64,000 nucleotides of DNA from NCBI RefSeq assembly GCF_902832885.1, contig NZ_CADFDK010000006.1, positions 1 through 64,000 of the forward strand, in the 5' to 3' direction. This DNA comes from Burkholderia seminalis DSM 23518 (GTDB taxonomy: Bacteria; Pseudomonadota; Gammaproteobacteria; Burkholderiales; Burkholderiaceae). Each line of letters begins with the position of its first letter. The first letter of the stretch is position 1. Made by a program: the position numbers and the translations under genes. The notes under the pieces were generated by a model that worked only from the letters and a program-made list of their open reading frames with translations, was not told the DNA's origin and did no database searches. Of this stretch, positions 1 to 64,000 are shown in pieces.

Positions 1-160
1 GGCGTCGGGATATCCCGGCCAAACCCCTATCAGCGATCACCAGCCACCCACCAGGCCCGGTGACAACACCCCCCGGATCATGACTGCGACTGGGGGCGAG
101 AATCATGCCGGGCCTGGCTGGCCAAAGCCCCGACAATCGGGGCGTGAAGATAGTAACGGG
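1..160. other. Left-edge junction sequence of unknown origin
   Basis: These bases do not encode the N-terminal FAD-binding segment that should precede the oxidoreductase starting in this region. They hold a 12-bp perfect palindrome (CGGGATATCCCG, 6-17) and a 7-bp stem with a 3-nt loop (127-143, GCCCCGA/TCGGGGC). Codon structure typical of the rest of the window begins only at about base 155. This may be a mobile-element or rearrangement end, or an assembly edge. No transposase or diagnostic terminal repeat is visible, so the origin is left open. Confidence 0.5.
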
Positions 161-1247
161 GGCGTCGGGCCGCAACGGCGGGCAGGTGATTCCGGGCCTG
201 AAATACGATCCCGACGAACTGATCCGCCGGTTCGGCGACGAGGCCGGCGAGCAGCTTGCCGGCGTGGTCGGCGGGGCGGCCGACACGGTGTTCGACCTGA
301 TCGCGCGGCACGCGATCGACTGCGACGCGCGTCGCCACGGCTGGATCCAGCCGGCGCCGACCGCCGCGATGCTCGAGACGGTCGCGCGGCGCGCGCAGCA
401 ATGGGCCGCGCGGGGCGCGCCGGTCGAACTGCTCGGTCGCGACGACGTCGCGCGCCGGCTCGGCACCGGCGCCTACGCGGGCGGCTGGATCGATCGCCGC
501 GCGGGCAGCGTGCAGCCGCTCAGCTATACGCGCGGCCTCGTGCGCGCCGCACAGGCGAGCGGGGCGGTCGTGCACGGGCTGACGCGCGCCGTCGGGCTGA
601 CGCGTGCCGGTGGTCGCTGGCAGGTCGCGACCGCCGGCGGCGCGACGGTATCGGCCGACCGCGTCGTGCTCGCGACCAATGGCTATACCGACGGACTGTG
701 GCCCGGCTTGCGCCAGTCGGTGATCGCCGCGAACAGCTTCATCGTCGCGACGCAACCGCTCGCGCCGGAACTCGGCCGCGACATTCTCGCCGGCGGCGAA
801 GTCGCATCGGATGCGCGGCGCCTGCTGCTGTACTTCCGGCGCGATGCGGCGGGACGCCTGCTGATGGGCGGTCGCGGCCCGTTCGCGGAACCGCGTGCGG
901 CGAGCGACTGGCGCCATCTCGAGCGTGCGGCGACGCTGCTGTATCCGCAACTCAAGGGCGTCCGGTTCGAATACCGCTGGGCCGGACGCGTCGCGATCAC
1001 CGCGGATTTCATGCCGCACGTGCACGAGCCGGCGCCGGGCGTGACGATCGCGCTCGGCTACAACGGGCGCGGCATCGCGATGGCGACGACGCTCGGCAAG
1101 CATCTGGCGGCGCACCTGTCGGGCGATGCGCAACTGCCGCTGCCGTTCCGCGTCACGCCGATCCGGCCGATTCCGTTTCACGGGCTGCAGCGCTTCTATA
1201 TCGCGGCCGGCGTGGCCTGGTACCGGCTGCTCGACAGCCTGTCGTAA
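105..1247 (+). pseudogene. N-terminally truncated FAD-dependent oxidoreductase (DAO/PuuB-like)
   Basis: From about residue 18 the protein matches the D-amino-acid-oxidase fold family of flavin amine oxidoreductases: it has the hallmark GASGRNGGQVIPGLK, a late FAD-contact region ending in ALGYNGRGIAMATTLG, and a normal C-terminus. In intact relatives about 30-50 residues carrying the GxGxxG Rossmann motif precede the GASGRNGG segment. Here that place is taken by unrelated sequence (MPGLAGQSPDNRGVKIVT). Without the ADP-binding loop the product should not hold FAD, so the gene is judged broken at its 5' end, or cut by a rearrangement or contig edge. Relatives oxidise amines or amino acids such as gamma-glutamylputrescine; the substrate cannot be told. 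The methyltransferase gene starts 79 bp downstream. Confidence 0.75.
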
Positions 1248-1326
1248 CGCAGGCGGGAAGCAGGATCGCCAACCGTCGTCCGATCGGGCAGAATCGACAC
1301 TCCCAGTTTCCGCCGACGGATGCCGC

Positions 1327-2058
1327 ATGACCGATCCGAACGAATCGTCCGGCCGCCGCGCCTATGCGAGCTTCGCGCAACGCTACGCGGACATCGCGCC
1401 GACGAAGGCGCACAACGCGCTGTACGAACGGCCGGCGACGCTGGCGCTGCTCGGCGACGTCGACGGCCTGACGGTGCTCGACGCCGGGTGCGGTCCCGGC
1501 ATCTGCAGCGAACACTTGGCGCACCGCGGCGCGACCGTGCATGCGTTCGACGTCACGCCGGAGATGGTCGCGCTCGCGCGAACGCGCTGCGACGGCCTCG
1601 CGGTCGACATCGTGGAAGGCGACCTGGAGGCGCCGCTCGCGTGGCTGCCGGATCATGCGGTCGACAAGGTGCTGTGCTCGCTCGCGCTCGACTACGTGCG
1701 CGATCTCGCGCCGACGCTGCGCGAATTCAGGCGCGTCGCGCGCCCCGGTGCGACGCTCGTGTTCTCGATGGCGCATCCGATGCGCGACTGGATGGACGAA
1801 CGGACGCGCGGGGAAGGCACGTACTTCGACACGTCACGCTTCGGTTTCCACTGGTCGGGGTTCGGCGAGCCGAGGCCCTACGTCGAAGCCTGGCGGCGGC
1901 CGCTGGCCGACATCCTGAATGCGCTCGCCGACGGCGGCTGGCGGCTCGAACGGTTCGTCGAACCGAAGCCGCTGCCGGAGATGAAGGCGGCGTCGGAACG
2001 GCTCCACGCGGAGCTGTCGCTGGCGCCGGCCTTCCTGTGCATCCGCGCGCGCCGCTGA
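1327..2058 (+). CDS. Class I SAM-dependent methyltransferase
   Basis: This 243-residue cytosolic protein has a typical class I methyltransferase core. Motif I is VLDAGCGPG at about residues 50-58, followed by an acidic strand end (HAFDVTPEM) and a motif IV-like segment (DKVLCSLALDYV). It resembles the UbiE/Methyltransf_11 group, which transfers methyl groups from S-adenosylmethionine to small molecules; the substrate is unknown. ATG 1327 was chosen because the conserved fold begins soon after it, and the longer open frame upstream overlaps the oxidoreductase gene. The gene is followed closely by a convergent cytochrome gene. Confidence 0.8.
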   Translation: MTDPNESSGRRAYASFAQRYADIAPTKAHNALYERPATLALLGDVDGLTVLDAGCGPGICSEHLAHRGATVHAFDVTPEMVALARTRCDGLAVDIVEGDLEAPLAWLPDHAVDKVLCSLALDYVRDLAPTLREFRRVARPGATLVFSMAHPMRDWMDERTRGEGTYFDTSRFGFHWSGFGEPRPYVEAWRRPLADILNALADGGWRLERFVEPKPLPEMKAASERLHAELSLAPAFLCIRARR

Positions 2059-2082
2059 TGCGGCGCGACGCCCGCGCGGCGT

Positions 2083-3504
2083 TCAGTGCCGTGCCGGCTC
2101 GTCGTTCAGCGTGCCGAGAAACGCCTCGATGTCCTTGATGTCCTGCGCGGTCATCGCGGGCTTGTCGCCCGGCTTGCGGTCGAACGGCGCGTCGGTCACG
2201 TCGACGTTCGCGCGATATTTCGGCGGGAGGTCGTCGTACTCGTCGACCTTGCCGTCCGCGCCGCGCGAATAGAACTTCTGCGGCGAGATGCTGCGCTCGT
2301 TGTAGAACGCCATCACCTGGTCGAGCGTATGGAACACGCCGTTGTGGAAGAACACGCGGCGCGTCGCCGAGTTGCGCAGCGTCGGCGTCAGGAACATCCC
2401 GCAATACTGCGTCTGGTCCTTCAGGTCGTCGCGGAACGGTCCGCACACGCCGAGATCGTGGAACGCCGGGTTGCGGTTCTGCGCAAGCGCCTGGTTGCGC
2501 GGAGCACCGAGCGCCTCGTACTGGTAATCGGTGAACATCGGCGGCAACCCGTCCTTGCCGGGTTTCGACAGATGGCAGCCCGCGCAATTCGCCTTGTCCG
2601 GATCGTTGAACAGGCGCAGGCCGCGCAGCTCGGCCTGCGTGAGGCGCGCGCGGCCTTCGAGCCAGCGGTCGTACTTGCTGTTGTACGGATGGAACGACGG
2701 ATCCTCGACCTGGTAGCGCGCGATCGCGAACATCGCCTCCGACACCGCGAGCTGCGGGCTGTCGAACACGCGCGCGCCGAACAGTTGCACCAGCTGCGCG
2801 CGGTGCGACGACTGCGCGAGCTTGCGCGCCACGTCGTCGATGCTCGCGTTCGCCATCTCGACCGGATTCAGCAGCGGGCCGAACGCCTGCTGCTGCAGCG
2901 TGTCGGCGCGGCCGTCCCAGAACATCCCGCCTTGCGGCACGAGCTGCGGCGCGGCCGACGTGCCGGCCACCTTCTGCGCCTTGACGATGCCGGCCGCCGA
3001 CGCGGCCTGCTGCGCGACGCTCGGCGCGGCGTCGTTTTCGCCGGCATCCGGGCCGATGCTGAAGTTCGGCTGGCGGTACAGGTACATCAGCGACGGCGGC
3101 GGGCGATAGCCCTGCTGCGTCATCGCGAGGCCGCCCGGCTGCACGTCGAGCGCATTCGGCGGCCCGTACGCGTGGTCGGGGCTGTGGCACGACGCGCACG
3201 ACTGCTTGCCCGACGCGGACAGCGACGGATCGTGGAACAGCGCGCGCCCGAGCTGCGCGACCGCCGACAGCGGTTGCGCGGCAGGCCGTTGCAGCACGAC
3301 CGGATGCGGGTTCGCGCCGGTCCAGTCGGCGACGACGGTGCCGATGGCCGCCGGCACCCGCGCGGGAAACGCGATCGCGAACGCGCCGTAGCCGAGCACG
3401 GCCGCGCCGAACACGAACGCCGCGCGGCGCGGCAGGCGGGAAGGGGCGCGCGGCGCGGGGGTGCCGGAGGCGTCGGAAGAGGGGACCGCGGGTCGGGCTG
3501 TCAT
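2083..3504 (-). CDS. Di-haem cytochrome c peroxidase family protein
   Basis: This 473-residue protein has a membrane anchor or signal segment at about residues 28-47 and two haem c sites, CASCH (103-107) and CAGCH (307-311), the spacing of the bacterial di-haem peroxidase/MauG family. These periplasmic enzymes reduce peroxide or perform haem-based oxidations using electrons from small cytochromes or the quinol pool. The segments GGMFWDGRADTL and TPTLRNSATRRVFFHNG also match the family. It lies downstream of, and on the same strand as, the AcpA-like gene, but a strong hairpin separates the two. The exact substrate cannot be told. Confidence 0.85.
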   Translation of the reverse strand: MTARPAVPSSDASGTPAPRAPSRLPRRAAFVFGAAVLGYGAFAIAFPARVPAAIGTVVADWTGANPHPVVLQRPAAQPLSAVAQLGRALFHDPSLSASGKQSCASCHSPDHAYGPPNALDVQPGGLAMTQQGYRPPPSLMYLYRQPNFSIGPDAGENDAAPSVAQQAASAAGIVKAQKVAGTSAAPQLVPQGGMFWDGRADTLQQQAFGPLLNPVEMANASIDDVARKLAQSSHRAQLVQLFGARVFDSPQLAVSEAMFAIARYQVEDPSFHPYNSKYDRWLEGRARLTQAELRGLRLFNDPDKANCAGCHLSKPGKDGLPPMFTDYQYEALGAPRNQALAQNRNPAFHDLGVCGPFRDDLKDQTQYCGMFLTPTLRNSATRRVFFHNGVFHTLDQVMAFYNERSISPQKFYSRGADGKVDEYDDLPPKYRANVDVTDAPFDRKPGDKPAMTAQDIKDIEAFLGTLNDEPARH

Positions 3505-3544
3505 GCTGTCGATCGGAACTCGGGCGCCGCTCGACGCGGCGCGT

Positions 3545-3578
3545 TAAATGGAAACGGCCGGCGCGCGAGGCGCCGGCC
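3545..3578 (-). terminator. Hairpin downstream of the AcpA-like gene
   Basis: A perfect 9-bp stem (GGCCGGCGC/GCGCCGGCC, 3556-3578) with a 5-nt loop is followed, reading leftwards, by a T-rich stretch (GTTTCCATTTA). This is the layout of a rho-independent terminator for the phosphoesterase transcript, ahead of the cytochrome gene. Confidence 0.65.
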
Positions 3579-3599
3579 ATGCGGTCGGGCAGGCGACGC

Positions 3600-5273
3600 T
3601 CAGATCGCCGGTGCGGCGCTCAGTGCGGTGCCGAGCGTCGGGTCGAGGTACAGCGGCGTCGTGTTCGGCTTCGACGTGAAGTCGAACAGGTTGCGCAGGT
3701 CGCCCGCGGTCGCATCGAACGAACCGCCGCCGATGCGCTGGCCGCCGAGCCAGTTGTCCTCGATGAAGCGCACGACGGACGCCTGGTCGAGCATCGTGTG
3801 GTCGACGTAGTTCTGCTTCGCATACGGCGAGATCACGACCAGCGGAATGCGCACGCCCGGGCCGCAACGGCCGTTCACGGTCGCGCCGTTCACGCCGGTG
3901 GTGCCGCCCGTGCCGCACTTGCCGGCGCCGTTGACCTGGTCGACCGGGTCCGACGATGCGTGCGTCGGCGCCGTGTACACGTGGTCGTACCAGCCGTCCG
4001 AGTCGTCGTACGTGACGATCACGGCCGTGTTCTGCCAGTCCGGCTGCTGCTGCAGGAAGTTGACGACCTTGGTCACGAACGCCTGCTCGTCGAGCGGATC
4101 CGAATAGCCCGCGTGCCCGTCCTGCGCGGCCGGCGCCTTCAGGTAGCTGACCGACGGGAAGTTGCCGGCCTTCACGGCGGCGAAGAAGTCGTCCGTGTCG
4201 TACTGGTGGTTCGCCGGCTCGGCGGTCTTGCCGTCGGCCTGGAAGCTCGAACCGATCGCCGCGACCGAGCTCGGGCGCGTGTGCTGCGGGTTCGCGGTCG
4301 ACGCGTAGTACTGGAACCAGTTGTGGTGCGGGATGTAGTCGGCCGTCGCGGCGTTCACGGCGGTGGCGACCGTGCTGCGCGCGCAGCCCGTCGTACCGTT
4401 GCCGTTCGTCGTCGACAGGTTGAAGCCGCCCATGAAGCCGCCCCACGTGATCTTCGCGCCGTTCAGCAGGTCGCCGATGTTCTTGCCCGTCATCATCGCC
4501 TGGTCGGTCGTGCTCGAGCACACGTCGAAGCCCGGGTCGACGTCGTTGATCATCGTGAAGCCGCCCTGGCCGTCATTGATGTAGTACGAGCTGGCCGCGA
4601 GCGTCGACGGCTGCTTCGACGTCTTGACGATCTGCATCCCGTTGGTCTGGCCGGATACCACGTTCAGCGCGCCGGGCGTCGACGGGCCGTAGACCGTCGT
4701 GAACGTGTTGTCGCTCATCGCGAAGCGCTGCGCGTAGTTCCACAGCGCGGTCACGGTGTTGCCGTCGAAGTAGCCCATCACCTGGCCCTTCGTGCCGAAC
4801 GCGCCGGCGCCGCCGGACGAGCCCTTGCCGGTGTACTTCGGGAACAGGTCGGCGAGGCCGTTGTCCTCGGCCTGCTGCTCGGCCGTGTACGCGTGGTTCT
4901 GGTCGGCGGTCGCGGCCTGCGTGCGGTCGAGGCGGAACGGGTTCGCCGCGTCGGTGCCGTTGGCCGTGTTCGTGAAGTTCGGGTTCGCGGTCAGCAGCGT
5001 GCCCGTCAGCCCGTTCGACGTCGGCGTGCCCGCTTTCGCGGTGAACGCCGGTTCGCCCGACGGGTTCGTCGCGTTCGGATAGGTGCCGAAGTAGTGGTCG
5101 AACGAGATGTTCTCGCCGTAGATCACGACCACGTGCTTGATCGGCGTGGCGGTCTGCAGCGCATCTTGCGACGACACAGCGGGCGTCGACGTGGGATCGT
5201 CGCTGCCGCCGCAGGCGAACAGCGCCAGCGCCGCGGCTGCGCAGGCGGTGACGAGCAAGGCTTGACGGAACAT
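3600..5273 (-). CDS. acpA: AcpA-type phosphoesterase lipoprotein (acid phosphatase/phospholipase C family)
   Basis: This 557-residue product starts with a lipoprotein signal peptide (lipobox LFAC, Cys21) and then carries the phosphoesterase-family hallmark GENISFDHYFG at about 53-63. Later segments (YDDSDGWYDHVY, GPGVRIPLVVISPYAKQNYVDH) also fit the PF04185 family of acid phosphatases and phospholipases C, which hydrolyse phosphomonoesters or phospholipids outside the inner membrane using metal ions. ATG 5273 was chosen because GGAG lies 7 bp upstream and the signal peptide starts at once; longer frames upstream are GC-rich artefacts. Substrate preference (monoester or phospholipid) cannot be decided from sequence alone. 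Confidence 0.82.
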   Translation of the reverse strand: MFRQALLVTACAAAALALFACGGSDDPTSTPAVSSQDALQTATPIKHVVVIYGENISFDHYFGTYPNATNPSGEPAFTAKAGTPTSNGLTGTLLTANPNFTNTANGTDAANPFRLDRTQAATADQNHAYTAEQQAEDNGLADLFPKYTGKGSSGGAGAFGTKGQVMGYFDGNTVTALWNYAQRFAMSDNTFTTVYGPSTPGALNVVSGQTNGMQIVKTSKQPSTLAASSYYINDGQGGFTMINDVDPGFDVCSSTTDQAMMTGKNIGDLLNGAKITWGGFMGGFNLSTTNGNGTTGCARSTVATAVNAATADYIPHHNWFQYYASTANPQHTRPSSVAAIGSSFQADGKTAEPANHQYDTDDFFAAVKAGNFPSVSYLKAPAAQDGHAGYSDPLDEQAFVTKVVNFLQQQPDWQNTAVIVTYDDSDGWYDHVYTAPTHASSDPVDQVNGAGKCGTGGTTGVNGATVNGRCGPGVRIPLVVISPYAKQNYVDHTMLDQASVVRFIEDNWLGGQRIGGGSFDATAGDLRNLFDFTSKPNTTPLYLDPTLGTALSAAPAI

Positions 5274-5677
5274 CGGGAAACTCCAGGTAAGGTCTTCGAG
5301 GGTGGGGCGCGGCTCCGTCGCCGTGGCGTGTCGGTCGGCGCGGAGCGCGTGAGAGAGCACGCGCATTGAAACAGCCGCATATGAAGATATGGGGACGGAG
5401 TGGTTTCGTGACGGTTGCATCGCGGTATCGATTCCATTACGCCGGCACGAGGCGCGAAAGAGAACGGAAAGGGGCAGACCGCGTGCGGCCGCCGCGGCAG
5501 GTGCCGCGGCGCGGCGGGCCGCTGCCGCCGATGCCGCGCCGGGCGGGGCGGCGCACGGCCGGCGGGCGCGTTCGCGCCGCCGTACACGCCGACGTTTTTG
5601 ACAATCCGGTGACGGATTCATACGATGAACGCCCTGCGGCGGCGATCGACGTCGGCGCGCGTCTGCGAGTATTCATC
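5274..5677. other. Divergent intergenic region, no gene seen
   Basis: This region separates the leftward phosphoesterase gene from the rightward EamA transporter gene. The left third is moderately AT-rich and should hold the promoter of the phosphoesterase gene. The centre (5460-5590) is extremely GC-rich and only gives overlapping artefactual frames on both strands. No convincing small gene or operator was found. Confidence 0.5.
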
Positions 5678-6535
5678 GTGCCGATTCCCGTCCTGTTTGC
5701 CGTGCTGTGCGCCGCGTTCCTCCATGCGGCGTGGAACGCGCTGGTCCGCGGCAGCGGCGACCGGCTGCGTTCGGCCACCGTGCTGCAGATCGCGATCGGG
5801 CTGTTCGCGCTGCTGTTCCTGCCGGTCGCCACGCCCATTTCAGCGTCGAGCTGGTTGTGCGTCGTCGCGTCGGCGGTGCTGCACGTCGTCTACACGTTGC
5901 TGCTCGTGCGCGCGTACGAGCATGGCGACCTGACCGTCGCGTATCCGGTCGCGCGCGGCACCGCGCCGCTGCTCGTCACGCTCGGCGCGGCGGCGTTCGC
6001 GGGCGAGCGGCTGAACGTCGGCGCGCAAGGCGGGCTCGTGCTGATCTGCGCGGGCATCCTGGCGATCGGGCTGGATCGCGGACGCGGCGCAACGCATCCG
6101 ATCGCGAGGGTGCTGCCGACCGCGTTCGCGACCGGCGTGTCGATCGCGGCGTACAGCGTGGTCGACGGGATCGGCGTGCGCGAGAGCGGCAACACGGTCG
6201 GCTATACCGCGTGGATGTTCGTGCTGACGGGGGCGATGATGGCCGCGTACTACCGGCTGCGCGCGGGGCCGTTGCGGCTGACGCAGGAGGTTGGCGAAAC
6301 GGCGAAGGCCGCATGCGGCGGGGTGTTCGCCGCGCTTGCGTACGGCATCGTCATCTGGGCGATGGACCGGGCGCCGATGGGGCCGGTGTCGGCGCTGCGC
6401 GAGACGAGCGTGGTGTTCGCGGCGCTGATCGCGCGCGTGTATCTCGGCGAGCGGCTGACGCCGCGCCGGACGGCAGGATGCATGGTGATTGCTTGCGGGG
6501 CGTTGTTGATCAGTGCGTTCGAGGCGGTGCGGTGA
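5678..6535 (+). CDS. EamA/DMT-superfamily transporter
   Basis: The 285-residue protein is almost wholly hydrophobic and shows about ten membrane segments in two EamA-like halves, as in drug/metabolite exporters. Typical elements are LHAAWNALVRG near the start, PVARGTAPLLVTLGA at the end of the first half, and RETSVVFAALIARVYLGERL in the second. It probably moves a small metabolite across the inner membrane; the substrate is unknown. GTG 5678 was taken as start because it directly precedes the first membrane helix; the frame stays open further upstream and there is no clear ribosome site, so the start is uncertain. A sharp fall in GC content begins just after the gene. Confidence 0.75.
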   Translation: MPIPVLFAVLCAAFLHAAWNALVRGSGDRLRSATVLQIAIGLFALLFLPVATPISASSWLCVVASAVLHVVYTLLLVRAYEHGDLTVAYPVARGTAPLLVTLGAAAFAGERLNVGAQGGLVLICAGILAIGLDRGRGATHPIARVLPTAFATGVSIAAYSVVDGIGVRESGNTVGYTAWMFVLTGAMMAAYYRLRAGPLRLTQEVGETAKAACGGVFAALAYGIVIWAMDRAPMGPVSALRETSVVFAALIARVYLGERLTPRRTAGCMVIACGALLISAFEAVR

Positions 6536-6556
6536 GCATTGACGACAGTCGCAAGT

Positions 6557-6997
6557 TTAGGCGGTTGCAGACGAAATCGTCACGCGCACCGATGTAACGG
6601 GCTGTCGCTTGACGGGGCGAGGCGGCGCACAAACTGCGTTGCGCCGCTCCGGTGATCCGGCCTGGCTGAAGAGACCTAGCGCAGGCGCCGCGTAGCTCGC
6701 GAGATGAAAAACGACGACGAATAGCGTAGCCATAACGAACACGTTTCCCCATCTACGCGACGACCAGCGCCGATAAGCGAACGCATTGATGACGGCAAAG
6801 AGGACCGAGGGCCACAACGTGAGTGCGAGCAGACCGACCACGAATACCGCCTGAGGAGCGCAGTGCTCCATGTCGTTGCAGCCGGTCGAATGTGACGGTG
6901 TAGTGGGCCAATGAATTCGGCTGAACGTGTAAAGGGATGCCCAGGTAACGAGCAAGCCCCATATGAATCCGCCGAGGGTGACGGCCAGCCGTTTCAT
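6557..6997 (-). CDS. Small polytopic membrane protein, candidate immunity partner of the Tae4-like gene
   Basis: This 146-residue protein has about three hydrophobic segments (residues 4-25, 50-70 and 85-105) and a basic, Pro/Arg/Ser-rich tail. Its ATG overlaps the stop of the upstream Tae4-type gene as ATGA, so the two are translationally coupled. Type VI amidase effectors are normally encoded next to an immunity protein, but known Tai4 proteins are small periplasmic dimers with a signal peptide, not polytopic proteins. The immunity role is inferred from position only. The gene lies in a segment with lower GC content than its neighbours, which suggests acquisition. No family was recognised. 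Confidence 0.6.
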   Translation of the reverse strand: MKRLAVTLGGFIWGLLVTWASLYTFSRIHWPTTPSHSTGCNDMEHCAPQAVFVVGLLALTLWPSVLFAVINAFAYRRWSSRRWGNVFVMATLFVVVFHLASYAAPALGLFSQAGSPERRNAVCAPPRPVKRQPVTSVRVTISSATA

Positions 6998-7554
6998 TCA
7001 ACTTCCCAGAAAAGGATTTCGTTCGAATTGGCGAGGTCCGAGTACCAGTTTCCGCGTCGGCCCCGAAGATAATCGAGCGGGTTAATCATGGACGGCACGC
7101 CAATGCGAAATCGCCAGAACGACGCAGCCGAGGGTGTGAGCGTGTCCTTGTTCCACAGATCGATATGTCCGCCGCTGAATGCGTCAGCCGAATCACCGTC
7201 CTGCCGCCAATAACCGAAGAAATAGACGATACCGGTTCGGCCTTTTACCTTGGCCTGCCAATCCTGTCCGGTGATATTTTCCGGCTTGCCCAAGCCAAGG
7301 AATGGGCGAAGCTTCAACCATTCTGCTAGTTCGTAGGCGCGGGTCGCAGTTGCCTTCCCATCGAGGATGAGGCGTCCGAGCGTTCGTTTTCCTGGCATGG
7401 GCTTCAATACTTTCTGAGAAAACGACTTCATGCCGCTGCCGATTGCGTGGAAAGTTACGCTCATCCGGATCGCGCATTGATTTTTATACTCGCCGGTCGG
7501 GTCATCATATGGATCCTTCTTCGGATATGCGTTCCAAAGCTCCCGAAATGTCAG
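6994..7554 (-). CDS. tae4: Tae4-type T6SS peptidoglycan amidase; start codon unclear
   Basis: The reading frame shows the Tae4 pattern: FRELWNAYPK near the beginning, the nucleophile segment NQCAIRMS (Cys codon 7474-7476), GRTGIVYF, and the His/Asp segment GGHIDLWN. Tae4 enzymes are D,L-endopeptidases that cut the gamma-D-glutamyl-diaminopimelate bond of rival cell walls after type VI delivery. The first ATG (7464) lies after the catalytic Cys, so it cannot be the start of an active enzyme. The frame is open back to a TGA at 7582-7584, and the only possible initiator before the Cys is CTG 7554, without a clear ribosome site. Either an unusual start, a frameshift (an ATG at 7585 lies in the next frame) or a decayed gene is implied. 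No VgrG, PAAR or Hcp gene lies nearby. Confidence 0.72.
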   Translation of the reverse strand: MTFRELWNAYPKKDPYDDPTGEYKNQCAIRMSVTFHAIGSGMKSFSQKVLKPMPGKRTLGRLILDGKATATRAYELAEWLKLRPFLGLGKPENITGQDWQAKVKGRTGIVYFFGYWRQDGDSADAFSGGHIDLWNKDTLTPSAASFWRFRIGVPSMINPLDYLRGRRGNWYSDLANSNEILFWEVE

Positions 7555-7578
7555 TGTTTTGAGCTGTAAGAATGCGGC

Positions 7579-7710
7579 GTGTCATTGGTGCGGACTTTCG
7601 TGGACGGGTTCGGCATCGGCTACGCCCCATATGTGGCGGCGATGACGAATCCGACGGAAGCGGTCGGATCGCTGGCTGTTGCTACGGCGGGTTGCATAGT
7701 CGATTCCTGA
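7579..7710 (+). other. Short open frame of 43 codons, possible gene remnant
   Basis: On the plus strand a GTG-started frame encodes 43 residues including GFGIGYAPYVAAMTNPTEAV and ends at TGA 7708-7710. It looks more protein-like than its surroundings and could be the tail of a lost gene at the edge of the acquired segment. No ribosome site or family was recognised, so it is not called a gene. Confidence 0.25.
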
Positions 7711-8015
7711 TGCATTAAGGAATCGAAGACGATCGCTGATAAGAAACAAGTCGCCTATTAGACTTGTACGACTTTTCGTGAAATTTGCTACCGATTGATG
7801 GGCGTCCCATTAATCGGTGCCATCGCACGATGCCGCAGTCGAACACGTTTTCCGGGCAATGTCGATCACGACAGACGCGCCGCGACAGCTACGTTGCGCA
7901 GGAAAGCGCAGCCTGTGGCCCTGCGAGCTGCTCAACGCCTGCCTGACGCAGCCGGAGCCATGATGATGCCTGCGGCACCGGCGACCTTCGCGTGAACACC
8001 TCGCCCGCGCGGGTG
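7711..8015. other. AT-richer gap, no gene seen
   Basis: The first half is clearly AT-rich for this genome (the line 7741-7800 is about 38% GC) and the composition climbs back towards normal by about 7900. This fits the right-hand end of an acquired segment. No gene, RNA or clear dyad was recognised. Confidence 0.5.
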
Positions 8016-8489
8016 TTACGCTTCCACCGGCATCGCGCTCGTACACTTGATTTCGTCGAGGCACACGCTCGAATGCACGCCGCTCACGCCGGGGATGCGC
8101 ATCAGCGTCTCGAGCAGGAATCGCGACAGCCCCTTCAGATCGTGCGCGACGACTTTCAGCACGTAGTCGATGTCGCCCGTCACCGAGAAACATTCCTGGA
8201 TCTGCGCGAGATCCGACACGAGTTTCTGGAACTTCGACAAATCGCGGATATGCCCGCGCTCCATCGTCACGTGCACGAACGCGGTGACGCCGAAGCCGAG
8301 CGTGTCGGCGCAGAGCCGGGTTTCGTAACGGCGGATCGCGCCGATTTCCTCCAGCCGGCGATGGCGCCGCAACGTCTGCGCGGGCGACAGTCCCACGGCC
8401 TTCGCCAGATCGAGGTTCGACGCGCGGCCGTTCTCCTGCAGCACCGACAGCAAGTGGCGATCGATGCGATCGAGAACCGGGTCAGGCAT
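8016..8489 (-). CDS. Lrp/AsnC-family transcriptional regulator
   Basis: This 157-residue protein has the Lrp/AsnC layout: an N-terminal winged helix-turn-helix (about 6-60, with LDRIDRHLLSVLQENGR and LAKAVGLSPAQTLRRHRRLE) and a C-terminal RAM ligand domain (about 70-150, including VTGDIDYVLKVVAHDL). Such proteins form octamers that sense amino acids. It is transcribed away from the aroP-tyrB pair across a shared 321-bp promoter region, so it most likely controls that pair in response to an aromatic or related amino acid, and itself as well. The regulatory role is inferred from the divergent layout. Confidence 0.88.
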   Translation of the reverse strand: MPDPVLDRIDRHLLSVLQENGRASNLDLAKAVGLSPAQTLRRHRRLEEIGAIRRYETRLCADTLGFGVTAFVHVTMERGHIRDLSKFQKLVSDLAQIQECFSVTGDIDYVLKVVAHDLKGLSRFLLETLMRIPGVSGVHSSVCLDEIKCTSAMPVEA

Positions 8490-8810
8490 TTTTGTTTCCT
8501 CATTCGTCTCCTGGATGCAATCTTATCTCATAATGTAGGGTTTGCATGAGCGGGTTACGCAACCCGATTTCGCGGTCGCGACGCTAAACTGACCCCGGAT
8601 TTTCGTATGCGGCCGCGGCAGCGCGGCGTGGGCGGAGAGTCGGCGGCCAGTGTGGCCGGCACGCCGACGCAAATCGGTTGCCGCCTCACGCGAAGATTGC
8701 AGTCCCCAACCCGGCGCCCCCACGAACGGCCGCCGGCACAGTAAAACAGCGTCCGGCACACCGAGGCGCGCCGCACCGCGTCAGGCGGAGGCGGACAGAG
8801 TGGAGAAGAC
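8490..8810. promoter_or_regulatory. Divergent promoter region of lrp-like gene and aroP
   Basis: The region should carry promoters for both the regulator and the permease operon. A dyad CGGGTT-acgc-AACCCG (8551-8566) lies about 60 bp upstream of the regulator gene and is a candidate binding site for it. The part from 8600 to 8800 shows no clear repeats or gene. Confidence 0.45.
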
Positions 8811-10196
8811 ATGGTTTCTGGTAACGAGAGCGACGGCCTGAAGCGCGGGCTGAAGAACCGGCACATCCAGCTGATTGCGCTCGGCGGCGCGCTCGGCACG
8901 GGGCTGTTCCTCGGCATCGCGCAGACGATCAAGATGGCCGGCCCGTCCGTGCTGCTCGGCTATGCGGTGGCCGGCATCGTCGCGTTCTTCATCATGCGCC
9001 AGCTCGGCGAGATGGTCGTCGACGAGCCCGTCGCCGGCTCGTTCAGCTTTTTCGCGAACAAGTACGTCGGCCACTTCACCGGCTTCCTGTCGGGCTGGAA
9101 CTACTGGGTGCTGTACATCCTCGTCAGCATGGCCGAGCTGTCGGCCGTCGGGATCTACGTGCAGTACTGGTGGCCCGGCGTGCCGACCTGGGTGTCGGCG
9201 CTGGTGTTCTTCGTCGCGATCAACCTGCTCAACCTGGCGAGCGTGAAGTCGTACGGCGAGACGGAATTCTGGTTCTCGATCATCAAGGTCGCCGCGATCG
9301 TCGGCATGATCGGCTTCGGCGGCTGGCTGCTCGCGAGCGGCCACGCGGGGCCGGAGGCGAGCGTGCGGAACCTGTGGCAGCACGGCGGCTTCTTCCCGAA
9401 CGGCGTGTCGGGGCTCGTGATGTCGATGGCCGCGATCATGTTCTCGTTCGGCGGGCTGGAGCTGATCGGCATCACCGCGGCCGAGGCCGACGATCCGAAG
9501 CACAGCATTCCTCGCGCGACCAACCAGGTGATCTACCGGATCCTGATTTTCTACATCGGCGCGCTCGCGGTGCTGCTGTCGCTGTATCCGTGGGAAAAGG
9601 TCGTCACCGGCGGCAGCCCGTTCGTGCTGATCTTCCACGCGCTGAGCAGCAACGTGGTCGCCAACGTGCTGAACGTGGTCGTGCTGACGGCCGCGCTGTC
9701 GGTCTACAACAGCGGGGTGTACAGCAACAGCCGGATGCTGTTCGGCCTCGCGCAGCAGGGCAACGCGCCGAAGGTGCTGTGCTCGGTGAACAAGCGCGGC
9801 ATTCCGCTCGCCGCGCTCGGCGCGTCGGCGCTCGCGACCGGCGTGTGCGTGCTGGTCAACTACTTCATGCCGGGCAAGGCGTTCGAGGTGCTGATGGGCC
9901 TCGTCGTGTCGGCGCTGATCATCAACTGGGCGATGATCAGCCTGATCCACCTGAAGTTCCGCCAGGCCAAGCGCGCGGCCGGGGAGAAGACTTCCTTCCG
10001 CAGTCTGGGCTATCCTTTCACGAATTACCTGTGCCTGGCATTCATGGCCGGCATTCTCGTCGTGATGTACCTGACGCCGGATCTCCGCCTGTCGGTGTAC
10101 CTGATCCCGGTATGGCTCGCGGTGCTCGCGATCGGGTATCGCTTCCGTCAGAAGAATGCAGGCTTTGCGATGCACGACGGCGCCTCCGCACGCTGA
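8811..10196 (+). CDS. aroP: Aromatic amino-acid permease AroP
   Basis: This 461-residue APC-family transporter has twelve predicted membrane helices and follows the enterobacterial AroP sequence closely: LKRGLKNRHIQLIALGGALG at the start, FIMRQLGEMVVDEPVAGSFS, FSFGGLELIGITAAEADDP and TNQVIYRILIFYIG. AroP is a proton-coupled importer of phenylalanine, tyrosine and tryptophan. An aromatic aminotransferase gene follows after 45 bp, which supports the aromatic assignment over the related PheP, AnsP or CycA types. The likely regulator is the divergent Lrp/AsnC protein. Confidence 0.85.
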   Translation: MVSGNESDGLKRGLKNRHIQLIALGGALGTGLFLGIAQTIKMAGPSVLLGYAVAGIVAFFIMRQLGEMVVDEPVAGSFSFFANKYVGHFTGFLSGWNYWVLYILVSMAELSAVGIYVQYWWPGVPTWVSALVFFVAINLLNLASVKSYGETEFWFSIIKVAAIVGMIGFGGWLLASGHAGPEASVRNLWQHGGFFPNGVSGLVMSMAAIMFSFGGLELIGITAAEADDPKHSIPRATNQVIYRILIFYIGALAVLLSLYPWEKVVTGGSPFVLIFHALSSNVVANVLNVVVLTAALSVYNSGVYSNSRMLFGLAQQGNAPKVLCSVNKRGIPLAALGASALATGVCVLVNYFMPGKAFEVLMGLVVSALIINWAMISLIHLKFRQAKRAAGEKTSFRSLGYPFTNYLCLAFMAGILVVMYLTPDLRLSVYLIPVWLAVLAIGYRFRQKNAGFAMHDGASAR

Positions 10197-10241
10197 CGCA
10201 GGCCACGACCGATCATTCTTCCAAACGAGACCGACATAGCC

Positions 10242-11444
10242 ATGTTCGAACACATCGACGCGTACCCGGGCGACCCGATCCTGACGCTCAACGAGAACTT
10301 CCAGAAAGATCCGCGCGACCAGAAGGTCAACCTGAGCATCGGGATCTATTTCGACGCCGAAGGCCGGATTCCGGTGATGGGCGCCGTGCGCGAAGCCGAA
10401 ACCGCGCTGCAGCGCGACAGCGGCCCGAAGCCGTACCTGCCGATGGTCGGCCTGGCCGCGTACCGCGACGCCGTGCAATCGCTCGTGTTCGGCGCCGATC
10501 ACCCGGCCCGCGCGGCCGGTCGCATCGCGACGCTGCAGACGCTCGGCGGCTCGGGCGCACTGAAGGTCGGCGCCGATTTCCTGAAGCGCTATTTCCCGGA
10601 TGCTCAGGTGTGGCTCAGCGATCCGAGCTGGGAAAACCACCGCTTCATCTTCGAGCGCGCCGGCTTCACGGTGAATACCTACCCGTACTACGACGAGGCG
10701 ACGGGCGGCCTGAAGTTCGACGCGATGCTCGCGGCGATCGACGCGCTGCCGGCGCGCAGCATCGTGCTGCTGCATGCGTGCTGCCATAACCCGACCGGCG
10801 TCGACCTCGACGAAGGCCAGTGGGAGAAACTGATCGACGTGATCGAGGCGCGCGGGCTGCTGCCGTTCGTCGACATGGCGTACCAGGGCTTCGGCGCGGG
10901 TCTCGACGCGGACGCGTTCGCGGTGCGCGAACTGGCCCGCCGCGGCGTGCCGACGCTCGTCGCGAACTCGTTCTCGAAGAACTTCTCGCTGTACGGCGAG
11001 CGCGTGGGCGGGCTGAGCGTCGTCTGCGAAGACGCAGCCGCGGCCGAGCGCGTGCTCGGCCAGCTGGCCGGCGCCGTGCGCTCGAACTACAGCAACCCGC
11101 AAACCTACGGTGCGAAGGTCGTCGCGGCCGTGCTGGGCACGCCGGCACTGCACAAGCAATGGGAAGAGGAGCTGTCGGCCATGTGCCGCCGCATCGCGCG
11201 GATGCGCCAGTCGATCCACGACGGCCTGCGCGACCACGTCGGCGGCGAGGCGCTCACGCGCTACGTGAAGCAGCGCGGGATGTTCACGTACACGGGCCTG
11301 ACCGAATCGCAGGTCGACGCGCTGCGCGAAGTGCACGGCGTGTACATCCTGCGTTCGGGCCGGATGTGCGTGGCGGGCCTGAACGACTCGAACGTCGGCA
11401 TCGTCGCGGACGCGATCGGCAAGGTGCTGAAGAGCGGCGTCTGA
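10242..11444 (+). CDS. tyrB: Aromatic-amino-acid aminotransferase (TyrB/AspC family)
   Basis: This 400-residue fold-type I PLP enzyme shows the class I aminotransferase motifs: HNPTGVD (182-188), the cofactor Asp in DMAYQGF (211), the Schiff-base Lys246 in SFSKNFSLYGERVGG and the substrate-carboxylate Arg near the C-terminus. TyrB-type enzymes move the amino group between tyrosine or phenylalanine and 2-oxoglutarate and also act on aspartate. Coupling with aroP suggests use of imported aromatic amino acids: transamination of tyrosine yields 4-hydroxyphenylpyruvate, the substrate of the dioxygenase encoded near 56 kb. A strong terminator follows the gene. Confidence 0.85.
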   Translation: MFEHIDAYPGDPILTLNENFQKDPRDQKVNLSIGIYFDAEGRIPVMGAVREAETALQRDSGPKPYLPMVGLAAYRDAVQSLVFGADHPARAAGRIATLQTLGGSGALKVGADFLKRYFPDAQVWLSDPSWENHRFIFERAGFTVNTYPYYDEATGGLKFDAMLAAIDALPARSIVLLHACCHNPTGVDLDEGQWEKLIDVIEARGLLPFVDMAYQGFGAGLDADAFAVRELARRGVPTLVANSFSKNFSLYGERVGGLSVVCEDAAAAERVLGQLAGAVRSNYSNPQTYGAKVVAAVLGTPALHKQWEEELSAMCRRIARMRQSIHDGLRDHVGGEALTRYVKQRGMFTYTGLTESQVDALREVHGVYILRSGRMCVAGLNDSNVGIVADAIGKVLKSGV

Positions 11445-11486
11445 GCGCGGCGCGCGCTCCGGCGCGCACCGAACGACGCAGGATGA

Positions 11487-11525
11487 GCCGGCTGTCCCCC
11501 GTCGCGGGGGGCAGCCGGTTTTTTC
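11487..11525 (+). terminator. Rho-independent terminator after tyrB
   Basis: A long stem (GCCGGCTG paired with CAGCCGG, extended by a C-run/G-run) is followed by a run of six T. It ends the aroP-tyrB transcript. Confidence 0.85.
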
Positions 11526-11617
11526 TTGCGCGGCGGCAACGTGCGCCGGAAGACAGACGCGACGGCGCGTGCGGCGGTACGATGCGGCATCGGACGCAAC
11601 ACGAAAAGGGAAGCGAC

Positions 11618-12016
11618 ATGGGCATCCGGATCATCCGGCTCGGCACGCCGCGCGCGGCCGGCGAGGGGCTGCGGATCGGCACGGTGCGGCGGCCGCCGCG
11701 CGGCGTACCTAAGGCGGAATTCGCGTCGCGCGACTACTATGATGTATGGCTGCCGACGCTGTCGCCGAGTGCCGAACTCGTTGCCCAGGCACAGGCCGCC
11801 GAAACCGACGCCGAATGGAATGCATTCAAGCGCCACTTTCGCGCGGAGATGGCGCAGGGTGACCCGGCGAAGGTGCTGGACCTGCTGGCGGCGCTGTCGG
11901 CCACCACGGCGTTCTCGATCGGCCGCTACTGCGAAGACGAGCGCCATTGCCACCGCGCCGCGCTGCGCGAGCTGCTCGCGCAGCGCGGCGCGGCGATCGA
12001 GCCCGACGCGGGCTGA
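11618..12016 (+). CDS. DUF488 family protein
   Basis: The 132-residue protein starts MGIRIIRLGTPRA and carries SRDYYDVWLPTLSPSAEL, WNAFKRHFRAEM and FSIGRYCEDERHCHRAALRELL, the pattern of the DUF488 family (Cys and His near the end of the domain). These cytosolic proteins have no proven function. ATG 11618 was chosen because AAGGGAAG lies just upstream and the family match starts immediately. Two short hairpins follow its stop codon before the next FNR-type dyad. Confidence 0.75.
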   Translation: MGIRIIRLGTPRAAGEGLRIGTVRRPPRGVPKAEFASRDYYDVWLPTLSPSAELVAQAQAAETDAEWNAFKRHFRAEMAQGDPAKVLDLLAALSATTAFSIGRYCEDERHCHRAALRELLAQRGAAIEPDAG

Positions 12017-12063
12017 AGCCGCGTCGCGCGGCTGCACCGGGATCGTGCGGTGCAGCGGACCGC

Positions 12064-12077
12064 TTGACGTGGGTCAA
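12064..12077 (+). promoter_or_regulatory. FNR/CRP-type dyad TTGACGTGGGTCAA
   Basis: A perfect TTGAC-N4-GTCAA dyad lies about 57 bp (centre) upstream of the DUF1488 gene. The FNR consensus is TTGAT-N4-ATCAA; the inner C/G replaces T/A, as can happen with FNR/DNR paralogues. An FNR homologue is encoded about 1.1 kb away, so local control is plausible. Confidence 0.5.
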
Positions 12078-12127
12078 GCGCGCGGCCGCGCGCGCCACTA
12101 TGCTCTCGTCATGGAGCCATCACGACG

Positions 12128-12418
12128 ATGACAGGCCGACCGATGCACATCACTTTTCCGCCCGAGCCGCCCGAATATTGCGCGCGCGACCTGGTCGTCG
12201 CGTTTTCGGCGCTGGTCGACGGACGTTGCGTACAGTGCGCGGTCACGGCCGAGGCGCTGGAAGACCATTTCGGCGCGCGGTCGCTGCTCGAAAGCGACCT
12301 GCTGACCGCATTCGACGGGCACCGCCCGGCGATCGAGGCGATGGCGCGACGGATGCTCGAGGAAATCGGCGGCCGGCCGGTGCTGCTGCACAGCGGCCAC
12401 TTCCGGCTCGAAGGCTGA
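12128..12418 (+). CDS. DUF1488 family protein
   Basis: This 96-residue soluble protein has the DUF1488 pattern, starting MHITFPPEPPEYCARDLVV after a short lead and containing VDGRCVQCAVTAEALEDHFGA. No function is known for the family. It heads a short same-strand row (this gene, the 79-residue gene 16 bp on, and the HPF-like gene) that lies downstream of an FNR-type dyad, which suggests that it is switched on at low oxygen. A later ATG at 12143 is possible but has no ribosome site. Confidence 0.7.
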   Translation: MTGRPMHITFPPEPPEYCARDLVVAFSALVDGRCVQCAVTAEALEDHFGARSLLESDLLTAFDGHRPAIEAMARRMLEEIGGRPVLLHSGHFRLEG

Positions 12419-12434
12419 TACCGCAGGAGGGCGC

Positions 12435-12674
12435 ATGACACTGCAGGGCAACATTCACGAACGCGACTGGTCGGTCGAAGTCGAGACGCGACCGTGCGAA
12501 TCGGGCGAATTCCGCTGCCGCGTGTCCGTCGAGCACGGCGCCGGTGCCGCTCGGTTTCATCATACGTTCGAGCACAGTCACGCGTATCCGACCGAGCGCG
12601 AGGCCATGATCGAAGGGCTGCGCGCCGGCATGACCTGGATCGAGATGAAGACGTCGCAGGTCTTCAACGTATGA
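12435..12674 (+). CDS. Small conserved hypothetical protein
   Basis: The 79-residue protein (MTLQGNIHERDWSVEVETRP) is soluble, has no signal peptide and no family that I recognise. A strong ribosome site (AGGAGG) stands 5 bp before the ATG and third-position G/C bias is normal, so it is very likely a real gene. It follows the DUF1488 gene by 16 bp and is probably co-transcribed with it. Confidence 0.65.
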   Translation: MTLQGNIHERDWSVEVETRPCESGEFRCRVSVEHGAGAARFHHTFEHSHAYPTEREAMIEGLRAGMTWIEMKTSQVFNV

Positions 12675-12828
12675 ACGGACCCGCGCCAGGACGGCGCGGG
12701 AGGATTGTCGGCCGGGCCGCGATCGCAGAATCGCGCCACGCCACGGGAAACGCGTGCCGCCGCATCGTGTGCGGGCGGGCGCATGCAAGGCGGTCGACGA
12801 GCGGGCGGCCCCGTCGGGAGAGTAGGAG

Positions 12829-13155
12829 ATGGGCGTGGGCATGCAGATCGCCTGCCGGGGATTCACCGGGTCCGCCGCGGTGGAAGCCGAGGCCGGCGCG
12901 CAGCTGGTGCGGCTCGAGCGGTTCCGCGCGCTGATCGGCGGCTGCCACCTCGCGATCGAATCGCGCGTGGCGACCGATGGCGTGCGGCTGTACGACGTGC
13001 GGCTCGACCTGGTGATGCACGACGCGGCGCTCAGGCCGCTGCCGCCATGCGCGGGAAACGACCTCGACGACGCGCTGCGCCGCGCATTCGCCCAGGCCGA
13101 GCAGGCGCTGATCGCGTGGCAGGCGAGCGGCGCAAGGGCGGCGCTGCGCCGATGA
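12829..13155 (+). CDS. HPF/RaiA-like ribosome-associated protein
   Basis: The 108-residue protein resembles short hibernation-promoting factors: a beta strand (MQIACRGF), a helix ending LVRLERFRALIGGCHLAIES, and a second strand (LYDVRLDLVMHD) in the order of the HPF/RaiA fold. Members bind idle 30S subunits when growth stops. Two starts are possible (12829, with GGGAG 8 bp upstream, or ATG 12841). It converges on an FNR-type regulator gene and lies near an FNR-type dyad, which fits a role in low-oxygen dormancy. The match is moderate, since the usual basic C-terminal half is reduced. Confidence 0.55.
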   Translation: MGVGMQIACRGFTGSAAVEAEAGAQLVRLERFRALIGGCHLAIESRVATDGVRLYDVRLDLVMHDAALRPLPPCAGNDLDDALRRAFAQAEQALIAWQASGARAALRR

Positions 13156-13169
13156 TCCGGCGTCGCGCG

Positions 13170-13946
13170 TCAGACCTGCGCGAGCGCGTGCGCGTCGAGG
13201 ATGCGCACGCGCTTGCCGCGCGTTTCGACCAGCGCGTCGCGATGGAACCGCGAGAACATCCGGCTGACGGTTTCGAGCTTCATCCCGAGATAGCAGCCGA
13301 TTTCTTCGCGCGTCATCCGCAGGTTGAATTCGGTCGCCGAATAACCGCGCGCCTCGAAACGGGACGACAGGTTCAGCAGGAAATGCGCGACGCGCTGTTC
13401 GGCCGACATCGTGCCGAGCAGCAGCATCTGGCTCGATTCGCGAACGATCTCGCTGCTCAGCATCTGGTAGAGGAAGTGCTGCATCGGCTTGATCTCGCGG
13501 CAGGCGGCTTCGAGCGCGCCGAACGGAATGATGCACACGACGCTGTCCTCCAGCGCGATCGCGTCGCAGCAATGCTGGCCGCTGCCGATGCCGTCCATCC
13601 CGAGCGTTTCGCCGGCGATCTGGAAGCCCGTCACGTGCTCGCGGCCGTCGCGATGCATCATCACCGTCTTGAACGAACCCGCGCGCACCGCATAGATGCT
13701 CTGGAACGGATCGTCGATGCGGAACAGCGCGTCACCCTGGCGAACGTGCCGGGTCGTGCAGATGATCGAGTCGAGGCGGCCGTACTCGGCGGCCGTCAGG
13801 TGCGGCAGGCACATCGAGCGCATCGCGCAGGCCGAGCAGCGTGCGGCCGGATGTTTGGCGGCGTCGGCGCGCGCGGCCGCGCGCAGCGGAATCGTTGGCC
13901 GGGGTACGACGGACACGTCGGCGGCGCAGGCGGTGGCTGTGGACAT
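13170..13946 (-). CDS. fnr: FNR/ANR-type oxygen-sensing transcription regulator
   Basis: The 258-residue protein has a cAMP-binding-like core and C-terminal helix-turn-helix. It keeps the oxygen-sensing cysteines of FNR: Cys37, Cys40 and Cys46 (C-x2-C-x5-C) and a central Cys138 (VVCIIPF), which together ligate a [4Fe-4S] cluster. The recognition helix (LETVSRMFSRF) keeps the E-x2-S-R contact set that reads TTGAT half sites. It should act as an oxygen-labile activator in the cytosol. The gene lies 16 bp downstream of a single-domain response regulator on the same strand, probably as one operon. Several FNR-type dyads in the window may be its targets. Confidence 0.88.
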   Translation of the reverse strand: MSTATACAADVSVVPRPTIPLRAAARADAAKHPAARCSACAMRSMCLPHLTAAEYGRLDSIICTTRHVRQGDALFRIDDPFQSIYAVRAGSFKTVMMHRDGREHVTGFQIAGETLGMDGIGSGQHCCDAIALEDSVVCIIPFGALEAACREIKPMQHFLYQMLSSEIVRESSQMLLLGTMSAEQRVAHFLLNLSSRFEARGYSATEFNLRMTREEIGCYLGMKLETVSRMFSRFHRDALVETRGKRVRILDAHALAQV

Positions 13947-13962
13947 AAGTCACTCCGGCTCG

Positions 13963-14367
13963 TCAGGGGTGGTGCACACGAGCGTGCACCAAGGATTCGA
14001 TGACACGGCATGCGGCGTCGAATTCGACGGTCTTGTCGAAGAAGTAGTCGGCTCCCGCCGTCGCGCATGCCTCTCTGAATGCCGGCGCCGAATGATTCGT
14101 CAGCACGATCGTGACGATGCGCGGTGCGACCTTCGACAGCATCCCGATGAGGGCGAGGCCGCTGCCATCCGCGAGCCGCACGTCGACGATCACGACATCC
14201 GCCCGGCAACTGCGGATGTGCGTCCACGCGTCCTGGCCGTCTTCCGCTTCGCCCACGACGGCGACGCCGCGGATCGCGCCGACGAGCAGCGCGATCCGCT
14301 GACGGACGGCGACGGCGTGATCGACGAGAAACACCCTGAGCGCGGCGGGTGACAGGCTGGCATTCAT
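13963..14367 (-). CDS. Single-domain (receiver-only) response regulator
   Basis: This 134-residue protein is one CheY-like receiver domain with no output domain. The phosphoacceptor is Asp62 (VVIVDVRLADGSG), with Thr90 and Lys112 (FFDKTVEFD) as the other switch residues. The N-terminal acidic pair is reduced to Asp16-His17, so magnesium binding may be altered. It is followed by the FNR-type gene, which suggests that phosphorylation from an unknown kinase is linked to oxygen control. ATG 14367 was chosen because the receiver fold starts ten residues later; the longer upstream frame is not conserved-looking. Confidence 0.78.
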   Translation of the reverse strand: MNASLSPAALRVFLVDHAVAVRQRIALLVGAIRGVAVVGEAEDGQDAWTHIRSCRADVVIVDVRLADGSGLALIGMLSKVAPRIVTIVLTNHSAPAFREACATAGADYFFDKTVEFDAACRVIESLVHARVHHP

Positions 14368-14518
14368 GCCGGCAGTATCGTGTTGCGCCGCCGAAATTGA
14401 AATCGGCCGAATTGGAAGTTCGTGTAGGCCGCTTCGACGCGTTGTAGGGCGTTTCCTACAACGCGTCCGGGAAACCGCCGGCGCGGCTCCGATGTTGCCG
14501 CGATATGCCGGTACGCGG

Positions 14519-15454
14519 TCAGCCGGCGCCGCGTGCCTCGAGCGCATCGCGCGCCGTGCGGCACGCGGCGAGATCCCATGCAGCGCAGCCGACGCTCTTG
14601 AACAGCATCGGCCCGCCGCGCGCGAACGTGCCGTTCAGCACGTCGGCGAGCGACGCGACGTGCTGCCAGTCGACCTGCGCGACGATCAGGTCGCCGGCCT
14701 CGTGGCGCGCGCCGGCCGGATCGTCGACGACGAGCCGGCTGCCGTGCACGGTGTTCGCGCCGATCTCGGCGGCATCCGCGGTGAACGCGCCGACGCCGAC
14801 CACGAGCCGGCCCTCGCGCGCGGCTTCCCGGTAGACGGGCGTGCGGCTCGTCGTCAGCGTGACGACGACGTCGATCGCGTCGGGAATCGCTTCGCCGTCG
14901 AGCGGTGCGAGCCGCGGCGCCTGCGCGCGATGCGCCGCGCAGAACGCGGCCGCGCTGTCGGCGCGCGTGCCGCGCACGTGGAGGCGCGCTTCCGGGAAGA
15001 TCGCCGCGAGCGCTTCCGCGTGATTGGCCGCCTGCTTGCCGGTGCCGATCAGCAGGACGTCGCGCGGCACGGCGCCATGCAGCGCCTCGATGCCGAGCGC
15101 GGTGACGGCCGCCGTGCGGCGGCCGGTGACCGTCGGGCCGTCGAGCGCGAAGCGCAGCTCGCCCGTGGTCGCGTCATACGCACTCACCTGGCCGAGGATC
15201 GTCGGCAGGCCGCGCGTGCCGTTACCGGGGCAGACGTTCACGAGCTTGTGGCTCGCGAGGTCGCGCGCGCTCGACGGCATCGACAGCATCACGCCGCCGG
15301 CCTGCAGCGGCACGACGAGGCGCTCGGGGCTGACGATCTCGCCCGCCGCATACTCGGCAACGGCTTGCCTGAGCGTGGCGAGCAGCGCCGGGTAGTCGAG
15401 CAATGCGGCCGTGTCGGCCGCATCGAAAACGGGAATCGGGGAAAGGGCGGTCAT
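14519..15454 (-). CDS. lhpI: Δ1-pyrroline-2-carboxylate reductase (ornithine cyclodeaminase/mu-crystallin family)
   Basis: The 311-residue protein belongs to the ornithine cyclodeaminase/mu-crystallin family: VPLQAGGVMLSMPS, SHKLVNVCPGN, TGRRTAAVTALGIEAL and the dinucleotide loop LLIGTGKQAANHAEAL are all typical. In this family, members encoded beside a trans-3-hydroxyproline dehydratase are NAD(P)H-dependent Δ1-pyrroline-2-carboxylate reductases (LhpI), which yield L-proline. The dehydratase candidate lies 2.3 kb away beyond the divergent GntR regulator and binding-protein genes. Ornithine cyclodeaminase or alanine dehydrogenase activity is the alternative. ATG 15454 was preferred over longer starts because the family match begins there. 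Confidence 0.72.
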   Translation of the reverse strand: MTALSPIPVFDAADTAALLDYPALLATLRQAVAEYAAGEIVSPERLVVPLQAGGVMLSMPSSARDLASHKLVNVCPGNGTRGLPTILGQVSAYDATTGELRFALDGPTVTGRRTAAVTALGIEALHGAVPRDVLLIGTGKQAANHAEALAAIFPEARLHVRGTRADSAAAFCAAHRAQAPRLAPLDGEAIPDAIDVVVTLTTSRTPVYREAAREGRLVVGVGAFTADAAEIGANTVHGSRLVVDDPAGARHEAGDLIVAQVDWQHVASLADVLNGTFARGGPMLFKSVGCAAWDLAACRTARDALEARGAG

Positions 15455-15561
15455 CGTGTACGTCGTATGCGTCGTGAGCGTGGACGGCGGGCGCATGCCG
15501 CGCCCGCCACGGGGCTGCCGGATACCGCGACACCAGGCAGCGTGGATCGAATCTATACCAC

Positions 15562-15626
15562 TTTCTGGCGCACCCGCAACCCAGAAAATAAAGCGTCGAG
15601 CCGGTTTTGGTTCTAATATCTGTCCA
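15562..15626. promoter_or_regulatory. Inverted repeats between lhpI and the GntR gene
   Basis: Two elements lie in the divergent promoter region. One is the 7-bp inverted repeat TTTCTGG/CCAGAAA (15562-15587). The other is an imperfect dyad TGGTTCTAATATCTGTCCA (15608-15626) that resembles the dyad at 16478-16495. They are candidate operators for the GntR protein. Confidence 0.4.
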
Positions 15627-15716
15627 GAAGGGTTGCCGTGGCGCGATACCGGCACCGCTCCGGTATAGTGCGAACCCATTCCAGATCCACGCCCGCGACC
15701 GGGCAGGAGCCATACG

Positions 15717-16454
15717 ATGATGTCCGCGCGTCCCGAATCAATCGAAGGCGGTTTCCGGCCGCTGCAGATCTACGAGCAGGTAGCCGAGAAGATCCGCGAC
15801 GAAATCCGCGCCGGGCGCTACGCGGCCGAGTCGCGCCTGCCGTCCGAGCGCGAGCTCGCCGCGCTGTTCCAGGTCGGCCGGCCGGCCGTGCGCGAGGCGC
15901 TCGGCGCGCTGCAGAACGAAGGGCTGGTGTTCACGAAGCGCAATTCGGGCACCTATGTCGTCGCGGCGCCGCTCGACGTGCTCGCGCGGCGCGGCGACGC
16001 GCCGATGGCGTCCGAGGCCGACTTCAGCCCGACGTCGACACTCGACGTCCGGCTGATCCTGGAGCCCGCGATCGCACGTCTCGCGGCCGCCCATGGCCGC
16101 GCCGATCCCGGTGCCGAGCGTTATCTCGCGCAGATGGAAACCATCACCGACGTCGACGATCCGCACCAGCGCGCGCTCTGGAACGAGAGCGACCGGCTGT
16201 TCCACCGGCAGCTCGCGCTGATGACGGGCGACGCGCTGATGGTGAAGATCGCGGACGAAGTCGCGAAGACGATGGACCAGCCGCTGTGGAAACGGCTGAA
16301 GGACGACGGCATCTACGACGCGGGCCGGATCCGGCTCTACGTGTCCGAGCACCGGCTGATCTACGAGGCGATCGTGTCGGGCGATGCCGATGCGGCCGCG
16401 TTCTACGTCGAGCAGCACATCCGCCGCGTGCGGCGCGACATCGCGCCGAAGTAG
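15717..16454 (+). CDS. GntR/FadR-family transcriptional regulator
   Basis: The 245-residue protein has an N-terminal GntR winged helix (about 15-85, with RLPSERELAALFQVGRPAVREAL and EGLVFTKRNSGTYV) and a C-terminal FCD domain (about 105-235) whose metal-site Asp/His residues include the DRLFHRQL and YVSEHRLIYEAI segments. FCD regulators bind organic acids. AGGAG lies 7 bp before the ATG. Placed between lhpI and the binding-protein/lhpH genes, it is the likely regulator of the hydroxyproline genes, with Δ1-pyrroline-2-carboxylate or hydroxyproline as an inferred signal. Confidence 0.85.
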   Translation: MMSARPESIEGGFRPLQIYEQVAEKIRDEIRAGRYAAESRLPSERELAALFQVGRPAVREALGALQNEGLVFTKRNSGTYVVAAPLDVLARRGDAPMASEADFSPTSTLDVRLILEPAIARLAAAHGRADPGAERYLAQMETITDVDDPHQRALWNESDRLFHRQLALMTGDALMVKIADEVAKTMDQPLWKRLKDDGIYDAGRIRLYVSEHRLIYEAIVSGDADAAAFYVEQHIRRVRRDIAPK

Positions 16455-16477
16455 AACGAATCCGCGCGAATGCATTC

Positions 16478-16568
16478 TGGTCTTAAATATGACCAAAATT
16501 CCGAAATTATTTTGAAATTGCTTGCGATGTGACCACGTGTGTCCTACATTGGTTTCACTCAAAACCAA
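16478..16568 (+). promoter_or_regulatory. Promoter region of the binding-protein gene with two dyads
   Basis: An AT-rich stretch unusual for this genome contains TGGTC-ttaaatat-GACCA (16478-16495) and TTGGTTT-cactca-AAACCAA (16549-16568). The second dyad lies directly before the ribosome site AGGAG (16571-16575), where a bound repressor would block transcription or translation. The GntR protein encoded upstream is the obvious candidate. Confidence 0.45.
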
Positions 16569-16580
16569 TCAGGAGACATC

Positions 16581-17702
16581 ATGCGACACCTCGTTACCGC
16601 GCTCTCGGTGGCCGTTGCCGCCGGCGCGCTGACTTCCGCGCACGCGCAGGAAGTCGTGATGATCGGCCATTCGGCGCCGCTCACCGGGCCGCAGGCCGCG
16701 AACGGCAAGGACAACGAAAACGGCGCGCGGCTCGCCGTGGACGAACTCAACAAGGCCGGCATCAAGGTCGCCGGCAAGGCCGTCACGTTCAAACTGGTTT
16801 CCGAAGACGACCAGGCCGACCCGAAGGTCGGCGTGCAGGTCGCGCAGAACCTCGTCGACAAGGGCGTCGTCGCGGTGCTCGGACCGTACAACTCGGGCGT
16901 CGCGATCCCCGCGTCGCGCGTGTACTCGACTGCCGGCGTGCCGATCCTGCCGGTCGCGTCGAACCCGGCGCTGACGAAGCAGGGCTTCAAGAACATCTTC
17001 CGGATCGGCGCGAGCGATGAACAGCTCGGCGGCACGATGGCGACGTTCGCCGCGAAGACGCTGAACGCGAAGACGGCCGCCGTGATCGACGATCGCACCG
17101 CTTACGGGCAGGGCGTTGCCGAGCAGTTCATGAACGTCGCGAAGGCGAACGGGATCCGGATCGTCGACCAGGAGTATACGAACTCGTCGGCCACCGACTT
17201 CCTCGGCATCCTCACCAAGATCAAGGCCGCCAACCCCGACGTGATCTTCCTCGGCGGTTATGCGGCGCAGGGCGCGCCGATGGCCAAGCAGATGAAGCAG
17301 CGCGGGCTGCGCGCGAAGCTGCTCGGCGGCGACGGCATCTGCTCGGCGGACATGGGCAAGGTCGCGGGCGACGCGGCATCGATCGTCTACTGCGCGCAGG
17401 GCGGCGTCGCGCTCGAGAAGACGGCGGCCGGACGCGCGTTCCTGAAGAAGTACCACGACACCTATCACACCGATACGCAGGTCTATGGCGTCAACTACTA
17501 CGACGGGATGAAGTTGCTCGCCGACGCGATGGTCAAGGCCGGTACGACCACCGACAAGGCGAAGCTGATCGCGCAGCTCGCGAAGTCGAACTATGCGGGC
17601 GTCGCGGGCACCTATTCGTTCGACGCGAACGGCGACCTGAAGGGCGCGCCGACGACCGTCTACGTGATCCGCAACGGCCTGCCGGAGCCGTACGCGAAGT
17701 AA
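16581..17702 (+). CDS. Branched-chain amino-acid-type ABC transporter substrate-binding protein
   Basis: This 373-residue periplasmic protein has a signal peptide ending TSAHA-Q and the Leu/Ile/Val-binding fold: VMIGHSAPLTGPQAANGKDNE is cut short here but is the usual first strand, followed by KLVSEDDQADPKVGV, VLGPYNSGVAIPASRVY and GVNYYDGMKLLADAM. Such LivK-like proteins capture amino acids or amides for a Liv-type ABC importer. No permease or ATPase gene lies nearby, so it must share a transporter from elsewhere. ATG 16581 with AGGAG 5 bp upstream was chosen. Its position suggests that it binds hydroxyproline or a related imino acid, which is inference. Confidence 0.85.
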   Translation: MRHLVTALSVAVAAGALTSAHAQEVVMIGHSAPLTGPQAANGKDNENGARLAVDELNKAGIKVAGKAVTFKLVSEDDQADPKVGVQVAQNLVDKGVVAVLGPYNSGVAIPASRVYSTAGVPILPVASNPALTKQGFKNIFRIGASDEQLGGTMATFAAKTLNAKTAAVIDDRTAYGQGVAEQFMNVAKANGIRIVDQEYTNSSATDFLGILTKIKAANPDVIFLGGYAAQGAPMAKQMKQRGLRAKLLGGDGICSADMGKVAGDAASIVYCAQGGVALEKTAAGRAFLKKYHDTYHTDTQVYGVNYYDGMKLLADAMVKAGTTTDKAKLIAQLAKSNYAGVAGTYSFDANGDLKGAPTTVYVIRNGLPEPYAK

Positions 17703-17723
17703 CCGGCGCCCACGCTTGCCACC

Positions 17724-17753
17724 GGACGGCGGCGCGGCCGCCGTCCTTCGTTT
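17724..17753 (+). terminator. Hairpin between the binding-protein gene and lhpH
   Basis: A perfect 10-bp stem (GGACGGCGGC/GCCGCCGTCC) with a 3-nt loop is followed by TTCGTTT. It may end or attenuate the upstream transcript; lhpH begins only 18 bp later and so may depend on read-through. Confidence 0.6.
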
Positions 17754-17771
17754 CAACGCATCCGATTCGAC

Positions 17772-18779
17772 ATGAAAATTTCCCGATCCCTTTCCACCGT
17801 CGAAGTCCATACGGGCGGCGAGGCGTTCCGCATCGTCACGAGCGGGCTGCCGCGCCTGCCCGGCGACACGATCGTCCAGCGCCGCGCGTGGCTCAAGGCG
17901 CACGCCGACGAGATCCGCCGCGCGCTGATGTTCGAGCCGCGCGGCCACGCCGACATGTACGGCGGCTACCTGACCGAGCCGGTCACGCCGAATGCCGATT
18001 TCGGCGTGATCTTCGTGCACAACGAAGGCTACAGCGACCATTGCGGGCACGGCGTGATCGCCTTGTCGACCGCCGCCGTCGAGCTCGGCTGGGTGCAGCG
18101 CACGGTGCCGGAAACGCGGGTCGGCATCGACGCGCCGTGCGGCTTCATCGAGGCCTTCGTCCGGTGGGACGGCGAGCATGCGGGGCCCGTGCGCTTCGTC
18201 AACGTGCCGTCGTTCATCTGGCAGCGCGACGTGTCGGTCGAGACGCCGTCGTTCGGCACCGTGACCGGCGACATCGCGTACGGCGGCGCGTTCTATTTCT
18301 ACGTCGACGGTGCGCCGTTCGACCTGCCGGTGCGCGAGTCGGCGGTCGAGAAACTGATCCGCTTCGGCGCGGAAGTGAAGGCCGCCGCGAACGCGAAGTA
18401 CCCGGTCGTGCATCCGGAAATCCCGGAGATCAACCACATCTACGGCACGATCGTCGCGAATGCGCCGCGCCATCCGGGCTCGACGCAGGCGAACTGCTGC
18501 GTGTTCGCGGATCGCGAGGTCGACCGCTCGCCCACGGGCTCCGGCACCGGCGGCCGTGTCGCGCAGCTGTACCAGCGCGGGTTGCTCGCGGCCGGCGACA
18601 CGCTCGTCAACGAATCGATCGTCGGCACGGTCTTCAAGGGGCGCGTGCTGCGCGAAACGACGGTCGGCGACATCCCGGCCGTGATTCCGGAGGTGGAGGG
18701 CAGTGCGCACATCTGCGGGTTCGCGAACTGGATCGTCGACGAGCGCGATCCGCTGACTTACGGCTTCCTCGTGCGCTGA
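17772..18779 (+). CDS. lhpH: trans-3-hydroxy-L-proline dehydratase (proline racemase superfamily)
   Basis: This 335-residue protein is a proline-racemase-superfamily member (VEVHTGGEAFRIV, GYLTEPVTPNADFGVIF, NHIYGTIV). The two catalytic positions are Cys91 (SDHCGHG) and Thr255 (DRSPTGSGTGG). Racemases and 4-hydroxyproline epimerases have Cys at both places; Cys plus Thr is the signature of trans-3-hydroxy-L-proline dehydratases, which make Δ1-pyrroline-2-carboxylate. The neighbouring lhpI reductase would turn that product into proline. The assignment therefore rests both on active-site residues and on the gene context. No strong ribosome site precedes the ATG. Confidence 0.82.
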   Translation: MKISRSLSTVEVHTGGEAFRIVTSGLPRLPGDTIVQRRAWLKAHADEIRRALMFEPRGHADMYGGYLTEPVTPNADFGVIFVHNEGYSDHCGHGVIALSTAAVELGWVQRTVPETRVGIDAPCGFIEAFVRWDGEHAGPVRFVNVPSFIWQRDVSVETPSFGTVTGDIAYGGAFYFYVDGAPFDLPVRESAVEKLIRFGAEVKAAANAKYPVVHPEIPEINHIYGTIVANAPRHPGSTQANCCVFADREVDRSPTGSGTGGRVAQLYQRGLLAAGDTLVNESIVGTVFKGRVLRETTVGDIPAVIPEVEGSAHICGFANWIVDERDPLTYGFLVR

Positions 18780-18834
18780 ACGGCGGCGCCGATCAGCCGC
18801 CGTCGAGCCGTTTCCCGGTTGTCGTACCAGGTTT

Positions 18835-18871
18835 GGCGCGTCGTTCCCGTTGCGGGGCACGCGCCTTTTTT
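18835..18871 (+). terminator. Rho-independent terminator after lhpH
   Basis: The stem GGCGCGT/ACGCGCC (18835-18865) with an 18-nt loop region is followed by six T. It closes the lhpH transcript ahead of the penicillin-binding protein gene. Confidence 0.75.
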
Positions 18872-18952
18872 GCGTGCGCAACACGGGCGCAGCCGCGCGG
18901 CGCGCGCCCGCGCAACGCCGCCGCGGCCGTGGGGCCGCGCGAGTTTGGTACG

Positions 18953-21529
18953 ATGCAGCCTTTTCAGCCGAGCTCCACCCGCGTGAATCGCCGAAACGTG
19001 TCGTCAGTGCGTGCTTTCTGTGCCAGATGGGTCGCGCGCGCCCAACCCGTCGCGGCTGCCGCCGTGGCGCGGGTCAAGCCTCTCGCCGCCACCGCGTGGC
19101 GCCATCTCCGTCACCCGACGCGCCGCGGCGTGCTGCTCACGGGCGCCGCCGTGCCGGCGCTGTTCGTGGCGTACGTGGTCGTGCTGATCCCGTTCACGCC
19201 GGGCATCGGCGACATCCGCAAGGCGCGCGTCGACCAGCCGGCGCAGGTGCTGTCCGCCGACGGCAAGCTGCTGGCCGAATTCAAGCCGTCCAACCGCGAG
19301 TGGGTGCCGCTCAAGCAGATCTCGCCGCACATGGTCGACGCGCTGATCGCGACCGAGGATCACCGCTTCTACGCGCATCACGGCCTCGACTGGAAGCGCA
19401 CGGCATCGGCCGCGCTCCATACGTTCTCCGGCAGCCGCCAGGGCGGCTCGACGATCACGCAGCAACTCGCGCGCAACCTGTATCCGGACGAGATCGGCCG
19501 CGCGCCGACGCTCACCCGCAAGGTGAAGGAGGCGATCACCGCGCTGAAGATCGAGGCGGTCTACAGCAAGGACCAGATCCTCGAAACCTACCTGAACACG
19601 GTGCCGTTCCTGTACAACGCGTACGGCGTCGAGATGGCCGCGCGCACCTACTTCGACAAGTCGGCCGACGAGCTCGACGTGCTCGACAGCGCGACGCTCG
19701 TCGGGATGCTGAAGGGCAACAGCTACTACAACCCGGTGCTGAACCCGGAGCGCGCGCTGCAGCGGCGCAATACGGTGCTCGGCCAGATGGTGAAGTACGG
19801 CAAGCTGTCGCCGGCGCAGTTCGCGCAGCTGCAGCGCCGGCCGCTGCGCATCGATTTCGAGCGCCAGAAGGAGCCGCCGGGGCCGGCGCCGCACTTCGCG
19901 CAGCAGTTGCGCAAGTGGTTGATCGCGTGGGCCGACCGCAACGACTACAACATCTACTCGGACGGGCTGATCGTGCGCACGACGATCGACTCGCGGCTGC
20001 AGCAGATGGCGACGCAGGCGCTCACGCTGCAGGGCAACCAGTTGCAGGGCATCGCGAACGGCGCATGGAGCGGCCGCGACGGCTGCGGCACCGACAACGA
20101 GGTGTTCCGCACCTTCATGCGCGAGTCGCCCGAGTACAAGGCCGCGCAGGACGCCGGCAAGGACGACGCGGCCGCGATGAAGCTGCTCGCGGCCGACCGT
20201 GGCTTCATGCGCGCGCTGTGCAAGGCGAAGACCGACGTTCAGGCGGGTTTCCTCGCGATCGATCCGCGTGACGGGCAGATCCGCGCCTGGGTCGGCAGCC
20301 GCGATTTCACCCGCGAGCCGTTCGACCACGTCGCGCAGGCGCGGCGCCAGCCCGGCTCGACGTTCAAGCCGTTCGTCTATGGTGTCGCGTTCGCGAAGGG
20401 AATGAAGCCGGACGACACGTTCATCGACCAGCCGGTCGAGATCCCGCTGAAGGGCGGCGAGATCTGGCGGCCGAACGACGACGTGCCGCCGACCGGCAAG
20501 CCGATGACGCTGCGCGACGCGGTCGCGCTGTCGCGCAACCGGATCACCGCGCAGGTGATGGAGCAGGTCGGGCCGGCCGCGGTCGCGCGGCTCGCGCGCG
20601 ACATGGGCGTGCGCGAAAGCCCGCTCGAACGCGTGCCGTCGCTCGCGCTCGGCACGAGCCCGGTCACGCTCAAGGAGATGGTTGCGTCTTACGCGACGAT
20701 CGCGAACGGCGGGCTGTACGTCGAGCCGCAGATGGTCACGCGCATCGAGAACCGCCAGGGCGAGGTGCTCGCCGAATACGCGCCGGCGCCGCCCGAACGG
20801 GCGCTCGACGCCGAAACCGACAAGACGCTGCTCGGCGTGATGCGCGACGTCGTGACGCGCGGCACGGGCGGCAGCATCCGCACGCGTTTCGGGATCCGCG
20901 GCGACGTGGCCGGCAAGACGGGCACGACGCAGGACAACGCGGACGGCTGGTTCATCCTGATGCAGCCGGGCCTCGTCGCCGGCGCGTGGGTCGGCTTCGA
21001 CGACGGCCGCGTGACGCTGCGCAGCGACTACTGGGGGCAGGGCGCGCACAGCGCGCTGCCGATCGTCGGCGATTTCTTCCAGCGTGCGCAACGCGCCCGC
21101 CTCGTCGACGCGAAGGCGAAGTTCGATACCGAGCCGTCACCCGGCTGGTTCGCGTCGCTGCGCGAGCGTGTGACGGACCTGTTCGACACGTGGTTCCCGC
21201 CCGAATCGAAGAAGGCGTCCGCGCCTGTCAGGACACAGCGTATCGAGCGTCCGCCCGAGGTCGACGAAGGTGCGGCTTCGGATGCGTCGGCCGCATCGGC
21301 ACCCGAGGCCGCGTCCGGCGGTCTCGTCGAGGAATGGGTGCCGGCGTCCGAAGTGGCCGCATCGGCCGCCGCGTTGTCGGCGGGCGCGTCCCAACCGCAG
21401 CCCGCGCAGCCGCCGGCGAGCGCCGGCACGACGAGCGGCGGCAGCGCGGGCCTTGCTGCGGCGCCTGCCGCCGCGCCACTGCAGCCGCCGGCGCCGTCCG
21501 CGCCCGACGCGAGCGGCGCTTCCCAGTAA
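18953..21529 (+). CDS. Class A penicillin-binding protein (PBP1A/1B type)
   Basis: The 858-residue bifunctional enzyme builds peptidoglycan in the periplasm. After a long basic N-terminus and one membrane anchor (about 58-80) comes the glycosyltransferase family 51 domain with catalytic Glu135 in IATEDHRFYAHHG and GGSTITQQLARNLY. The transpeptidase domain has Ser469 and Lys472 (STFK), SRN (VALSRNRI) and KTG starting at Lys655. The C-terminal 130 residues are Ala/Pro/Ser-rich and likely disordered, which is longer than in many homologues. ATG 18953 was selected as the first plausible start after the lhpH terminator. It is probably a second PBP1 paralogue in addition to a main-chromosome mrcA. 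Confidence 0.88.
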   Translation: MQPFQPSSTRVNRRNVSSVRAFCARWVARAQPVAAAAVARVKPLAATAWRHLRHPTRRGVLLTGAAVPALFVAYVVVLIPFTPGIGDIRKARVDQPAQVLSADGKLLAEFKPSNREWVPLKQISPHMVDALIATEDHRFYAHHGLDWKRTASAALHTFSGSRQGGSTITQQLARNLYPDEIGRAPTLTRKVKEAITALKIEAVYSKDQILETYLNTVPFLYNAYGVEMAARTYFDKSADELDVLDSATLVGMLKGNSYYNPVLNPERALQRRNTVLGQMVKYGKLSPAQFAQLQRRPLRIDFERQKEPPGPAPHFAQQLRKWLIAWADRNDYNIYSDGLIVRTTIDSRLQQMATQALTLQGNQLQGIANGAWSGRDGCGTDNEVFRTFMRESPEYKAAQDAGKDDAAAMKLLAADRGFMRALCKAKTDVQAGFLAIDPRDGQIRAWVGSRDFTREPFDHVAQARRQPGSTFKPFVYGVAFAKGMKPDDTFIDQPVEIPLKGGEIWRPNDDVPPTGKPMTLRDAVALSRNRITAQVMEQVGPAAVARLARDMGVRESPLERVPSLALGTSPVTLKEMVASYATIANGGLYVEPQMVTRIENRQGEVLAEYAPAPPERALDAETDKTLLGVMRDVVTRGTGGSIRTRFGIRGDVAGKTGTTQDNADGWFILMQPGLVAGAWVGFDDGRVTLRSDYWGQGAHSALPIVGDFFQRAQRARLVDAKAKFDTEPSPGWFASLRERVTDLFDTWFPPESKKASAPVRTQRIERPPEVDEGAASDASAASAPEAASGGLVEEWVPASEVAASAAALSAGASQPQPAQPPASAGTTSGGSAGLAAAPAAAPLQPPAPSAPDASGASQ

Positions 21530-21608
21530 CGAAGCCGTTCAGATTTCGCGCGATGCTGCCGTAATCAAGTTGTCACGACAGCTCGCGCGGTCGCTCCGCG
21601 CCTCTCCG

Positions 21609-22484
21609 ATGCGGCTTTCCCCCGACTACGTCGCACTCGCGCGCGACGATCTTTGCGCCGGCGTTCCGCTCGGCTTCGATCTCTACGATGCCGACGGCGC
21701 CGCACTGCTGCCGGCCGGCACGACACTGCGCGATGCCGCGCAGCACGCTTTCCTGTTCGACCATTTCCGGCCCATGCGCCGTCGCGGCGACGCCGACGCC
21801 GATCCGCGCGCGCAGGCCGCGATGCCGCCGGCCACGCGCATGGGACTGTCGGCGGGTGCCGCGATCGGCATCCGCCGCCGGGTCGGCACGACACGCGCGT
21901 TGCAGCGCTGCCGGCTGATCGGCGTCGCCGCATCGGGCGCGCTGTTCGTCGAGCCGCAGCCGGCGGCCGTGCTGGAATTCGTGCGCGGTGACGACATCGA
22001 GGCGGTCGCGATCGGCCGCGCCGCGGTGTCCCGTTTCGGTGCGACGATCGAGGCGGTGCAGGCGTCGGGGGCCGCGCCGTTCATGATCCTGTCGCCTCCC
22101 GGCTTCGTCGACCGGCTGCGCACGCGCGCGGAGCCGCGCGTGCCGGTACGGATCGCGGCCTGCTGCGCGGGCGGAGCGGACCCTGCGGAAGGCATCGGGA
22201 TGGTGCGCGACATCAGCCTGAACGGGCTGTCGATTGCCGTCGACCGGACGATCGCCGCAACCGGCGAGCCGTTGCGCGTGCTGCTCCCGTATGCGGCCGC
22301 CGACCGGGTCGAGCTGCTGGCGCTCGACGGCACGGTGCGCGCCGTCCATGCCGATCCGGCGACGCCGGCGCTGACGCTGCATCACACGGCGTTCGGCGAA
22401 CCCGCCGACGGCGACCGGGTCCGCCTGAAGGCGCTGCTGTTCGACCGGCTGATGGCGTCGGCGGATACCGATCGCCTGCGCTGA
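21609..22484 (+). CDS. PilZ-domain protein with YcgR-like N-terminal domain
   Basis: The 291-residue cytosolic protein has a C-terminal PilZ domain with both c-di-GMP contact motifs, RxxxR (RAEPR, 173-177) and DxSxxG (DISLNG, 201-206). The region before it (about 85-165) resembles the YcgR/PilZN partner domain of flagellar brake proteins. It is therefore expected to bind c-di-GMP and tune motility or surface behaviour. The first 80 residues (LGFDLYDADGAALLPAGTTL) look like the short beta segment often found at the start of c-di-GMP turnover proteins. ATG 21609 was chosen since longer frames run into the upstream gene. No flagellar gene adjoins. Confidence 0.75.
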   Translation: MRLSPDYVALARDDLCAGVPLGFDLYDADGAALLPAGTTLRDAAQHAFLFDHFRPMRRRGDADADPRAQAAMPPATRMGLSAGAAIGIRRRVGTTRALQRCRLIGVAASGALFVEPQPAAVLEFVRGDDIEAVAIGRAAVSRFGATIEAVQASGAAPFMILSPPGFVDRLRTRAEPRVPVRIAACCAGGADPAEGIGMVRDISLNGLSIAVDRTIAATGEPLRVLLPYAAADRVELLALDGTVRAVHADPATPALTLHHTAFGEPADGDRVRLKALLFDRLMASADTDRLR

Positions 22485-22708
22485 CGGAGGGCCGGCGCAC
22501 GGCGGATAGCGCATCGAGGTATTCGGTGCGCGAACGCCGATAATCATCTGATGAATCGGCTTATTCCCGCGAGATTGTACGGTTTCCGTCAACAGTGAAT
22601 TTGCGATTTAAGTATTTACCCTGATAGCCGCGACTCCTAGACTTCTACTCATGCGCAACGACCCCGAGTCCGAAGCGCCTGACAAAACAATCCTGGAGGT
22701 AACGCATC

Positions 22709-23038
22709 ATGAAATCGCTGATCAAGGCAGTTGCACTGGCCGCCCTCGTGGCCGCACCGGTCGTCTCGTTCGCCCAATCGAACCAGCAGCCGCTGACGCG
22801 CGCGCAAGTGCGCGCCGAGCTGGTCCAGCTCGAAAAGGCCGGCTACAACCCGAACGACTGGATGAACTACCCGGAAAACATCCAGGCCGCGCAAGCGAAG
22901 ATCGCCGCCGCGCAAAACACCGGCGCGCAAGCCGACGCAACGGGCTACGGCGCGAATGCCGCCGCCACGTCGCAGTCGGGCCAGCGCGTGGTCGTGCCGG
23001 CCGCCGCCGATCGCTCGTCGGTGTACTTCGGCCACTAA
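22709..23038 (+). CDS. DUF4148 secreted small protein
   Basis: The 109-residue protein has a signal peptide (MKSLIKAVALAALVAAPVVS, cleaved after FA) followed by the DUF4148 pattern LTRAQVRAELVQLEKAGYNP and a YPENIQAAQAKIAA segment. DUF4148 proteins are periplasmic or surface proteins that occur in many copies in Burkholderia; their role is unknown. GGAGG stands 8 bp before the ATG. The 224 bp upstream are relatively AT-rich and probably carry its own promoter. Confidence 0.85.
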   Translation: MKSLIKAVALAALVAAPVVSFAQSNQQPLTRAQVRAELVQLEKAGYNPNDWMNYPENIQAAQAKIAAAQNTGAQADATGYGANAAATSQSGQRVVVPAAADRSSVYFGH

Positions 23039-23082
23039 GCCGGCAGGCGCCCGCGAGGGTGCCGGACTGGCCGCTTCCGCTG

Positions 23083-23116
23083 AACCCGCGCACGGTGTCC
23101 GCCGTGCGCGGGTTTT
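23083..23116 (+). terminator. Terminator after the DUF4148 gene
   Basis: The stem AACCCGCGCACGG/CCGTGCGCGGG with a short loop is followed by four T, 45 bp after the stop codon. It may serve both the DUF4148 gene and the convergent EamA gene. Confidence 0.75.
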
Positions 23117-23138
23117 GCATTGGGGCGGCCGATCGGCA

Positions 23139-24032
23139 TCACGACCCGGCGCCCGCATGGCGGGCACGGCTCGCGAGCACGGCGGCGACACCGCCGAGGA
23201 TCGCGGCCGACGCGAGCGCGAGACGCCAGGTCGGCTGCTCCGACAAGAACAGCACGGCGCCGCACGCGGCGATCGGCGGCACCGACAACTGGACCGCAGC
23301 GGCGCGCATCGCGGTCAGGTGCCGCAGCGCGGCGTACCAGATCACGTAGCCGATGCCCGAAGTCAGCGCGCCGGACAGCACGGCGAGCGCGATGCCGGCC
23401 GGTGTCAGGTGAAGGCGGCCGGCGAGCGCGGCGCTCAACGCGAGTGCCAGCGGCGCGGCCCGCATGAAATTGCCGGCGGTCGCCGCGACCGGATCGGCGG
23501 TCCGACGGCCGCGTATCGAATAGATGCCCCATGCAATGCCGGCGACCGTCATCAGTGCGGCGCCGCCCGGCGTCGGCGCGGCGAGCCCCGGCGAGACCAG
23601 ATACAGCAACCCGGCCAGCGCCGCGCCGAATCCGGCCCAGCCCGCGGGAGCAAACCGTTCGCCGGCGCGCCAGCCGGCCGCGAACATCGTCAGTTGCACC
23701 GCGCCGAACAGGATCAGCGCGCCGGTGGCGGCGCTGACGGTCAGGTACGCGAACGAGAAGCATGCGACATACGCGAACAGCATCGCCGCCGCAGGCCAGT
23801 CCGCCGGCTGGGCGGCCCGCCGCGCCCCCGCGCGTGCGACGAGCGCGAGCATCAGCGCGCCTGACACGAGGCGCACGGTGCCGAAGCTGGCCGCGTCGAT
23901 CCGGCCGGCCTGCAGCGCAAGCCGGCACAGCAGCGAGTTCGATGCGAACGCAAGCATCGCGACCGACGTCAGCACGGCGGCGCGTGCGCCCGGCCGCACG
24001 TGCGACGCGAGTGCGGAGGCGGGCGGGCGCAT
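23139..24032 (-). CDS. EamA/DMT-superfamily transporter
   Basis: The 297-residue inner-membrane protein has ten predicted helices in two EamA halves (MLAFASNSLLCRLALQ in helix 1; ALTSGIGYVIWYAALRHLTA in the second half). It probably exports a small metabolite of unknown kind. It starts 8 bp downstream of the DUF2182 gene on the same strand, so the three genes DUF1326, DUF2182 and this transporter may form one operon. ATG 24032 is the first start after the upstream stop. Confidence 0.78.
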   Translation of the reverse strand: MRPPASALASHVRPGARAAVLTSVAMLAFASNSLLCRLALQAGRIDAASFGTVRLVSGALMLALVARAGARRAAQPADWPAAAMLFAYVACFSFAYLTVSAATGALILFGAVQLTMFAAGWRAGERFAPAGWAGFGAALAGLLYLVSPGLAAPTPGGAALMTVAGIAWGIYSIRGRRTADPVAATAGNFMRAAPLALALSAALAGRLHLTPAGIALAVLSGALTSGIGYVIWYAALRHLTAMRAAAVQLSVPPIAACGAVLFLSEQPTWRLALASAAILGGVAAVLASRARHAGAGS

Positions 24033-24040
24033 CGCGGGCC

Positions 24041-24829
24041 TCACGCGTGACCGGCGACGATCAGCGCGGCCGCGCCGAACAGCGCGGCACCGAGCGGCGC
24101 GGTGAGTTGCCGTCCCCACACGGCGTTCTTTTCGAGGGCCATCAGCGCGGCGAGCGACAGCATCCAGCCGAGACTGCCCGCACCGACGACGAACATCAGC
24201 AGCATCAGCGCCCAGCAGCAGCCGACGCAGAACAGGCCGTGACTGGCGCCCAGCGCGAACGCGTGCCGCAACGGCGAGCGGCCGCGCCAGTGGCCGATCA
24301 CGAAACCGAGCGGCGTGCGACAACGTTCGAGACAGCGCGCCTTCAATCCGCTGAACTGAAACGCGCCGGCCAGCGCAAGGACGGCCGCGCCGATCAACCA
24401 GCCGCGCCACGCCAGCGCCGGCACGTGCGCGACGCCCGCCAGCAGCAGCGCGTGCAGGCCATGCGCGACGAGACCGAAGCCGCTCCATGCCGCGACGTAG
24501 CCGAGGCCGACGAGTGCGAGCAGCCGCGCGCGGTCGGGGCGCCCCGCCACGACGCGTGAGAACGTGTCGAACAGCGTCAGCGTCGTCGGCAGCATCATCG
24601 CGAGGATCATCAGCGTCCAGGCGGCCGCGTCGAACGCGGCCGGCAGCCACAGCGCGCCGCCCGGCAGCGCGCGGCACAGCGTGCTGAACGGCAACGACGA
24701 CGCGTTCTCGCCGTGCTCGAGATAGCGCCCGTACGGGCTGCGCGTCCACGCCCACAGCGTGACCCACGCGAATCCGACGAGACTCGCGAGCACGAACGGA
24801 AACAGTCGCCGGTGCAGCCGCGCGGCCAT
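24041..24829 (-). CDS. DUF2182 integral membrane protein
   Basis: The 262-residue protein has about seven membrane helices and fits DUF2182: AAWTLMILAMMLPTTLTLF in the middle, QFSGLKARCLERCRTPLGFV, and SHGLFCVGCCWALMLLMFVVG, with paired Cys residues that suggest metal binding. Members of this family are usually encoded beside a DUF1326 protein, as here (23 bp downstream of it). The joint function is unknown; a metal-handling role is only an inference from the Cys/Met-rich helices. Confidence 0.8.
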   Translation of the reverse strand: MAARLHRRLFPFVLASLVGFAWVTLWAWTRSPYGRYLEHGENASSLPFSTLCRALPGGALWLPAAFDAAAWTLMILAMMLPTTLTLFDTFSRVVAGRPDRARLLALVGLGYVAAWSGFGLVAHGLHALLLAGVAHVPALAWRGWLIGAAVLALAGAFQFSGLKARCLERCRTPLGFVIGHWRGRSPLRHAFALGASHGLFCVGCCWALMLLMFVVGAGSLGWMLSLAALMALEKNAVWGRQLTAPLGAALFGAAALIVAGHA

Positions 24830-24852
24830 GGTCGGTTACGTGCGGCCGCGAT

Positions 24853-25455
24853 TCATGCGTCGAACTGGAACGTGCTCTGCAGCGCGTTGTGATTCTTCAG
24901 ATCGACGTCGATGCCGATCGCCGCGTTCTTCGACCGGTAGACGGGCGCCTTGCCGACGAACACGGGGGCGCCGGGCACCGTCGAGAACACGGTATCGGCC
25001 AGCGTCGTCTGCGCGCCGCTCGGGCCGAGATACGGTTCGAGTTCCGCGTGGTAGTCGGTGCCGATCGACAGCGTGCCGCGGGCGCCGACGACATCGAACG
25101 TGATCGGCGCGCGTTCGACCGACACGACCTTGCCGATCAGTTTCGCGAGCTCGGCGATCGGGCCGCCGGCCTGGCCCGTATAGACCTTGAGGAGCGCCTG
25201 CTCCTGCGCGTCGGATGCGGTGTCGCTCACGTAGATCGCGGCCGTCCAGTTGCCTTGCAGGATGTTGCCCGGCACGCGGCACACCGCGGCGATCGTGTTG
25301 CCGCCGACGTCGACGCCGTCGACGGTGCCCTTGTCGACGTGCCACGCGACGATGGTGTCGCAGACGCCGAAATCCGGATCCTCGCCGATCCAGCACGGGC
25401 AGAGTACGCGGCAGTTGCAGACCTCGAGCAGACGGCCTTCCAGGTGATAGCTCAT
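24853..25455 (-). CDS. DUF1326 domain protein
   Basis: The 200-residue soluble protein begins MSYHLEGRLLEVCNCRVLCPCWIGEDPD, shortened here to its key residues: a CNC-x4-CPCW cluster near residue 13-22 that is diagnostic for DUF1326. A fourth Cys pair (FGVCDTIVAWH, AAVCRVPGN) follows. The Cys-rich start looks like a metal or cofactor site. It is the first gene of the DUF1326-DUF2182-EamA row and has GGAGG-like sequence (CTCCAGG on the plus strand) ahead of its ATG. No biochemical role is established. Confidence 0.82.
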   Translation of the reverse strand: MSYHLEGRLLEVCNCRVLCPCWIGEDPDFGVCDTIVAWHVDKGTVDGVDVGGNTIAAVCRVPGNILQGNWTAAIYVSDTASDAQEQALLKVYTGQAGGPIAELAKLIGKVVSVERAPITFDVVGARGTLSIGTDYHAELEPYLGPSGAQTTLADTVFSTVPGAPVFVGKAPVYRSKNAAIGIDVDLKNHNALQSTFQFDA

Positions 25456-25780
25456 GATTTCCTCCAGGGGAGCGACGGCGCTTGCGCGTTGTGCTGGGCG
25501 GAGGAAACCGGCTGACGAAACGTCACGACCGCTCGGCGTCGCGAACGCGAAATGCGCTGAGGAATGCGGCGGAAGCGAAGACGGGATGGATGCGATAGCG
25601 CGGCCTGAAACGGCGTATCGATTTTCCAGTGTAGGCGTGCGGGGCCGATATGCAAGGCGCCGGCTGACAAGCGTCTGCGCGTGCGCTAGCATCGCGGACG
25701 GTGTCGCCGCGCGCCGAGGCGCGGCAGGGCAACCGGCCCGGCACCGGGTTCCGCATTTCAACGAACAACAAGGAGCATCC
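25456..25780. other. Divergent intergenic region, no gene seen
   Basis: This region lies between the leftward DUF1326 gene and the rightward LprI-like gene and should contain both promoters. No convincing dyad, RNA or small gene was recognised. The open frames crossing it lack a ribosome site and family features. Confidence 0.45.
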
Positions 25781-26185
25781 ATGCGTGTCTTGACCGGTCT
25801 GTTGTGCTCGCTGGCGCTGCTGGCGAACGTCGCCCATGCACAGGCGAATTGTGCGGACGCGGCGGATCAGGCGGCGATGACGGCATGTGCCGATCGCGCA
25901 TACAGGAAATCCGACGGCGAGCTGAACCGGACCTACCAGGCCGTCACCGCGCGCCTGCGCAATGCGCGGCCGCTCGCCGACAAGCTCGTGAACGCGCAGC
26001 GCGCGTGGATTGCCTACCGCGATGCCGAATGCGGTTTCTCCAGCGCGAACGCGGAGGGCGGCAGCGCGTATCCGATGGTCGTATCGACCTGCCTCGACGA
26101 TCTGACGAAAGTGCGTACCGAAACGCTGAAGGGTTATCTGTCCTGCGAGGAAGGCGATCTCGCGTGCCCGGTGCCCGGCAAGTAA
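25781..26185 (+). CDS. LprI-like (DUF1311) secreted protein
   Basis: The 134-residue protein has a signal peptide (cleavage after AHA) and the DUF1311 pattern: NCADAADQAAMTACADRAY, LNRTYQAVTARL, LVNAQRAWIAYRDAEC and a C-terminal Cys pair. Related LprI proteins inhibit lysozyme in the periplasm; most members are uncharacterised. AGGAG lies 5 bp before the ATG. It stands alone between a divergent promoter region and a convergent response-regulator gene. Confidence 0.8.
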   Translation: MRVLTGLLCSLALLANVAHAQANCADAADQAAMTACADRAYRKSDGELNRTYQAVTARLRNARPLADKLVNAQRAWIAYRDAECGFSSANAEGGSAYPMVVSTCLDDLTKVRTETLKGYLSCEEGDLACPVPGK

Positions 26186-26193
26186 AGGGCAGG

Positions 26194-26215
26194 CGCGGGC
26201 CCGGCCGGGCCCGCG
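26194..26215. terminator. 22-bp perfect palindrome between convergent genes
   Basis: CGCGGGCCCGG followed at once by its complement forms a 22-bp perfect inverted repeat between the LprI-like gene and the convergent regulator gene. It is probably a two-way transcription stop, though it lacks T-runs. Confidence 0.5.
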
Positions 26216-26224
26216 ATACGCCGG

Positions 26225-26872
26225 CTAGACGTCGTCCGTCTCGTCGAGCAGCTTGTGCCGCATCGCGTACCGCACCAGCGCCGCTTCGTGCGGCATCTGC
26301 ATCTTTTCCAGGATTCGCGTCTTGTAGGTGCTGACGGTCTTCGCGCTCACGCACAGCGCGTTCGCGATCTCGGTCAGCGTCTGGCCGGCGGCGATCCGCC
26401 GGAACACGTCGAATTCGCGATCGGACAGCCGCTGGTGCGGCAGCGTCTCGGCCGGCTCGTTCAGGCTCTGCGCGAACTGCTCGGCCATCGCGAGGCTCAC
26501 GTAGACGCCGCCCGACGCCACCTTCGTGACCGCGCCGACCAGCTCGGCGCTCGCGCTTTCCTTCGTCAGATAACCGGACGCACCCGCGCGGAACGCACGC
26601 ACCGCGTATTGCTGCTCCGCATGCATCGTCAGCACGAGCACGCGCAGCGCGGGTTTCTCGTCCTTGATCTGCTTGATCAGCTCGACGCCGTTGCGGCCCG
26701 GCATCGACAGGTCGAGCACGAGCACCTGCGCGGGCGTCGCGCGCACGAGCGCGATCGTCGACGGGCCGTCGCAAGCCTCGCCGGCCACCTCGAATCCGGT
26801 GGCGTTCTGGAGGATGTGCCGCAGACCGTCGCGTACGAGCGTATGGTCGTCGGCGATGAGCACCTTGATCAT
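26225..26872 (-). CDS. NarL/FixJ-family response regulator
   Basis: The 215-residue protein has a receiver domain (acidic pair Asp8-Asp9, phosphoacceptor Asp54 in VLVLDLSMPG, Lys104) and a LuxR-type helix-turn-helix at about 148-210 (LSDREFDVFRRIAAGQTLTEIA). It binds DNA once phosphorylated. Its ATG overlaps the stop of the upstream sensor kinase as ATGA, so the two form a coupled two-component system. The target genes are unknown; the neighbouring universal stress protein gene is a possible one. Confidence 0.9.
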   Translation of the reverse strand: MIKVLIADDHTLVRDGLRHILQNATGFEVAGEACDGPSTIALVRATPAQVLVLDLSMPGRNGVELIKQIKDEKPALRVLVLTMHAEQQYAVRAFRAGASGYLTKESASAELVGAVTKVASGGVYVSLAMAEQFAQSLNEPAETLPHQRLSDREFDVFRRIAAGQTLTEIANALCVSAKTVSTYKTRILEKMQMPHEAALVRYAMRHKLLDETDDV

Positions 26873-28983
26873 GTGATGAGCGTTTCCTGTTGAACGGTAC
26901 TGAGCGGAAATGCGACGGTAATCGAGAAGCCGCGCGCGAGCGCGGTGTCGATCGTCACGGTGCCGCCGAGCATGTGTGCGCGTTCGCGAATCCCGATCAG
27001 GCCGAACGACTTGTCCTCGTGGGCCGGCGCGCCGTGGGCCGCGCCGCGGCCGTTGTCCGCGACGCGCAGCACGCAGAAGCCTTCCTCGATGTCGAGCCGC
27101 AGCGCGACGCGTGTCGCGTCCGCATGACGCGCGACGTTCGTCAGCGCTTCCTGGACGATGCGGAACAGCGTGGTCGCGCCCGCGCTGGTGAACGTGAGGC
27201 CGCCCGTTTCGATGTGGCGTTCGACATCGATTCCGTAGCGGTTCGTGAAATCGTTCGCGAGCCATTCGATCGCGGGCACGAGGCCGAGATCGTCGAGCAT
27301 CACCGGGCGCAGGTCGGCCGCGATGCGCCGCACCGACGCGACCGTCGCGTCGATCAGCCGCCGCATGCCCTGCAGGTGCGTCTGCACGCCCGCGTCGGGC
27401 TGCGCGCGGCCGGGCATCCGCAATTGCTGCTCGACGACCGACAAGTCCATTTTCAGCGCGGTGAGCTGCTGGCCGAGGTCGTCGTGCAGTTCGCGTGCGA
27501 TCCGCGTCTTTTCTTCTTCGCGCACGTTCTGCAGGTTCGCCGACAGCTCGCGCAATTCCTCGCGCGACTGCTTCAGCGCGTTCTCGGCGCGCAGCCGCTC
27601 GGTGATGTCGCGCAGCATCACGGTATAGAGCTTGCCCGACGCGTCGCGGATCTGCGAGATCGACGCCTCGATCGGGAATTCCTCGCCGTTCGCGCGCAGC
27701 CCGAACAGCACGCGCTGGCGGCCCATCTGCCGTTCGGAGACGCCCGTCACGCCGAACTGGTCGACGTGCTTCGCGTGCGCGGCGCGGAACCGCTCGGGGA
27801 TGAAGCGCGACAGCGGCGCGCCGATCGCCTCCATCGCGGACACGCCGAACACCTGCTCGGCCATCGGATTGAAGATCACGACCGTCTGCTTCTCGTCGAT
27901 CGTGATGATCGCTTCCATCGACGAACGGATGATGCCCATCATCCGCGCCTCGTTGAGGATGCCGCGGCTGCTCGCGCCGGCATCGGCGGCCGCGCCGGCG
28001 CGGCCGCGCAGCAGCGCATGGACGAGCGCCGCGAACGCGAACGACGCGATCAGCCCCGCGGCGAGCACGGTGCCGGCCGCGCGCTGCGCGCCGGTCGCGC
28101 TCGGGCGGCCGTCCGCGGAATAGGCGAGCGACAGCGCGGTGCCGCCGAAATTCAGCACGTCGGTGCGCCGCATCAGGTCGGGCGATGCCGACGCTTCGTC
28201 GGTCGTCGACTCGACGCTGGCGATCGCGCGCGGATCGCCGCCGGCCGTCATCCGCAGGTCGATTCCGCGTTCCGCGTCGAGCGCGCGCTCGACCAGGCGC
28301 CGCGGGCTCAGCGCCGCGAACAGCACCCCGTCGACGCCGGCTTCGCGCGTGCCGGACGGCGTGACGGCCGCATGCGGCGAGGTGGTCACGGGCAGGAACA
28401 GCGTCAGCGTGCGGGCGTCGCGGGAGGTATCGTCGTCGACCGGGTGGACGCCGAGCGCGATGTCGCCGCTCTGCAGCGCGCGTGTGAGCGGCGCCGCGTC
28501 GGATGCGCCGAAGCGGACGACCGGCGAGTTCGAGGCGGGCGCGCTGAGCGCCGCGGCCGCGAGCGGGCCGGCCGGCAACGGCTTCGCGCCGGCGAGGGCG
28601 CCGCGGGCGGCGGGCGTCAGCGGCGCATAGCCGATCTGCCGGACCGGCGAGCGGGCGCTGTCGAGATCGAGCGTCTCCGCGTACCGGCGCCATTGCTCGG
28701 GCGTCATGCCCGGGACGAGACCGAACGCGCCGCGCGCGCCTTCGAGCACGGCGACACCGGTCTGCAGCTCGTGGCGCAGCATCGCGCTCACGTGCGTCGT
28801 GCGGCGTTCGAAGCGCGCATGCACCGCGCCTTGCCACTGCTCGCGCACCAGCAGCGCGACGCACAGCGACAGCAGGGCGCCGGCGCACAGCGCAACGACG
28901 CCAGCCGCGAGCGGCTGGCGTAACATGGTCGGGAGGCGCGTGGGCCCTCGGGCGTCACGCGTCGGGGTTCCACTGGCGGTCAT
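26869..28983 (-). CDS. CHASE-PAS sensor histidine kinase (HisKA_3 type)
   Basis: The 704-residue protein has two membrane helices (about 24-46 and 320-342) framing a periplasmic CHASE domain (GMTPEQWRRYAETLDLD). It continues with a PAS domain (about 360-480, IITIDEKQTVVIFNPMAEQV) and a HisKA_3 dimerisation helix with the phosphorylated His in ARELHDDLGQQLTALKMDL. The ATPase domain contains VRIAADLRPVMLDDLGLVPA and ADNGRGA. It senses an unknown external small molecule and passes phosphate to the coupled NarL-type regulator. A start at ATG 28926 is also possible; neither start has a good ribosome site. Confidence 0.87.
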   Translation of the reverse strand: MTASGTPTRDARGPTRLPTMLRQPLAAGVVALCAGALLSLCVALLVREQWQGAVHARFERRTTHVSAMLRHELQTGVAVLEGARGAFGLVPGMTPEQWRRYAETLDLDSARSPVRQIGYAPLTPAARGALAGAKPLPAGPLAAAALSAPASNSPVVRFGASDAAPLTRALQSGDIALGVHPVDDDTSRDARTLTLFLPVTTSPHAAVTPSGTREAGVDGVLFAALSPRRLVERALDAERGIDLRMTAGGDPRAIASVESTTDEASASPDLMRRTDVLNFGGTALSLAYSADGRPSATGAQRAAGTVLAAGLIASFAFAALVHALLRGRAGAAADAGASSRGILNEARMMGIIRSSMEAIITIDEKQTVVIFNPMAEQVFGVSAMEAIGAPLSRFIPERFRAAHAKHVDQFGVTGVSERQMGRQRVLFGLRANGEEFPIEASISQIRDASGKLYTVMLRDITERLRAENALKQSREELRELSANLQNVREEEKTRIARELHDDLGQQLTALKMDLSVVEQQLRMPGRAQPDAGVQTHLQGMRRLIDATVASVRRIAADLRPVMLDDLGLVPAIEWLANDFTNRYGIDVERHIETGGLTFTSAGATTLFRIVQEALTNVARHADATRVALRLDIEEGFCVLRVADNGRGAAHGAPAHEDKSFGLIGIRERAHMLGGTVTIDTALARGFSITVAFPLSTVQQETLIT

Positions 28984-29304
28984 TCAATGGCCATGACTGT
29001 TGTTCGGGCTGCCCGGGGCACTCGGGCAGCGCAGCAAAACCGGGGAAAACTCGCACCGGTTGCGTGTAGCGTCTGTTTTCGAGATGAAATTGTGCGCGGT
29101 TTACGCATTTTTTGTAATAGGGTCACCTGAAATTGCGGCAGGCGGCGTGAAGCAGCGAGTCCGCCGGCCGCGCTTGACGCGCGTCAAGTGGCGCGTCGGC
29201 ACGTGGGGCAGACTGTTCGGCAGGCCAGCCGGCACCGGGCCGGCTGGCGATAACGGGCCGCCGCGGCGCGATGCGCGACGCGTGCCCGGTCGGAGGGACG
29301 GACC
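28984..29304 (+). promoter_or_regulatory. Divergent region with FNR-type dyad before a universal stress gene
   Basis: No gene is seen. A perfect dyad CTTGACGCGCGTCAAG (core TTGAC-N4-GTCAA at 29174-29187) lies 117 bp upstream of the universal stress protein gene, the same variant as at 12064-12077. The first half is AT-richer and should hold the kinase promoter. Confidence 0.5.
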
Positions 29305-29775
29305 ATGTACAAGCGGATTTTCGTCGGGCTCGACGGCAGCCCGAGCGCGCGTCTCGCGCTGAACGAGGCGATCCGGATCGCGGCGGCGTCCGGCGGTGAA
29401 GTCACCTGCGCGTATGTCGTCGAGCACCGGCCTCAACTCGTCGACGTCGACGCGGGCTTCGCGGCCGAGCACGACGGCGATGCGGCCGCGACCGATGCCG
29501 TGACGCCGGTGCTCGACGACGCGAAAGCGGCGCTCGCGCAGCAGCGTGTGACCGGCTCCGTGCGTGCGCTCGACGCGTACGGCGAGGATGTCGCCACCGT
29601 GCTGATGCGCACGGCGGCCGAAGCCGACGCGGACCTGATCGTGATGGGCACGAGCGGCCGGCACGGCCTGCGCCGGCTGCTGCTCGGCAGCGTCGCGGAA
29701 TCGCTGCTGCGCGCGGCCGACCGGCCCGTGCTGCTGGTGCGGCACGACGAGCCCGGTACGCCGGCGGCGGCGTAG
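29305..29775 (+). CDS. Universal stress protein (UspA family)
   Basis: The 156-residue protein is a single Usp domain: a first strand YKRIFVGLDGSPSARLALNE, an Asp needed for nucleotide contact, and the ATP-loop LIVMGTSGRHGLRRLLLGSV matching G-x2-G-x9-G-(S/T). ATP-binding Usp proteins act in the cytosol to help cells survive starvation, redox stress or low oxygen. GGAGG lies upstream of the ATG and an FNR-type dyad lies further upstream, pointing to low-oxygen induction. Confidence 0.88.
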   Translation: MYKRIFVGLDGSPSARLALNEAIRIAAASGGEVTCAYVVEHRPQLVDVDAGFAAEHDGDAAATDAVTPVLDDAKAALAQQRVTGSVRALDAYGEDVATVLMRTAAEADADLIVMGTSGRHGLRRLLLGSVAESLLRAADRPVLLVRHDEPGTPAAA

Positions 29776-30083
29776 CACGCGGTCCGGCGCAACTGCATGG
29801 GCTGCCGCGAACGGAACGCGGCAGCGCGCGTGCACCGGCAGTCTGTCTGCTGAAACGCTCGACGTCCTTGGCGGCGCATCGCGCGCACCCGAAGGTCCGC
29901 GATTGCACGCACACGGTTGCATCCCGACATGCAGTTCTGGCAGCATCGACCGGAGTCCGCTCGATCGCCGCGCGCATGGCCGCGGCGATCGACGCAGGGG
30001 TATCCGGCTGGAACCGGTCGCACGGGCGATGAACCGGGCCGGCCGCCGGATGCCGGTTACCTACCTTACCGACGTCATCCGCC
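29776..30083. other. Intergenic region with one hairpin, no gene seen
   Basis: A 9-bp stem (GCTGCCGCG/CGCGGCAGC, 29801-29825) with a 7-nt loop lies 25 bp after the universal stress gene and may end its transcript, although no T-run follows. The rest shows no gene or clear signal. Confidence 0.45.
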
Positions 30084-30590
30084 ATGCCGATCTCCGCCCC
30101 CGACCTGATTCGCCAGTTCGATCTGCAGCCGCATCCCGAAGGCGGCTATTTCCGCGAAACCTACCGCGCGACCGATTCGGTCGTGCGGCCGGCCGACGGT
30201 GCGCCACGCGCCGCGTCGACCGCGATCTACTACCTGCTGTGCGACGGCGCGTATTCGTCGTGGCACCGGATCCGCTCCGACGAAGTCTGGCATTTCTACG
30301 CGGGCGACCCGATCGAAGTGTGGGTGCTCGACGCGCGCGACGGGCTGACGATTCATCGGCTCGGCAACCCGCTCACGCATCCGGGCACGGTGTTCCAGGC
30401 GGTCGTGCCGGCCGGGCGCTGGTTCGGCGCGCGCTGCGCGTCGCCCGAGCACGTCGCGCTCGTCGGCTGCACGGTGGCGCCCGGGTTCGAGTTTGCGGAA
30501 TTCGAGCTGGCCGACACGGCCGCGCTGGCGGCCGCGTTTCCCGATTACGCGGAACACGTCGCCCGGCTCGCGCCGCGCGCCGACGTGTGA
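30084..30590 (+). CDS. DUF985 cupin-domain protein
   Basis: The 168-residue protein is a single cupin of the DUF985 family, with PEGGYFRETYRA near the start, STAIYYLLCDGAYSSWHRI and DEVWHFYAGDPIEVWVLD. The His and Glu residues sit where cupins bind metal or sugar ligands. Similar proteins occur in plants and bacteria and lack an agreed function. Nothing in the neighbourhood points to a substrate. The ATG is the first of the frame and matches the family start. Confidence 0.82.
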   Translation: MPISAPDLIRQFDLQPHPEGGYFRETYRATDSVVRPADGAPRAASTAIYYLLCDGAYSSWHRIRSDEVWHFYAGDPIEVWVLDARDGLTIHRLGNPLTHPGTVFQAVVPAGRWFGARCASPEHVALVGCTVAPGFEFAEFELADTAALAAAFPDYAEHVARLAPRADV

Positions 30591-30777
30591 CCGTCACGGT
30601 TGTGCAACCATCGGCGCGAAGCCCGTGCCGACGGTGCGTGTTCCGCGCGAGCGCGGCCAAACCCGTTTAGAATGCCGGTGATGCACGTGGTCGGCTGCGG
30701 ACGTGCCGCGGTGGCCGTTGCACTGCCGTACCGACGGCCCCCGTCGCGCGGCCCGCATGCTTTCCAGGAGCGCCGCC

Positions 30778-31803
30778 GTGTGGCACTTTCCCATCGCTAT
30801 TCCATCGTCGCTCGGCCCGTGGGCCGTGTTCGCGAGCGTGTTGATCACGCAGCTCGGCGTGCCGGTGCCGGCCGTGCCGATGCTGATTCTCGGCGGGACG
30901 ATGGCGGCGATGGGGCAGGCGTCCTGGGCCAGCATGTTCGCGGCGGCGATCGGCGCGACGATGCTGGCCGATTCGATGTGGTTCTTCATGGGCCGTACGC
31001 GCGGCCGGCGCCTGCTGAACGGCCTCGTGCGCTTCTCGCTGTCGCTCGACACGACGCTGCGCTTTGCCCGTAACGTATTCGAAAGATACGGTGCGCCGCT
31101 GCTGGTGCTGTCGAAATTCCTGCCCGGCCTCGGCCTCGTATCGGCACCGCTGCTCGGCACGACCGCGATCGGCGTCGGCGTGTTCCTGTTCTGGGATCTG
31201 GCCGGTGCATCGCTGTGGGCCGCGTTCTGGCTGGTCGGCGGCGCGGCCATTCACGACCAGATCGTCCAGTTCGTGCTGTGGGTGCGCGCGAGCGGCGGCA
31301 CGATCCTCGATGCGTTCCTCGCCATCTTCATCACGTTCCTGCTGTACCGCTGGGTGCGCCGCGTGCAGTTCCGCCGCTATCTCGCGCAGGTGCGCATCTC
31401 GCCGCCGCAGCTCGTCGAGATGATGACGTCGGACGAACCGCCGCTGATCTTCGACGCGCGGCCGAAGGCGATCCGCGAGCGCGAGCCGTACCGGATCGCC
31501 GGCGCGGTGCCGGTCGATCTCGATTCGCCGGACCTGCTCGACCCGGAAATGCTGAAACGGCCGATCGTCGTCTATTGCGTGTGTCCGAACGAGGCCACGG
31601 CCAAGCGTCTGATCGCGAAGATGCAGCGCAAGAAGATGATCCACAACATCCGGGCGCTGAAGGGCGGCCTCGATGCGTGGGAAAAGCATGGTTATCCGGT
31701 CGAGCCGCTGCCGGCCGATCTGGATTCGTCGCGTTATTTCGTGCGGCCGGATCACGGCGCGCTCGAAGGCGAATATACGGTGCGGGCGACGTTATCGAAA
31801 TAA
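30778..31803 (+). CDS. DedA membrane protein fused to a rhodanese domain
   Basis: The 341-residue protein joins two modules. The first 190 residues are a DedA/SNARE-associated (VTT) membrane domain (FASVLITQLGVPVPAVPMLIL, FGRT-like MGRTRGRRLL, SKFLPGLGLVSAPLLG). The C-terminal part (about 215-315) is a rhodanese domain (PLIFDARPKAIRERE, IVVYCVCPNEATAKRL) with Cys in the expected active-site loop. DedA proteins affect membrane lipid or undecaprenyl-phosphate handling; rhodaneses carry sulfane sulfur. GTG 30778 was selected because CCAGGAG stands 7 bp ahead and the membrane domain starts directly. Such fusions exist in proteobacteria but their role is unproven. Confidence 0.85.
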   Translation: MWHFPIAIPSSLGPWAVFASVLITQLGVPVPAVPMLILGGTMAAMGQASWASMFAAAIGATMLADSMWFFMGRTRGRRLLNGLVRFSLSLDTTLRFARNVFERYGAPLLVLSKFLPGLGLVSAPLLGTTAIGVGVFLFWDLAGASLWAAFWLVGGAAIHDQIVQFVLWVRASGGTILDAFLAIFITFLLYRWVRRVQFRRYLAQVRISPPQLVEMMTSDEPPLIFDARPKAIREREPYRIAGAVPVDLDSPDLLDPEMLKRPIVVYCVCPNEATAKRLIAKMQRKKMIHNIRALKGGLDAWEKHGYPVEPLPADLDSSRYFVRPDHGALEGEYTVRATLSK

Positions 31804-32245
31804 TGCGCGTGCCGTGACGCGCGTATTCAAATCCGACCACCGATTTCACGCGCCGCGATTTTTACGAAAATCGGCTGGCGCGAAACCTCCGATCCTCCCT
31901 ATAATCCCGCCTGCATATTGCGTGCGCATGATCGCGCACATTCGACGCGTGTCCGTTCACGCCGAAAGCGATTGATCCCGTCGTCGCCCGCCACGCGCAC
32001 AGCCGCGTCAGACGGGCCGCACGGGCGTATTCCGTGAAAGGCCCGATCCGTTTTCCGGATTGCTCCGGAGCATACGGATAATCCGCGGCGATTCCTATCG
32101 GATTGACGCAGTATCCGCGTCGTTTCTCATTCGGAAAATGACGGCGGAGATTATTTCGTTTTCGGTTGCCGAAATAGGCATGAATGGTCGCGCATTGACA
32201 TCGACACAATGACGGCGGCCCGCTCGCGGCTGCCAGGAGACGGAC
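31804..32245. other. Long intergenic region with hairpin, no gene seen
   Basis: A stem CGATTTT-TACG-AAAATCG (31856-31873, stable UACG-type loop) lies 53 bp after the DedA-rhodanese gene and may be its terminator. A TATAAT hexamer at 31900-31905 has no matching -35. The rest is AT-richer than the average and should contain the promoter of the permease gene. No gene was recognised. Confidence 0.5.
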
Positions 32246-33628
32246 TTGAAACAACCAGAAGACCAGTTGCACCGCGGGCTGGAGGAACGGCACATCAACC
32301 TGATGGCGCTCGGCGCGACGATCGGCGTCGGCCTGTTCCTGGGCTCGGCCACCGCGATCCGCACGGCCGGCCCGGCCATTCTGCTGACCTATCTGCTGGG
32401 CGGCATCGCGATCTTCCTGATCATGCGCGCACTCGGCGAAATGGCGATCACCAATCCGGTCGCCGGCGCGTTCAGCCGTTACGCGCGCGACTACCTGGGA
32501 CCGCTCGCCGGCTACCTGACCGGCTGGACCTACTGGTTCGTGTGGATCGTCACCTGCATGGCGGAAATCACGGCGGTCGGCGTCTACATGCACATGTGGT
32601 TCCCCGGCGTGCCGAACTGGATCTGGGCGCTCGCGGCGCTCATGGCGATGGGCTCGGTGAACTTCATCGCGGTCAAGCTGTATGGCGAATTCGAGTTCTG
32701 GTTCGCGCTGATCAAGATCGTCACGATCGTACTGATGATCATCGGCGGCGGCCTGATGATCGCGTTCGGCATCGGCAACGGCGGGGTCGCGACCGGCATC
32801 TCGAACCTGTGGTCGCACGGCGGCTTCATGCCGAACGGGATCAACGGCGTGATCGCCGCGCTGCCTATCGTGATGTTCGCGTATCTGGGCGTCGAGATGC
32901 TCGGCCTCACGGCCGGCGAAGCGCGCAACCCGGAAAAGTCGCTGACGAAGGCCGTGAACTCGGTGTTCTGGCGCGTGCTGATTTTCTACATCGGCGCGCT
33001 GTTCGTGATCATGTCGCTGTATCCGTGGGACCAGATCGGCACGCAGGGCAGCCCGTTCGTGATGACGTTCTCGCGGCTCGGCATTCCGGCGGCCGCCGGC
33101 ATCATCAATTTCGTCGTGCTGACCGCGGCGCTGTCGTCGTGCAACAGCGGCCTGTTCAGCACCGCGCGGATGCTCTACAACCTCGCGCAGCAGGGTCAGG
33201 CGCCGGCCATGCTCGGCCGCGTGAACCGCAACGGCGTGCCGGTGTACGGCGTGATCGTGTCGGTCGCGCTGTTGCTGATCGGCGTGCTGCTCAACTATCT
33301 CGCGCCGCAGCACGTGTTCACGTGGCTCACGTCGGTGTCGACGTTCGGCGCGATCTGGACGTGGTGCGTGATCCTGATCGCGCAGATGCGCTTTCGCCGC
33401 ATGCTGTCGGCCGACAAGATCGCGCGCCTGCCGATCCGCGTGCCGTTCTATCCGCTCGGTTCGTTCGTCGCGCTCGGTTTTCTCGTGCTGGTCGTCGTGC
33501 TGATGGCGTTGACGCCCGATACGCGCGTCGCGCTCGTGATCGGGCCCGTGTGGATCGTGCTGCTCGGCGTCGCGTATGCGCTGTTCTACGCGAACCGTCC
33601 GGCCGCCTCGATACCGACGAAGCCGTAA
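32246..33628 (+). CDS. APC-family amino-acid permease (ProY/HutT-like)
   Basis: The 460-residue transporter has twelve predicted helices and follows the AAT subfamily: LHRGLEERHINLMALGATIG, FLIMRALGEMAITNPVAGAF, GYLTGWTYWFVWIV, VMFAYLGVEMLGLTAGEARN. It is closer to ProY and histidine/proline permeases (FSRYARDYLGPLAGYLTGWT) than to AroP. It should import an amino acid, perhaps histidine or proline, with protons. No catabolic genes adjoin it, so the substrate is open. CCAGGAG stands 10 bp before the start. Confidence 0.8.
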   Translation: MKQPEDQLHRGLEERHINLMALGATIGVGLFLGSATAIRTAGPAILLTYLLGGIAIFLIMRALGEMAITNPVAGAFSRYARDYLGPLAGYLTGWTYWFVWIVTCMAEITAVGVYMHMWFPGVPNWIWALAALMAMGSVNFIAVKLYGEFEFWFALIKIVTIVLMIIGGGLMIAFGIGNGGVATGISNLWSHGGFMPNGINGVIAALPIVMFAYLGVEMLGLTAGEARNPEKSLTKAVNSVFWRVLIFYIGALFVIMSLYPWDQIGTQGSPFVMTFSRLGIPAAAGIINFVVLTAALSSCNSGLFSTARMLYNLAQQGQAPAMLGRVNRNGVPVYGVIVSVALLLIGVLLNYLAPQHVFTWLTSVSTFGAIWTWCVILIAQMRFRRMLSADKIARLPIRVPFYPLGSFVALGFLVLVVVLMALTPDTRVALVIGPVWIVLLGVAYALFYANRPAASIPTKP

Positions 33629-33655
33629 GCGCCGGGGCAGGGAGCCGCGCGATCG

Positions 33656-33669
33656 TTGATCGCGATCAT
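33656..33669 (+). promoter_or_regulatory. FNR box TTGATCGCGATCAT
   Basis: The sequence fits the FNR/ANR consensus TTGAT-N4-ATCAA at nine of ten positions. It lies about 185 bp upstream of the tandem universal stress protein gene. An FNR paralogue with intact cluster cysteines is encoded near 13.5 kb. Confidence 0.6.
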
Positions 33670-33847
33670 GCACCGGCGGGCGGGACGACCTATGCTGAAC
33701 GAATCGCTTGTCCGCGCTTCGCGTGGCTATCCGCCGATCCCCGCGACCGCGGCGTCCACCCGGCCGCCGCGCGCCGCTGCCGCGCGAGGCTCCCGTCGTC
33801 GTTCCGCGACGACGCGCACGCACCGCGCACGCACGGAGGCCTTCGCC

Positions 33848-34783
33848 ATGCAGCCTGCCCAGTCCATCCCGACGCTCGCGCGGATCGCGCTGGCCGTCGA
33901 TCCCACGCCCGAATCGCTGTCCGCCGCACGCTACGTGCACACGCTGCTGCGTCCCGGCATGCGATTGCGCATCGTCTGCGTGATCGACAACCCGCGGCTC
34001 GTCCTGCCGGACATCCCGCGCATCGACGCGTTGCTGACCTCCGCGCGCGAGGAGATGATCGGCGAAGCGAACGCCATCAACGCGCGGATCGCGGCGCTGT
34101 TTGCCGACAGCGGCATCGAGGTCGAGCAGGCCGTCATCGATACATCGGTCACGGGCGGCACGGTCGCCGATGCGCTGGTGAACGACACGTCGGCGTGGCA
34201 GGCGGACGCGCTGGTGGTCGGTGCGAATCCGCACCACGGGCTGCTGCGGCTCGTCGAGGGCGCGATGTCGGACACGCTGTCGAAGCGTGCGCGCTGTGCG
34301 CTGCTGATCGTACCGGCTGCCTACGCCCGGCCGTCGGAGGGTGAGCTGCAACGGCTGATGTTCGCGGTCGACGGCAGCGAGCCGTCGCTGCACGCGGTGC
34401 GCGTCGGGCTCGGCTTCGCGGCACCGACGACGTTGTTGTACGCCGCCTACGTGATCGATCGCGCGATTCGTCTGACCGATATCGTGCCGGTGCGTGCGCT
34501 CGAGGATGCGTACCGTGCGGAGGGCGAGGAGGCGCTCGCGAAAGTCGCGCCGCTGTTTCATGCGACCGGGAATCCGACCAAGCGCGGCATCGTCGAAACG
34601 CGTCCGACCAGCGACGACGTGGCGCATGCACTGATGCGCGATGCCGTGCACTGGCGAGCGGAGCTGCTGGTGATCGGCACGCATGGCCGGCGCGGCATTG
34701 CCGCCTGGCTGATCGGCAGCGTCGCACGCCGTGTCGCGCATCTTGCCCAGGTGCCCGTGTTGCTCGTGCGGGGCGCCGCGTGA
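33848..34783 (+). CDS. Tandem-domain universal stress protein
   Basis: The 311-residue protein carries two Usp domains in tandem (about 8-150 and 163-310). The second keeps the ATP loop LLVIGTHGRRGIAAWLIGSVA (given in part: GTHGRRG and GSVA); the first has VVGANPHHGLLRLVEGAMS, a diverged loop. Tandem Usp proteins of this kind in Burkholderia and Pseudomonas are induced at low oxygen. ATG 33848 was chosen because the first strand LARIALAVDPTPESL starts shortly after and the upstream open frame shows no protein-like pattern. The FNR box upstream supports anaerobic control. Confidence 0.87.
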   Translation: MQPAQSIPTLARIALAVDPTPESLSAARYVHTLLRPGMRLRIVCVIDNPRLVLPDIPRIDALLTSAREEMIGEANAINARIAALFADSGIEVEQAVIDTSVTGGTVADALVNDTSAWQADALVVGANPHHGLLRLVEGAMSDTLSKRARCALLIVPAAYARPSEGELQRLMFAVDGSEPSLHAVRVGLGFAAPTTLLYAAYVIDRAIRLTDIVPVRALEDAYRAEGEEALAKVAPLFHATGNPTKRGIVETRPTSDDVAHALMRDAVHWRAELLVIGTHGRRGIAAWLIGSVARRVAHLAQVPVLLVRGAA

Positions 34784-35335
34784 GTGGCAAGAACGATGCG
34801 ACATCTTGCACGAAGCCGATGTCGATTGACCTGCATCAGAAACGGCATGCGCTTCGCGTGAGACAGTAATGGAACAACCGGCCGCGACGATGGTCTTTCG
34901 TGCATGGGCGACGACAGCCATGCCTGCATGACAAGCATCGAAATCGCCGATCCGGCCGGCCGCGCTCGACGGCGCGTCCAAATCGTCGCAACCATTTCCG
35001 GAGCCGCGCCATCGACTGCATGGCGTGTCATCCGACCGAGAACTCTCTGGCACGAGGGTAGGCAGCCCGCGGCTGCCTTGGAGGACGGACGGGGTGCACG
35101 CACCCCGTCCGCTTTCCGCCTGGCTGGCCCCGTCGGATCACTTTCCCCGCAGGTATTGTTTTGCATGCGGCCGTTCAGAACGGCACGTATGGGCGCGCGA
35201 TGTCGACGCCGATCGCGGCGAAGGTCGAGCCGGGCGCGGCGCCGCCGCATTCATGCGGCGGCAGCAGGCCCGGCGGAAGTGTCGCGGCGCGCAGCCATCG
35301 CACGGCCGCGTGCCGTGCATCGACTGCAGGCGTGT
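34784..35335. other. Gene-free stretch with FNR-like site and two hairpins
   Basis: The stretch begins with TTGACCTGCATCAG (34826-34839), a near match to an FNR site, but no gene follows in the usual distance. Two strong hairpins stand in a row: GGCAGCC-cgc-GGCTGCC (35061-35077) and GGACGGGGTGC-AC-GCACCCCGTCC (35087-35110). An sRNA transcribed from the FNR-like site and ending at these stems is possible but unproven. Open frames here lack ribosome sites. Confidence 0.45.
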
Positions 35336-35770
35336 TCAGGTGGTCCGAAGAATCGAGCACAGGTCGTGCCGGCGGACGACGCCGCGTCGCACGTGCGAGC
35401 GCGGGTGCACGACGTGCATCGGCCCGCATGCGTTGCACGCGCGGCTGCGCAGCCGGTTCGCATGCGGCCAGCCGGGGCGAGCCTTGCGGCGCGGCTCCGA
35501 TTCGTCCGGCGCGTCGCCCGCCTGTCGCGCGCCGAGCGCCGCGGCGAACCGCTGCAGCGCGAGGATCGACCCCGCGACGCTCTGGTACTTTTCGCGGCCG
35601 ATCTGCCCGTCGAGCGTGACGAGCAGTCCGGCTTCGCGAGCGAGCGCGAGCAAGGTGTCGAGATCGTCGGACGGACGGTTGCCGGCCGATACGGTCCGGG
35701 CGGGCAGGGCGCGCGCGTTGCCCGACGCGCGCCGCTGGCCGTCCCGGCCCGGGAAGTTGCGATGTGCCAT
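35336..35770 (-). CDS. Conserved-looking small hypothetical protein
   Basis: The 144-residue soluble protein starts MAHRNFPGRDGQRRASGN with AGGAG 7 bp before the ATG, and third-position G/C bias holds to the end. The centre (SDDLDTLLALAREAGLLVTL, DGQIGREKYQSVAGSILAL) looks like a small helical domain. The C-terminal third is basic with three Cys (ACNACGPMH and HDLC), which might bind a metal. No family was recognised. It stands alone between two gene-free stretches. Confidence 0.5.
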   Translation of the reverse strand: MAHRNFPGRDGQRRASGNARALPARTVSAGNRPSDDLDTLLALAREAGLLVTLDGQIGREKYQSVAGSILALQRFAAALGARQAGDAPDESEPRRKARPGWPHANRLRSRACNACGPMHVVHPRSHVRRGVVRRHDLCSILRTT

Positions 35771-36331
35771 GGTTGGTCTCCTGCGCCAGGCCCCGCGTGC
35801 CTCGCTCGATGGCTGGCTGGGCGATGATCCGGCATGAACGCGTTGTTCATGGCATCAGTATCGTGTGGCGGCAGCAGGCTGCCAAGCGGCGCGCGCTGAA
35901 GTCGTTGTCAGGTATTGCGCGGCGCGTATCGGAATCCGCTGACACGCATCGCGGCCAATTGGCCGTTCGTCCGCCGGCCGTCGATCCGGCTCGTTCGTTC
36001 CGACGAATGAACCGGGGGGCGGGCGTCGCTTGACTCAGGTTTTCGGCCGGTCTATGGTCTCCCGTGCATCTGCGTCGAGCGGGGGACCATCGCCCGCCGG
36101 TCGCCGGTGCCGCGCCCCGGGGTGGCGTGGCAGCACGTCCAGTCTCGTTCGCGGGCCGTTTGCGCCGCGAATCAAGCGCGGCCGGTTCGGGAACGGATCG
36201 GCACGGCGGCACGCAACGTGCCGTTGATCGCGCGCAAACACGCGCCGGCGCATCGCACGCCGCGCGGCCGACCCGTGTCTAAGCTTCCAGTACCGTCGTT
36301 TCTTTATTCCTCGACTGTCAGGAGTCTGTCG
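35771..36331. other. Gene-free stretch before the DUF3562 gene
   Basis: No gene was recognised on either strand. A left half site TTGAC at 36032-36036 has no matching right half. The region must contain the promoters of the leftward small gene and the rightward DUF3562 gene. Confidence 0.4.
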
Positions 36332-36586
36332 ATGTCCAGGGACAATTTGCTCGATTCACTGAAGGAAATCGCCGAGCAGCGTGCGATCGGCGCGGATCAG
36401 TTGCGTGCGATGCTCGACGATGAGGTGCGTGTGTTGTCGTCCGGCGCACGCGTGCACGACTACATCCACGTATTCGCGATCCGGAACCTGCGCGAACGGA
36501 TGCGGCAGCGGGACGATTTCGACGCCGACACGCAGGCCCGCGCGGCGCCGGCGGAAGCCGATCCGCGCCCGAGCGTCCGCCTGTGA
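36332..36586 (+). CDS. DUF3562 family small protein
   Basis: The 84-residue soluble protein (MSRDNLLDSLKEIAEQRAIG) is largely helical and matches DUF3562 by the pattern RVLSSGARVHDYIHVFAIRNLRE, given in part. The family is common in Burkholderia and has no known function. AGGAG lies 7 bp before ATG 36332, which fixes the start. The tail (about 65-84) is Ala/Pro/Arg-rich and probably disordered. Confidence 0.7.
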   Translation: MSRDNLLDSLKEIAEQRAIGADQLRAMLDDEVRVLSSGARVHDYIHVFAIRNLRERMRQRDDFDADTQARAAPAEADPRPSVRL

Positions 36587-36753
36587 CAGGCGATTGCCGC
36601 GGCTGACACGGACCGTCGCCGGCCGCGGCCGAATCGCGCTCGACCGCTTTCAAGCGGGGCCAGCCGCCTCGGTTTCGCAGCGCGCAACCTGACGATCCGC
36701 TGACAGTCGCCCACCTCTTTCGCCATCCATTTCATTGAATTGTCACAACGGCC

Positions 36754-36780
36754 TCAAGTAAGTGGCGCGATTGCCGTTTA
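36754..36780 (+). promoter_or_regulatory. Sigma-28 (FliA)-type promoter of the chemoreceptor gene
   Basis: TCAAGTAA (36754-36761), an 11-bp spacer and GCCGTTTA (36773-36780) fit the flagellar sigma factor consensus TAAAGTTT-N11-GCCGATAA well. The chemoreceptor ATG lies 51 bp further on. This places the receptor in the late flagellar regulon. Confidence 0.75.
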
Positions 36781-36831
36781 CCCGGTGAATTCGTCCACCG
36801 GGCGTTCGCGCTCCCTTACCGAGTCGTTGCC

Positions 36832-38631
36832 ATGTTTTCGTCCATCCGCGCCCGCATCCTTGCCGCGTGCGTCGCCATTGTCGTATTCGCGCTCGTCGCC
36901 AGCACACTGATCAACTACTTCATCGCGCGCTCGTACAACGACGACGCGATCGACCGCAACCTGACCTCCGTCGCGAGCGGCCACGTGGTCGGGATCGCCG
37001 ACTGGGTCGCGACCCGGAGCCGGATGATCGCGTCGCTGCAGGATGCGGCGCTCGCGCCCGATCCGCTGCCGGTGTTCAAGCAGATGGCCACGGCCGGCGG
37101 CTTCACGAACGTCTACGCTGGCTATGCCGACAAGGCGTTCCGCTTCTCCGACCCGACCGGCATCCCGCCCGACTACGATCCGACCGGCCGCCCGTGGTAC
37201 AAGCAGGCCGCGCAAGCCGGCAAGCCGGTCGTCACGCCGCCTTACGTCGATGCCGGCACCGGCAACCTCGTCGTCACGTTCGCGGTGCCGATCCTGCGTG
37301 ACGGTGCGCTGAAGGGCGTTGTTGCCGCGGACGTCGCGATGGACAGCGTGATCGCCAACGTGAAGTCGATCCGCCCGACGCCCGCGAGCTTCGGGATGCT
37401 GGTCGACAGCAGCGGCCACGTCGTCGCGCATCCGGACCCGAAGCTCACGCTGAAGCCGGTCGCCGACGTGTCGCCGGAACTCGGCGCGACGGGCGCGGCG
37501 ACGATCGCGGCCGCGACGGCCCCCGTCGAGGTGAGCGTCGGCGGCGACGCGAAGCTGGTGCGTGCGCGCCCCGTGCCGGGCACCGACTGGTATGCGCTGG
37601 TGCTGCTCGACAAGGCTGAGGCGACGGCCGGCATGCGCTCGCTGCTGACCGCGTCGCTGATCACGCTGGTCGTGATCGTCGGCGTCGCGTCGCTGATCAT
37701 CGGCGCGATCACCGCGACCGCGTTCCGCCGCCTGTCGCAGGTCCGCCAGGCGATGGCCGCGATCGGCTCGGGCGCCGGCGACCTGACGCAGCGCCTGCCG
37801 GCCGAAGGCCGCGACGAAGTCGCCGACATCGCGCGCTCGTTCAACAGCTTCGTCGACAAGCTGAACGACGTGATGCGCGAGATCCGCGACGCGAGCGAAT
37901 CGGTGCGCACGGCCGCGAACGAGATCGCGGCGGGCAACCAGGACCTGTCGTCGCGGACCGAATCGGCCGCGGCGAGCCTCGAGGAGACGGCTGCGTCGAT
38001 GGAAGAGATCACCGCGACCGTCGGCCAGTCGGCGGCCGCCGCCGGCCAGGCCGACGAGCGCGCGGCGGCGGCCTCGCGGATCGCGTCGCACGGCGGCGTG
38101 GTCGTGTCGGACGTCGTCGCGACAATGGAGAAGATCGAGGAAGCGTCCGGCCGGATCGGCGACATCATCGGCGTGATCGACGGCATCGCGTTCCAGACCA
38201 ACATCCTCGCATTGAACGCGGCCGTCGAAGCGGCGCGTGCGGGCGAGCAAGGCCGCGGCTTCGCGGTCGTCGCGCAGGAAGTGCGCAGCCTTGCGCAACG
38301 CAGCGCGCAGGCCGCGCGCGAAGTGAAGGTGCTGGTCGAATCGACGGTCGCGAGCGTGTCGGCCGGCTCCGGGCAGGTGCGCCAGGCCGGCGACACGATG
38401 CGCGAGATCGTGTCCAACGTGTCGAACGTGACGACCATCATCTCCGAGATCACGCATGCCGCGAACGAGCAGACGCGCGGCATCCAGGAAGTGAACCGCG
38501 CGGTCACGCAGCTCGATGAAATGGTCCAGCAGAACGCGGCGCTCGTCGAACAGTCGACCGCCGCGGCGACCGCGCTGCAGTCGCAGGCGAATGCGCTGGC
38601 GACGACGGTCGGGCGGTTCAAGGTCGCGTAA
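36832..38631 (+). CDS. Methyl-accepting chemotaxis protein with dCache sensor
   Basis: The 599-residue protein has a first membrane helix (about 9-32), a long periplasmic region (about 35-275) of dCache type with the amine/amino-acid-site pattern [20 protein letters not shown], and a second helix (about 280-303). A HAMP segment and a signalling domain follow. The hairpin tip is near residues 451-490 ([20 protein letters not shown]). It senses an external ligand, perhaps an amino acid, and controls CheA. The C-terminus (TVGRFKVA) lacks the NWETF-type pentapeptide, so adaptation enzymes must reach it indirectly. A sigma-28 promoter precedes it. Confidence 0.92.
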
Positions 38632-38659
38632 CCGCGGCCGGAAAGCGCCGCCGCCGCGC

Positions 38660-39682
38660 TCAGGAGCAGCCGCCGTCGCGCATCAGCGCGAGCCGGTTGT
38701 AGAGCGTTTTCAGGCTGATGCCGAGCGCCTTGGCCGCGCGCGGCTTGTTGCCGTCGAAGTGGCGCAGCGTGGCGGCGATGAAGCGTTGCTGCGCATGGTG
38801 CAGCGTCGCGCCGAGCGGCAGCGCCATCGCGCCCTCCGACGTGCGGTCGGGCGGCATCGGTTGCTTCGGCAGCGTCACGTCGATGCCGTCGTCCGACAGG
38901 ATGTACGCACGCTCGATCGTGTTGTGCAGCTCGCGCACGTTGCCGGGCCACGAGTATGCGCGAAGTGCCGCGATCGCCGCGTCGGTCAGCCGCTTGTGCG
39001 AGCGGTGCCGCGCGTTCAGCGTGTCGACGAATTCCTGCGCGATCGTCTCGACGTCGCCGTCGCGCTGCCGCAGCGGCGGTACGTACAGCGCGAACGCGGC
39101 GAGCCGGTAGAACAGGTCCTCGCGCAGCCGGCCGTCGCGCACGGCGTCGGCCGGGTTGTGGCGCGTGGCCGACACGATGCGCACGTCGAGCGGAATCGGC
39201 TCGGTGCCGCCCACCCGCACGATCACGTTCGATTCGATCGCCCGCAGCAGCTTCACCTGCAGCGCCGCGGGCATCTCGGCGATCTCGTCGAGCAGCAGCG
39301 TGCCGCCGCGCGCGGCCTCGAAAAAGCCCTCCCGCTGCGCGATCGCGCCCGTGAAACTGCCTTTCTCGTGCCCGAACAATTGCGACTCGGCGATATCGGG
39401 TGGAATCGCGCCGCAATTCACGGGCACGAACGGGCCGTCGCGCCGCGCACTCAGATCGTGCAGCCGGCGCGCGACGATGTCCTTGCCGACCCCGCTTTCG
39501 CCGGCAATCATCACGCTGGCGCGGGTCGGCGCGATTTTCTCGATGCGGCCGAGCAGCGTGCGCATCGCGGAGGACCGGCCGGACAGCCGGCGGCCGTCTG
39601 CGCGCTGCTTCGACCGGTTTGCGGTTTCATTCATCGGCATAGGCGGGCCGTTTTGAAATTCGGCATCACGCGTTCCGTTCAT
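38660..39682 (-). CDS. Sigma-54-dependent activator lacking a sensory domain
   Basis: The 340-residue protein consists of an AAA+ domain and a Fis-type DNA-binding domain. Walker A is GESGVGKD (61-68), the sigma-54 contact loop is GSFTGA (108-113) instead of the usual GAFTGA, and Walker B ends TLLLDE (128-133). The C-terminus (ALGISLKTLYNRLAL) is the helix-turn-helix. No receiver, GAF or PAS domain precedes the ATPase, as in PspF/HrpR-type activators, so control must come from a partner protein or from its expression level. Several starts are possible (39775, 39682, 39639), none with a clear ribosome site. The adjacent divergent hybrid kinase may be linked to it. Confidence 0.8.
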   Translation of the reverse strand: MNGTRDAEFQNGPPMPMNETANRSKQRADGRRLSGRSSAMRTLLGRIEKIAPTRASVMIAGESGVGKDIVARRLHDLSARRDGPFVPVNCGAIPPDIAESQLFGHEKGSFTGAIAQREGFFEAARGGTLLLDEIAEMPAALQVKLLRAIESNVIVRVGGTEPIPLDVRIVSATRHNPADAVRDGRLREDLFYRLAAFALYVPPLRQRDGDVETIAQEFVDTLNARHRSHKRLTDAAIAALRAYSWPGNVRELHNTIERAYILSDDGIDVTLPKQPMPPDRTSEGAMALPLGATLHHAQQRFIAATLRHFDGNKPRAAKALGISLKTLYNRLALMRDGGCS

Positions 39683-40078
39683 TGCAATATTTATCATCGA
39701 CAGCGAAACGGCCGCGAAGGTGCCGCGGAATAGTAATTTCCAATGTCCGCGACGGGGACGGAAGAATTCGCCCATCGGTGTCCGGGCTCACCGGGAAAGG
39801 CAGCTCGATCGAGGGTCGGACTCGCGCCTTTTTACAGAAAGCCGATGAAAAAAGGCGGTCGCGACCGCTTTCGGCCGAAGCAGCGGCCAGCCTGCATCGG
39901 CGCCGGACCGCCCGCGCTCATGCACCGTCCCGCCATCCTCGCCGGATCACCGCGTCACGCCCGTCCCGGGCACATGGCTTGCGGATGTCTCCGGGCCCGC
40001 CCGGCACGCTCGACGGTATCTCGGATGGCCGAACGGTACGACGCCGCACGACGGGAACCGGCGCGAGGCAAGGATGCA
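39683..40078. other. Divergent region between the sigma-54 activator and hybrid kinase
   Basis: The part next to the activator gene is AT-rich and contains TTGCAATATTTATCATC-like sequence that could be an IHF site. No sigma-54 promoter (GG-N10-GC type TGGCAC-N5-TTGC) was found here. No gene was recognised. Confidence 0.4.
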
Positions 40079-42067
40079 ATGAAGACCCTGACCCATGAGC
40101 TGTTGCGGCAGGGTGCATGGGTCGTGCTGGCCGTCGGGCTGGCGTCCGCGCTGCAGGCGTGGGCGATTCACGCCGTCGGCGGGCACGCGCCATTTGCGCC
40201 GCTGCCTTTTTATGCGGGGGTTGCGGCTGCCGCATGGCTGACGTCGTTCGGTGGCGGCCTTGCCGCGGCCGTCGCGAGCGTGGCCGTGATGGGCACGCTG
40301 TGGTGGCGCGATGCGCCGCTGGCCACGCTGCTCGCGCAGGCCGGCGCGTTCGTCGCGATCAGCTTCGTCGAGTGCGTGCTGGTGGCGGCGGTGAAGCCGC
40401 TGATCGCGAACGATCGCCTGCACGCAGTCGACGACGATGACGACGCGAACACCGAGGCGCGCCCGCTGCATCGCGAGCCCGCGCCGCTCGCACGCGATCC
40501 CGACGACAGCCTCTTGCGCCGGGTGGTCGACGCGTCGCCCGATGCGATCGTCGGCGTCGACACCACGCGCCGGATCACGAGCTGGAACCCGGCCGCGCGC
40601 CGGCTCTTCGGGCTCGACGCGGCGCAGGCAAGCGGGCGCGACGTCGCCGAGATGATCACGCCGCGCTGGCTGCGGCGGCATCCGGTGCCCGCGACGTTCG
40701 CGAACCTGCATGCGCCGGTCGGGCCGCTCGACGTGCTGTGCGTGCGGCGCGACGGCGGCCGTTTTCGCGCGACCTTCGCCGCGTCGCCGATCGTCGATGC
40801 GCAGGGCAACTGCACGGGCCTGTCGATGACGCTGCGCGAGGCGCGCGAACGCCGCCGCAGCGAGCGGCGCGACCTGCGCTCGTTGCGCGGCGCCCGCGAC
40901 GCGCGTGCGCAGGCCGACACCGCGAACCGGCTGAAGGATGAATTGCTCGCCACGGTGTCGCACGAGCTGCGCACACCGCTGAACGTGATCTACGGATGGG
41001 TCGAGGTGCTGCGCAACGTGGACGGGCATGGGCTCGCGGAGCAGGCGATCGACGCGATCGATCGCAGCGCGCGGTCGCTGTCGCACATGGTCGGCGACCT
41101 GCTCGACGCGTCGTCGCTCGCGACGGGCCGGCTGCGTCTCGAACGCGTGCCGGTCGATCTCGTGCGCGTCGTGCGCGATGCAACGCGCGAGCTCGCTGCA
41201 ACCGCGCAGGCGAACGGCCTCGAACTGTCGGCGGCGTACACGATGCCCGCCTGCGTGATTCCGGCCGATGGCGAGCGCGTGCGCCAGGTGCTGTCGAACC
41301 TGTTGTCGAACGCGATCAAGTTCACGCCGGCGGGCGGTCGCGTCACCGTATCGCTGACGCGTGCGGGCGAACGCGTGCGGCTGTCGGTCGCCGATACGGG
41401 CCAAGGGATCGCACCGGAATACCTGCCGCATCTGTTCGAGACCTTCAGCCGCCCCGAAGGCGCGTTCGCGTCGCCGAAGCGCGGCCTCGGGCTCGGCCTG
41501 TCGATCGTGCGCAACATCGCGCAGCTGCACGGCGGCGACGTCGTCGCGACGAGCGCCGGCCCCGGACGCGGGATGACCGTGACGGTCACGCTGCCGTCCG
41601 GCTGGGACGCCGACGACCCGGCCGAGAATCGGGCGCGCCGCGCAGGCGGGCCCGACTCGGTCGCGCTCGACGGCCAGCGCGTGCTCGTCGTCGACGACGA
41701 TGCCACCTCGCGCGCGAGCCTCGCCGCGGCGCTCGAAACGATGGGCGCGCAGGTGTCGACCGCGCAGTCGGGGCACGACGCGCTCGACGCGGTGGCGCAG
41801 CATCCGCCGAGCGTCGTACTGTCGGATCTTGCGATGCCGGACGGCGACGGTTTCTGGTTGCTCGACCGGATTCGCCATTTGCCGGGCGGCAGCGGGCACT
41901 TGCCGGTCGTCGCGGTCACCGCGCACGCCGGCAAGGCCGACCGCCACCGTGTGCTGGCCGCCGGCTTCGATGCGTATCTGTGCAAGCCGGTCGACATGCC
42001 GACGCTCGCGAGCGTGATCGTCGACGTCGCGCCGGACGATGCGCAGCGCGGGAAACGGCGCGGCTGA
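40079..42067 (+). CDS. Hybrid sensor histidine kinase with PAS and receiver domains
   Basis: The 662-residue protein starts with a membrane module of four helices (about 10-115) that resembles the DUF4118 region of KdpD-like kinases. A PAS domain follows (about 140-255, RVVDASPDAIVGVDTTRRI), then HisKA with His295 (ATVSHELRTPLN), a HATPase domain (NLLSNAIKFTPAGG, DTGQGIAP, GLGLGLSIVRNIAQLHGG) and a C-terminal receiver with phosphoacceptor Asp583 (VVLSDLAMPDGDG). It lacks an Hpt domain, so an external phosphotransfer partner is needed. AAGGA lies 6 bp before ATG 40079. The signal is unknown; BON and DUF4142 genes follow on the same strand. Confidence 0.87.
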   Translation: MKTLTHELLRQGAWVVLAVGLASALQAWAIHAVGGHAPFAPLPFYAGVAAAAWLTSFGGGLAAAVASVAVMGTLWWRDAPLATLLAQAGAFVAISFVECVLVAAVKPLIANDRLHAVDDDDDANTEARPLHREPAPLARDPDDSLLRRVVDASPDAIVGVDTTRRITSWNPAARRLFGLDAAQASGRDVAEMITPRWLRRHPVPATFANLHAPVGPLDVLCVRRDGGRFRATFAASPIVDAQGNCTGLSMTLREARERRRSERRDLRSLRGARDARAQADTANRLKDELLATVSHELRTPLNVIYGWVEVLRNVDGHGLAEQAIDAIDRSARSLSHMVGDLLDASSLATGRLRLERVPVDLVRVVRDATRELAATAQANGLELSAAYTMPACVIPADGERVRQVLSNLLSNAIKFTPAGGRVTVSLTRAGERVRLSVADTGQGIAPEYLPHLFETFSRPEGAFASPKRGLGLGLSIVRNIAQLHGGDVVATSAGPGRGMTVTVTLPSGWDADDPAENRARRAGGPDSVALDGQRVLVVDDDATSRASLAAALETMGAQVSTAQSGHDALDAVAQHPPSVVLSDLAMPDGDGFWLLDRIRHLPGGSGHLPVVAVTAHAGKADRHRVLAAGFDAYLCKPVDMPTLASVIVDVAPDDAQRGKRRG

Positions 42068-42103
42068 GCGCCGCCCGGCGACAACGGAACGAGGGAGGCA
42101 TCG

Positions 42104-42511
42104 ATGGATGCAGCGGAAACCAGGCGGTGCAACGGCGCGGGCAGCAAGCAGGCGCGGCGGCGCATGCGGCCGGTCGTGTCGATCGCGAGCCTGCTGATGC
42201 TGTCGTGTGCATGGATCGCGACACCCCGTCATGCAGCGGCCGACGAGAGCGTCGGTGCGAAGCTCGCGAGCCAGGCGTCGGCCGTCGGCGGCCAGATCCG
42301 CGATGCGACGCTCGCGTCCCGCGTCAGGGCCGCGCTCGTCGCCGAACGCGGATTGGCGTCCGGCGACATCGACGTCCAGGTTCGTCATCGTGTCGCCGAA
42401 CTGTCGGGCAGCGTGCCCGACGAACGGCAGCGCGCGACCGCGATCCGCGTGGCGCGCGACGTCGACGGCGTACGCGGGGTGAGCGACAAGCTGCAGATCC
42501 GCCGGAAGTAA
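42104..42511 (+). CDS. BON-domain periplasmic protein
   Basis: The 135-residue protein has a secretion signal after a basic lead (hydrophobic core VVSIASLLMLSCAWIA, cleavage near AAA) and a single BON domain (about 65-132; IRDATLASRVRAALVAERGL, ELSGSVPDERQRATAIRVA). BON proteins such as OsmY stabilise the envelope under stress and bind phospholipid. GGGAGG lies 7 bp upstream of the ATG. It begins a short row with the DUF4142 gene, 52 bp downstream. Confidence 0.82.
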   Translation: MDAAETRRCNGAGSKQARRRMRPVVSIASLLMLSCAWIATPRHAAADESVGAKLASQASAVGGQIRDATLASRVRAALVAERGLASGDIDVQVRHRVAELSGSVPDERQRATAIRVARDVDGVRGVSDKLQIRRK

Positions 42512-42563
42512 CGTGACGCGCGGGCAGCGCCGGCCCGCTCCGTCGCGGCACACGGAGGTCAGG

Positions 42564-43187
42564 ATGACCAGGAGCCCGAGAAAACGGCACGGTCGCCCGC
42601 GGGTGACCCTCGCGCTGGCTGCCGCCGTCGGCGTACTGGCGCTGGCGTATTCGCACGCGCAGACGCCGCCCGCGTCGTCGATACAGGTCGCGCCGGGCGT
42701 CGTCCGTCCCGGCACGACCGCCGACGAGGCCGGCATGACGCAGCGGCCCACCGGCATCGATGCCGAGTTCGTCGACAAGGCAGGCATGCTCGACAAGGTC
42801 GAACGGCAAGCCAGCCAGCTCGCGCTCGACCGTGCGTCGAATCCCGCCGTGAAGGCGTTCGCGCGCCGGATGATCGACGATCACGCCCGCATCGCCGGCG
42901 AATTGCGGCAGCTCGGCGCGCAAAAGGGCGTACCGGTGCAGGCGCGGATGCTCGTCGATCCGGCGGTGACGGCATTGCGGACAAAGGAGGGCCATGCGTT
43001 CGACACGGCATATGTCGCGCTGGCGGGCCCGCGAGCGCATGAGGAGGCGATCCGGCTGTACGAAGCCGAAGCGAGGAACGGCCGTGATCCGCAGCTTCGC
43101 GCGTTCGCGGCCGGCACGCTGGCGACGCTGAACGCGCATCTGGCCGCCGCGCGGCAACTCGCGCGGACCGTCGCGGCCGCGCACTGA
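42564..43187 (+). CDS. DUF4142 secreted protein
   Basis: The 207-residue protein has a signal peptide (about 12-33, VTLALAAAVGVLALAYSHA) and a ferritin-like DUF4142 helical domain: FVDKAGMLDKVERQASQLAL, VKAFARRMIDDHARIAGELR, and a C-terminal helix with LATLNAHLAAARQLA. The family is periplasmic and its job is unknown. ATG 42564 has GGAGG 5 bp upstream, which is stronger than any earlier start. It converges with the PRC-barrel gene. Confidence 0.82.
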   Translation: MTRSPRKRHGRPRVTLALAAAVGVLALAYSHAQTPPASSIQVAPGVVRPGTTADEAGMTQRPTGIDAEFVDKAGMLDKVERQASQLALDRASNPAVKAFARRMIDDHARIAGELRQLGAQKGVPVQARMLVDPAVTALRTKEGHAFDTAYVALAGPRAHEEAIRLYEAEARNGRDPQLRAFAAGTLATLNAHLAAARQLARTVAAAH

Positions 43188-43193
43188 CCGGCA

Positions 43194-43697
43194 TCAACGG
43201 CGCCGCTTGGCGTCCTCGGGACCGTCCGGCGACGCCTCGTGCGGCGGCGAGTCGAGCGCCGTTTCGCCTTCCTCGATCAGCCAGTACGGCGCACTGCCGT
43301 AGTACGCATGCAGCGCCCCGGCCCAGTCCGGATCGGCCATCGCGGGCCAGCAGTCCGGGTCGAAGCCGGGCGCGTCGCGCACGAGTTCGGTCGCGACCGG
43401 CAGCACGAAGCATGTGCGCTCGACGTCGAGCACCAGCATGCTCCACGGCACCGCGAGCAGCTTGCCGCCGAGCCCGCGTATGCCACCCGACGCGACGACC
43501 GCGTAGGCGACGCGGCCGGCCCGCACGTCGAGCACGATGTTCGCCACCTGGCCGATGTCGTCGCCTTCCATCGTCAGCACGCGATCGCCCGCGAGCGTCC
43601 GGGCGGCCATCACGTCAGGCCCCGGCCCGCGGCCGGTCGGGCGGCGATCGCCGCCCACGATGCGCGTGTCGCCGCGCGACGCTCTGTCCATAGTCAT
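43194..43697 (-). CDS. PRC-barrel domain protein
   Basis: The 167-residue protein carries a PRC-barrel domain (about 30-105; LAGDRVLTMEGDDIGQVANI, VAYAVVASGGIRGLGGKLLA) followed by an acidic extension with SAPYWLIEEGE. PRC-barrels occur in RimM, photosynthetic H subunits and many stress-linked proteins of Burkholderia; this stand-alone form has no set function. AGGAG lies 7 bp before the ATG. It follows the CBS gene by 30 bp and is probably co-transcribed. Confidence 0.8.
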   Translation of the reverse strand: MTMDRASRGDTRIVGGDRRPTGRGPGPDVMAARTLAGDRVLTMEGDDIGQVANIVLDVRAGRVAYAVVASGGIRGLGGKLLAVPWSMLVLDVERTCFVLPVATELVRDAPGFDPDCWPAMADPDWAGALHAYYGSAPYWLIEEGETALDSPPHEASPDGPEDAKRRR

Positions 43698-43727
43698 CGA
43701 TCTTCTCCTGGTCGAAGCCGGGGGCGG

Positions 43728-44159
43728 TCAGCGCCGGCGCGGCAGCGACACGTCCTCGAGCGTATTGGCCAGCTCGTCGCGTTCGGGGCCGCCCGCGCGT
43801 GTCGCGATGTCGCCGAGCGACACGATGCCGACCACCCGGCGGTCGCGGTCGAGCACCGGCAAGCGATGCAGTTGCACGTCGGCCATCCGTTGCTGAACGT
43901 CGCCGACGCCGTCGTCCTCGACACACCACTGCACGGGCGCGGATGCGACGGCCAGCACCGGCGTATCGGGCGCATGGCCGTGCGACAGCCCGCGCACCGC
44001 CAGGTCGCGGTCCGTGACGATCGCGACGAGTTCGGTGCCGTCGCAAACGGGCAGCACGCCGATATCGAAGCGCTGCATCAGTTCGGCTGCATGGCGAATC
44101 GTGTCGGTCGGTGCGACGCACACCACGTCGCGCGACATGATCTCGTTGACGCGATACAT
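43728..44159 (-). CDS. CBS-domain pair protein
   Basis: The 143-residue protein is made of two CBS motifs (about 7-60 and 76-130; VNEIMSRDVVCVAPTDTIRH, LPVCDGTELVAIVTDRDLAV, HRLPVLDRDRRVVGIVSLGD). Such pairs bind adenine nucleotides and sense energy state in the cytosol. Stand-alone CBS proteins of this type are part of stress clusters in related bacteria. AAGGAGG precedes the ATG by 5 bp. Located between the small membrane peptide and the PRC-barrel gene on the same strand. Confidence 0.88.
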   Translation of the reverse strand: MYRVNEIMSRDVVCVAPTDTIRHAAELMQRFDIGVLPVCDGTELVAIVTDRDLAVRGLSHGHAPDTPVLAVASAPVQWCVEDDGVGDVQQRMADVQLHRLPVLDRDRRVVGIVSLGDIATRAGGPERDELANTLEDVSLPRRR

Positions 44160-44312
44160 GAACGCCTCCTTCGTGAGCAGGACGAAACGGGAGCAGATGC
44201 CGTGCCGCGCGCACTGCGCATGCGCCGGGCCTCGACGGCCGCGCAACGGAGAAATTTGCCAGCCCGCTTGTACATCTTCCACGGCGGCTGCCGCGACGGG
44301 CGGCGCGAAACG

Positions 44313-44432
44313 TCAGTGGCCGACGCCCGTCATGACGACGATGGCCAGCACCACTGCGCTCTCGATGGCGGCCAGCGCGGCGACGCCGGCGGCGCCGCTG
44401 ATCTCATGCCATCTGCGTTCGAGGTGTTTCAT
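44313..44432 (-). CDS. 39-residue single-span membrane peptide
   Basis: A short gene encodes a charged start (MKHLERRWHE) followed by one hydrophobic helix (AALAAIESAVVLAIVVMTG). GGAG lies 8 bp before the ATG, third positions are G/C-rich, and it fits in the same-strand row with the CBS and PRC genes. It may be a small membrane-anchored regulator or partner. No family was recognised. Confidence 0.55.
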   Translation of the reverse strand: MKHLERRWHEISGAAGVAALAAIESAVVLAIVVMTGVGH

Positions 44433-44497
44433 CAGATCGCTCCGAATGGATCCGGCCCGCCGATGCGGCGGTGCGCATCGCGAGCCGGGTGCCGCCG

Positions 44498-44746
44498 TCA
44501 GCCGTGATCGCGGGGCGGGGAAGGGTCGTGCGGCGCGCGACGTTCGTGCTTGCCGGACGGCTTGGCGGGGTCGATACGGGTCGCGCCGCCGACGGCGGGC
44601 GGATCGCTGGCCGGAAACGTCTCCTCGAGCCCTTCGTCGATGCGTTCCTCCGTCTTGTCTTCGGACGGCGGGCGCGACGGGGCGAGACGGAACGGTCCGG
44701 CAGCCGGTGACACGGCGTCGCGGCGGCCGGTGGCGTAAGCGGTCAT
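44498..44746 (-). CDS. Small protein with EETFPASDPPA motif
   Basis: The 82-residue hydrophilic protein contains KTEERIDEGLEETFPASDPP, a motif found at the core of many small uncharacterised proteins in proteobacteria. It has no signal peptide and the rest is Pro/Arg-rich and probably disordered. AAGGAGG stands 7 bp before the ATG, an almost ideal ribosome site. It is the first gene of the leftward stress-type row and is divergent from the next small gene. Confidence 0.65.
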   Translation of the reverse strand: MTAYATGRRDAVSPAAGPFRLAPSRPPSEDKTEERIDEGLEETFPASDPPAVGGATRIDPAKPSGKHERRAPHDPSPPRDHG

Positions 44747-44889
44747 GGTCGAACCTCCTTGGTCATGGATGCACGCGCAAGCGCCGTGCCCGCGACGGGC
44801 CGACGGCACGACGCTTGCGCGCCGGGGAATCCGGACGCGCACGCGGGACATGAGCCGCGTGCCGTCCGCATGGACAAGAGGACATCGTG

Positions 44890-45189
44890 ATGAATGCAAC
44901 CAGGGAAAGGATACGTTACGACGCGAACGTCTGCGGCGGCGATTTCGCCAGCGTGCGCGCGCGATTCGCCGCGTGGAAGCGCGAATCGCTGGTCTATCGG
45001 CCCGAGCGGCGGATGTTCGACGGCAAGGACGAGGTACGCGAACTGAACGACACCGTCTACGACGGCCCCGAGCGTGCGCAGCGGGCGCTCGTCGCGCATT
45101 GCGCGCCGTCCGATCCGTTCGCGCTCGCGGTTCGGCTGAACGCGGAGGGGCGCATGATGTGGCTGGTGATGGCGGCCTATGACGACTGA
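44890..45189 (+). CDS. Small hypothetical protein
   Basis: The 99-residue soluble protein (MNATRERIRYDANVCGGDFA) has no signal peptide and no recognised family. AGAGGA lies 7 bp before ATG 44890; a GTG one codon earlier is also possible. Base usage is normal for the genome. It is encoded divergently from the EETFPASDPPA-motif gene within the small-gene cluster. Confidence 0.55.
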   Translation: MNATRERIRYDANVCGGDFASVRARFAAWKRESLVYRPERRMFDGKDEVRELNDTVYDGPERAQRALVAHCAPSDPFALAVRLNAEGRMMWLVMAAYDD

Positions 45190-45280
45190 GCGGCCGCATG
45201 CATGACGGGTAAGAGCGGGCACGCCGCTTGCGCGCGCTCGCGGCGCCATCGAGAGGCGCGCGCCGTCGCGCAGGAGAAAC

Positions 45281-45805
45281 ATGAAGACGCCATCCACGCT
45301 GCACCGCCCCGAACCGACGACCCCCGACGTCGACCCGCATCCGGTACCGCCCGGACCCGACGATCCGGTCGACCCGCCCGTGCCCGACGGGCTGCCGCAG
45401 GGCGACCCGCCGTCGAACCCGCCGCCGATGCGGATGCCGGGCGGAAGCGGGGCGCCACAACCGGCCGCGCGAACACTGAAAAGGAGGACCGTCATGGACA
45501 TTCACGTGCAATCACCCGACAAGCGCGCGATCGCTCAGGTGCTGGGCCGCTATTTCGAATCGCGTTCGCTGCGCTATCACATCGAGGAACTGCCGGGCGG
45601 CGTGCTGCAGATCGGCTTTCGCGCCAGCGGCCGCCCGGCCGCCGTCACCGTGTCGTTCGACGATGCCGCGTACGACGCTTATACGCACTGGGACGCCAGC
45701 CAGAAACAGCTGGCGCTCGGCCGGCTCGCCGACGGCTTCTCGCGAATGATGTCGTCGCGCAGCCCGGCCGCGCTGGCCGGCGACTATCACGTCGAGCGTT
45801 TCTGA
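45281..45805 (+). CDS. Pro-rich segment fused in frame to a small conserved domain
   Basis: The open frame gives 174 residues. The first 60 are a Pro/Asp-rich, probably disordered peptide (PTTPDVDPHPVPPGPDDPVD). After MDIHVQSPDKRAIAQVLGRY a compact domain follows. A second, stronger ribosome site (AGGAGG) stands right before that internal ATG (45494), so either one fused protein or two products from one message are possible. GGAG also precedes the first ATG. No family was recognised. Confidence 0.5.
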   Translation: MKTPSTLHRPEPTTPDVDPHPVPPGPDDPVDPPVPDGLPQGDPPSNPPPMRMPGGSGAPQPAARTLKRRTVMDIHVQSPDKRAIAQVLGRYFESRSLRYHIEELPGGVLQIGFRASGRPAAVTVSFDDAAYDAYTHWDASQKQLALGRLADGFSRMMSSRSPAALAGDYHVERF

Positions 45806-46008
45806 TTCCGCCATCCAACACCGGCGCGTGCCGGAATCCGGCAAAGTGCCCGCGCACAACGGGCGCTTTGCGTCTGCGCGCGTGTCGCGTAGGATGTCCG
45901 TTAATTCAGCGCACGCTACGTTCGCGCAGCACGCTGCCGGCCGGTGCCGCCGACGACGCGCGATGCGCTTTCCCCCAGGTTCGTTTCGCGCAACCGACGG
46001 AGACCACC

Positions 46009-46890
46009 TTGGCCACAGTTGCTCGCCTGTTGCTGTCACCCGGCACCCGCCGGTTCGTATCCGGTCTTTCGGCATTCGCGGCGCTCGCCGCGTCCGGCGC
46101 CCGCGACGCGTCGGCCCAGACGCCTTCGCCGCTCGGCGAATGGCAATACTCGGCGGGCGTGCCGCTCCAGAAACTGTTCGACCCGAACATTCCGACCTGG
46201 CAGGTCAGCCTCGGCGCCGCGATGACGCTGCAGCCCCGCTACGCGGGCTCGGATCGTTATCGCGTGATGGGCGGCCCGAACGTCGACATCCGCTACCGCG
46301 ACCTGTTTTTCCTGTCGACGGGCGAAGGCCTCGGCGCGAACGTGCTGCGCGGGCCGAACTGGCGCGTGAGCCTGTCGGTCGGCTATGACCTCGGGCGCCG
46401 CTCGGCCGACGATCTCGGCCACCTGAACGGCCTCGACAACATCAATGCGGCGCCCGTGATGAAACTGGCGGCCGATTACGTGATCTCGAAGGATTTCCCG
46501 CTCGTGCTGCGTGCGGATGTCCGGCGCAGCATCGGCGGCTCGAACGGCTGGACCGGCGATTTCTCCGCGTACATGCCGATGCCGGGCAGCAACGAGAATT
46601 TCTTCTGGTTCGCGGGGCCGACCGTGTCGTTCGCCGACTCGCGCTACATGAACAGCTGGTTCGGCGTGAACCCGGGCGCCGCCGCGCGCTCCGGGCTGCC
46701 GGCCTATTCGTCGGGCGCGGGGATCAAGTCGGCCGGCGTCGGCGTGACGATGGTGTGGTTCGTGAACAAGCACTGGTTCGTCACGATGGACGGCGCGCTC
46801 GAGCAGCTCGTCGGCCGCGCGGCGCGCAGCCCGATCACGCAGCAGTCGACCAACGGCGTGTTCGACATGTCGGTGAATTACCAGTTCTGA
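46009..46890 (+). CDS. MipA/OmpV-family outer-membrane protein
   Basis: The 293-residue protein has a signal peptide (hydrophobic core near residues 15-30, cleavage after ASA) and a beta-barrel of the MipA/OmpV family: RYAGSDRYRVMGGPNVDIRY, LFFLSTGEGLGANVL, GYDLGRRSADD, and a C-terminal Phe (MSVNYQF) that serves as the outer-membrane assembly signal. MipA scaffolds murein enzymes; other members are porin-like or linked to antimicrobial sensitivity. Start TTG 46009 was inferred from GGAG upstream and the beginning of the signal peptide. A strong hairpin follows. Confidence 0.82.
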   Translation: MATVARLLLSPGTRRFVSGLSAFAALAASGARDASAQTPSPLGEWQYSAGVPLQKLFDPNIPTWQVSLGAAMTLQPRYAGSDRYRVMGGPNVDIRYRDLFFLSTGEGLGANVLRGPNWRVSLSVGYDLGRRSADDLGHLNGLDNINAAPVMKLAADYVISKDFPLVLRADVRRSIGGSNGWTGDFSAYMPMPGSNENFFWFAGPTVSFADSRYMNSWFGVNPGAAARSGLPAYSSGAGIKSAGVGVTMVWFVNKHWFVTMDGALEQLVGRAARSPITQQSTNGVFDMSVNYQF

Positions 46891-46908
46891 CCGCGCCGGG
46901 CCGCGGAG

Positions 46909-46934
46909 GGCCGATGCCGCACGCGGCATCGGCC
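46909..46934 (+). terminator. Hairpin after the OmpV-family gene
   Basis: A 12-bp stem GGCCGATGCCGC/GCGGCATCGGCC with a very short loop lies 18 bp after the stop codon. No T-run follows, so termination strength is uncertain. It separates the OmpV transcript from the SOS-type promoter directly downstream. Confidence 0.6.
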
Positions 46935-46957
46935 GTCACATTTGATATGATTCCGAC

Positions 46958-46973
46958 CTGTACAAACGTACAG
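46958..46973 (+). promoter_or_regulatory. LexA (SOS) box before the nuclease-helicase operon
   Basis: CTGTACAAACGTACAG is a perfect dyad that matches the LexA consensus CTGT-N8-ACAG of proteobacteria. It ends 12 bp before the GTG start of the FAN1-like gene, where bound LexA would block transcription. This puts the operon under DNA-damage control. Confidence 0.8.
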
Positions 46974-46985
46974 TGATCGATCTCC

Positions 46986-48683
46986 GTGACGCCTGCTTCG
47001 CCGACGCCCCCGGCGTTTTACTACCTGACCAATTTCGAACGCGCGCTGGCCTGGCTCGGCGAGCGTTACGACGACCTGTTCGACGCGCACGAGCACACGT
47101 TCGTCCGGCAGTTCGCGACGCTGCCGCAGCCGTCGCGCGCGCTGCTCGTGCGGATGCTGATGCGCAGCGGGTCCGACTTCCGCGCGAGCAAGCTCGTGTA
47201 CGACGAAATCGGCTGCACGCTCGACGCGGCCGCGCCGCTCGTCGCGCTCGGCTGGGTCGACCCGGCGCCCGCGCTCACGCTCGACGCGCTGTTCGCGCTG
47301 TCGACCAAGGCCGACCTGCTGCACATCTTCCCGTCGCTCGCGGCGCATGCGGGCGAGCGCAAGCCCGAATGGCTCGAACGGCTGCGGGCCACGTACGACG
47401 ACACCGCGCAGCCGCTCGACGCGTGGTGCGCGCAGGCCGGCGACCGTGTGCTGCGCGTGACGGTCGGCGCATTGTGCGACCGGCTGCGGCTGATGTTCTT
47501 CGGCAATCTCCATCAGGACTGGAGCGAGTTCGTGCTCGCCGATCTCGGCGTGTTCCAGTACGAAAGCGTGCCGATCGCGCCGTCGTCGCGCGCGTTCCAG
47601 CAGCGCGGCGACGTCGACGCGTATCTCGCGCTTCAGACGTGCCGCGACGCGCTCGATGCGTGGCCCGACGACGTGCCGTTCGACGACCTGACGCGCGCGA
47701 TCGATGCGGTCGGCTGCGCGCAGCCATGGCTCGCGACGCGTCGCGCGAAACTGCTGTTTGCGCTGGGGCAGACCTGCGAGCGGCGGGCCGACTGGGACGC
47801 CGCGCTCGATGCGTATGCACGCAGCGCGTGGCCCGGCAGCCGCCACCGGCGCATCCGCGTGCTCGAGCGCTGCGGGCGCGACGCCGACGCGCTCGCGCTG
47901 GCGCTCGATGCGCGCGGCCGCTTCGAGAGCGACGAGGAACGCCAGCGCGTCGAGCGCATGCTGCCGCGTCTGCTGCGCCGCGCCGGCCAGCGCGTCGAAC
48001 GTGCGGCAGCCGCGGCCGACGTGCCGCGCGAGACGCTCGTGCTCGCGCGTCCCGACGCGTTCGTCAGCGTCGAATTCGCGGTGCGCGATCATCTCGCGCA
48101 GCCGGCGGCGCCGGTCCATTACGTCGAAAACACGCTGATCAATTCGCTGTTCGGCCTGCTGTGCTGGGAGCCCGTGTTCGCGGCCGTGCCCGGTGCGTTC
48201 TTCCACCCGTTCCAGCGCGGCCCGGCCGACCTGCACGCGCCCGATTTCGCCGTGCGCCGGGCGGACGCATTCGACGCCTGTTTCGCGCAGCTCGATTCGG
48301 GCGCGTACCGTGACACGATCCGCCGGCATTTCGCGGCGAAGGCAGGGTTGCAGTCGCCGTTCGTATTCTGGGGCGTGCTGACCGACGCGCTGCTCGAAGA
48401 GGCGCTCGCGTGCCTGCCGCCCGAGCACCTGCGGCTGTGGTTCACGCGCCTGCTCGCGGATATCCGCAGCAACCGCTCGGGGCTGCCCGATCTGGTCCGC
48501 TTCTGGCCCGATGAGCGCCGTTACGAGCTGATCGAGGTGAAAGGCCCCGGCGACCGGTTGCAGGACAACCAGACGCGCTGGCTCGCCTACTGCGTCGCGC
48601 ACGGCATGCCGGTGCGCGTCGTCGACGTGGCATGGGCCGGCGAGGGCGTGGCGCGCGCGGAAGCGGCGGGGCTGTCCGCATGA
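46986..48683 (+). CDS. FAN1-like VRR-NUC nuclease
   Basis: The 565-residue protein has an N-terminal helical region (LPQPSRALLVRMLMRSGSDF; LHIFPSLAAH), a central TPR-like part and a C-terminal VRR-NUC nuclease domain. The active-site residues are Asp502 (GLPDLV), Glu517 and Lys519 (LIEVKG), followed by DNQTRWLAYC. This is the layout of bacterial FAN1, a structure-specific nuclease that unhooks DNA interstrand cross-links. Start GTG 46986 lies just after the SOS box. Its stop overlaps the start of the helicase gene as ATGA, so the two are coupled. Together with the LexA box this suggests an inducible cross-link repair unit. Confidence 0.85.
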   Translation: MTPASPTPPAFYYLTNFERALAWLGERYDDLFDAHEHTFVRQFATLPQPSRALLVRMLMRSGSDFRASKLVYDEIGCTLDAAAPLVALGWVDPAPALTLDALFALSTKADLLHIFPSLAAHAGERKPEWLERLRATYDDTAQPLDAWCAQAGDRVLRVTVGALCDRLRLMFFGNLHQDWSEFVLADLGVFQYESVPIAPSSRAFQQRGDVDAYLALQTCRDALDAWPDDVPFDDLTRAIDAVGCAQPWLATRRAKLLFALGQTCERRADWDAALDAYARSAWPGSRHRRIRVLERCGRDADALALALDARGRFESDEERQRVERMLPRLLRRAGQRVERAAAAADVPRETLVLARPDAFVSVEFAVRDHLAQPAAPVHYVENTLINSLFGLLCWEPVFAAVPGAFFHPFQRGPADLHAPDFAVRRADAFDACFAQLDSGAYRDTIRRHFAAKAGLQSPFVFWGVLTDALLEEALACLPPEHLRLWFTRLLADIRSNRSGLPDLVRFWPDERRYELIEVKGPGDRLQDNQTRWLAYCVAHGMPVRVVDVAWAGEGVARAEAAGLSA

Positions 48684-50980
48684 GCTACGTCGTCGCGGTG
48701 CGTGCGATGTGCGAGTTCACCGCGCGGCGCGGCGATCTCGACCTGCGCTTCACGCCCGCGCCGACCGCGCTCGAAGGCATCGCCGGTCACGGCGCGGTCA
48801 CGTCGAAGCGCGGCGCGCGCTACGAAACCGAGATCGCGCTGACGGGCACGTGGGGCACGCTCACCGTGCGCGGCCGCGCGGACGGCTACGATCCCGTGGC
48901 GAACCGCATCGAGGAAATCAAGACCTATCGCGGCAGCTTAGACGCGATGCCGGCCAACCACCGCACGCTGCACTGGGCGCAGGCGAAGGTCTATGCGCAC
49001 CTGATGTGCGACGCGCGCGGCCTGAAGGAAATCGACGTCGCGCTCGTGTATTTCGACATCGTGTCCGAGCGCGAGACCGTGCTGACCGAGACGCTCGATG
49101 CCGGCACGCTCGCCACGTTCTTCGCCGAGCAATGTGCATGCTTCGTCGGCTGGGCCGAGCGCGAAACGGCTCATCGTGCCGCACGCGACGCGGCGCTGCG
49201 TGCGCTGGCATTTCCGCACGGGCAGTTCCGCAGCGGCCAGCGCGAGCTGGCGGTCTCGGTCTATCGCGCGGCGCGCGACGCGCGCTGCCTGATGGCGCAG
49301 GCGCCGACCGGCATCGGCAAGACGCTCGGCACCGTGTTTCCCCTGCTGAAGGCGTGCGGCGAGGGCGAACTCGACCACGTATTCTTCCTGACCGCGAAAA
49401 CGCCCGGCCGGGCGCTCGCGCTCGAAGCGGCGACGACGCTCGGCGCCGGCACGCGCGCGCTGCCGCTGCGCGTGCTGGAACTCGTCGCGCGCGACAAGGC
49501 GTGCGAGCATCCGGACAGCGCGTGCCATGGCGAATCGTGCCCGCTCGCGAAAGGCTTCTACGACCGGCTGCCGGCCGCGCGCGATGCGGCGATCGAGGCC
49601 GGGCTGCTCGATCGCGATACCGTGCGCACGGCCGCGCGGGCTCACGACGTCTGTCCGTACTACCTGTCGCAGGAACTCGCGCGCTGGTCGGACATGGTGA
49701 TCGGCGACTACAACTACTACTACGACGGCAGCGCGATGCTGCATACGCTCGCGCAGCAGAACCAGTGGCGCGTCGGCGTGCTCGTCGACGAAGCGCACAA
49801 CCTGCTCGACCGCGCGCGCAGGATGTACAGCGCGTCGCTCGATCCGTTCGCGTTCGCGGCCGCCCGCGAAGCTGCGCCGGCGGCGCTGCGCAAGGCGTTC
49901 GACCGGCTCGCTCGTGCCTGGGGCACGGTCAATCGCGCGCAGACCGAGCGTTATGCCGCGTATCCGGACGTGCCGGGCCCGATCGTGTCGGCCGTGCAGA
50001 ACCTCGTCGCGGCGATCGGCGAACACCTGACCGACGCGCCGCGCGCGAACGGCGATGCGCTGCTGCGATTTCATTTCGACGCGATCCAGTTCGGCGTACT
50101 CGCCGAAGCGTTCGACAGCGCATCGATCTTCGACGCGACGCTGCATGGCGAACCGATGCCGCGCCAGCCGGCGCTCGATGGCGTCGCCTCGGCGAGCCGG
50201 CGCCGCCGCGTCCAGTCGACGCTGTGCGTGCGCAACGTGATTCCGGCCGGCTTTCTGGCCGCGCGCTACGACACCGCACGCGCGACCGTGCTGTTCTCGG
50301 GCACGCTGAGCCCGTTCCATTTCTATCGCGACACGCTCGGGCTGCCGAGCGATACCGGCTGGCTCGACGTCGACGGGCCGTTCCGCGCCGAGCAGCTGAC
50401 GGTGCGCGTCGCGAGTCACGTGTCGACGCGCTGGCGCGATCGCGACCGGTCGCTCGAACCGATCGCCGACCTGATCGCCGCGCAATACGCGACGCGGCCC
50501 GGCAACTACCTCGGTTTCCTCAGCAGCTTCGACTACCTCGGGCGCGTGGTCGCGCTGATGCAAACGCGCCATCCCGACGTGCCCGTATGGGCTCAGGCGC
50601 CCGGCATGGCCGAAAGCGAGCGCGACGCGTTTCTCGCGCGCTTCGACGCGGGCGGGCGCGGCGTCGGCTTCGCCGTGCTGGGCGGGGCGTTTTCGGAAGG
50701 CGTGGACCTGGTCGGCGAGCGGCTGATCGGCGCGTTCATCGCGACGCTCGGGCTGCCGCAGGTCAACGACATCAACGAGCAGATGCGGCGCACGATGGAG
50801 GCGCGTTTCGGCAACGGCTACGACTACATGTACCTGTATCCGGGCTTGCAGAAGGTCGTGCAGGCGGCCGGGCGCGTGATCCGCACCGAGCACGACGAAG
50901 GTGTCGTGCACCTGATCGACGACCGGTATCGCAGGCGCGAAGTACGCGACCTGCTGCCGCGATGGTGGCGGATCGGATGA
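48680..50980 (+). CDS. PD-(D/E)XK nuclease-XPD/DinG-like Fe-S helicase fusion
   Basis: The 766-residue protein has an N-terminal PD-(D/E)XK-type domain (Asp68 in GRADGYD; Glu79-Ile-Lys81; then a QAKVYAH segment), similar to Cas4/AddB-type nucleases. A Rad3/XPD superfamily 2 helicase follows: Walker A APTGIGKT with Lys214, DEAH box at 370-373, and the iron-sulfur cysteines 275, 282, 287 and 325. The last motifs (SEGVDLVGERL, QAAGRVIRTEHDEG) are typical of this 5'-3' helicase group. It is coupled by ATGA to the FAN1-like nuclease gene and shares its SOS box. It probably unwinds and trims damaged DNA; plain DinG lacks the N-terminal nuclease. Confidence 0.86.
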   Translation: MSYVVAVRAMCEFTARRGDLDLRFTPAPTALEGIAGHGAVTSKRGARYETEIALTGTWGTLTVRGRADGYDPVANRIEEIKTYRGSLDAMPANHRTLHWAQAKVYAHLMCDARGLKEIDVALVYFDIVSERETVLTETLDAGTLATFFAEQCACFVGWAERETAHRAARDAALRALAFPHGQFRSGQRELAVSVYRAARDARCLMAQAPTGIGKTLGTVFPLLKACGEGELDHVFFLTAKTPGRALALEAATTLGAGTRALPLRVLELVARDKACEHPDSACHGESCPLAKGFYDRLPAARDAAIEAGLLDRDTVRTAARAHDVCPYYLSQELARWSDMVIGDYNYYYDGSAMLHTLAQQNQWRVGVLVDEAHNLLDRARRMYSASLDPFAFAAAREAAPAALRKAFDRLARAWGTVNRAQTERYAAYPDVPGPIVSAVQNLVAAIGEHLTDAPRANGDALLRFHFDAIQFGVLAEAFDSASIFDATLHGEPMPRQPALDGVASASRRRRVQSTLCVRNVIPAGFLAARYDTARATVLFSGTLSPFHFYRDTLGLPSDTGWLDVDGPFRAEQLTVRVASHVSTRWRDRDRSLEPIADLIAAQYATRPGNYLGFLSSFDYLGRVVALMQTRHPDVPVWAQAPGMAESERDAFLARFDAGGRGVGFAVLGGAFSEGVDLVGERLIGAFIATLGLPQVNDINEQMRRTMEARFGNGYDYMYLYPGLQKVVQAAGRVIRTEHDEGVVHLIDDRYRRREVRDLLPRWWRIG

Positions 50981-51004
50981 CGGAGCCGGTGGGGCTGCCC
51001 GCCG

Positions 51005-51775
51005 CTACAGCACGTTGAGCATCGCGAGTGCGGCTTCCTGCAGGTGCGGCAGCACGCGCCGCACGGCTGCGTCGGCCGTCTCCGCGCCGATCGGCATGTT
51101 CGTGCTCAGTGCGGCGACCACTTCGCCGTGACGGTTCTTCAGCGGCACCGCGATCCCGCGCACGCCGACCTGCAATTGCTGCTCGATCGCCGCGAAACCG
51201 GCGTCGCGCGCATGGTCCACCTGTTCGAGCAGCCGCGCCTTGTTGGTGATCGTATGCGGCGTGAACGGCGGCAGTTCGGTTTCGTCGAGCCACGCGCGCA
51301 CGGCCTCGCGATCGGGGTGATGGGCGAGCAGCACGACCCCCGGCGACGTCAGCGGCGCCGGCACGCGTGCGCCGAGCACGAAGCCGGTCGTCATCACCCG
51401 CGACACGCCATTGCGCGCGATGAACACCAGTTCCCAGCCATCGAGCACGCTGACGTACGCCGATTCGTTCAGCGACGCGCTCAGTTGTTGCAGATAGGGC
51501 TGGACCGTGCGCGGCAGACGCGCCGAATCAAAGTACGACCAGCCGACCCGCAGCACGCGCGGCGTGAGGCCGTACAGCTTGCCGTCGGTGTACACGTAGC
51601 CGAGCGATTCGAGCGTCAGCAGGTAGCGCCGCGCGGCCGTGCGCGTGAGGCCCGTGCGGGCGGCGGCCTGCGTGGGCGTCATGCGTGCGTGCTGGCTGTC
51701 GAAGGCTTCGAGGATCATCAGGCCTTTTTCGAGGCCGGCTATCCAGTCACGTCGGTCGAGCTCGGGCTTTTTCAT
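51005..51775 (-). CDS. IclR-family regulator (PcaR/PobR-like)
   Basis: The 256-residue protein has an N-terminal winged helix (about 12-75; LEKGLMILEAFDSQHARMTP, AARTGLTRTAARRYLLTLES) and an IclR effector domain (about 90-255; VSVLDGWELVFIARNG, GRRGIAV-like GVRGIAVPLKN). Its N-terminus is of the PcaR/PobR/CatR type that controls aromatic catabolism. The decamer GCGATTATCG occurs 46 bp upstream of its start and twice before the MHS transporter and dioxygenase genes, so it probably controls those and itself. ATG 51775 fits the family start better than the longer frame. Confidence 0.87.
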   Translation of the reverse strand: MKKPELDRRDWIAGLEKGLMILEAFDSQHARMTPTQAAARTGLTRTAARRYLLTLESLGYVYTDGKLYGLTPRVLRVGWSYFDSARLPRTVQPYLQQLSASLNESAYVSVLDGWELVFIARNGVSRVMTTGFVLGARVPAPLTSPGVVLLAHHPDREAVRAWLDETELPPFTPHTITNKARLLEQVDHARDAGFAAIEQQLQVGVRGIAVPLKNRHGEVVAALSTNMPIGAETADAAVRRVLPHLQEAALAMLNVL

Positions 51776-51820
51776 CGGTGGATGGCGGAACGCGTGTGCG
51801 CGGTGAGCGCGCATAATTGG

Positions 51821-51830
51821 GCGATTATCG
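51821..51830. promoter_or_regulatory. IclR operator core GCGATTATCG before the IclR gene
   Basis: The decamer is identical to the two copies between the MHS transporter and the dioxygenase genes (55541-55550, 55562-55571). It lies between the divergent IclR and secreted-protein genes and points to autoregulation. Confidence 0.6.
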
Positions 51831-51890
51831 CGCAGATCGACCGGGCTGGCGAAGCCGCGCTAGAATCGCCGCTCCGACTGGAACAGAACA

Positions 51891-52505
51891 ATGAAAATCC
51901 GAGAATCCGCCCTGGCCGCGCTCGCCGCGGCCGTGCCGCTGCTTGCCGCGGCGAATCCCGCGACTGGCGACGCAACCCTCTCCAAACCGGCCGTCGACAT
52001 CCGTGCGTGGCCCCGCATGGCGTCGCCGGCATTCGGCTGCTACGTCGAAACGACGTTCGGTTACCGCGACAAACGCTTCAATTGCGCGCTCAAGAAGTAC
52101 CGGAACGCGGGCGACGCATGCAAGAACACGAAGGCGTACTACGAAGGCCCGGCGTTCCCCGACCGGCTTGCGGCCAGCGTGCATCCGCTCGCGACGAAGG
52201 TCGACCTGGACTGGGAGCATGGCAACCTGCAAATGGTCACGGTCACGCTGAAGGGAACGTGGAACGAAGCGGAGGTGCGCAAGGCATTCGGGCTGCCGCG
52301 TGCGGAGGGAAGCAAGCTGACCGAGGCGGAACTGCGGTCCCAGCCGGGCAATGTGATGGATACGAGCGTCCAGTATCCGTCGGCCGCGCTCGATGAACGC
52401 CTCGCGAAGCGGCCGAGCAACCCTGCACGCGGCACGACGGCCGTGATGCTCAATGGATTCGACCACATGGGCGCCGGCGACGCCGATTGCAGTGGCGGCG
52501 AGTAA
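51891..52505 (+). CDS. Secreted hypothetical protein
   Basis: The 204-residue protein has a short signal peptide (SALAALAAAVPLLAAA) and a mature part with four Cys (FGCYVETTFGYRDKRFNCAL; DACKNTKAYYEGPAFP; ADCSGGE at the end). It is likely periplasmic or exported with disulfides. No family was recognised. It is divergent from the IclR gene, shares the promoter region with the operator core, and could belong to that regulon. Confidence 0.6.
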   Translation: MKIRESALAALAAAVPLLAAANPATGDATLSKPAVDIRAWPRMASPAFGCYVETTFGYRDKRFNCALKKYRNAGDACKNTKAYYEGPAFPDRLAASVHPLATKVDLDWEHGNLQMVTVTLKGTWNEAEVRKAFGLPRAEGSKLTEAELRSQPGNVMDTSVQYPSAALDERLAKRPSNPARGTTAVMLNGFDHMGAGDADCSGGE

Positions 52506-52597
52506 CGCGGGAAGGGGGCCTGGCAGAGGCCGGCGGCCGGTCAAAGCCGCCAGGTGAACGCGGCGCCCGAATCGCGCGCGCCGCGTGCTTCAGCGCG

Positions 52598-53899
52598 TTA
52601 CTCGCTGCTTGTCCACTCGACGTTCGCGCCGACCGACCGCAGGTTCTCGACGAAATGCGGATGCGCGCGGCGAATCGGCAGCGCGTTCATGATTTCCGAG
52701 CGGCCTTCGATGCTCGCGGCGACCATCAGCAGCGCGATCGCGACGCGGATGATGTACGGGCTCTCGACGCGTGCCGGCGTCAGTTGCAGCCCGCCGAACG
52801 TGATCAGCCGGTGCGGATCCGACAGCAGCACGTGCGCGCCGAACTTCGACAACTCGCCGGACCAGCCGAGCGCGCCGTCGTAGACCTTGTTCCAGAACAT
52901 CGCGCTGCCTTCCGCCCGCACGCCGAGTGCGATGAAGATCGGCAGCAGGTCGACCGGCAGGTACGGCCACGGCGCGGCTTCGACCTTGGTCAGGATGTTC
53001 TGCGTGAACGGCCGGCGCACGCGCAGCGGGCCGTCGCGTTCCGCGCGCGACCAGCCGTCGCGGTGCGTGACGTTGACGCCGAACTTCGCGAACGTGCGAT
53101 CGATCAGCGGGAAATGCTCGGGCGACGAGTTGCGCACCGTGATGTCGCCGCCGGTGATCGCGCCGAGCGCGAGGAACGTCGCGATCTCGTGGAAATCCTC
53201 GGCGAAGCGGAACTCGCCGCCGCCGAGCTTGCCGCCGCCCGTCACGCACAGCCGCGACGTGCCGATGCCCTCGATCGTGACGCCGATCATCGCGAGGAAC
53301 TGGCAGAACTCCTGCACGTGCGGCTCGGACGCCGCGTTCATCAGCGTCGACGTGCCGCTCGCGGCCGTCGCGCACAGCGCGAAGTTCTCGGTGGTCGTCA
53401 CCGACGCGTAGTCGAACCAGTGATCGTTGGCCGTCAGCGGGCCGTCGGTGCGAACGATCAGCGAATCGGGCGTGCGCTCGATGTGCGCGCCGAAGCGCTC
53501 GAATACCTCGACGTGCGGGTCGATCTCGCGCACGCCGAGCGTGCAGCCCTTCACGTCGTTCTCGAGGCGCGCGACGCCGAAGCGCGCGAGCAGCGGCGGA
53601 ATCAGCATGATCGACGAGCGCATCGCCTCGGGCAGCCGGTGGACGGCCGGATCGAACCTGGTGTTGCGATGGTGGAGTTCGAGCAGGCCGGTCGTGAAGT
53701 CGACCGACACGTCGCTGCCGAGCGTGCGGAAGATGTCGAGGATCTTGCGCACGTCGGTGATGTCCGGCACGCCGACGAGGCGCAACGGCTGATCGGTCAA
53801 CAGGGTGGCGCACAGAATCGGCAGGACGGCGTTCTTGTTCGCGGACGGCTTGATGTCCCCGCGCAGCGGAGTGCCGCCGTGGACGATGAGATTCGACAT
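52598..53899 (-). CDS. murA: MurA-like enolpyruvyl transferase (paralogue)
   Basis: The 433-residue protein is an EPSP/MurA-fold enolpyruvyl transferase: SANKNAVLPILCATLLTD near the start, the loop KGCTLGVREIDPH with the PEP-binding Cys, and TTTENFALCATAASGTSTLM. MurA transfers enolpyruvate from PEP to UDP-GlcNAc, the first committed step of murein building. Sequence differs clearly from standard MurA (for example VREID in place of ARPVD after the Cys), so this is taken as a secondary paralogue of the housekeeping enzyme. It lies among aromatic-metabolism genes, with no cell-wall genes nearby; another sugar-nucleotide substrate is possible. Confidence 0.75.
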   Translation of the reverse strand: MSNLIVHGGTPLRGDIKPSANKNAVLPILCATLLTDQPLRLVGVPDITDVRKILDIFRTLGSDVSVDFTTGLLELHHRNTRFDPAVHRLPEAMRSSIMLIPPLLARFGVARLENDVKGCTLGVREIDPHVEVFERFGAHIERTPDSLIVRTDGPLTANDHWFDYASVTTTENFALCATAASGTSTLMNAASEPHVQEFCQFLAMIGVTIEGIGTSRLCVTGGGKLGGGEFRFAEDFHEIATFLALGAITGGDITVRNSSPEHFPLIDRTFAKFGVNVTHRDGWSRAERDGPLRVRRPFTQNILTKVEAAPWPYLPVDLLPIFIALGVRAEGSAMFWNKVYDGALGWSGELSKFGAHVLLSDPHRLITFGGLQLTPARVESPYIIRVAIALLMVAASIEGRSEIMNALPIRRAHPHFVENLRSVGANVEWTSSE

Positions 53900-54101
53900 G
53901 ATATGGGGGCGTATCGGTGACTGACGTAGGCCCATATGATGCCATTGGTCGGCCGGTGGCGTGGAATGTTCAGAGGGGAAAAGGGGGAATCGGGCGCGCG
54001 ATTGACGGTGTTTGACGTTGGCCCGCGATACGGCGGTCGATTGCCCGCCGACGCACGAAAAATGGCCGGCAGCGAGTCGGGCCGGCCACGCACTCATTCC
54101 C

Positions 54102-55409
54102 TCACCCCGCCGCGCGCATTCGCGCGGCGACCACCAGCGAGATCAGGCAGCCCACCGCGAGATAGCCTGCGACCAGGTGCCACGAACCGCCGGCCAGGCT
54201 GACGAGGCCGACCGCGATGAACGGCGTGAACCCGCCGCCGACGACGCTCGCGAACTGGTAGCCGACACCCGCGCCGCTATAGCGGTACTCGGCGCCGAAC
54301 AACTCGGTGAACAGCGGCTGCTGGACGCTTACGACCATGTCGTGCGCGGCGTTCGCCAACAGGATCGAGAAGATCACGATCCAGGCGATCGACCGCGCCT
54401 CCAGCGCGACGAAGAACGGCACCGCGGACGCGAGCCCGATCAGCGCGCCGATCAGGTAGATCCGGCGCAGGCCGTAACGGTCCGCCAGCCACGCGAAGCA
54501 CGGGATCGTCACGCAGCTCACCGCGCCGACCAGCAGGCCGATGTTCAGGAACAGGTCGCGCGACATGCCGAGGTTCGTCGTCGAATAGCTGAGCGCGAAC
54601 GCGGTGACGATATACATCGTGAACAGTTCGGCGAGCCGCAGCGCGATGATCAGCAGGAACGCCTTCGGATGGCGCGTCAGTGCTTCCAGCACCGGCAGGC
54701 GAAGCTTGCGATTGCCGTGCTCGACCTTCTCGACGAACTCCTGCGACTCGTCCATGTTCTTGCGGACCCACAGCCCGATCAGCACCAGCACGATGCTGAA
54801 CACGAACGGCAGGCGCCAGCCCCACGACTTGAACGCGGCCTCGCCGAGCGTATGACTCAGGATCGACACGATGCCCGTTGCCAGCACGAGGCCGACACCG
54901 TAGCCGACCTGCACGCCGCTGCTGTAGAACGCCTTCTTTTGCTTGGGCGCGCTCTCGACGGCCATCAGCGCCGCGCCACCCCATTCGCCGCCGACCGCGA
55001 AACCCTGGATCGCGCGCATCAGCACCAGCAGCACGGGCGCCCACCAGCCGATCGTCGCGAATGTCGGCAGCAGGCCGATCGCGACCGTCGACAGCCCCAT
55101 CAGCATCACGGTCAGCACCAGCATCCGCTTGCGCCCGAGCCGGTCGCCGTAGTGACCGAACACGACGCCGCCGAGCGGCCGGAACAGGAAGCCGACGCCG
55201 AACGTCGCAAACGCCGCGAGCGTGCCCATCGTCGGACTGACTTTCGGGAAGAACTCGGAATTGAATACCAGCGCGGCGACGATCCCGTACAGCAGGAAGT
55301 CGTACCAGTCGACGACGGCGCCGACGAAGCTGCCGATCGCGGCCTTGCGGGCCTGGTTGCGGGCTCGGGCGCCGGCCGCGGCGTCGAGGGTGTCGAAGGT
55401 TGGGGTCAT
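54102..55409 (-). CDS. MHS-family MFS transporter (ShiA/KgtP-like)
   Basis: The 435-residue transporter has twelve predicted helices and the metabolite:H+ symporter pattern: GSFVGAVVDWYDFLLYGIVA, FRPLGGVVFGHYGDRLGRKR, GFAVGGEWGGAALMAVE and WRLPFVFSIVLVL. Members import shikimate, 2-oxoglutarate, aromatic acids or osmolytes. The gene is divergent from the 4-hydroxyphenylpyruvate dioxygenase gene across a region with two PcaR-like operator copies, which suggests an aromatic or related organic acid as substrate. GGAG lies ahead of ATG 55409. Confidence 0.85.
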   Translation of the reverse strand: MTPTFDTLDAAAGARARNQARKAAIGSFVGAVVDWYDFLLYGIVAALVFNSEFFPKVSPTMGTLAAFATFGVGFLFRPLGGVVFGHYGDRLGRKRMLVLTVMLMGLSTVAIGLLPTFATIGWWAPVLLVLMRAIQGFAVGGEWGGAALMAVESAPKQKKAFYSSGVQVGYGVGLVLATGIVSILSHTLGEAAFKSWGWRLPFVFSIVLVLIGLWVRKNMDESQEFVEKVEHGNRKLRLPVLEALTRHPKAFLLIIALRLAELFTMYIVTAFALSYSTTNLGMSRDLFLNIGLLVGAVSCVTIPCFAWLADRYGLRRIYLIGALIGLASAVPFFVALEARSIAWIVIFSILLANAAHDMVVSVQQPLFTELFGAEYRYSGAGVGYQFASVVGGGFTPFIAVGLVSLAGGSWHLVAGYLAVGCLISLVVAARMRAAG

Positions 55410-55765
55410 GGCGGTGTCTCCTGGCACGGCGCATCGTGGAATCGTGGCGGCGCCGCGTTCAATGCTGCATTGAAGTCGATGGGTGAACGGAGAATAGGGT
55501 GCGCGCCGCATGGCGGCAATTGGCCAAACGGACGAAATGCGCGATTATCGTTCAAATTCGTGCGATTATCGAACGCTTTTCGGGTTTGCACTAGGCGTCG
55601 TGACGATATCCCGTTCGGCCAGGGTGTGCCGTCGTGAACGATCTGGTTAAAATCTGCAGCATCGACAATTCGCCCGTTCGGCGCGGATGCGTGGTCCACC
55701 ATCAGCCGCGCACGCCGCACGCGACGGGCGCCATCCCCATCGACCGCATGCCCCCGGAGACTGGA
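55410..55765. promoter_or_regulatory. Divergent promoter with two IclR-type operator copies
   Basis: GCGCGATTATCGTTC (55539-55553) and GTGCGATTATCGAAC (55560-55574) repeat with 21-bp spacing, two helical turns. The second is the exact complement of the PcaR operator GTTCGATAATCGCAC as I recall it from Pseudomonas. No gene is seen in this stretch. Confidence 0.6.
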
Positions 55766-56893
55766 ATGCCCGGCAATTCCCACCCCCTGCCCAGCGATAC
55801 GCCGCCCGTTGCCGATCCGGCCGCCAATCCGCTCGGAATGGCCGGCCTCGAATTCGTCGAATTCGCTGCGCCCGTGCCGGAGGCGCTCGCGCAGCGCTTC
55901 GAGCAGCTCGGGTTCAAGGCGATTGCACGCCACGTCAGCAAGAACGTCACGCTGTACCGGCAGGGGCAGATGCACTTCCTGATCAATGCCGAGCCCGATT
56001 CGTTCGCCGCGCGCTATGCGGAGGAATACGGGATGGGCGTCTGCGCGATCGGGTTGCGGGTGGCGAGCGCCCGGCGCGCGTTCGAACGCGCGATCGAGCT
56101 CGGCGCGTGGGCGTTCGAGGGTGAAAAGGTCGGCGTGGGCGAGCTGAAGATCCCGGCGATCCAGGGCATCGGCGATTCGCACCTGTATTTCGTCGACCGC
56201 TGGCGCGGGCGGGGCGGCCAGCGCGGCGGCGTCGGCGACATCTCGATCTTCGACATCGATTTCCGGCCGATCGACATCGCCACCGCGCACACCGATCTCG
56301 ACTGCGTCGGCGTCGGCCTGCAGCAGGTCGACCACTTCACGCAAACCGTCGGCGCCGGGCGCATGCGGGAGTGGCTGGATTTCTACCATGACCTGCTGCA
56401 TTTTCGCGAGATCCACGAAATCGATGCCCACTGGCATGTGTCCGAGGAATCGCGTGTGATGGTGTCGCCGTGCGGCGCGGTGCGGATTCCGGTCTACGAG
56501 GAAGGCACGCGGCGCACCGAGCTGATGCACGCGTATCTGCCCGATCATCCGGGTGAGGGCGTGCAGCACGTCGCGCTGGCCACCGACGACATCCTGTCGT
56601 GCGTCGATGCGCTGCGTGCGAACGGCGTCGAATTCATCGAGCCGCCCGCGCGCTATTACGACGACGTCGATGCGCGGCTGCCGGGGCACGGCGTCGATCT
56701 CGATGCGCTGCGCCGCCGTGCGGTGCTGGTCGACGGCGAGATCGGCAGCGACGGCGTGCCGAAGCTGTTCTTCCAGACCTTCGTGAAGCGCCGGCCCGGC
56801 GAGATTTTCTTCGAGATCGTGCAGCGCCAGGGGCACCACGGGTTCGGCGAAGGAAACCTCGCGGCGCTCGCCCGCGCGCGCGCCGCCGGCTGA
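55766..56893 (+). CDS. hpd: 4-hydroxyphenylpyruvate dioxygenase
   Basis: The 375-residue protein is a vicinal-oxygen-chelate enzyme of the HPPD family: GLEFVEFAAP, HVSKNVTLYRQGQMHFLIN and IGDSHLYFVDRW in the N-terminal half. The iron ligands are the His of VDHFTQTV, the His of GVQHVALAT and the Glu of GEIFFEIVQR. It turns 4-hydroxyphenylpyruvate into homogentisate in tyrosine breakdown. It has no fused dehydroshikimate-dehydratase domain, so it is not QuiC. ATG 55766 with GGAG 6 bp upstream was preferred over ATG 55748. TyrB near 10 kb could supply its substrate. Confidence 0.88.
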   Translation: MPGNSHPLPSDTPPVADPAANPLGMAGLEFVEFAAPVPEALAQRFEQLGFKAIARHVSKNVTLYRQGQMHFLINAEPDSFAARYAEEYGMGVCAIGLRVASARRAFERAIELGAWAFEGEKVGVGELKIPAIQGIGDSHLYFVDRWRGRGGQRGGVGDISIFDIDFRPIDIATAHTDLDCVGVGLQQVDHFTQTVGAGRMREWLDFYHDLLHFREIHEIDAHWHVSEESRVMVSPCGAVRIPVYEEGTRRTELMHAYLPDHPGEGVQHVALATDDILSCVDALRANGVEFIEPPARYYDDVDARLPGHGVDLDALRRRAVLVDGEIGSDGVPKLFFQTFVKRRPGEIFFEIVQRQGHHGFGEGNLAALARARAAG

Positions 56894-57078
56894 GCGGTCA
56901 GGCGCCGGAGCACACGGCGCGCACGCACCCGCGCGCGATCTTTTCGAAGGCGGGTGTCACGCGGCAGGCAACGCTCATGCGGATTCCGCTCGGAAGTGCG
57001 GTGCCGCTCGGGGAAGTGGCCGGGCTATCGGCATCGGGCGAGGGGTCGTGAATTGCGCGGTGGCGACGGCCTTCTGCA

Positions 57079-57108
57079 AAAGAGGCTCGCACCGTGCGAG
57101 CCTCTTCT
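57079..57108. terminator. Bidirectional terminator between hpd and the CDF gene
   Basis: An 11-bp perfect stem AGAGGCTCGCA/TGCGAGCCTCT (57081-57105) with a 3-nt loop is flanked by A- and T-rich ends. It can end the leftward CDF transcript (CCTCTTTT) and, more weakly, the rightward hpd transcript. Confidence 0.75.
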
Positions 57109-57156
57109 TCATGCCGTGCCGCCGAGGGCATGTATCGGACGTTCACCCCGCCGCGT

Positions 57157-57822
57157 TCACGATCCGCGCGTCGATCGATTCGCCCACCCGGCGAGCGCCG
57201 GCCATTGCGCGCAGCCGCGCCGGACGAACCCGGCGCCCGTGCGGATCACGAGCGCGCCGATCGCGAGCGCGGCCACGTCGTCAAGGCGGGCGAAGCCGAC
57301 CAGCGCCGCGCTCATCGCGAGCGCCGCCAGCAACGACGACAGCGCATCGGTACGCACATGCCAGCCGGTTGCCTCGAGCAGCGCGGAACCGGTCTCGCGC
57401 GCCTTGCGCAGCATCCAGTGCGACAACGCGGCCTTGCCGACGAGCGTGACGGCAACGAGCGCGAGCGTCGCCGCACCCGGCTGCACGACGGGCGGCGCAT
57501 CGAACCGGTTCATCGCCTGCCAGATCATCTGCGCGCCGGTCGCGACGAGCAGCGCGCCGAGGCCCGCGAGCGCGAGCGGTTCGTAGGTCGGACGCCGCTC
57601 CGGCGGCAGGCGTGCGTCGAGCCGGCATGCGACGAGGATCAGCGCATCGGCCGCGAGGTCGATCGCGGCATGCGCGACATCCGCGAGCAGCCCCGACGAA
57701 TGCGCGGACCACGCCGCGGCCGTCTCGGCGGCGAGCAGCATCAGGTTGATCGCGAGGCTGACGGCGAGGGCGCGCGACGTGGCCGCATAAAGGTGGGGCG
57801 TGGCGCGAGACGTGCGCTGCAT
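57157..57822 (-). CDS. Short CDF-family cation efflux protein
   Basis: The 221-residue protein has five to six membrane helices of the cation diffusion facilitator fold. Helix 2 has SGLLADVAHAAIDLAADALI and helix 5 starts HVRTDALSSLLAAL, with the His-x3-Asp and Asp metal ligands. The usual cytosolic C-terminal domain of about 80-90 residues is missing, the normal length being near 300. Short CDF forms exist, so this may be a natural variant. Likely exports Zn, Fe, Mn or Co; the metal cannot be told. Confidence 0.75.
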   Translation of the reverse strand: MQRTSRATPHLYAATSRALAVSLAINLMLLAAETAAAWSAHSSGLLADVAHAAIDLAADALILVACRLDARLPPERRPTYEPLALAGLGALLVATGAQMIWQAMNRFDAPPVVQPGAATLALVAVTLVGKAALSHWMLRKARETGSALLEATGWHVRTDALSSLLAALAMSAALVGFARLDDVAALAIGALVIRTGAGFVRRGCAQWPALAGWANRSTRGS

Positions 57823-58194
57823 GGCGGATTCGTCTGTCGATAGCGTGGGTCAGCCCCGAACGCTACCGGTCGACGGTGGCAGATCCATGACAGTCGATGC
57901 GGCATCACCGGTCTGCACTGCGCGTGCATCGGCCGGGTTCCGCGATCTTCGGTTTTTCAGTTGACACCGCAAGGCAGGGCGGCCGGCTTTCCAGCGCAGC
58001 TGTAGCAGCGTGTTTGCCATGCAGCCTGGGCAAGGCGAAAGCGGGGCAGTCGATCATGTGCCGCGATATCGAACAGGAGAGCGACGCCAATTGAATTCAA
58101 CATTATAGAAATAATGTCAAATTAAAGTCCGTAATTGATTGGATATTTAACGGTTTACGTTATATTTTTTACAAAATTCCCGACGAACACCGCC
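57823..58194 (+). promoter_or_regulatory. Gene-free region with AT-rich dyads before the KfrA-like gene
   Basis: The right-hand 110 bp are strikingly AT-rich. They hold the palindrome TTGAATTCAA (58091-58100), the dyad ACATTAT-agaa-ATAATGT (58100-58117) and TAACG-N5-CGTTA (58148-58162). A possible promoter is TTGATT (58135-58140) with GTTATA 18 bp on. KfrA proteins bind such inverted repeats in their own promoters. Confidence 0.55.
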
Positions 58195-59214
58195 ATGTCC
58201 GACCTCGCTGCCGACGAACCACGCCTGACCGCCGAAATCGAGCGCCTCAAGGCCGACTTCCCGAAAACCCGCGAGCTCTACCGCGAAGCCTGCGCGCTGC
58301 TGTTCTTCCGCTTCGGCATCACGCCTACGGCAAACCGCCTGTATCAGCTCGTCCGCAAGGGCAGCATGAGCACGCCGACGGCCGTCCTCGGCGAGTTCTG
58401 GGCCGAGCTGCGGGAGAAGAGCCGCGTGCGCATCGAGCATCCCGATTTGCCGGCCGATCTGCAGGCGGCAGCCGGCGAGCTGGTCGCCGCACTCTGGAGC
58501 CGGTCGAGCACCGATGCCGCTGCCGCGCTCGATGCGCTGCGCGCGGAAGTCGAAGCAGAGCGCGCCGCGGCGAAAGCGGAGGTCACGACGCGGCAGGCCG
58601 AGCTGGCCCGCACCGAAACCGCGCTGGAGCAACGCACGGCTGCGTTGCTGGCTGCGCAGGTACGCATTCAGGAACTGGAGCAGGCGAGGGCGGCCGACGA
58701 AGCCTCGCGGCAAGCGCTGCAAGCGGATATCGAACGCCTGAAGGCCGACAACACGGAAGCCGACCGCGCACTCGCGCAGGCACGTGCGGATTTCACGACC
58801 CAGCTCGACCGGTTGCGCGACGACGCGGGCCGCGCCGAGGAACGCCTGCGCGCGTCGGAAAAACGGGCGCTTCAGGAGATCGATCGCGAGCGGCTCGCGG
58901 CCGCGCGATTGCAAAAGGAACTCGACGCGACCGCATCGCGCATGGAGCAACGCGATGCGCGGCACCGAAAGGACATCGCCGACCTGCAGACGCAACTCGG
59001 CGACGCGCTGCATCGTTGCGGCGTGCTTCAGGGGCAACTCGACGGCGCGCAGGCGACCGATGCGGCACGCGTCAAGGAACTGGATACGTTGCGGCGCGAG
59101 ATGGCGGTACTCGCCCGCCGGGCGCCGCTGCGCGGCGTCAAGACGGCACCTGCCGCGCAGCGGGAAGAGCGGAAGGCCCGCACGAGAAAGCGCACCGGCG
59201 AAGCGGCGGGTTGA
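58195..59214 (+). CDS. KfrA-like DNA-binding coiled-coil protein
   Basis: The 339-residue protein has an N-terminal KfrA_N-type DNA-binding domain (about 1-110; LYREACALLFFRFGITPTANRL is shortened here to its core FGITPTANRLYQLVRKG) and a long alpha-helical coiled coil (about 112-305) rich in Ala, Glu, Arg and Gln. A basic tail follows (ERKARTRKRTG). KfrA of IncP plasmids is an autorepressor that also aids stable inheritance by forming a DNA-linked scaffold. A chromosomal copy is unusual but known in beta-proteobacteria. Dyads upstream fit self-repression. ATG 58195 follows the AT-rich promoter. Confidence 0.8.
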   Translation: MSDLAADEPRLTAEIERLKADFPKTRELYREACALLFFRFGITPTANRLYQLVRKGSMSTPTAVLGEFWAELREKSRVRIEHPDLPADLQAAAGELVAALWSRSSTDAAAALDALRAEVEAERAAAKAEVTTRQAELARTETALEQRTAALLAAQVRIQELEQARAADEASRQALQADIERLKADNTEADRALAQARADFTTQLDRLRDDAGRAEERLRASEKRALQEIDRERLAAARLQKELDATASRMEQRDARHRKDIADLQTQLGDALHRCGVLQGQLDGAQATDAARVKELDTLRREMAVLARRAPLRGVKTAPAAQREERKARTRKRTGEAAG

Positions 59215-59331
59215 CCGCCTATCCGCAAGCATGTGCCGACCGATGTCGACGCACGCCTCGAGCGCCGGCCGGCAGCCGCCCCGACGCAACGCAACGCATT
59301 CGAACGCGAAACAGCTCGCTCCCGACTCCGC

Positions 59332-60903
59332 TCAACTCGTCACATACCGAGACGGCAACGGCGGCGCATCGGCAGGAATCGTCACGAGCGACGTATTCAG
59401 CCAGCCCTGCGGCGTACCGTTCGACTGCGCATAGGCGCCGACGTACGGCATCATCCGCGTCGTCTGGTAGACCTGCGGCGTCCAGCCGGCCGGCGCGAGG
59501 AAGATCGACGTCGCGCGCTTCTCGCTGTACGCGGACGCGCCGTACGTCGAGATGTTCCACAGCGTCTGCTGATACGTCGCGTAGTCGGCGTTGTGACGCG
59601 AGCCGCCGGCCTGCCATCCTTCGAGCTGGATGAACGTGTTGTACGTACCGGCACCCGCGAGCAGGTTGTTCACGGTGCGCCCGTACAGGAACGACAGGAT
59701 CAGCCCGCAGTTCACCGGCGCGAAATCGTTGCCGACGCTCAGGTAGTAACGGCCCGTCGTGTTCACGACCGACGCATAGTGCGAATTGCCGATATCCGTC
59801 GACGTCGTCAGCCCGCTCGCGCCCATGAAGCTGTCGAACGCCTGCATCGTGACGCCCGCCGGCAGATCGCTCGTCGCACTGATCGCGACGAGGTGCGAAC
59901 CGGCCGCCAGCAGTGTCAGGAACGCGGACAACGTCGCCGCGACCCAGTTGCCCTGCGCGTCGACGAACGGAAACGCGCGATAGCCCGTCAGCGAGAAAAC
60001 CGCCGGATCCGTGCCGGCCTGCCACGCGATCTGCGGCACCCACATCGTCAGCGGGCCGGCGTTCGATGCGCTCGACACGTACTGCTTCAGCGCATCGACG
60101 AGCTGTGCATCGGCGCCGGGCAGCACGGTGTACGACGCGCCTTTCTGCCAGCGCTGCACCCATTGCGCGACGAAGCCCGCGAGCTGGCCGCCGGTGAAGT
60201 CGGCAGGCGGCACATAGCCGAGCGGCCCGGTGCCCTGGTACGCAGACTGGATGGCCGCGGCTGTGCGCACGCTGCTGCCGAACATGCTGTTCGCGAAATC
60301 CTGGCAGTTGTTGGACGGCGGCGTCGCGAGTTGCGCGAGCGGGACGACCCATGCGCCGTTCGCGGTCGCGACGCCCCGATACAAGGTGAGATTCGCGACC
60401 GAGTCGTGGCCGGGAAACGTCGCGGCGTCGGCGCCCGACACGTAGCCGGCCGACGGCGTGACGCCTACGGTGGTCGGCTGCGAGCCGAACGGATGCGTAT
60501 AAGCAATCGCGAACGACGCGTCGCCGCCGGCGAGGCTGAACGACCCCGTGCAATCGCCCCAGCTGTTCGATGCGCGGGCGGCCGTCGATTGCCCGGTTGC
60601 GACCAACGCTTGCGATGCCTGCGGCGCCGAGCCGCTCTGGCTCGCCGCATTGCCGAACGCGAGCGACGTCGACGGGATCGCATTGGTGACGTTGATCGTG
60701 ATCGAGCGGTCGGCGATGCCGTAGCTGCGCGCGGCCGGATTCGCGCCGCCGGTCGCGGCCAACGACGACGCGGATGTCGTGTTGCCGTCGCCGCCGCAAG
60801 CGGCCAGCGTGCCGACGAGCGGCGACAGGGTCAGCGCGGCGCCGCGCTGGATGAAGCGCCGGCGGTTCGGCGCGGGCGGGCGAGCGGGTTTCGAGGCGGT
60901 CAT
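59332..60903 (-). CDS. Secreted lipoprotein-like protein of unknown family
   Basis: The 523-residue protein has a signal with twin-Arg (NRRRFIQRG) and a lipobox-like LAAC before GGDGN, so it could leave by the Tat route and be lipidated. The N-terminal half (about 50-170; RSITINVTNAIPSTSLAFGN; SNSWGDCTGSFSLAGG; AIAYTHPFGSQ) looks like a beta-sandwich with some similarity in pattern to aegerolysin/ET79-type proteins. The C-terminal half (about 180-520) has no recognised family; segments FVDAQGNWVAATLSAFLTLL and LILSFLYGRTVNNLL suggest alternating beta and helical parts. Function unknown. Confidence 0.65.
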   Translation of the reverse strand: MTASKPARPPAPNRRRFIQRGAALTLSPLVGTLAACGGDGNTTSASSLAATGGANPAARSYGIADRSITINVTNAIPSTSLAFGNAASQSGSAPQASQALVATGQSTAARASNSWGDCTGSFSLAGGDASFAIAYTHPFGSQPTTVGVTPSAGYVSGADAATFPGHDSVANLTLYRGVATANGAWVVPLAQLATPPSNNCQDFANSMFGSSVRTAAAIQSAYQGTGPLGYVPPADFTGGQLAGFVAQWVQRWQKGASYTVLPGADAQLVDALKQYVSSASNAGPLTMWVPQIAWQAGTDPAVFSLTGYRAFPFVDAQGNWVAATLSAFLTLLAAGSHLVAISATSDLPAGVTMQAFDSFMGASGLTTSTDIGNSHYASVVNTTGRYYLSVGNDFAPVNCGLILSFLYGRTVNNLLAGAGTYNTFIQLEGWQAGGSRHNADYATYQQTLWNISTYGASAYSEKRATSIFLAPAGWTPQVYQTTRMMPYVGAYAQSNGTPQGWLNTSLVTIPADAPPLPSRYVTS

Positions 60904-61162
60904 GGGGCGTTCCTGGTCACGGGTTCGAGAGGAGGCAACGACGGTCCGGCGCATTGCACACGTGTGCAATGCCGGCTGCTGTTGGGCCACCGCCGGCACT
61001 TGCGCCGCGCGTATTTAAGCGGGAGATCGATGAAACGCCTGCGACGAAACCGAGTCGCCCGTGTGACGCCGCGCACGCCGTGGCGGGGGGGAACGCCGCC
61101 GGGCATTGGGCGCGCGCCGGGGATCGGGTAAAGTGCCGCTCAACATGCCGGTTCGACGTCGC

Positions 61163-61177
61163 TAGACGACCGGTCTA
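61163..61177. promoter_or_regulatory. TetR operator copy 1 (TAGACGACCGGTCTA)
   Basis: This dyad has perfect TAGAC/GTCTA arms with a 5-bp centre and ends 22 bp before the TetR gene. A second copy lies before curA. The form resembles NemR/AcuR-type boxes (TAGACC-N4-GGTCTA). Confidence 0.75.
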
Positions 61178-61199
61178 ATCGTTGCTACCATACGCCATC

Positions 61200-61820
61200 A
61201 TGAATGCATCTTCAGGCGCGGAAGTTCGCCAGCACATCCTGAATATCGCGAAGCCGATCATGCTCCACAAGGGGTTTTCGGCGGTCGGTCTGAACGAGAT
61301 TCTCGCTGCGGCGGGCATCCCGAAGGGCTCGTTCTACCATTACTTCGGCTCGAAAGAGGCATTCGGCGAAGCGCTGCTCGAATCGTATTTCGAAGGCTAT
61401 CTCGCGCATCTCGACAACCTGCTCAAGCAGCAGGCCGGCACCGGCGCCGAGCGCCTGATGACGTACTGGGGCAACTGGCTGCACACGCGGTGCGCGGACG
61501 ATCCGGAAGGCAAGTGCCTTGCGGTGAAACTCGGCGCGGAAGTGTCGGACCTGTCGGAGGCGATGCGTGCGGTGCTGCGACGCGGCACGAGCCAGATCAT
61601 CGAACGGCTCGCGGGCGGCATCGAGGCCGGGCTGGCCGACGGCTCGCTGCGCGCGGTCGACGATCCGGCGTACACGGCCGCGATCCTGTACGAGCTGTGG
61701 CTGGGCGCGACGCTGCTGGAAAAGATTCACCGCAACCGCCAGCCGCTCGAAAGAGCGATGGTCGAAACGCGGCGCATGCTGAACCTGCCGCCGGCCGCGC
61801 AGGGCGGTGCGCCGTCGTAA
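61200..61820 (+). CDS. TetR-family regulator (AcuR/NemR-like)
   Basis: The 206-residue protein has an N-terminal TetR helix-turn-helix (about 10-55; HKGFSAVGLNEILAAAGIPK, GSFYHYFGSKEAFGEALL) and a C-terminal ligand domain with Cys residues (HTRCADDPEGKCLAVKLGAE). The CLA(V/I)KLGAEVSDLSE region is typical of AcuR/NemR-type repressors of reductase genes that respond to reactive electrophiles. Identical dyads before this gene and before curA show that it most likely represses both. Confidence 0.88.
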   Translation: MNASSGAEVRQHILNIAKPIMLHKGFSAVGLNEILAAAGIPKGSFYHYFGSKEAFGEALLESYFEGYLAHLDNLLKQQAGTGAERLMTYWGNWLHTRCADDPEGKCLAVKLGAEVSDLSEAMRAVLRRGTSQIIERLAGGIEAGLADGSLRAVDDPAYTAAILYELWLGATLLEKIHRNRQPLERAMVETRRMLNLPPAAQGGAPS

Positions 61821-61860
61821 GCCGGGCGCGCTTCCGCGCGCCTTGTTTTTGCCCTGATTC

Positions 61861-61875
61861 TAGACGACTGGTCTA
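61861..61875. promoter_or_regulatory. TetR operator copy 2 (TAGACGACTGGTCTA)
   Basis: This copy differs from the one at 61163-61177 by one central base and lies 40 bp after the TetR stop and 167 bp before the curA start. It marks curA as a target of the TetR repressor. Confidence 0.75.
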
Positions 61876-62042
61876 CTCAAATCCGCATGACGAATGCTTC
61901 ACGCCGCGTTACGCTGTCCCGATTGTCCCAACCGCCCGTGTGCGCCCACGCCGGCGTGAACGCCGGCGCGCATCTTCTGCTGATCCACCCCTGATCCGAT
62001 CGTGCTCACGAAGCACCTTCATTCCTGTCGACGGAGGCCCAC

Positions 62043-63101
62043 ATGCCGCAAAGCAAGACCACAAACCGCCAGATCATCCTGAATTCGCGCCCGGTCGGCG
62101 CCCCGACACCGGACAACTTCCGCGCCGAAACCGGCGACGTGCCGACGCCGGGCGCCGGCCAGGTGCTGCTGCGCACGATCTGGTTGTCGCTCGATCCGTA
62201 CATGCGCGGCCGGATGAACGACACGCCGTCCTACGCGCCGCCTGCCGAGCTCGGCCAGCCGATGGTCGGCGGCACGGTCAGCCAAGTCGTAACGTCGAAC
62301 CTGCCTGCCTTCCGCGAAGGCGATCTCGTCGTCGCCGGAGCCGGCTGGCAGGACTACGCGCTGTCGGACGGACGCGACCTGATCCCGCTCGGCCGCGATT
62401 TCGCGCATCCGTCGTTTGCCCTCGGCGTGCTCGGCATGCCGGGCTTCACCGCGTACACGGGGTTGCTGAAGATCGGCGAGCCGAAAGCCGGCGAGACGGT
62501 GGTCGTCGCGGCAGCGAGCGGCGCGGTCGGCGCAGTGGTCGGCCAGATCGCGAAGCTGAAGGGCTGCCGCGTGGTCGGCGTCGCGGGCGGCGCCGACAAG
62601 TGCGCGTACGTGACCGGCACGCTCGGCTTCGACGCATGCGTCGACCATCGCGATCCGGCATTCGCCGCGAAGCTGAAGGACGCGTGCCCGAACGGCATCG
62701 ACGTCTATTTCGAGAACGTGGGCGGCGCGGTGTTCGACGCGGTCTGGCCGCTGCTGAACGACCATGCGCGCGTGCCCGTCTGCGGGATCATTGCGCATTA
62801 CAACGACACGGCATACGACGACAAGGCCGTGTCGACCGGCCGCGATCGCGTGCCGGCGCTGATGGGCACGATCCTGCGCAAGCGCATCCGGATGCAGGGT
62901 TTCATCATCCTCGATCACTATGCGACCGGCTATGCGCCATTCCTGAAGGACATGAGCGAGTGGGTCGCGCAGGGCAAGGTGAAGACGCGCGAGGACGTCG
63001 TTCCCGAGCTTGCCGACGCACCGGAAGCCCTGATCGGCTTGCTTGCCGGCAAGAATTTCGGCAAGGTCGTCGTGCGCGTCGGCCCGGACGAACTGGCTTG
63101 A
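62043..63101 (+). CDS. curA: NADPH-dependent medium-chain reductase (CurA family)
   Basis: The 352-residue protein is a zinc-free medium-chain dehydrogenase/reductase of the leukotriene B4 12-hydroxydehydrogenase/CurA group: NRQIILNSRPVGAPTPDNFR, LRTIWLSLDPYMRGRMND, the NADPH loop AAASGAVGAVVGQIAK, and KRIRMQGFIILDHY. These enzymes reduce the C=C bond of alpha,beta-unsaturated ketones and aldehydes, including curcumin. Control by a TetR repressor of the electrophile-sensing type fits a detoxifying role. The monooxygenase-like gene follows 93 bp downstream. Confidence 0.87.
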   Translation: MPQSKTTNRQIILNSRPVGAPTPDNFRAETGDVPTPGAGQVLLRTIWLSLDPYMRGRMNDTPSYAPPAELGQPMVGGTVSQVVTSNLPAFREGDLVVAGAGWQDYALSDGRDLIPLGRDFAHPSFALGVLGMPGFTAYTGLLKIGEPKAGETVVVAAASGAVGAVVGQIAKLKGCRVVGVAGGADKCAYVTGTLGFDACVDHRDPAFAAKLKDACPNGIDVYFENVGGAVFDAVWPLLNDHARVPVCGIIAHYNDTAYDDKAVSTGRDRVPALMGTILRKRIRMQGFIILDHYATGYAPFLKDMSEWVAQGKVKTREDVVPELADAPEALIGLLAGKNFGKVVVRVGPDELA

Positions 63102-63194
63102 TCTCGCGGTACGACCACCCGCATGCGTTGCACGCTGGCGTCGCGCGCCGCCAGCTTGTGGCATGCTCGATTCCGTTTCCAAAGGAGTGACGAC

Positions 63195-63494
63195 ATGGCG
63201 CTTCACGTAATCGCTTCGCTGTTCGTGAAACCCGAACATGCGCAGGCCGCCGAGGCCGAACTGCGCAGCATGGTCGCGAAGACGCGTACCGAACCGGGCA
63301 ACCGGCGCTACGACCTGTTCCGCGAACAGGACGGCTCGCCGAACCTGCACCTGTACGAGATCTACGACGACCAGGCCGCGTTCGACGCGCACCTCGCGAG
63401 CCCGTATTTCGGCGAATTCCGTGTGAAGTCGGCCGACTGGTTCACGGCGCCGCCGGTCATCAAGGTGCTGTCGGGCATCGACGTGGCCGAGTAA
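63195..63494 (+). CDS. ABM-family (antibiotic biosynthesis monooxygenase-like) quinol monooxygenase
   Basis: The 99-residue protein has the dimeric alpha/beta ABM fold: HVIASLFVKPEHAQAAEAEL, TRTEPGNRRYDLFREQDGSP and FHLYEIY-like LHLYEIYDDQAAFDAHLASP. Members such as YgiN act on quinols or reactive aldehydes without cofactors. AAAGGAG lies 7 bp before ATG 63195. It follows curA on the same strand and may share its TetR control, joining a small redox-detoxifying unit. Confidence 0.82.
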   Translation: MALHVIASLFVKPEHAQAAEAELRSMVAKTRTEPGNRRYDLFREQDGSPNLHLYEIYDDQAAFDAHLASPYFGEFRVKSADWFTAPPVIKVLSGIDVAE

Positions 63495-63628
63495 CGATGC
63501 AGTACCCCCACGCGGCTCGCCCCCATCAGGGCCGCGCGGCATCCGTTGCGCACCACGCAGCGGACATGAAGAAAACACGGCGCAACGTCGTTCGCGCCGC
63601 TTCCCCAATACACCGGCCCGGAGGCTGA

Positions 63629-64000
63629 ATGGTCACCCTCAACATCAACGGCGAAACCCGCACGGTCGACGCCCCCGACGACATGCCCTTGCTCTGGGTA
63701 CTGCGCGACGTCGTCGGTCTGACCGGCACCAAGTTCGGCTGCGGAATCGCGCAATGCGGCGCGTGCACCGTGCATCTCGACGGCGTCGCCGCGCGTTCGT
63801 GCGTCCTGCCGGTCGCGGCCGTCGCGGGCCGCAAGATCACGACGATCGAAGCCGTCGGCGCGACGCCGGCCGGCCACAAGGTCCAGCAGGCATGGCGCGA
63901 GCTCGACGTCGTCCAGTGCGGCTACTGCCAGTCGGGGCAGGTGATGGCGGCCACCGCGCTGATCGCGTCGAACCCCAACCCGAGCGACGCCGACATCGAC
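63629..64000 (+). CDS. (2Fe-2S)-binding oxidoreductase subunit (IorA-type), cut by the window end
   Basis: The 124 codons seen encode a xanthine-oxidase-family small subunit. The ferredoxin-type cluster has Cys38, Cys43, Cys46 and Cys58 ([17 protein letters not shown]) and the second cluster begins with Cys97 and Cys100 ([12 protein letters not shown]). Full-length IorA-like subunits have about 150 residues, so only the tail is missing. Partners (molybdopterin subunit) should be encoded just beyond the window. GGAG lies 5 bp before the ATG. These enzymes hydroxylate N-heterocycles or oxidise aldehydes in the cytosol or periplasm. Confidence 0.88.

Follow-up and report, generated by a model that had tools for sequence, protein, structure and literature searches.

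In eukaryotes, the nuclease FAN1 and the Fe-S, XPD-family helicase FANCJ both serve in cross-link repair within the Fanconi anaemia pathway. Ubiquitin signalling is not known in bacteria. The bacterial helicases DinG and YoaA also belong to the Fe-S XPD family and are SOS-induced and LexA-controlled, as is predicted for the helicase described below; neither is known to have a nuclease domain or a FAN1 partner. The FAN1 of Pseudomonas aeruginosa (PaFAN1, PA1865; PDB 4r89 and 5y7g) is a 5′-flap endonuclease that has been linked to the unhooking of cross-links, with an active site formed by E386, D507, E522 and K524 (PMC4348246). In the literature consulted, it features as a lone enzyme, with mention of neither a helicase partner nor LexA control. 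Published data place PA1865 and its neighbour PA1866 among the UV-C-induced genes of P. aeruginosa that are not known to be LexA-regulated; PA1865 is also induced by ciprofloxacin and is repressed by peroxide (PMC12796719), and the published accounts consulted report no LexA test of this induction. Helicases that carry their own nuclease have been grouped as the EndoDinG subgroup (PMC11981726, section 3.7; solved relative PDB 9kqh), for whose endonuclease activity the review cites unpublished Bdellovibrio data; FAN1 and VRR are absent from its main text. Finally, a 2012 comparative study of the beta-proteobacterial LexA regulon predicted that 'Helicase c2' genes are preceded by LexA sites, and these genes may be the helicase considered here; sections 7 and 8 of that study name no FAN1 and no pairing (PMC3323433). 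A full-text literature search found no paper that describes a FAN1-helicase pair as a pathway, and the literature searched yielded no mutant phenotype for FAN1 or for the helicase.

The window analysed here, a stretch of 64,000 nucleotides from Burkholderia seminalis DSM 23518, carries both genes side by side (Table 1). The original prediction described a perfect LexA dyad 12 bp ahead of a GTG-started, FAN1-like VRR-NUC gene that is coupled by ATGA to a fusion of PD-(D/E)XK and Fe-S XPD helicase modules, and regarded the combination as unfamiliar. The observation as a whole is confirmed at the level of sequence, and the reading of its anatomy and SOS control is supported. A role in repairing cross-links or collapsed forks and a physical machine, both put forward by the prediction, stand as candidates here too. 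The claim of unfamiliarity holds for the pair; the nuclease-helicase fusion is itself already known, because EndoDinG is a named subgroup with a solved relative. What is new is the pairing, whose parts were known before. We consider it probable that the locus is a conserved two-gene SOS operon for DNA repair, which would process 5′ flaps, cross-links or stalled forks.

Table 1. Predicted features of the FAN1-helicase locus (positions in the window)
Feature	Position	Strand	Basis
Extended -10-like element TGATATGAT	46943..46951	+	Read by eye
LexA-binding dyad (predicted SOS box) CTGTACAAACGTACAG	46958..46973	.	Motif match; kept upstream of FAN1 in relatives
Predicted FAN1 orthologue, 565 aa, GTG start; FAN1_HTH, SAP, VRR_NUC	46986..48683	+	Domain and PDB matches
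ATGA shared by the FAN1 stop and the helicase start	48680..48683	+	Sequence read; overlap kept in relatives
Predicted EndoDinG-type nuclease-helicase, 766 aa	48680..50980	+	Domain matches, conserved residues
N-terminal PD-(D/E)XK-type domain (H37, E51, D68, E79, K81, Q101, Y105)	48680..49189, end approximate	+	Conserved motif
Walker A APTGIGKT	49301..49324	+	K214 in 104/104
Fe-S cysteines C275, C282, C287, C325 (span)	49502..49654	+	104/104
DEAH box, residues 370-373	49787..49798	+	104/104

The product of the first gene has the N-terminal, SAP and VRR-NUC domains and the whole-length similarity of a FAN1 protein: a profile search finds FAN1_HTH (1.4e-35), FANC_SAP and VRR_NUC, and the match to PaFAN1 (4r89) extends over residues 3-551 (E 1.8e-177). 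Its predicted active site, E381, D502, E517 and K519, is offset from that of PaFAN1 by a constant 5 positions, and the four residues are conserved in 89, 89, 88 and 89 of 89 FAN1 proteins, respectively. Judged by full-length similarity, domains and active-site residues, gene 1 encodes a full-length orthologue of PaFAN1.

In the second gene product, a PD-(D/E)XK-type domain is followed by an Fe-S helicase of the XPD/DinG type. This is the EndoDinG architecture, with the N-terminal H, E, D, E, K motif, a four-cysteine Fe-S domain and an XPD-type helicase that also characterize EndoDinG in the review. The helicase part was recognized by the DEAD_2 and Helicase_C_2 profiles. The nuclease residues foreseen by the prediction (Asp68, Glu79, Lys81), together with H37, E51, Q101, Y105 and the four cysteines, are each present in 104 of 104 aligned helicases, window included, in an alignment limited to proteins of at least 690 residues whose frames are complete and intact. 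The motif also occurs in two Firmicute homologues, from Listeria and Enterococcus, the only Firmicutes compared. Profile evidence for the nuclease fold is weak: PDDEXK_1 matches 2 of 12 helicase members at E 0.1 or better, with no match to the window protein itself, and PDB 4ic1, a Cas4, is matched at E 0.016. The proteobacterial helicases differ from EndoDinG in three extra conserved cysteines in the nuclease domain, C11, C110 and C152. Gene 2 does not belong to the orthodox DinG or YoaA families, since it scores 77.5 against a cut-off of 680 for NCBIfam YoaA and 68.9 against 598 for DinG. The PDB search also gives a weak match to FANCJ (E 7e-10).

The GTG of FAN1 begins 12 bases after the end of the dyad, as predicted. 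The same motif precedes the genome's own lexA and recA and is therefore that of the host LexA: two such boxes (C1:726811 and 726831) lie directly upstream of the sole LexA gene detected (C1:726854), and one (C15:92435) accompanies the recA match (C15:92572). The TGATATGAT element recurs in five of six compared promoter rows, window included, while the sixth (L076) reads TGCTATGAT; were it the -10 element, the transcript start would fall at the LexA box. A scan for consensus promoters gave no match.

It is important to point out that a LexA-like box judged from a single window or a single genome is weak evidence. Shuffles of the window yield 0.23 box sites on average and at least one site in 21 of 100 cases, and the whole genome holds 37 box sites compared with 33 for the reversed control; on these numbers alone, the box could be a chance match upstream of constitutive genes. 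Comparison across genomes argues against this, leaving chance a negligible probability, although neither window nor genome shows as much by itself. A perfect CTGT-N8-ACAG lies upstream of FAN1 in 63 of 89 loci, window included, and a relaxed form, picked post hoc after the box comparison results had been inspected, in 9 more. Five control dyads sought in the same stretches occur in 0 of the 89 FAN1 loci and 0 of 25 loci where the helicase lacks an adjacent FAN1, and 405,687 bp of downstream sequence contain 2 perfect and 3 relaxed sites. The 83 perfect boxes comprise 26 different sequences, so the dyad is conserved while its centre varies; the locus counts are not independent, because the loci are related. 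The FAN1 set is made up of the window, one locus each from 59 of the remaining 61 FAN1 genomes of the family sample, and 29 phylum-sample loci (G009 included), leaving out G155, whose contig starts at the gene, and four distant phylum genomes. The helicase set comprises 22 of the 44 family-sample loci without adjacent FAN1 and three from the phylum sample; 20 of these 25 have their own perfect box, and five have none within 150 bases. Where the two genes lie apart, they have separate boxes (FAN1 in L002 and L103, the helicase in L129 and L125), and G052 retains a perfect box and the helicase with its FAN1 reduced to an N-terminal remnant.

No box was found at 17 of the 89 FAN1 loci, namely three congeners (L078-L080), six distant FAN1s (L025-L030) and eight loci from other families of the class (L015, L018-L024), in which the helicase is linked and of which L021 and L022 have a one-mismatch box. 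LexA motifs of other types (Xanthomonas, alpha-proteobacterial, Gram-positive, myxobacterial), sought at the 22 loci without a main-type box, gave scattered matches only: one exact alpha-type in L030 and one-mismatch matches in L021, L022, L027 and L054. In named Pseudomonas loci, a box lies at most 200 bases away in 65 of 65, with the one-mismatch form CTGTATGCATAACCAG in 61, and the helicase follows downstream in 64, the 65th contig stopping 155 bp past FAN1. FAN1 is present in 256 of 298 Pseudomonadaceae genomes; among the best 30 loci, two of whose genomes are shared with the 89-locus set, the helicase is adjacent in 27 and all 30 have a box that departs from the core at one position or none, under a rule looser than the perfect and relaxed rules for which background was counted. 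One genome whose FAN1 is 93% identical to that of P. aeruginosa has a perfect box and the same helicase next downstream. Overall, the promoter contains the LexA motif of the species and relatives retain it, which supports SOS control of the pair.

Whether the two genes also work together is a separate matter. They could be independent SOS repair genes that share a promoter for convenience, FAN1 acting on cross-links and the nuclease-helicase, like DinG and YoaA, on R-loops, collisions or broken forks, with no common substrate. This is rather unlikely in our judgement, though several observations fit it. In the 200-genome family sample, FAN1 occurs in 62 genomes and the helicase in 103, 41 of which have no FAN1, so the helicase is found more widely than FAN1, and away from FAN1 it often keeps a box of its own, as described above. 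A quick tree of the helicase shows six changes between the paired and solo states, at least four of them forced by well-supported branches. Against independence, all 62 genomes of the family sample that have FAN1 also have the helicase (adjacent in 59; hypergeometric 2.6e-24, relatedness ignored), and the 4-bp overlap anticipated by the prediction, from which translational coupling is likely, persists at 70 of the 80 loci where the genes are linked. Of the 34 FAN1 genomes of the phylum sample, 10 lack a helicase match at E 1e-15. A search for a partner nuclease of solo helicases in the frames around ten of them gave no FAN1 match at E 1e-15, though one had a FAN1 remnant.

The distribution of FAN1 is patchy: only 8 of the 25 family-sample genera have it, and 34 of the 299 phylum-sample genomes. 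This, together with the PADLOC typeIV_DinG model, which scores 2.8e-113 on the helicase but is a broad helicase model, is all that favours an SOS-linked defence system against phages or plasmids, akin to the CasDinG of type IV CRISPR. We regard such a system as very improbable: PADLOC has no hit on FAN1, 23 genomes of the window's genus, its own included, have the pair, and a search restricted to direct repeats of the CRISPR kind (at least 22 bases, at most 200 bases apart) found none at 38-60 kb of the window. A search of 50,697 phage records for FAN1 was negative at E 1e-8, as was a scan of viral contigs whose reach is limited to close relatives; a phage-borne origin of FAN1 was rejected on the same searches.

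The preferred reading is a probable repair operon. Comparison of many genomes supports its control by the SOS response, the linkage of the two genes, the integrity of their active sites and, in the family sample, the restriction of FAN1 to genomes with the helicase. LexA bound to the dyad, which covers the likely transcript start, would repress the operon until DNA damage, through RecA-driven cleavage of LexA, derepresses it, and the ATGA overlap would couple translation of the two proteins. The division of labour, the lesion and any physical contact are inferred: FAN1 and a 5′-3′ Fe-S helicase with a Cas4/RecB-like nuclease may share one kind of substrate, namely a fork or gap whose 5′ arm is single-stranded. 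The helicase would load on this arm and open up or strip away the blocked strand, with FAN1 cutting beyond the junction. A freed cross-link or a cleaned stalled fork could then be passed on to gap filling by SOS polymerases and to recombination. More tentatively, and with some doubt on our part, the operon could be a bacterial counterpart of the Fanconi step of FAN1 and FANCJ, an SOS-induced unit in which the helicase/nuclease prepares and trims the 5′ arm and FAN1 unhooks the cross-link, either alongside UvrABC or in its place; the helicase would be the more ancient component and FAN1 a specialised nuclease kept only with it. Unlike the eukaryotic proteins, the bacterial helicase bears its own nuclease, and the two would be counterparts by analogy.

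Bacterial FAN1 has so far been used for structural comparison with the human enzyme, and the operon adds a partner and a likely regulator. It also suggests why PA1865 and PA1866 have been reported as induced in P. aeruginosa outside the damage regulons known for this species. A bacterial FAN1-helicase pathway could help to explain how cells survive cross-linking agents.

Across 200 Burkholderiaceae genomes, FAN1 was found in 62 and the nuclease-helicase in 103 (8 and 10 of the 25 genera, respectively), and every one of the 62 FAN1 genomes contained both. The two genes are adjacent in 59 of these and separated in three (G009, G047 and G036). In the wider sample of 299 Pseudomonadota genomes, FAN1 occurs in 34, the helicase in 28 and both in 24; the pair is adjacent in 23, the exception being G009. 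The ten FAN1 genomes of this sample that lack the helicase encode distant FAN1 proteins (at most 38% identity), and four genomes have the helicase without FAN1. The ATGA overlap read as coupling in the original prediction is present in the window, and a 4-bp overlap recurs at 70 of 80 linked loci. The FAN1 and helicase of the window are 94-97% identical to proteins from Burkholderia arboris and B. cenocepacia, which places the host in Burkholderia and probably in the cepacia complex. Because the IclR-type gene beyond the helicase is oppositely oriented, the operon appears to comprise two genes.

Features at and around the FAN1-helicase locus
Feature	Position	Strand	Remark
MipA-family gene	ends 46890		5' of the box
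Extended -10-like element TGATATGAT	46943-46951		recognised by eye
LexA-like box CTGTACAAACGTACAG	46958-46973		motif search of the window
Gene 1 (FAN1)	46986-48683	+	GTG start; frame of 565 residues
Gene 2 (nuclease-helicase)	48680-50980	+	766-residue frame; start overlaps gene 1 stop by ATGA
C11, C110, C152 of gene 2	48710-48712, 49007-49009, 49133-49135		extra nuclease-domain cysteines
IclR-type regulator	51005-51814	-	near PcaR/PcaU/PobR type, below model cut-off (258.5 vs 284.75)
MurA-like gene	52598-54097	-	passes broader subfamily model, misses murA equivalog cut-off (298.6 vs 392.7)

The MurA-like gene is perhaps a second, divergent MurA. A scan for a consensus promoter at FAN1 gave no match.

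A LexA-like box in a single window is little proof by itself. Shuffled versions of the window contained a mean of 0.23 sites, with at least one site in 21 of 100 shuffles, and the whole genome (7.97 Mb in 55 contigs) has 37 boxes vs 33 for the reversed control. The motif can be equated with that of the host LexA, since two boxes precede the single lexA found in the genome and one precedes recA. Within -150 to +20 of the FAN1 start, the perfect box (CTGT-N8-ACAG) predicted ahead of the GTG-started gene occurs at 63 of 89 FAN1 loci. A relaxed form (CTGT-N7-[AC][AC]CAG), picked post hoc after a first view of the upstream boxes, adds nine more. As background, sequence lying downstream at these loci contained two perfect and three relaxed sites in 405,687 bp, and five control dyads (reversed, shifted-spacer and unrelated) were found at none of the 89 FAN1 loci and at none of 25 helicase loci without an adjacent FAN1. 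The 83 perfect boxes fall into 26 different sequences, so the dyad is conserved while its centre drifts. Boxless loci number 17 of 89 (L015, L018-L030 and the congeners L078-L080), and a search of these for alternative LexA motifs returned scattered matches only. Among named Pseudomonas FAN1 loci, a box lies within 200 bases in 65 of 65, the one-mismatch form CTGTATGCATAACCAG in 61. FAN1 is present in 256 of 298 Pseudomonadaceae genomes searched, and the best 30 loci from these 256 genomes each have a box that departs from the core at one position or none, two of the 30 genomes overlapping with the 89-locus set. Kinship among the loci means that none of these counts represents independent events. 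Judged from this conservation, the operon is almost certainly under SOS control.

An own perfect box precedes 20 of the 25 helicases without adjacent FAN1. In G009 and G047 each of the separated genes has a box (L002, L129, L103, L125); in G036 the box lies at FAN1 (L102), and the helicase (L119) has none inside 150 bases. In G052 (L139/L245) the intact helicase is preceded by a 131-residue frame, a remnant matching FAN1_HTH (1.1e-13), and a perfect box lies 334 bases 5' of the helicase start, beyond the 150-base rule and thus scored as a miss in the count of 20; FAN1 has evidently decayed here and the box has been retained. A quick helicase tree, with 28 of 103 inner branches unresolved, shows six changes between paired and solo states, at least four of them forced by well-supported branches, in line with repeated loss of FAN1. 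A distant solo homologue in Listeria (L246) has GAACGTAGGTTC, a Gram-positive type of SOS box, about 67 bases 5' of its homology start; no SOS box was found upstream of the Enterococcus homologue. SOS control of the helicase family may extend past proteobacteria. Phage-collection hits H25-H29 ('Listeria phage LM') encode a helicase as near to the query (32.1-32.5%) as the Listeria homologue, perhaps host DNA inside phage records.

Both proteins proved to have the architecture originally proposed. Gene 1, predicted to be a FAN1-like VRR-NUC gene, contains the Pfam domains FAN1_HTH (1.4e-35), FANC_SAP (3.1e-11) and VRR_NUC (1e-34), and it matches P. aeruginosa FAN1 (4r89) across residues 3-551 (E 1.8e-177). 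Counterparts of the active-site residues E386, D507, E522 and K524 of that enzyme (PMC4348246) are E381, D502, E517 and K519, conserved in 89, 89, 88 and 89 of 89 aligned proteins, counting that of the window. Gene 2 has the Pfam domains DEAD_2 and Helicase_C_2 and scores far under the cut-offs of the DinG and YoaA models. Its closest solved relative is 9kqh ('DNA 5'-3' helicase', E 1.4e-98), and the alignment begins at residue 5; the N-terminal domain is therefore common to both. In all 104 helicase proteins, counting that of the window, the predicted PD-(D/E)XK residues Asp68, Glu79 and Lys81 are invariant, as are H37, E51, Q101, Y105, K214 of the Walker motif, the DEAH box and the four cysteines of the Fe-S domain. 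The H, E, D, E, K and four cysteines that section 3.7 of a 2025 review lists for EndoDinG (PMC11981726) are all present. No PD-(D/E)XK profile matched the window helicase itself; PDDEXK_1 matched two of 12 relatives, weakly (best E 0.00027). The additional cysteines C11, C110 and C152 (103, 103 and 104 of 104 aligned), absent from the Listeria and Enterococcus homologues, possibly form a second metal or Fe-S site in the nuclease domain. The PADLOC typeIV_DinG model matches the helicase at 2.8e-113, yet no CRISPR-like repeats were found nearby, so this label alone can mislead. In G249 (L018, L058, L059) the helicase is split over two frames (residues 2-114 and 108-765), which points either to gene decay or to an error in sequencing.

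In genome G607, FAN1 is 93% identical to that of P. aeruginosa (PA1865), CTGTATGCATGAACAG lies 40 bases 5' of the homology start, and the helicase follows directly, with a TetR gene and transport genes alongside, an order that we take from locus tags to be that of PA1861-PA1866. In P. aeruginosa, 18 genes are reported as UV-C-induced without a known LexA-like regulator; PA1865 and PA1866 are among those also changed in an earlier study, and PA1865 is up with ciprofloxacin and repressed by peroxide (PMC12796719). In PA14, PA1865 is one of eight ciprofloxacin-induced genes cited (PMC8526614). Direct LexA control would be the simplest explanation of this induction. LexA sites have been predicted upstream of beta-proteobacterial 'Helicase c2' genes (PMC3323433), and part of the present picture may have been spotted already. 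In keeping with the original prediction, no description of the FAN1-helicase pair as a pathway was found in a search covering few subscription papers; the parts are known, and their pairing is without prior description in the literature searched.

XPD-type helicases load onto a 5' single strand and move 5' to 3'. FAN1 enzymes prefer 5' flaps and incise past the junction (PMC9635880), so the two proteins could share a substrate. Bound at its box, LexA would lie over the probable start of transcription, immediately 3' of the extended -10-like element, and upon damage FAN1 and the helicase would be produced together. The helicase's own nuclease could trim the strand that it tracks, and a cross-link would be unhooked, or a fork cleaned, before recombination and the filling of the gap. 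Comparison across genomes supports the operator and the linkage; the remainder of this mechanism we infer. A physical complex of the two proteins seems somewhat less likely than not, and the chances that cross-links are the main lesion are about even; that both proteins act in one shared pathway is likely. Overall, the FAN1-helicase operon is real and well conserved, and its function is very probably DNA repair.
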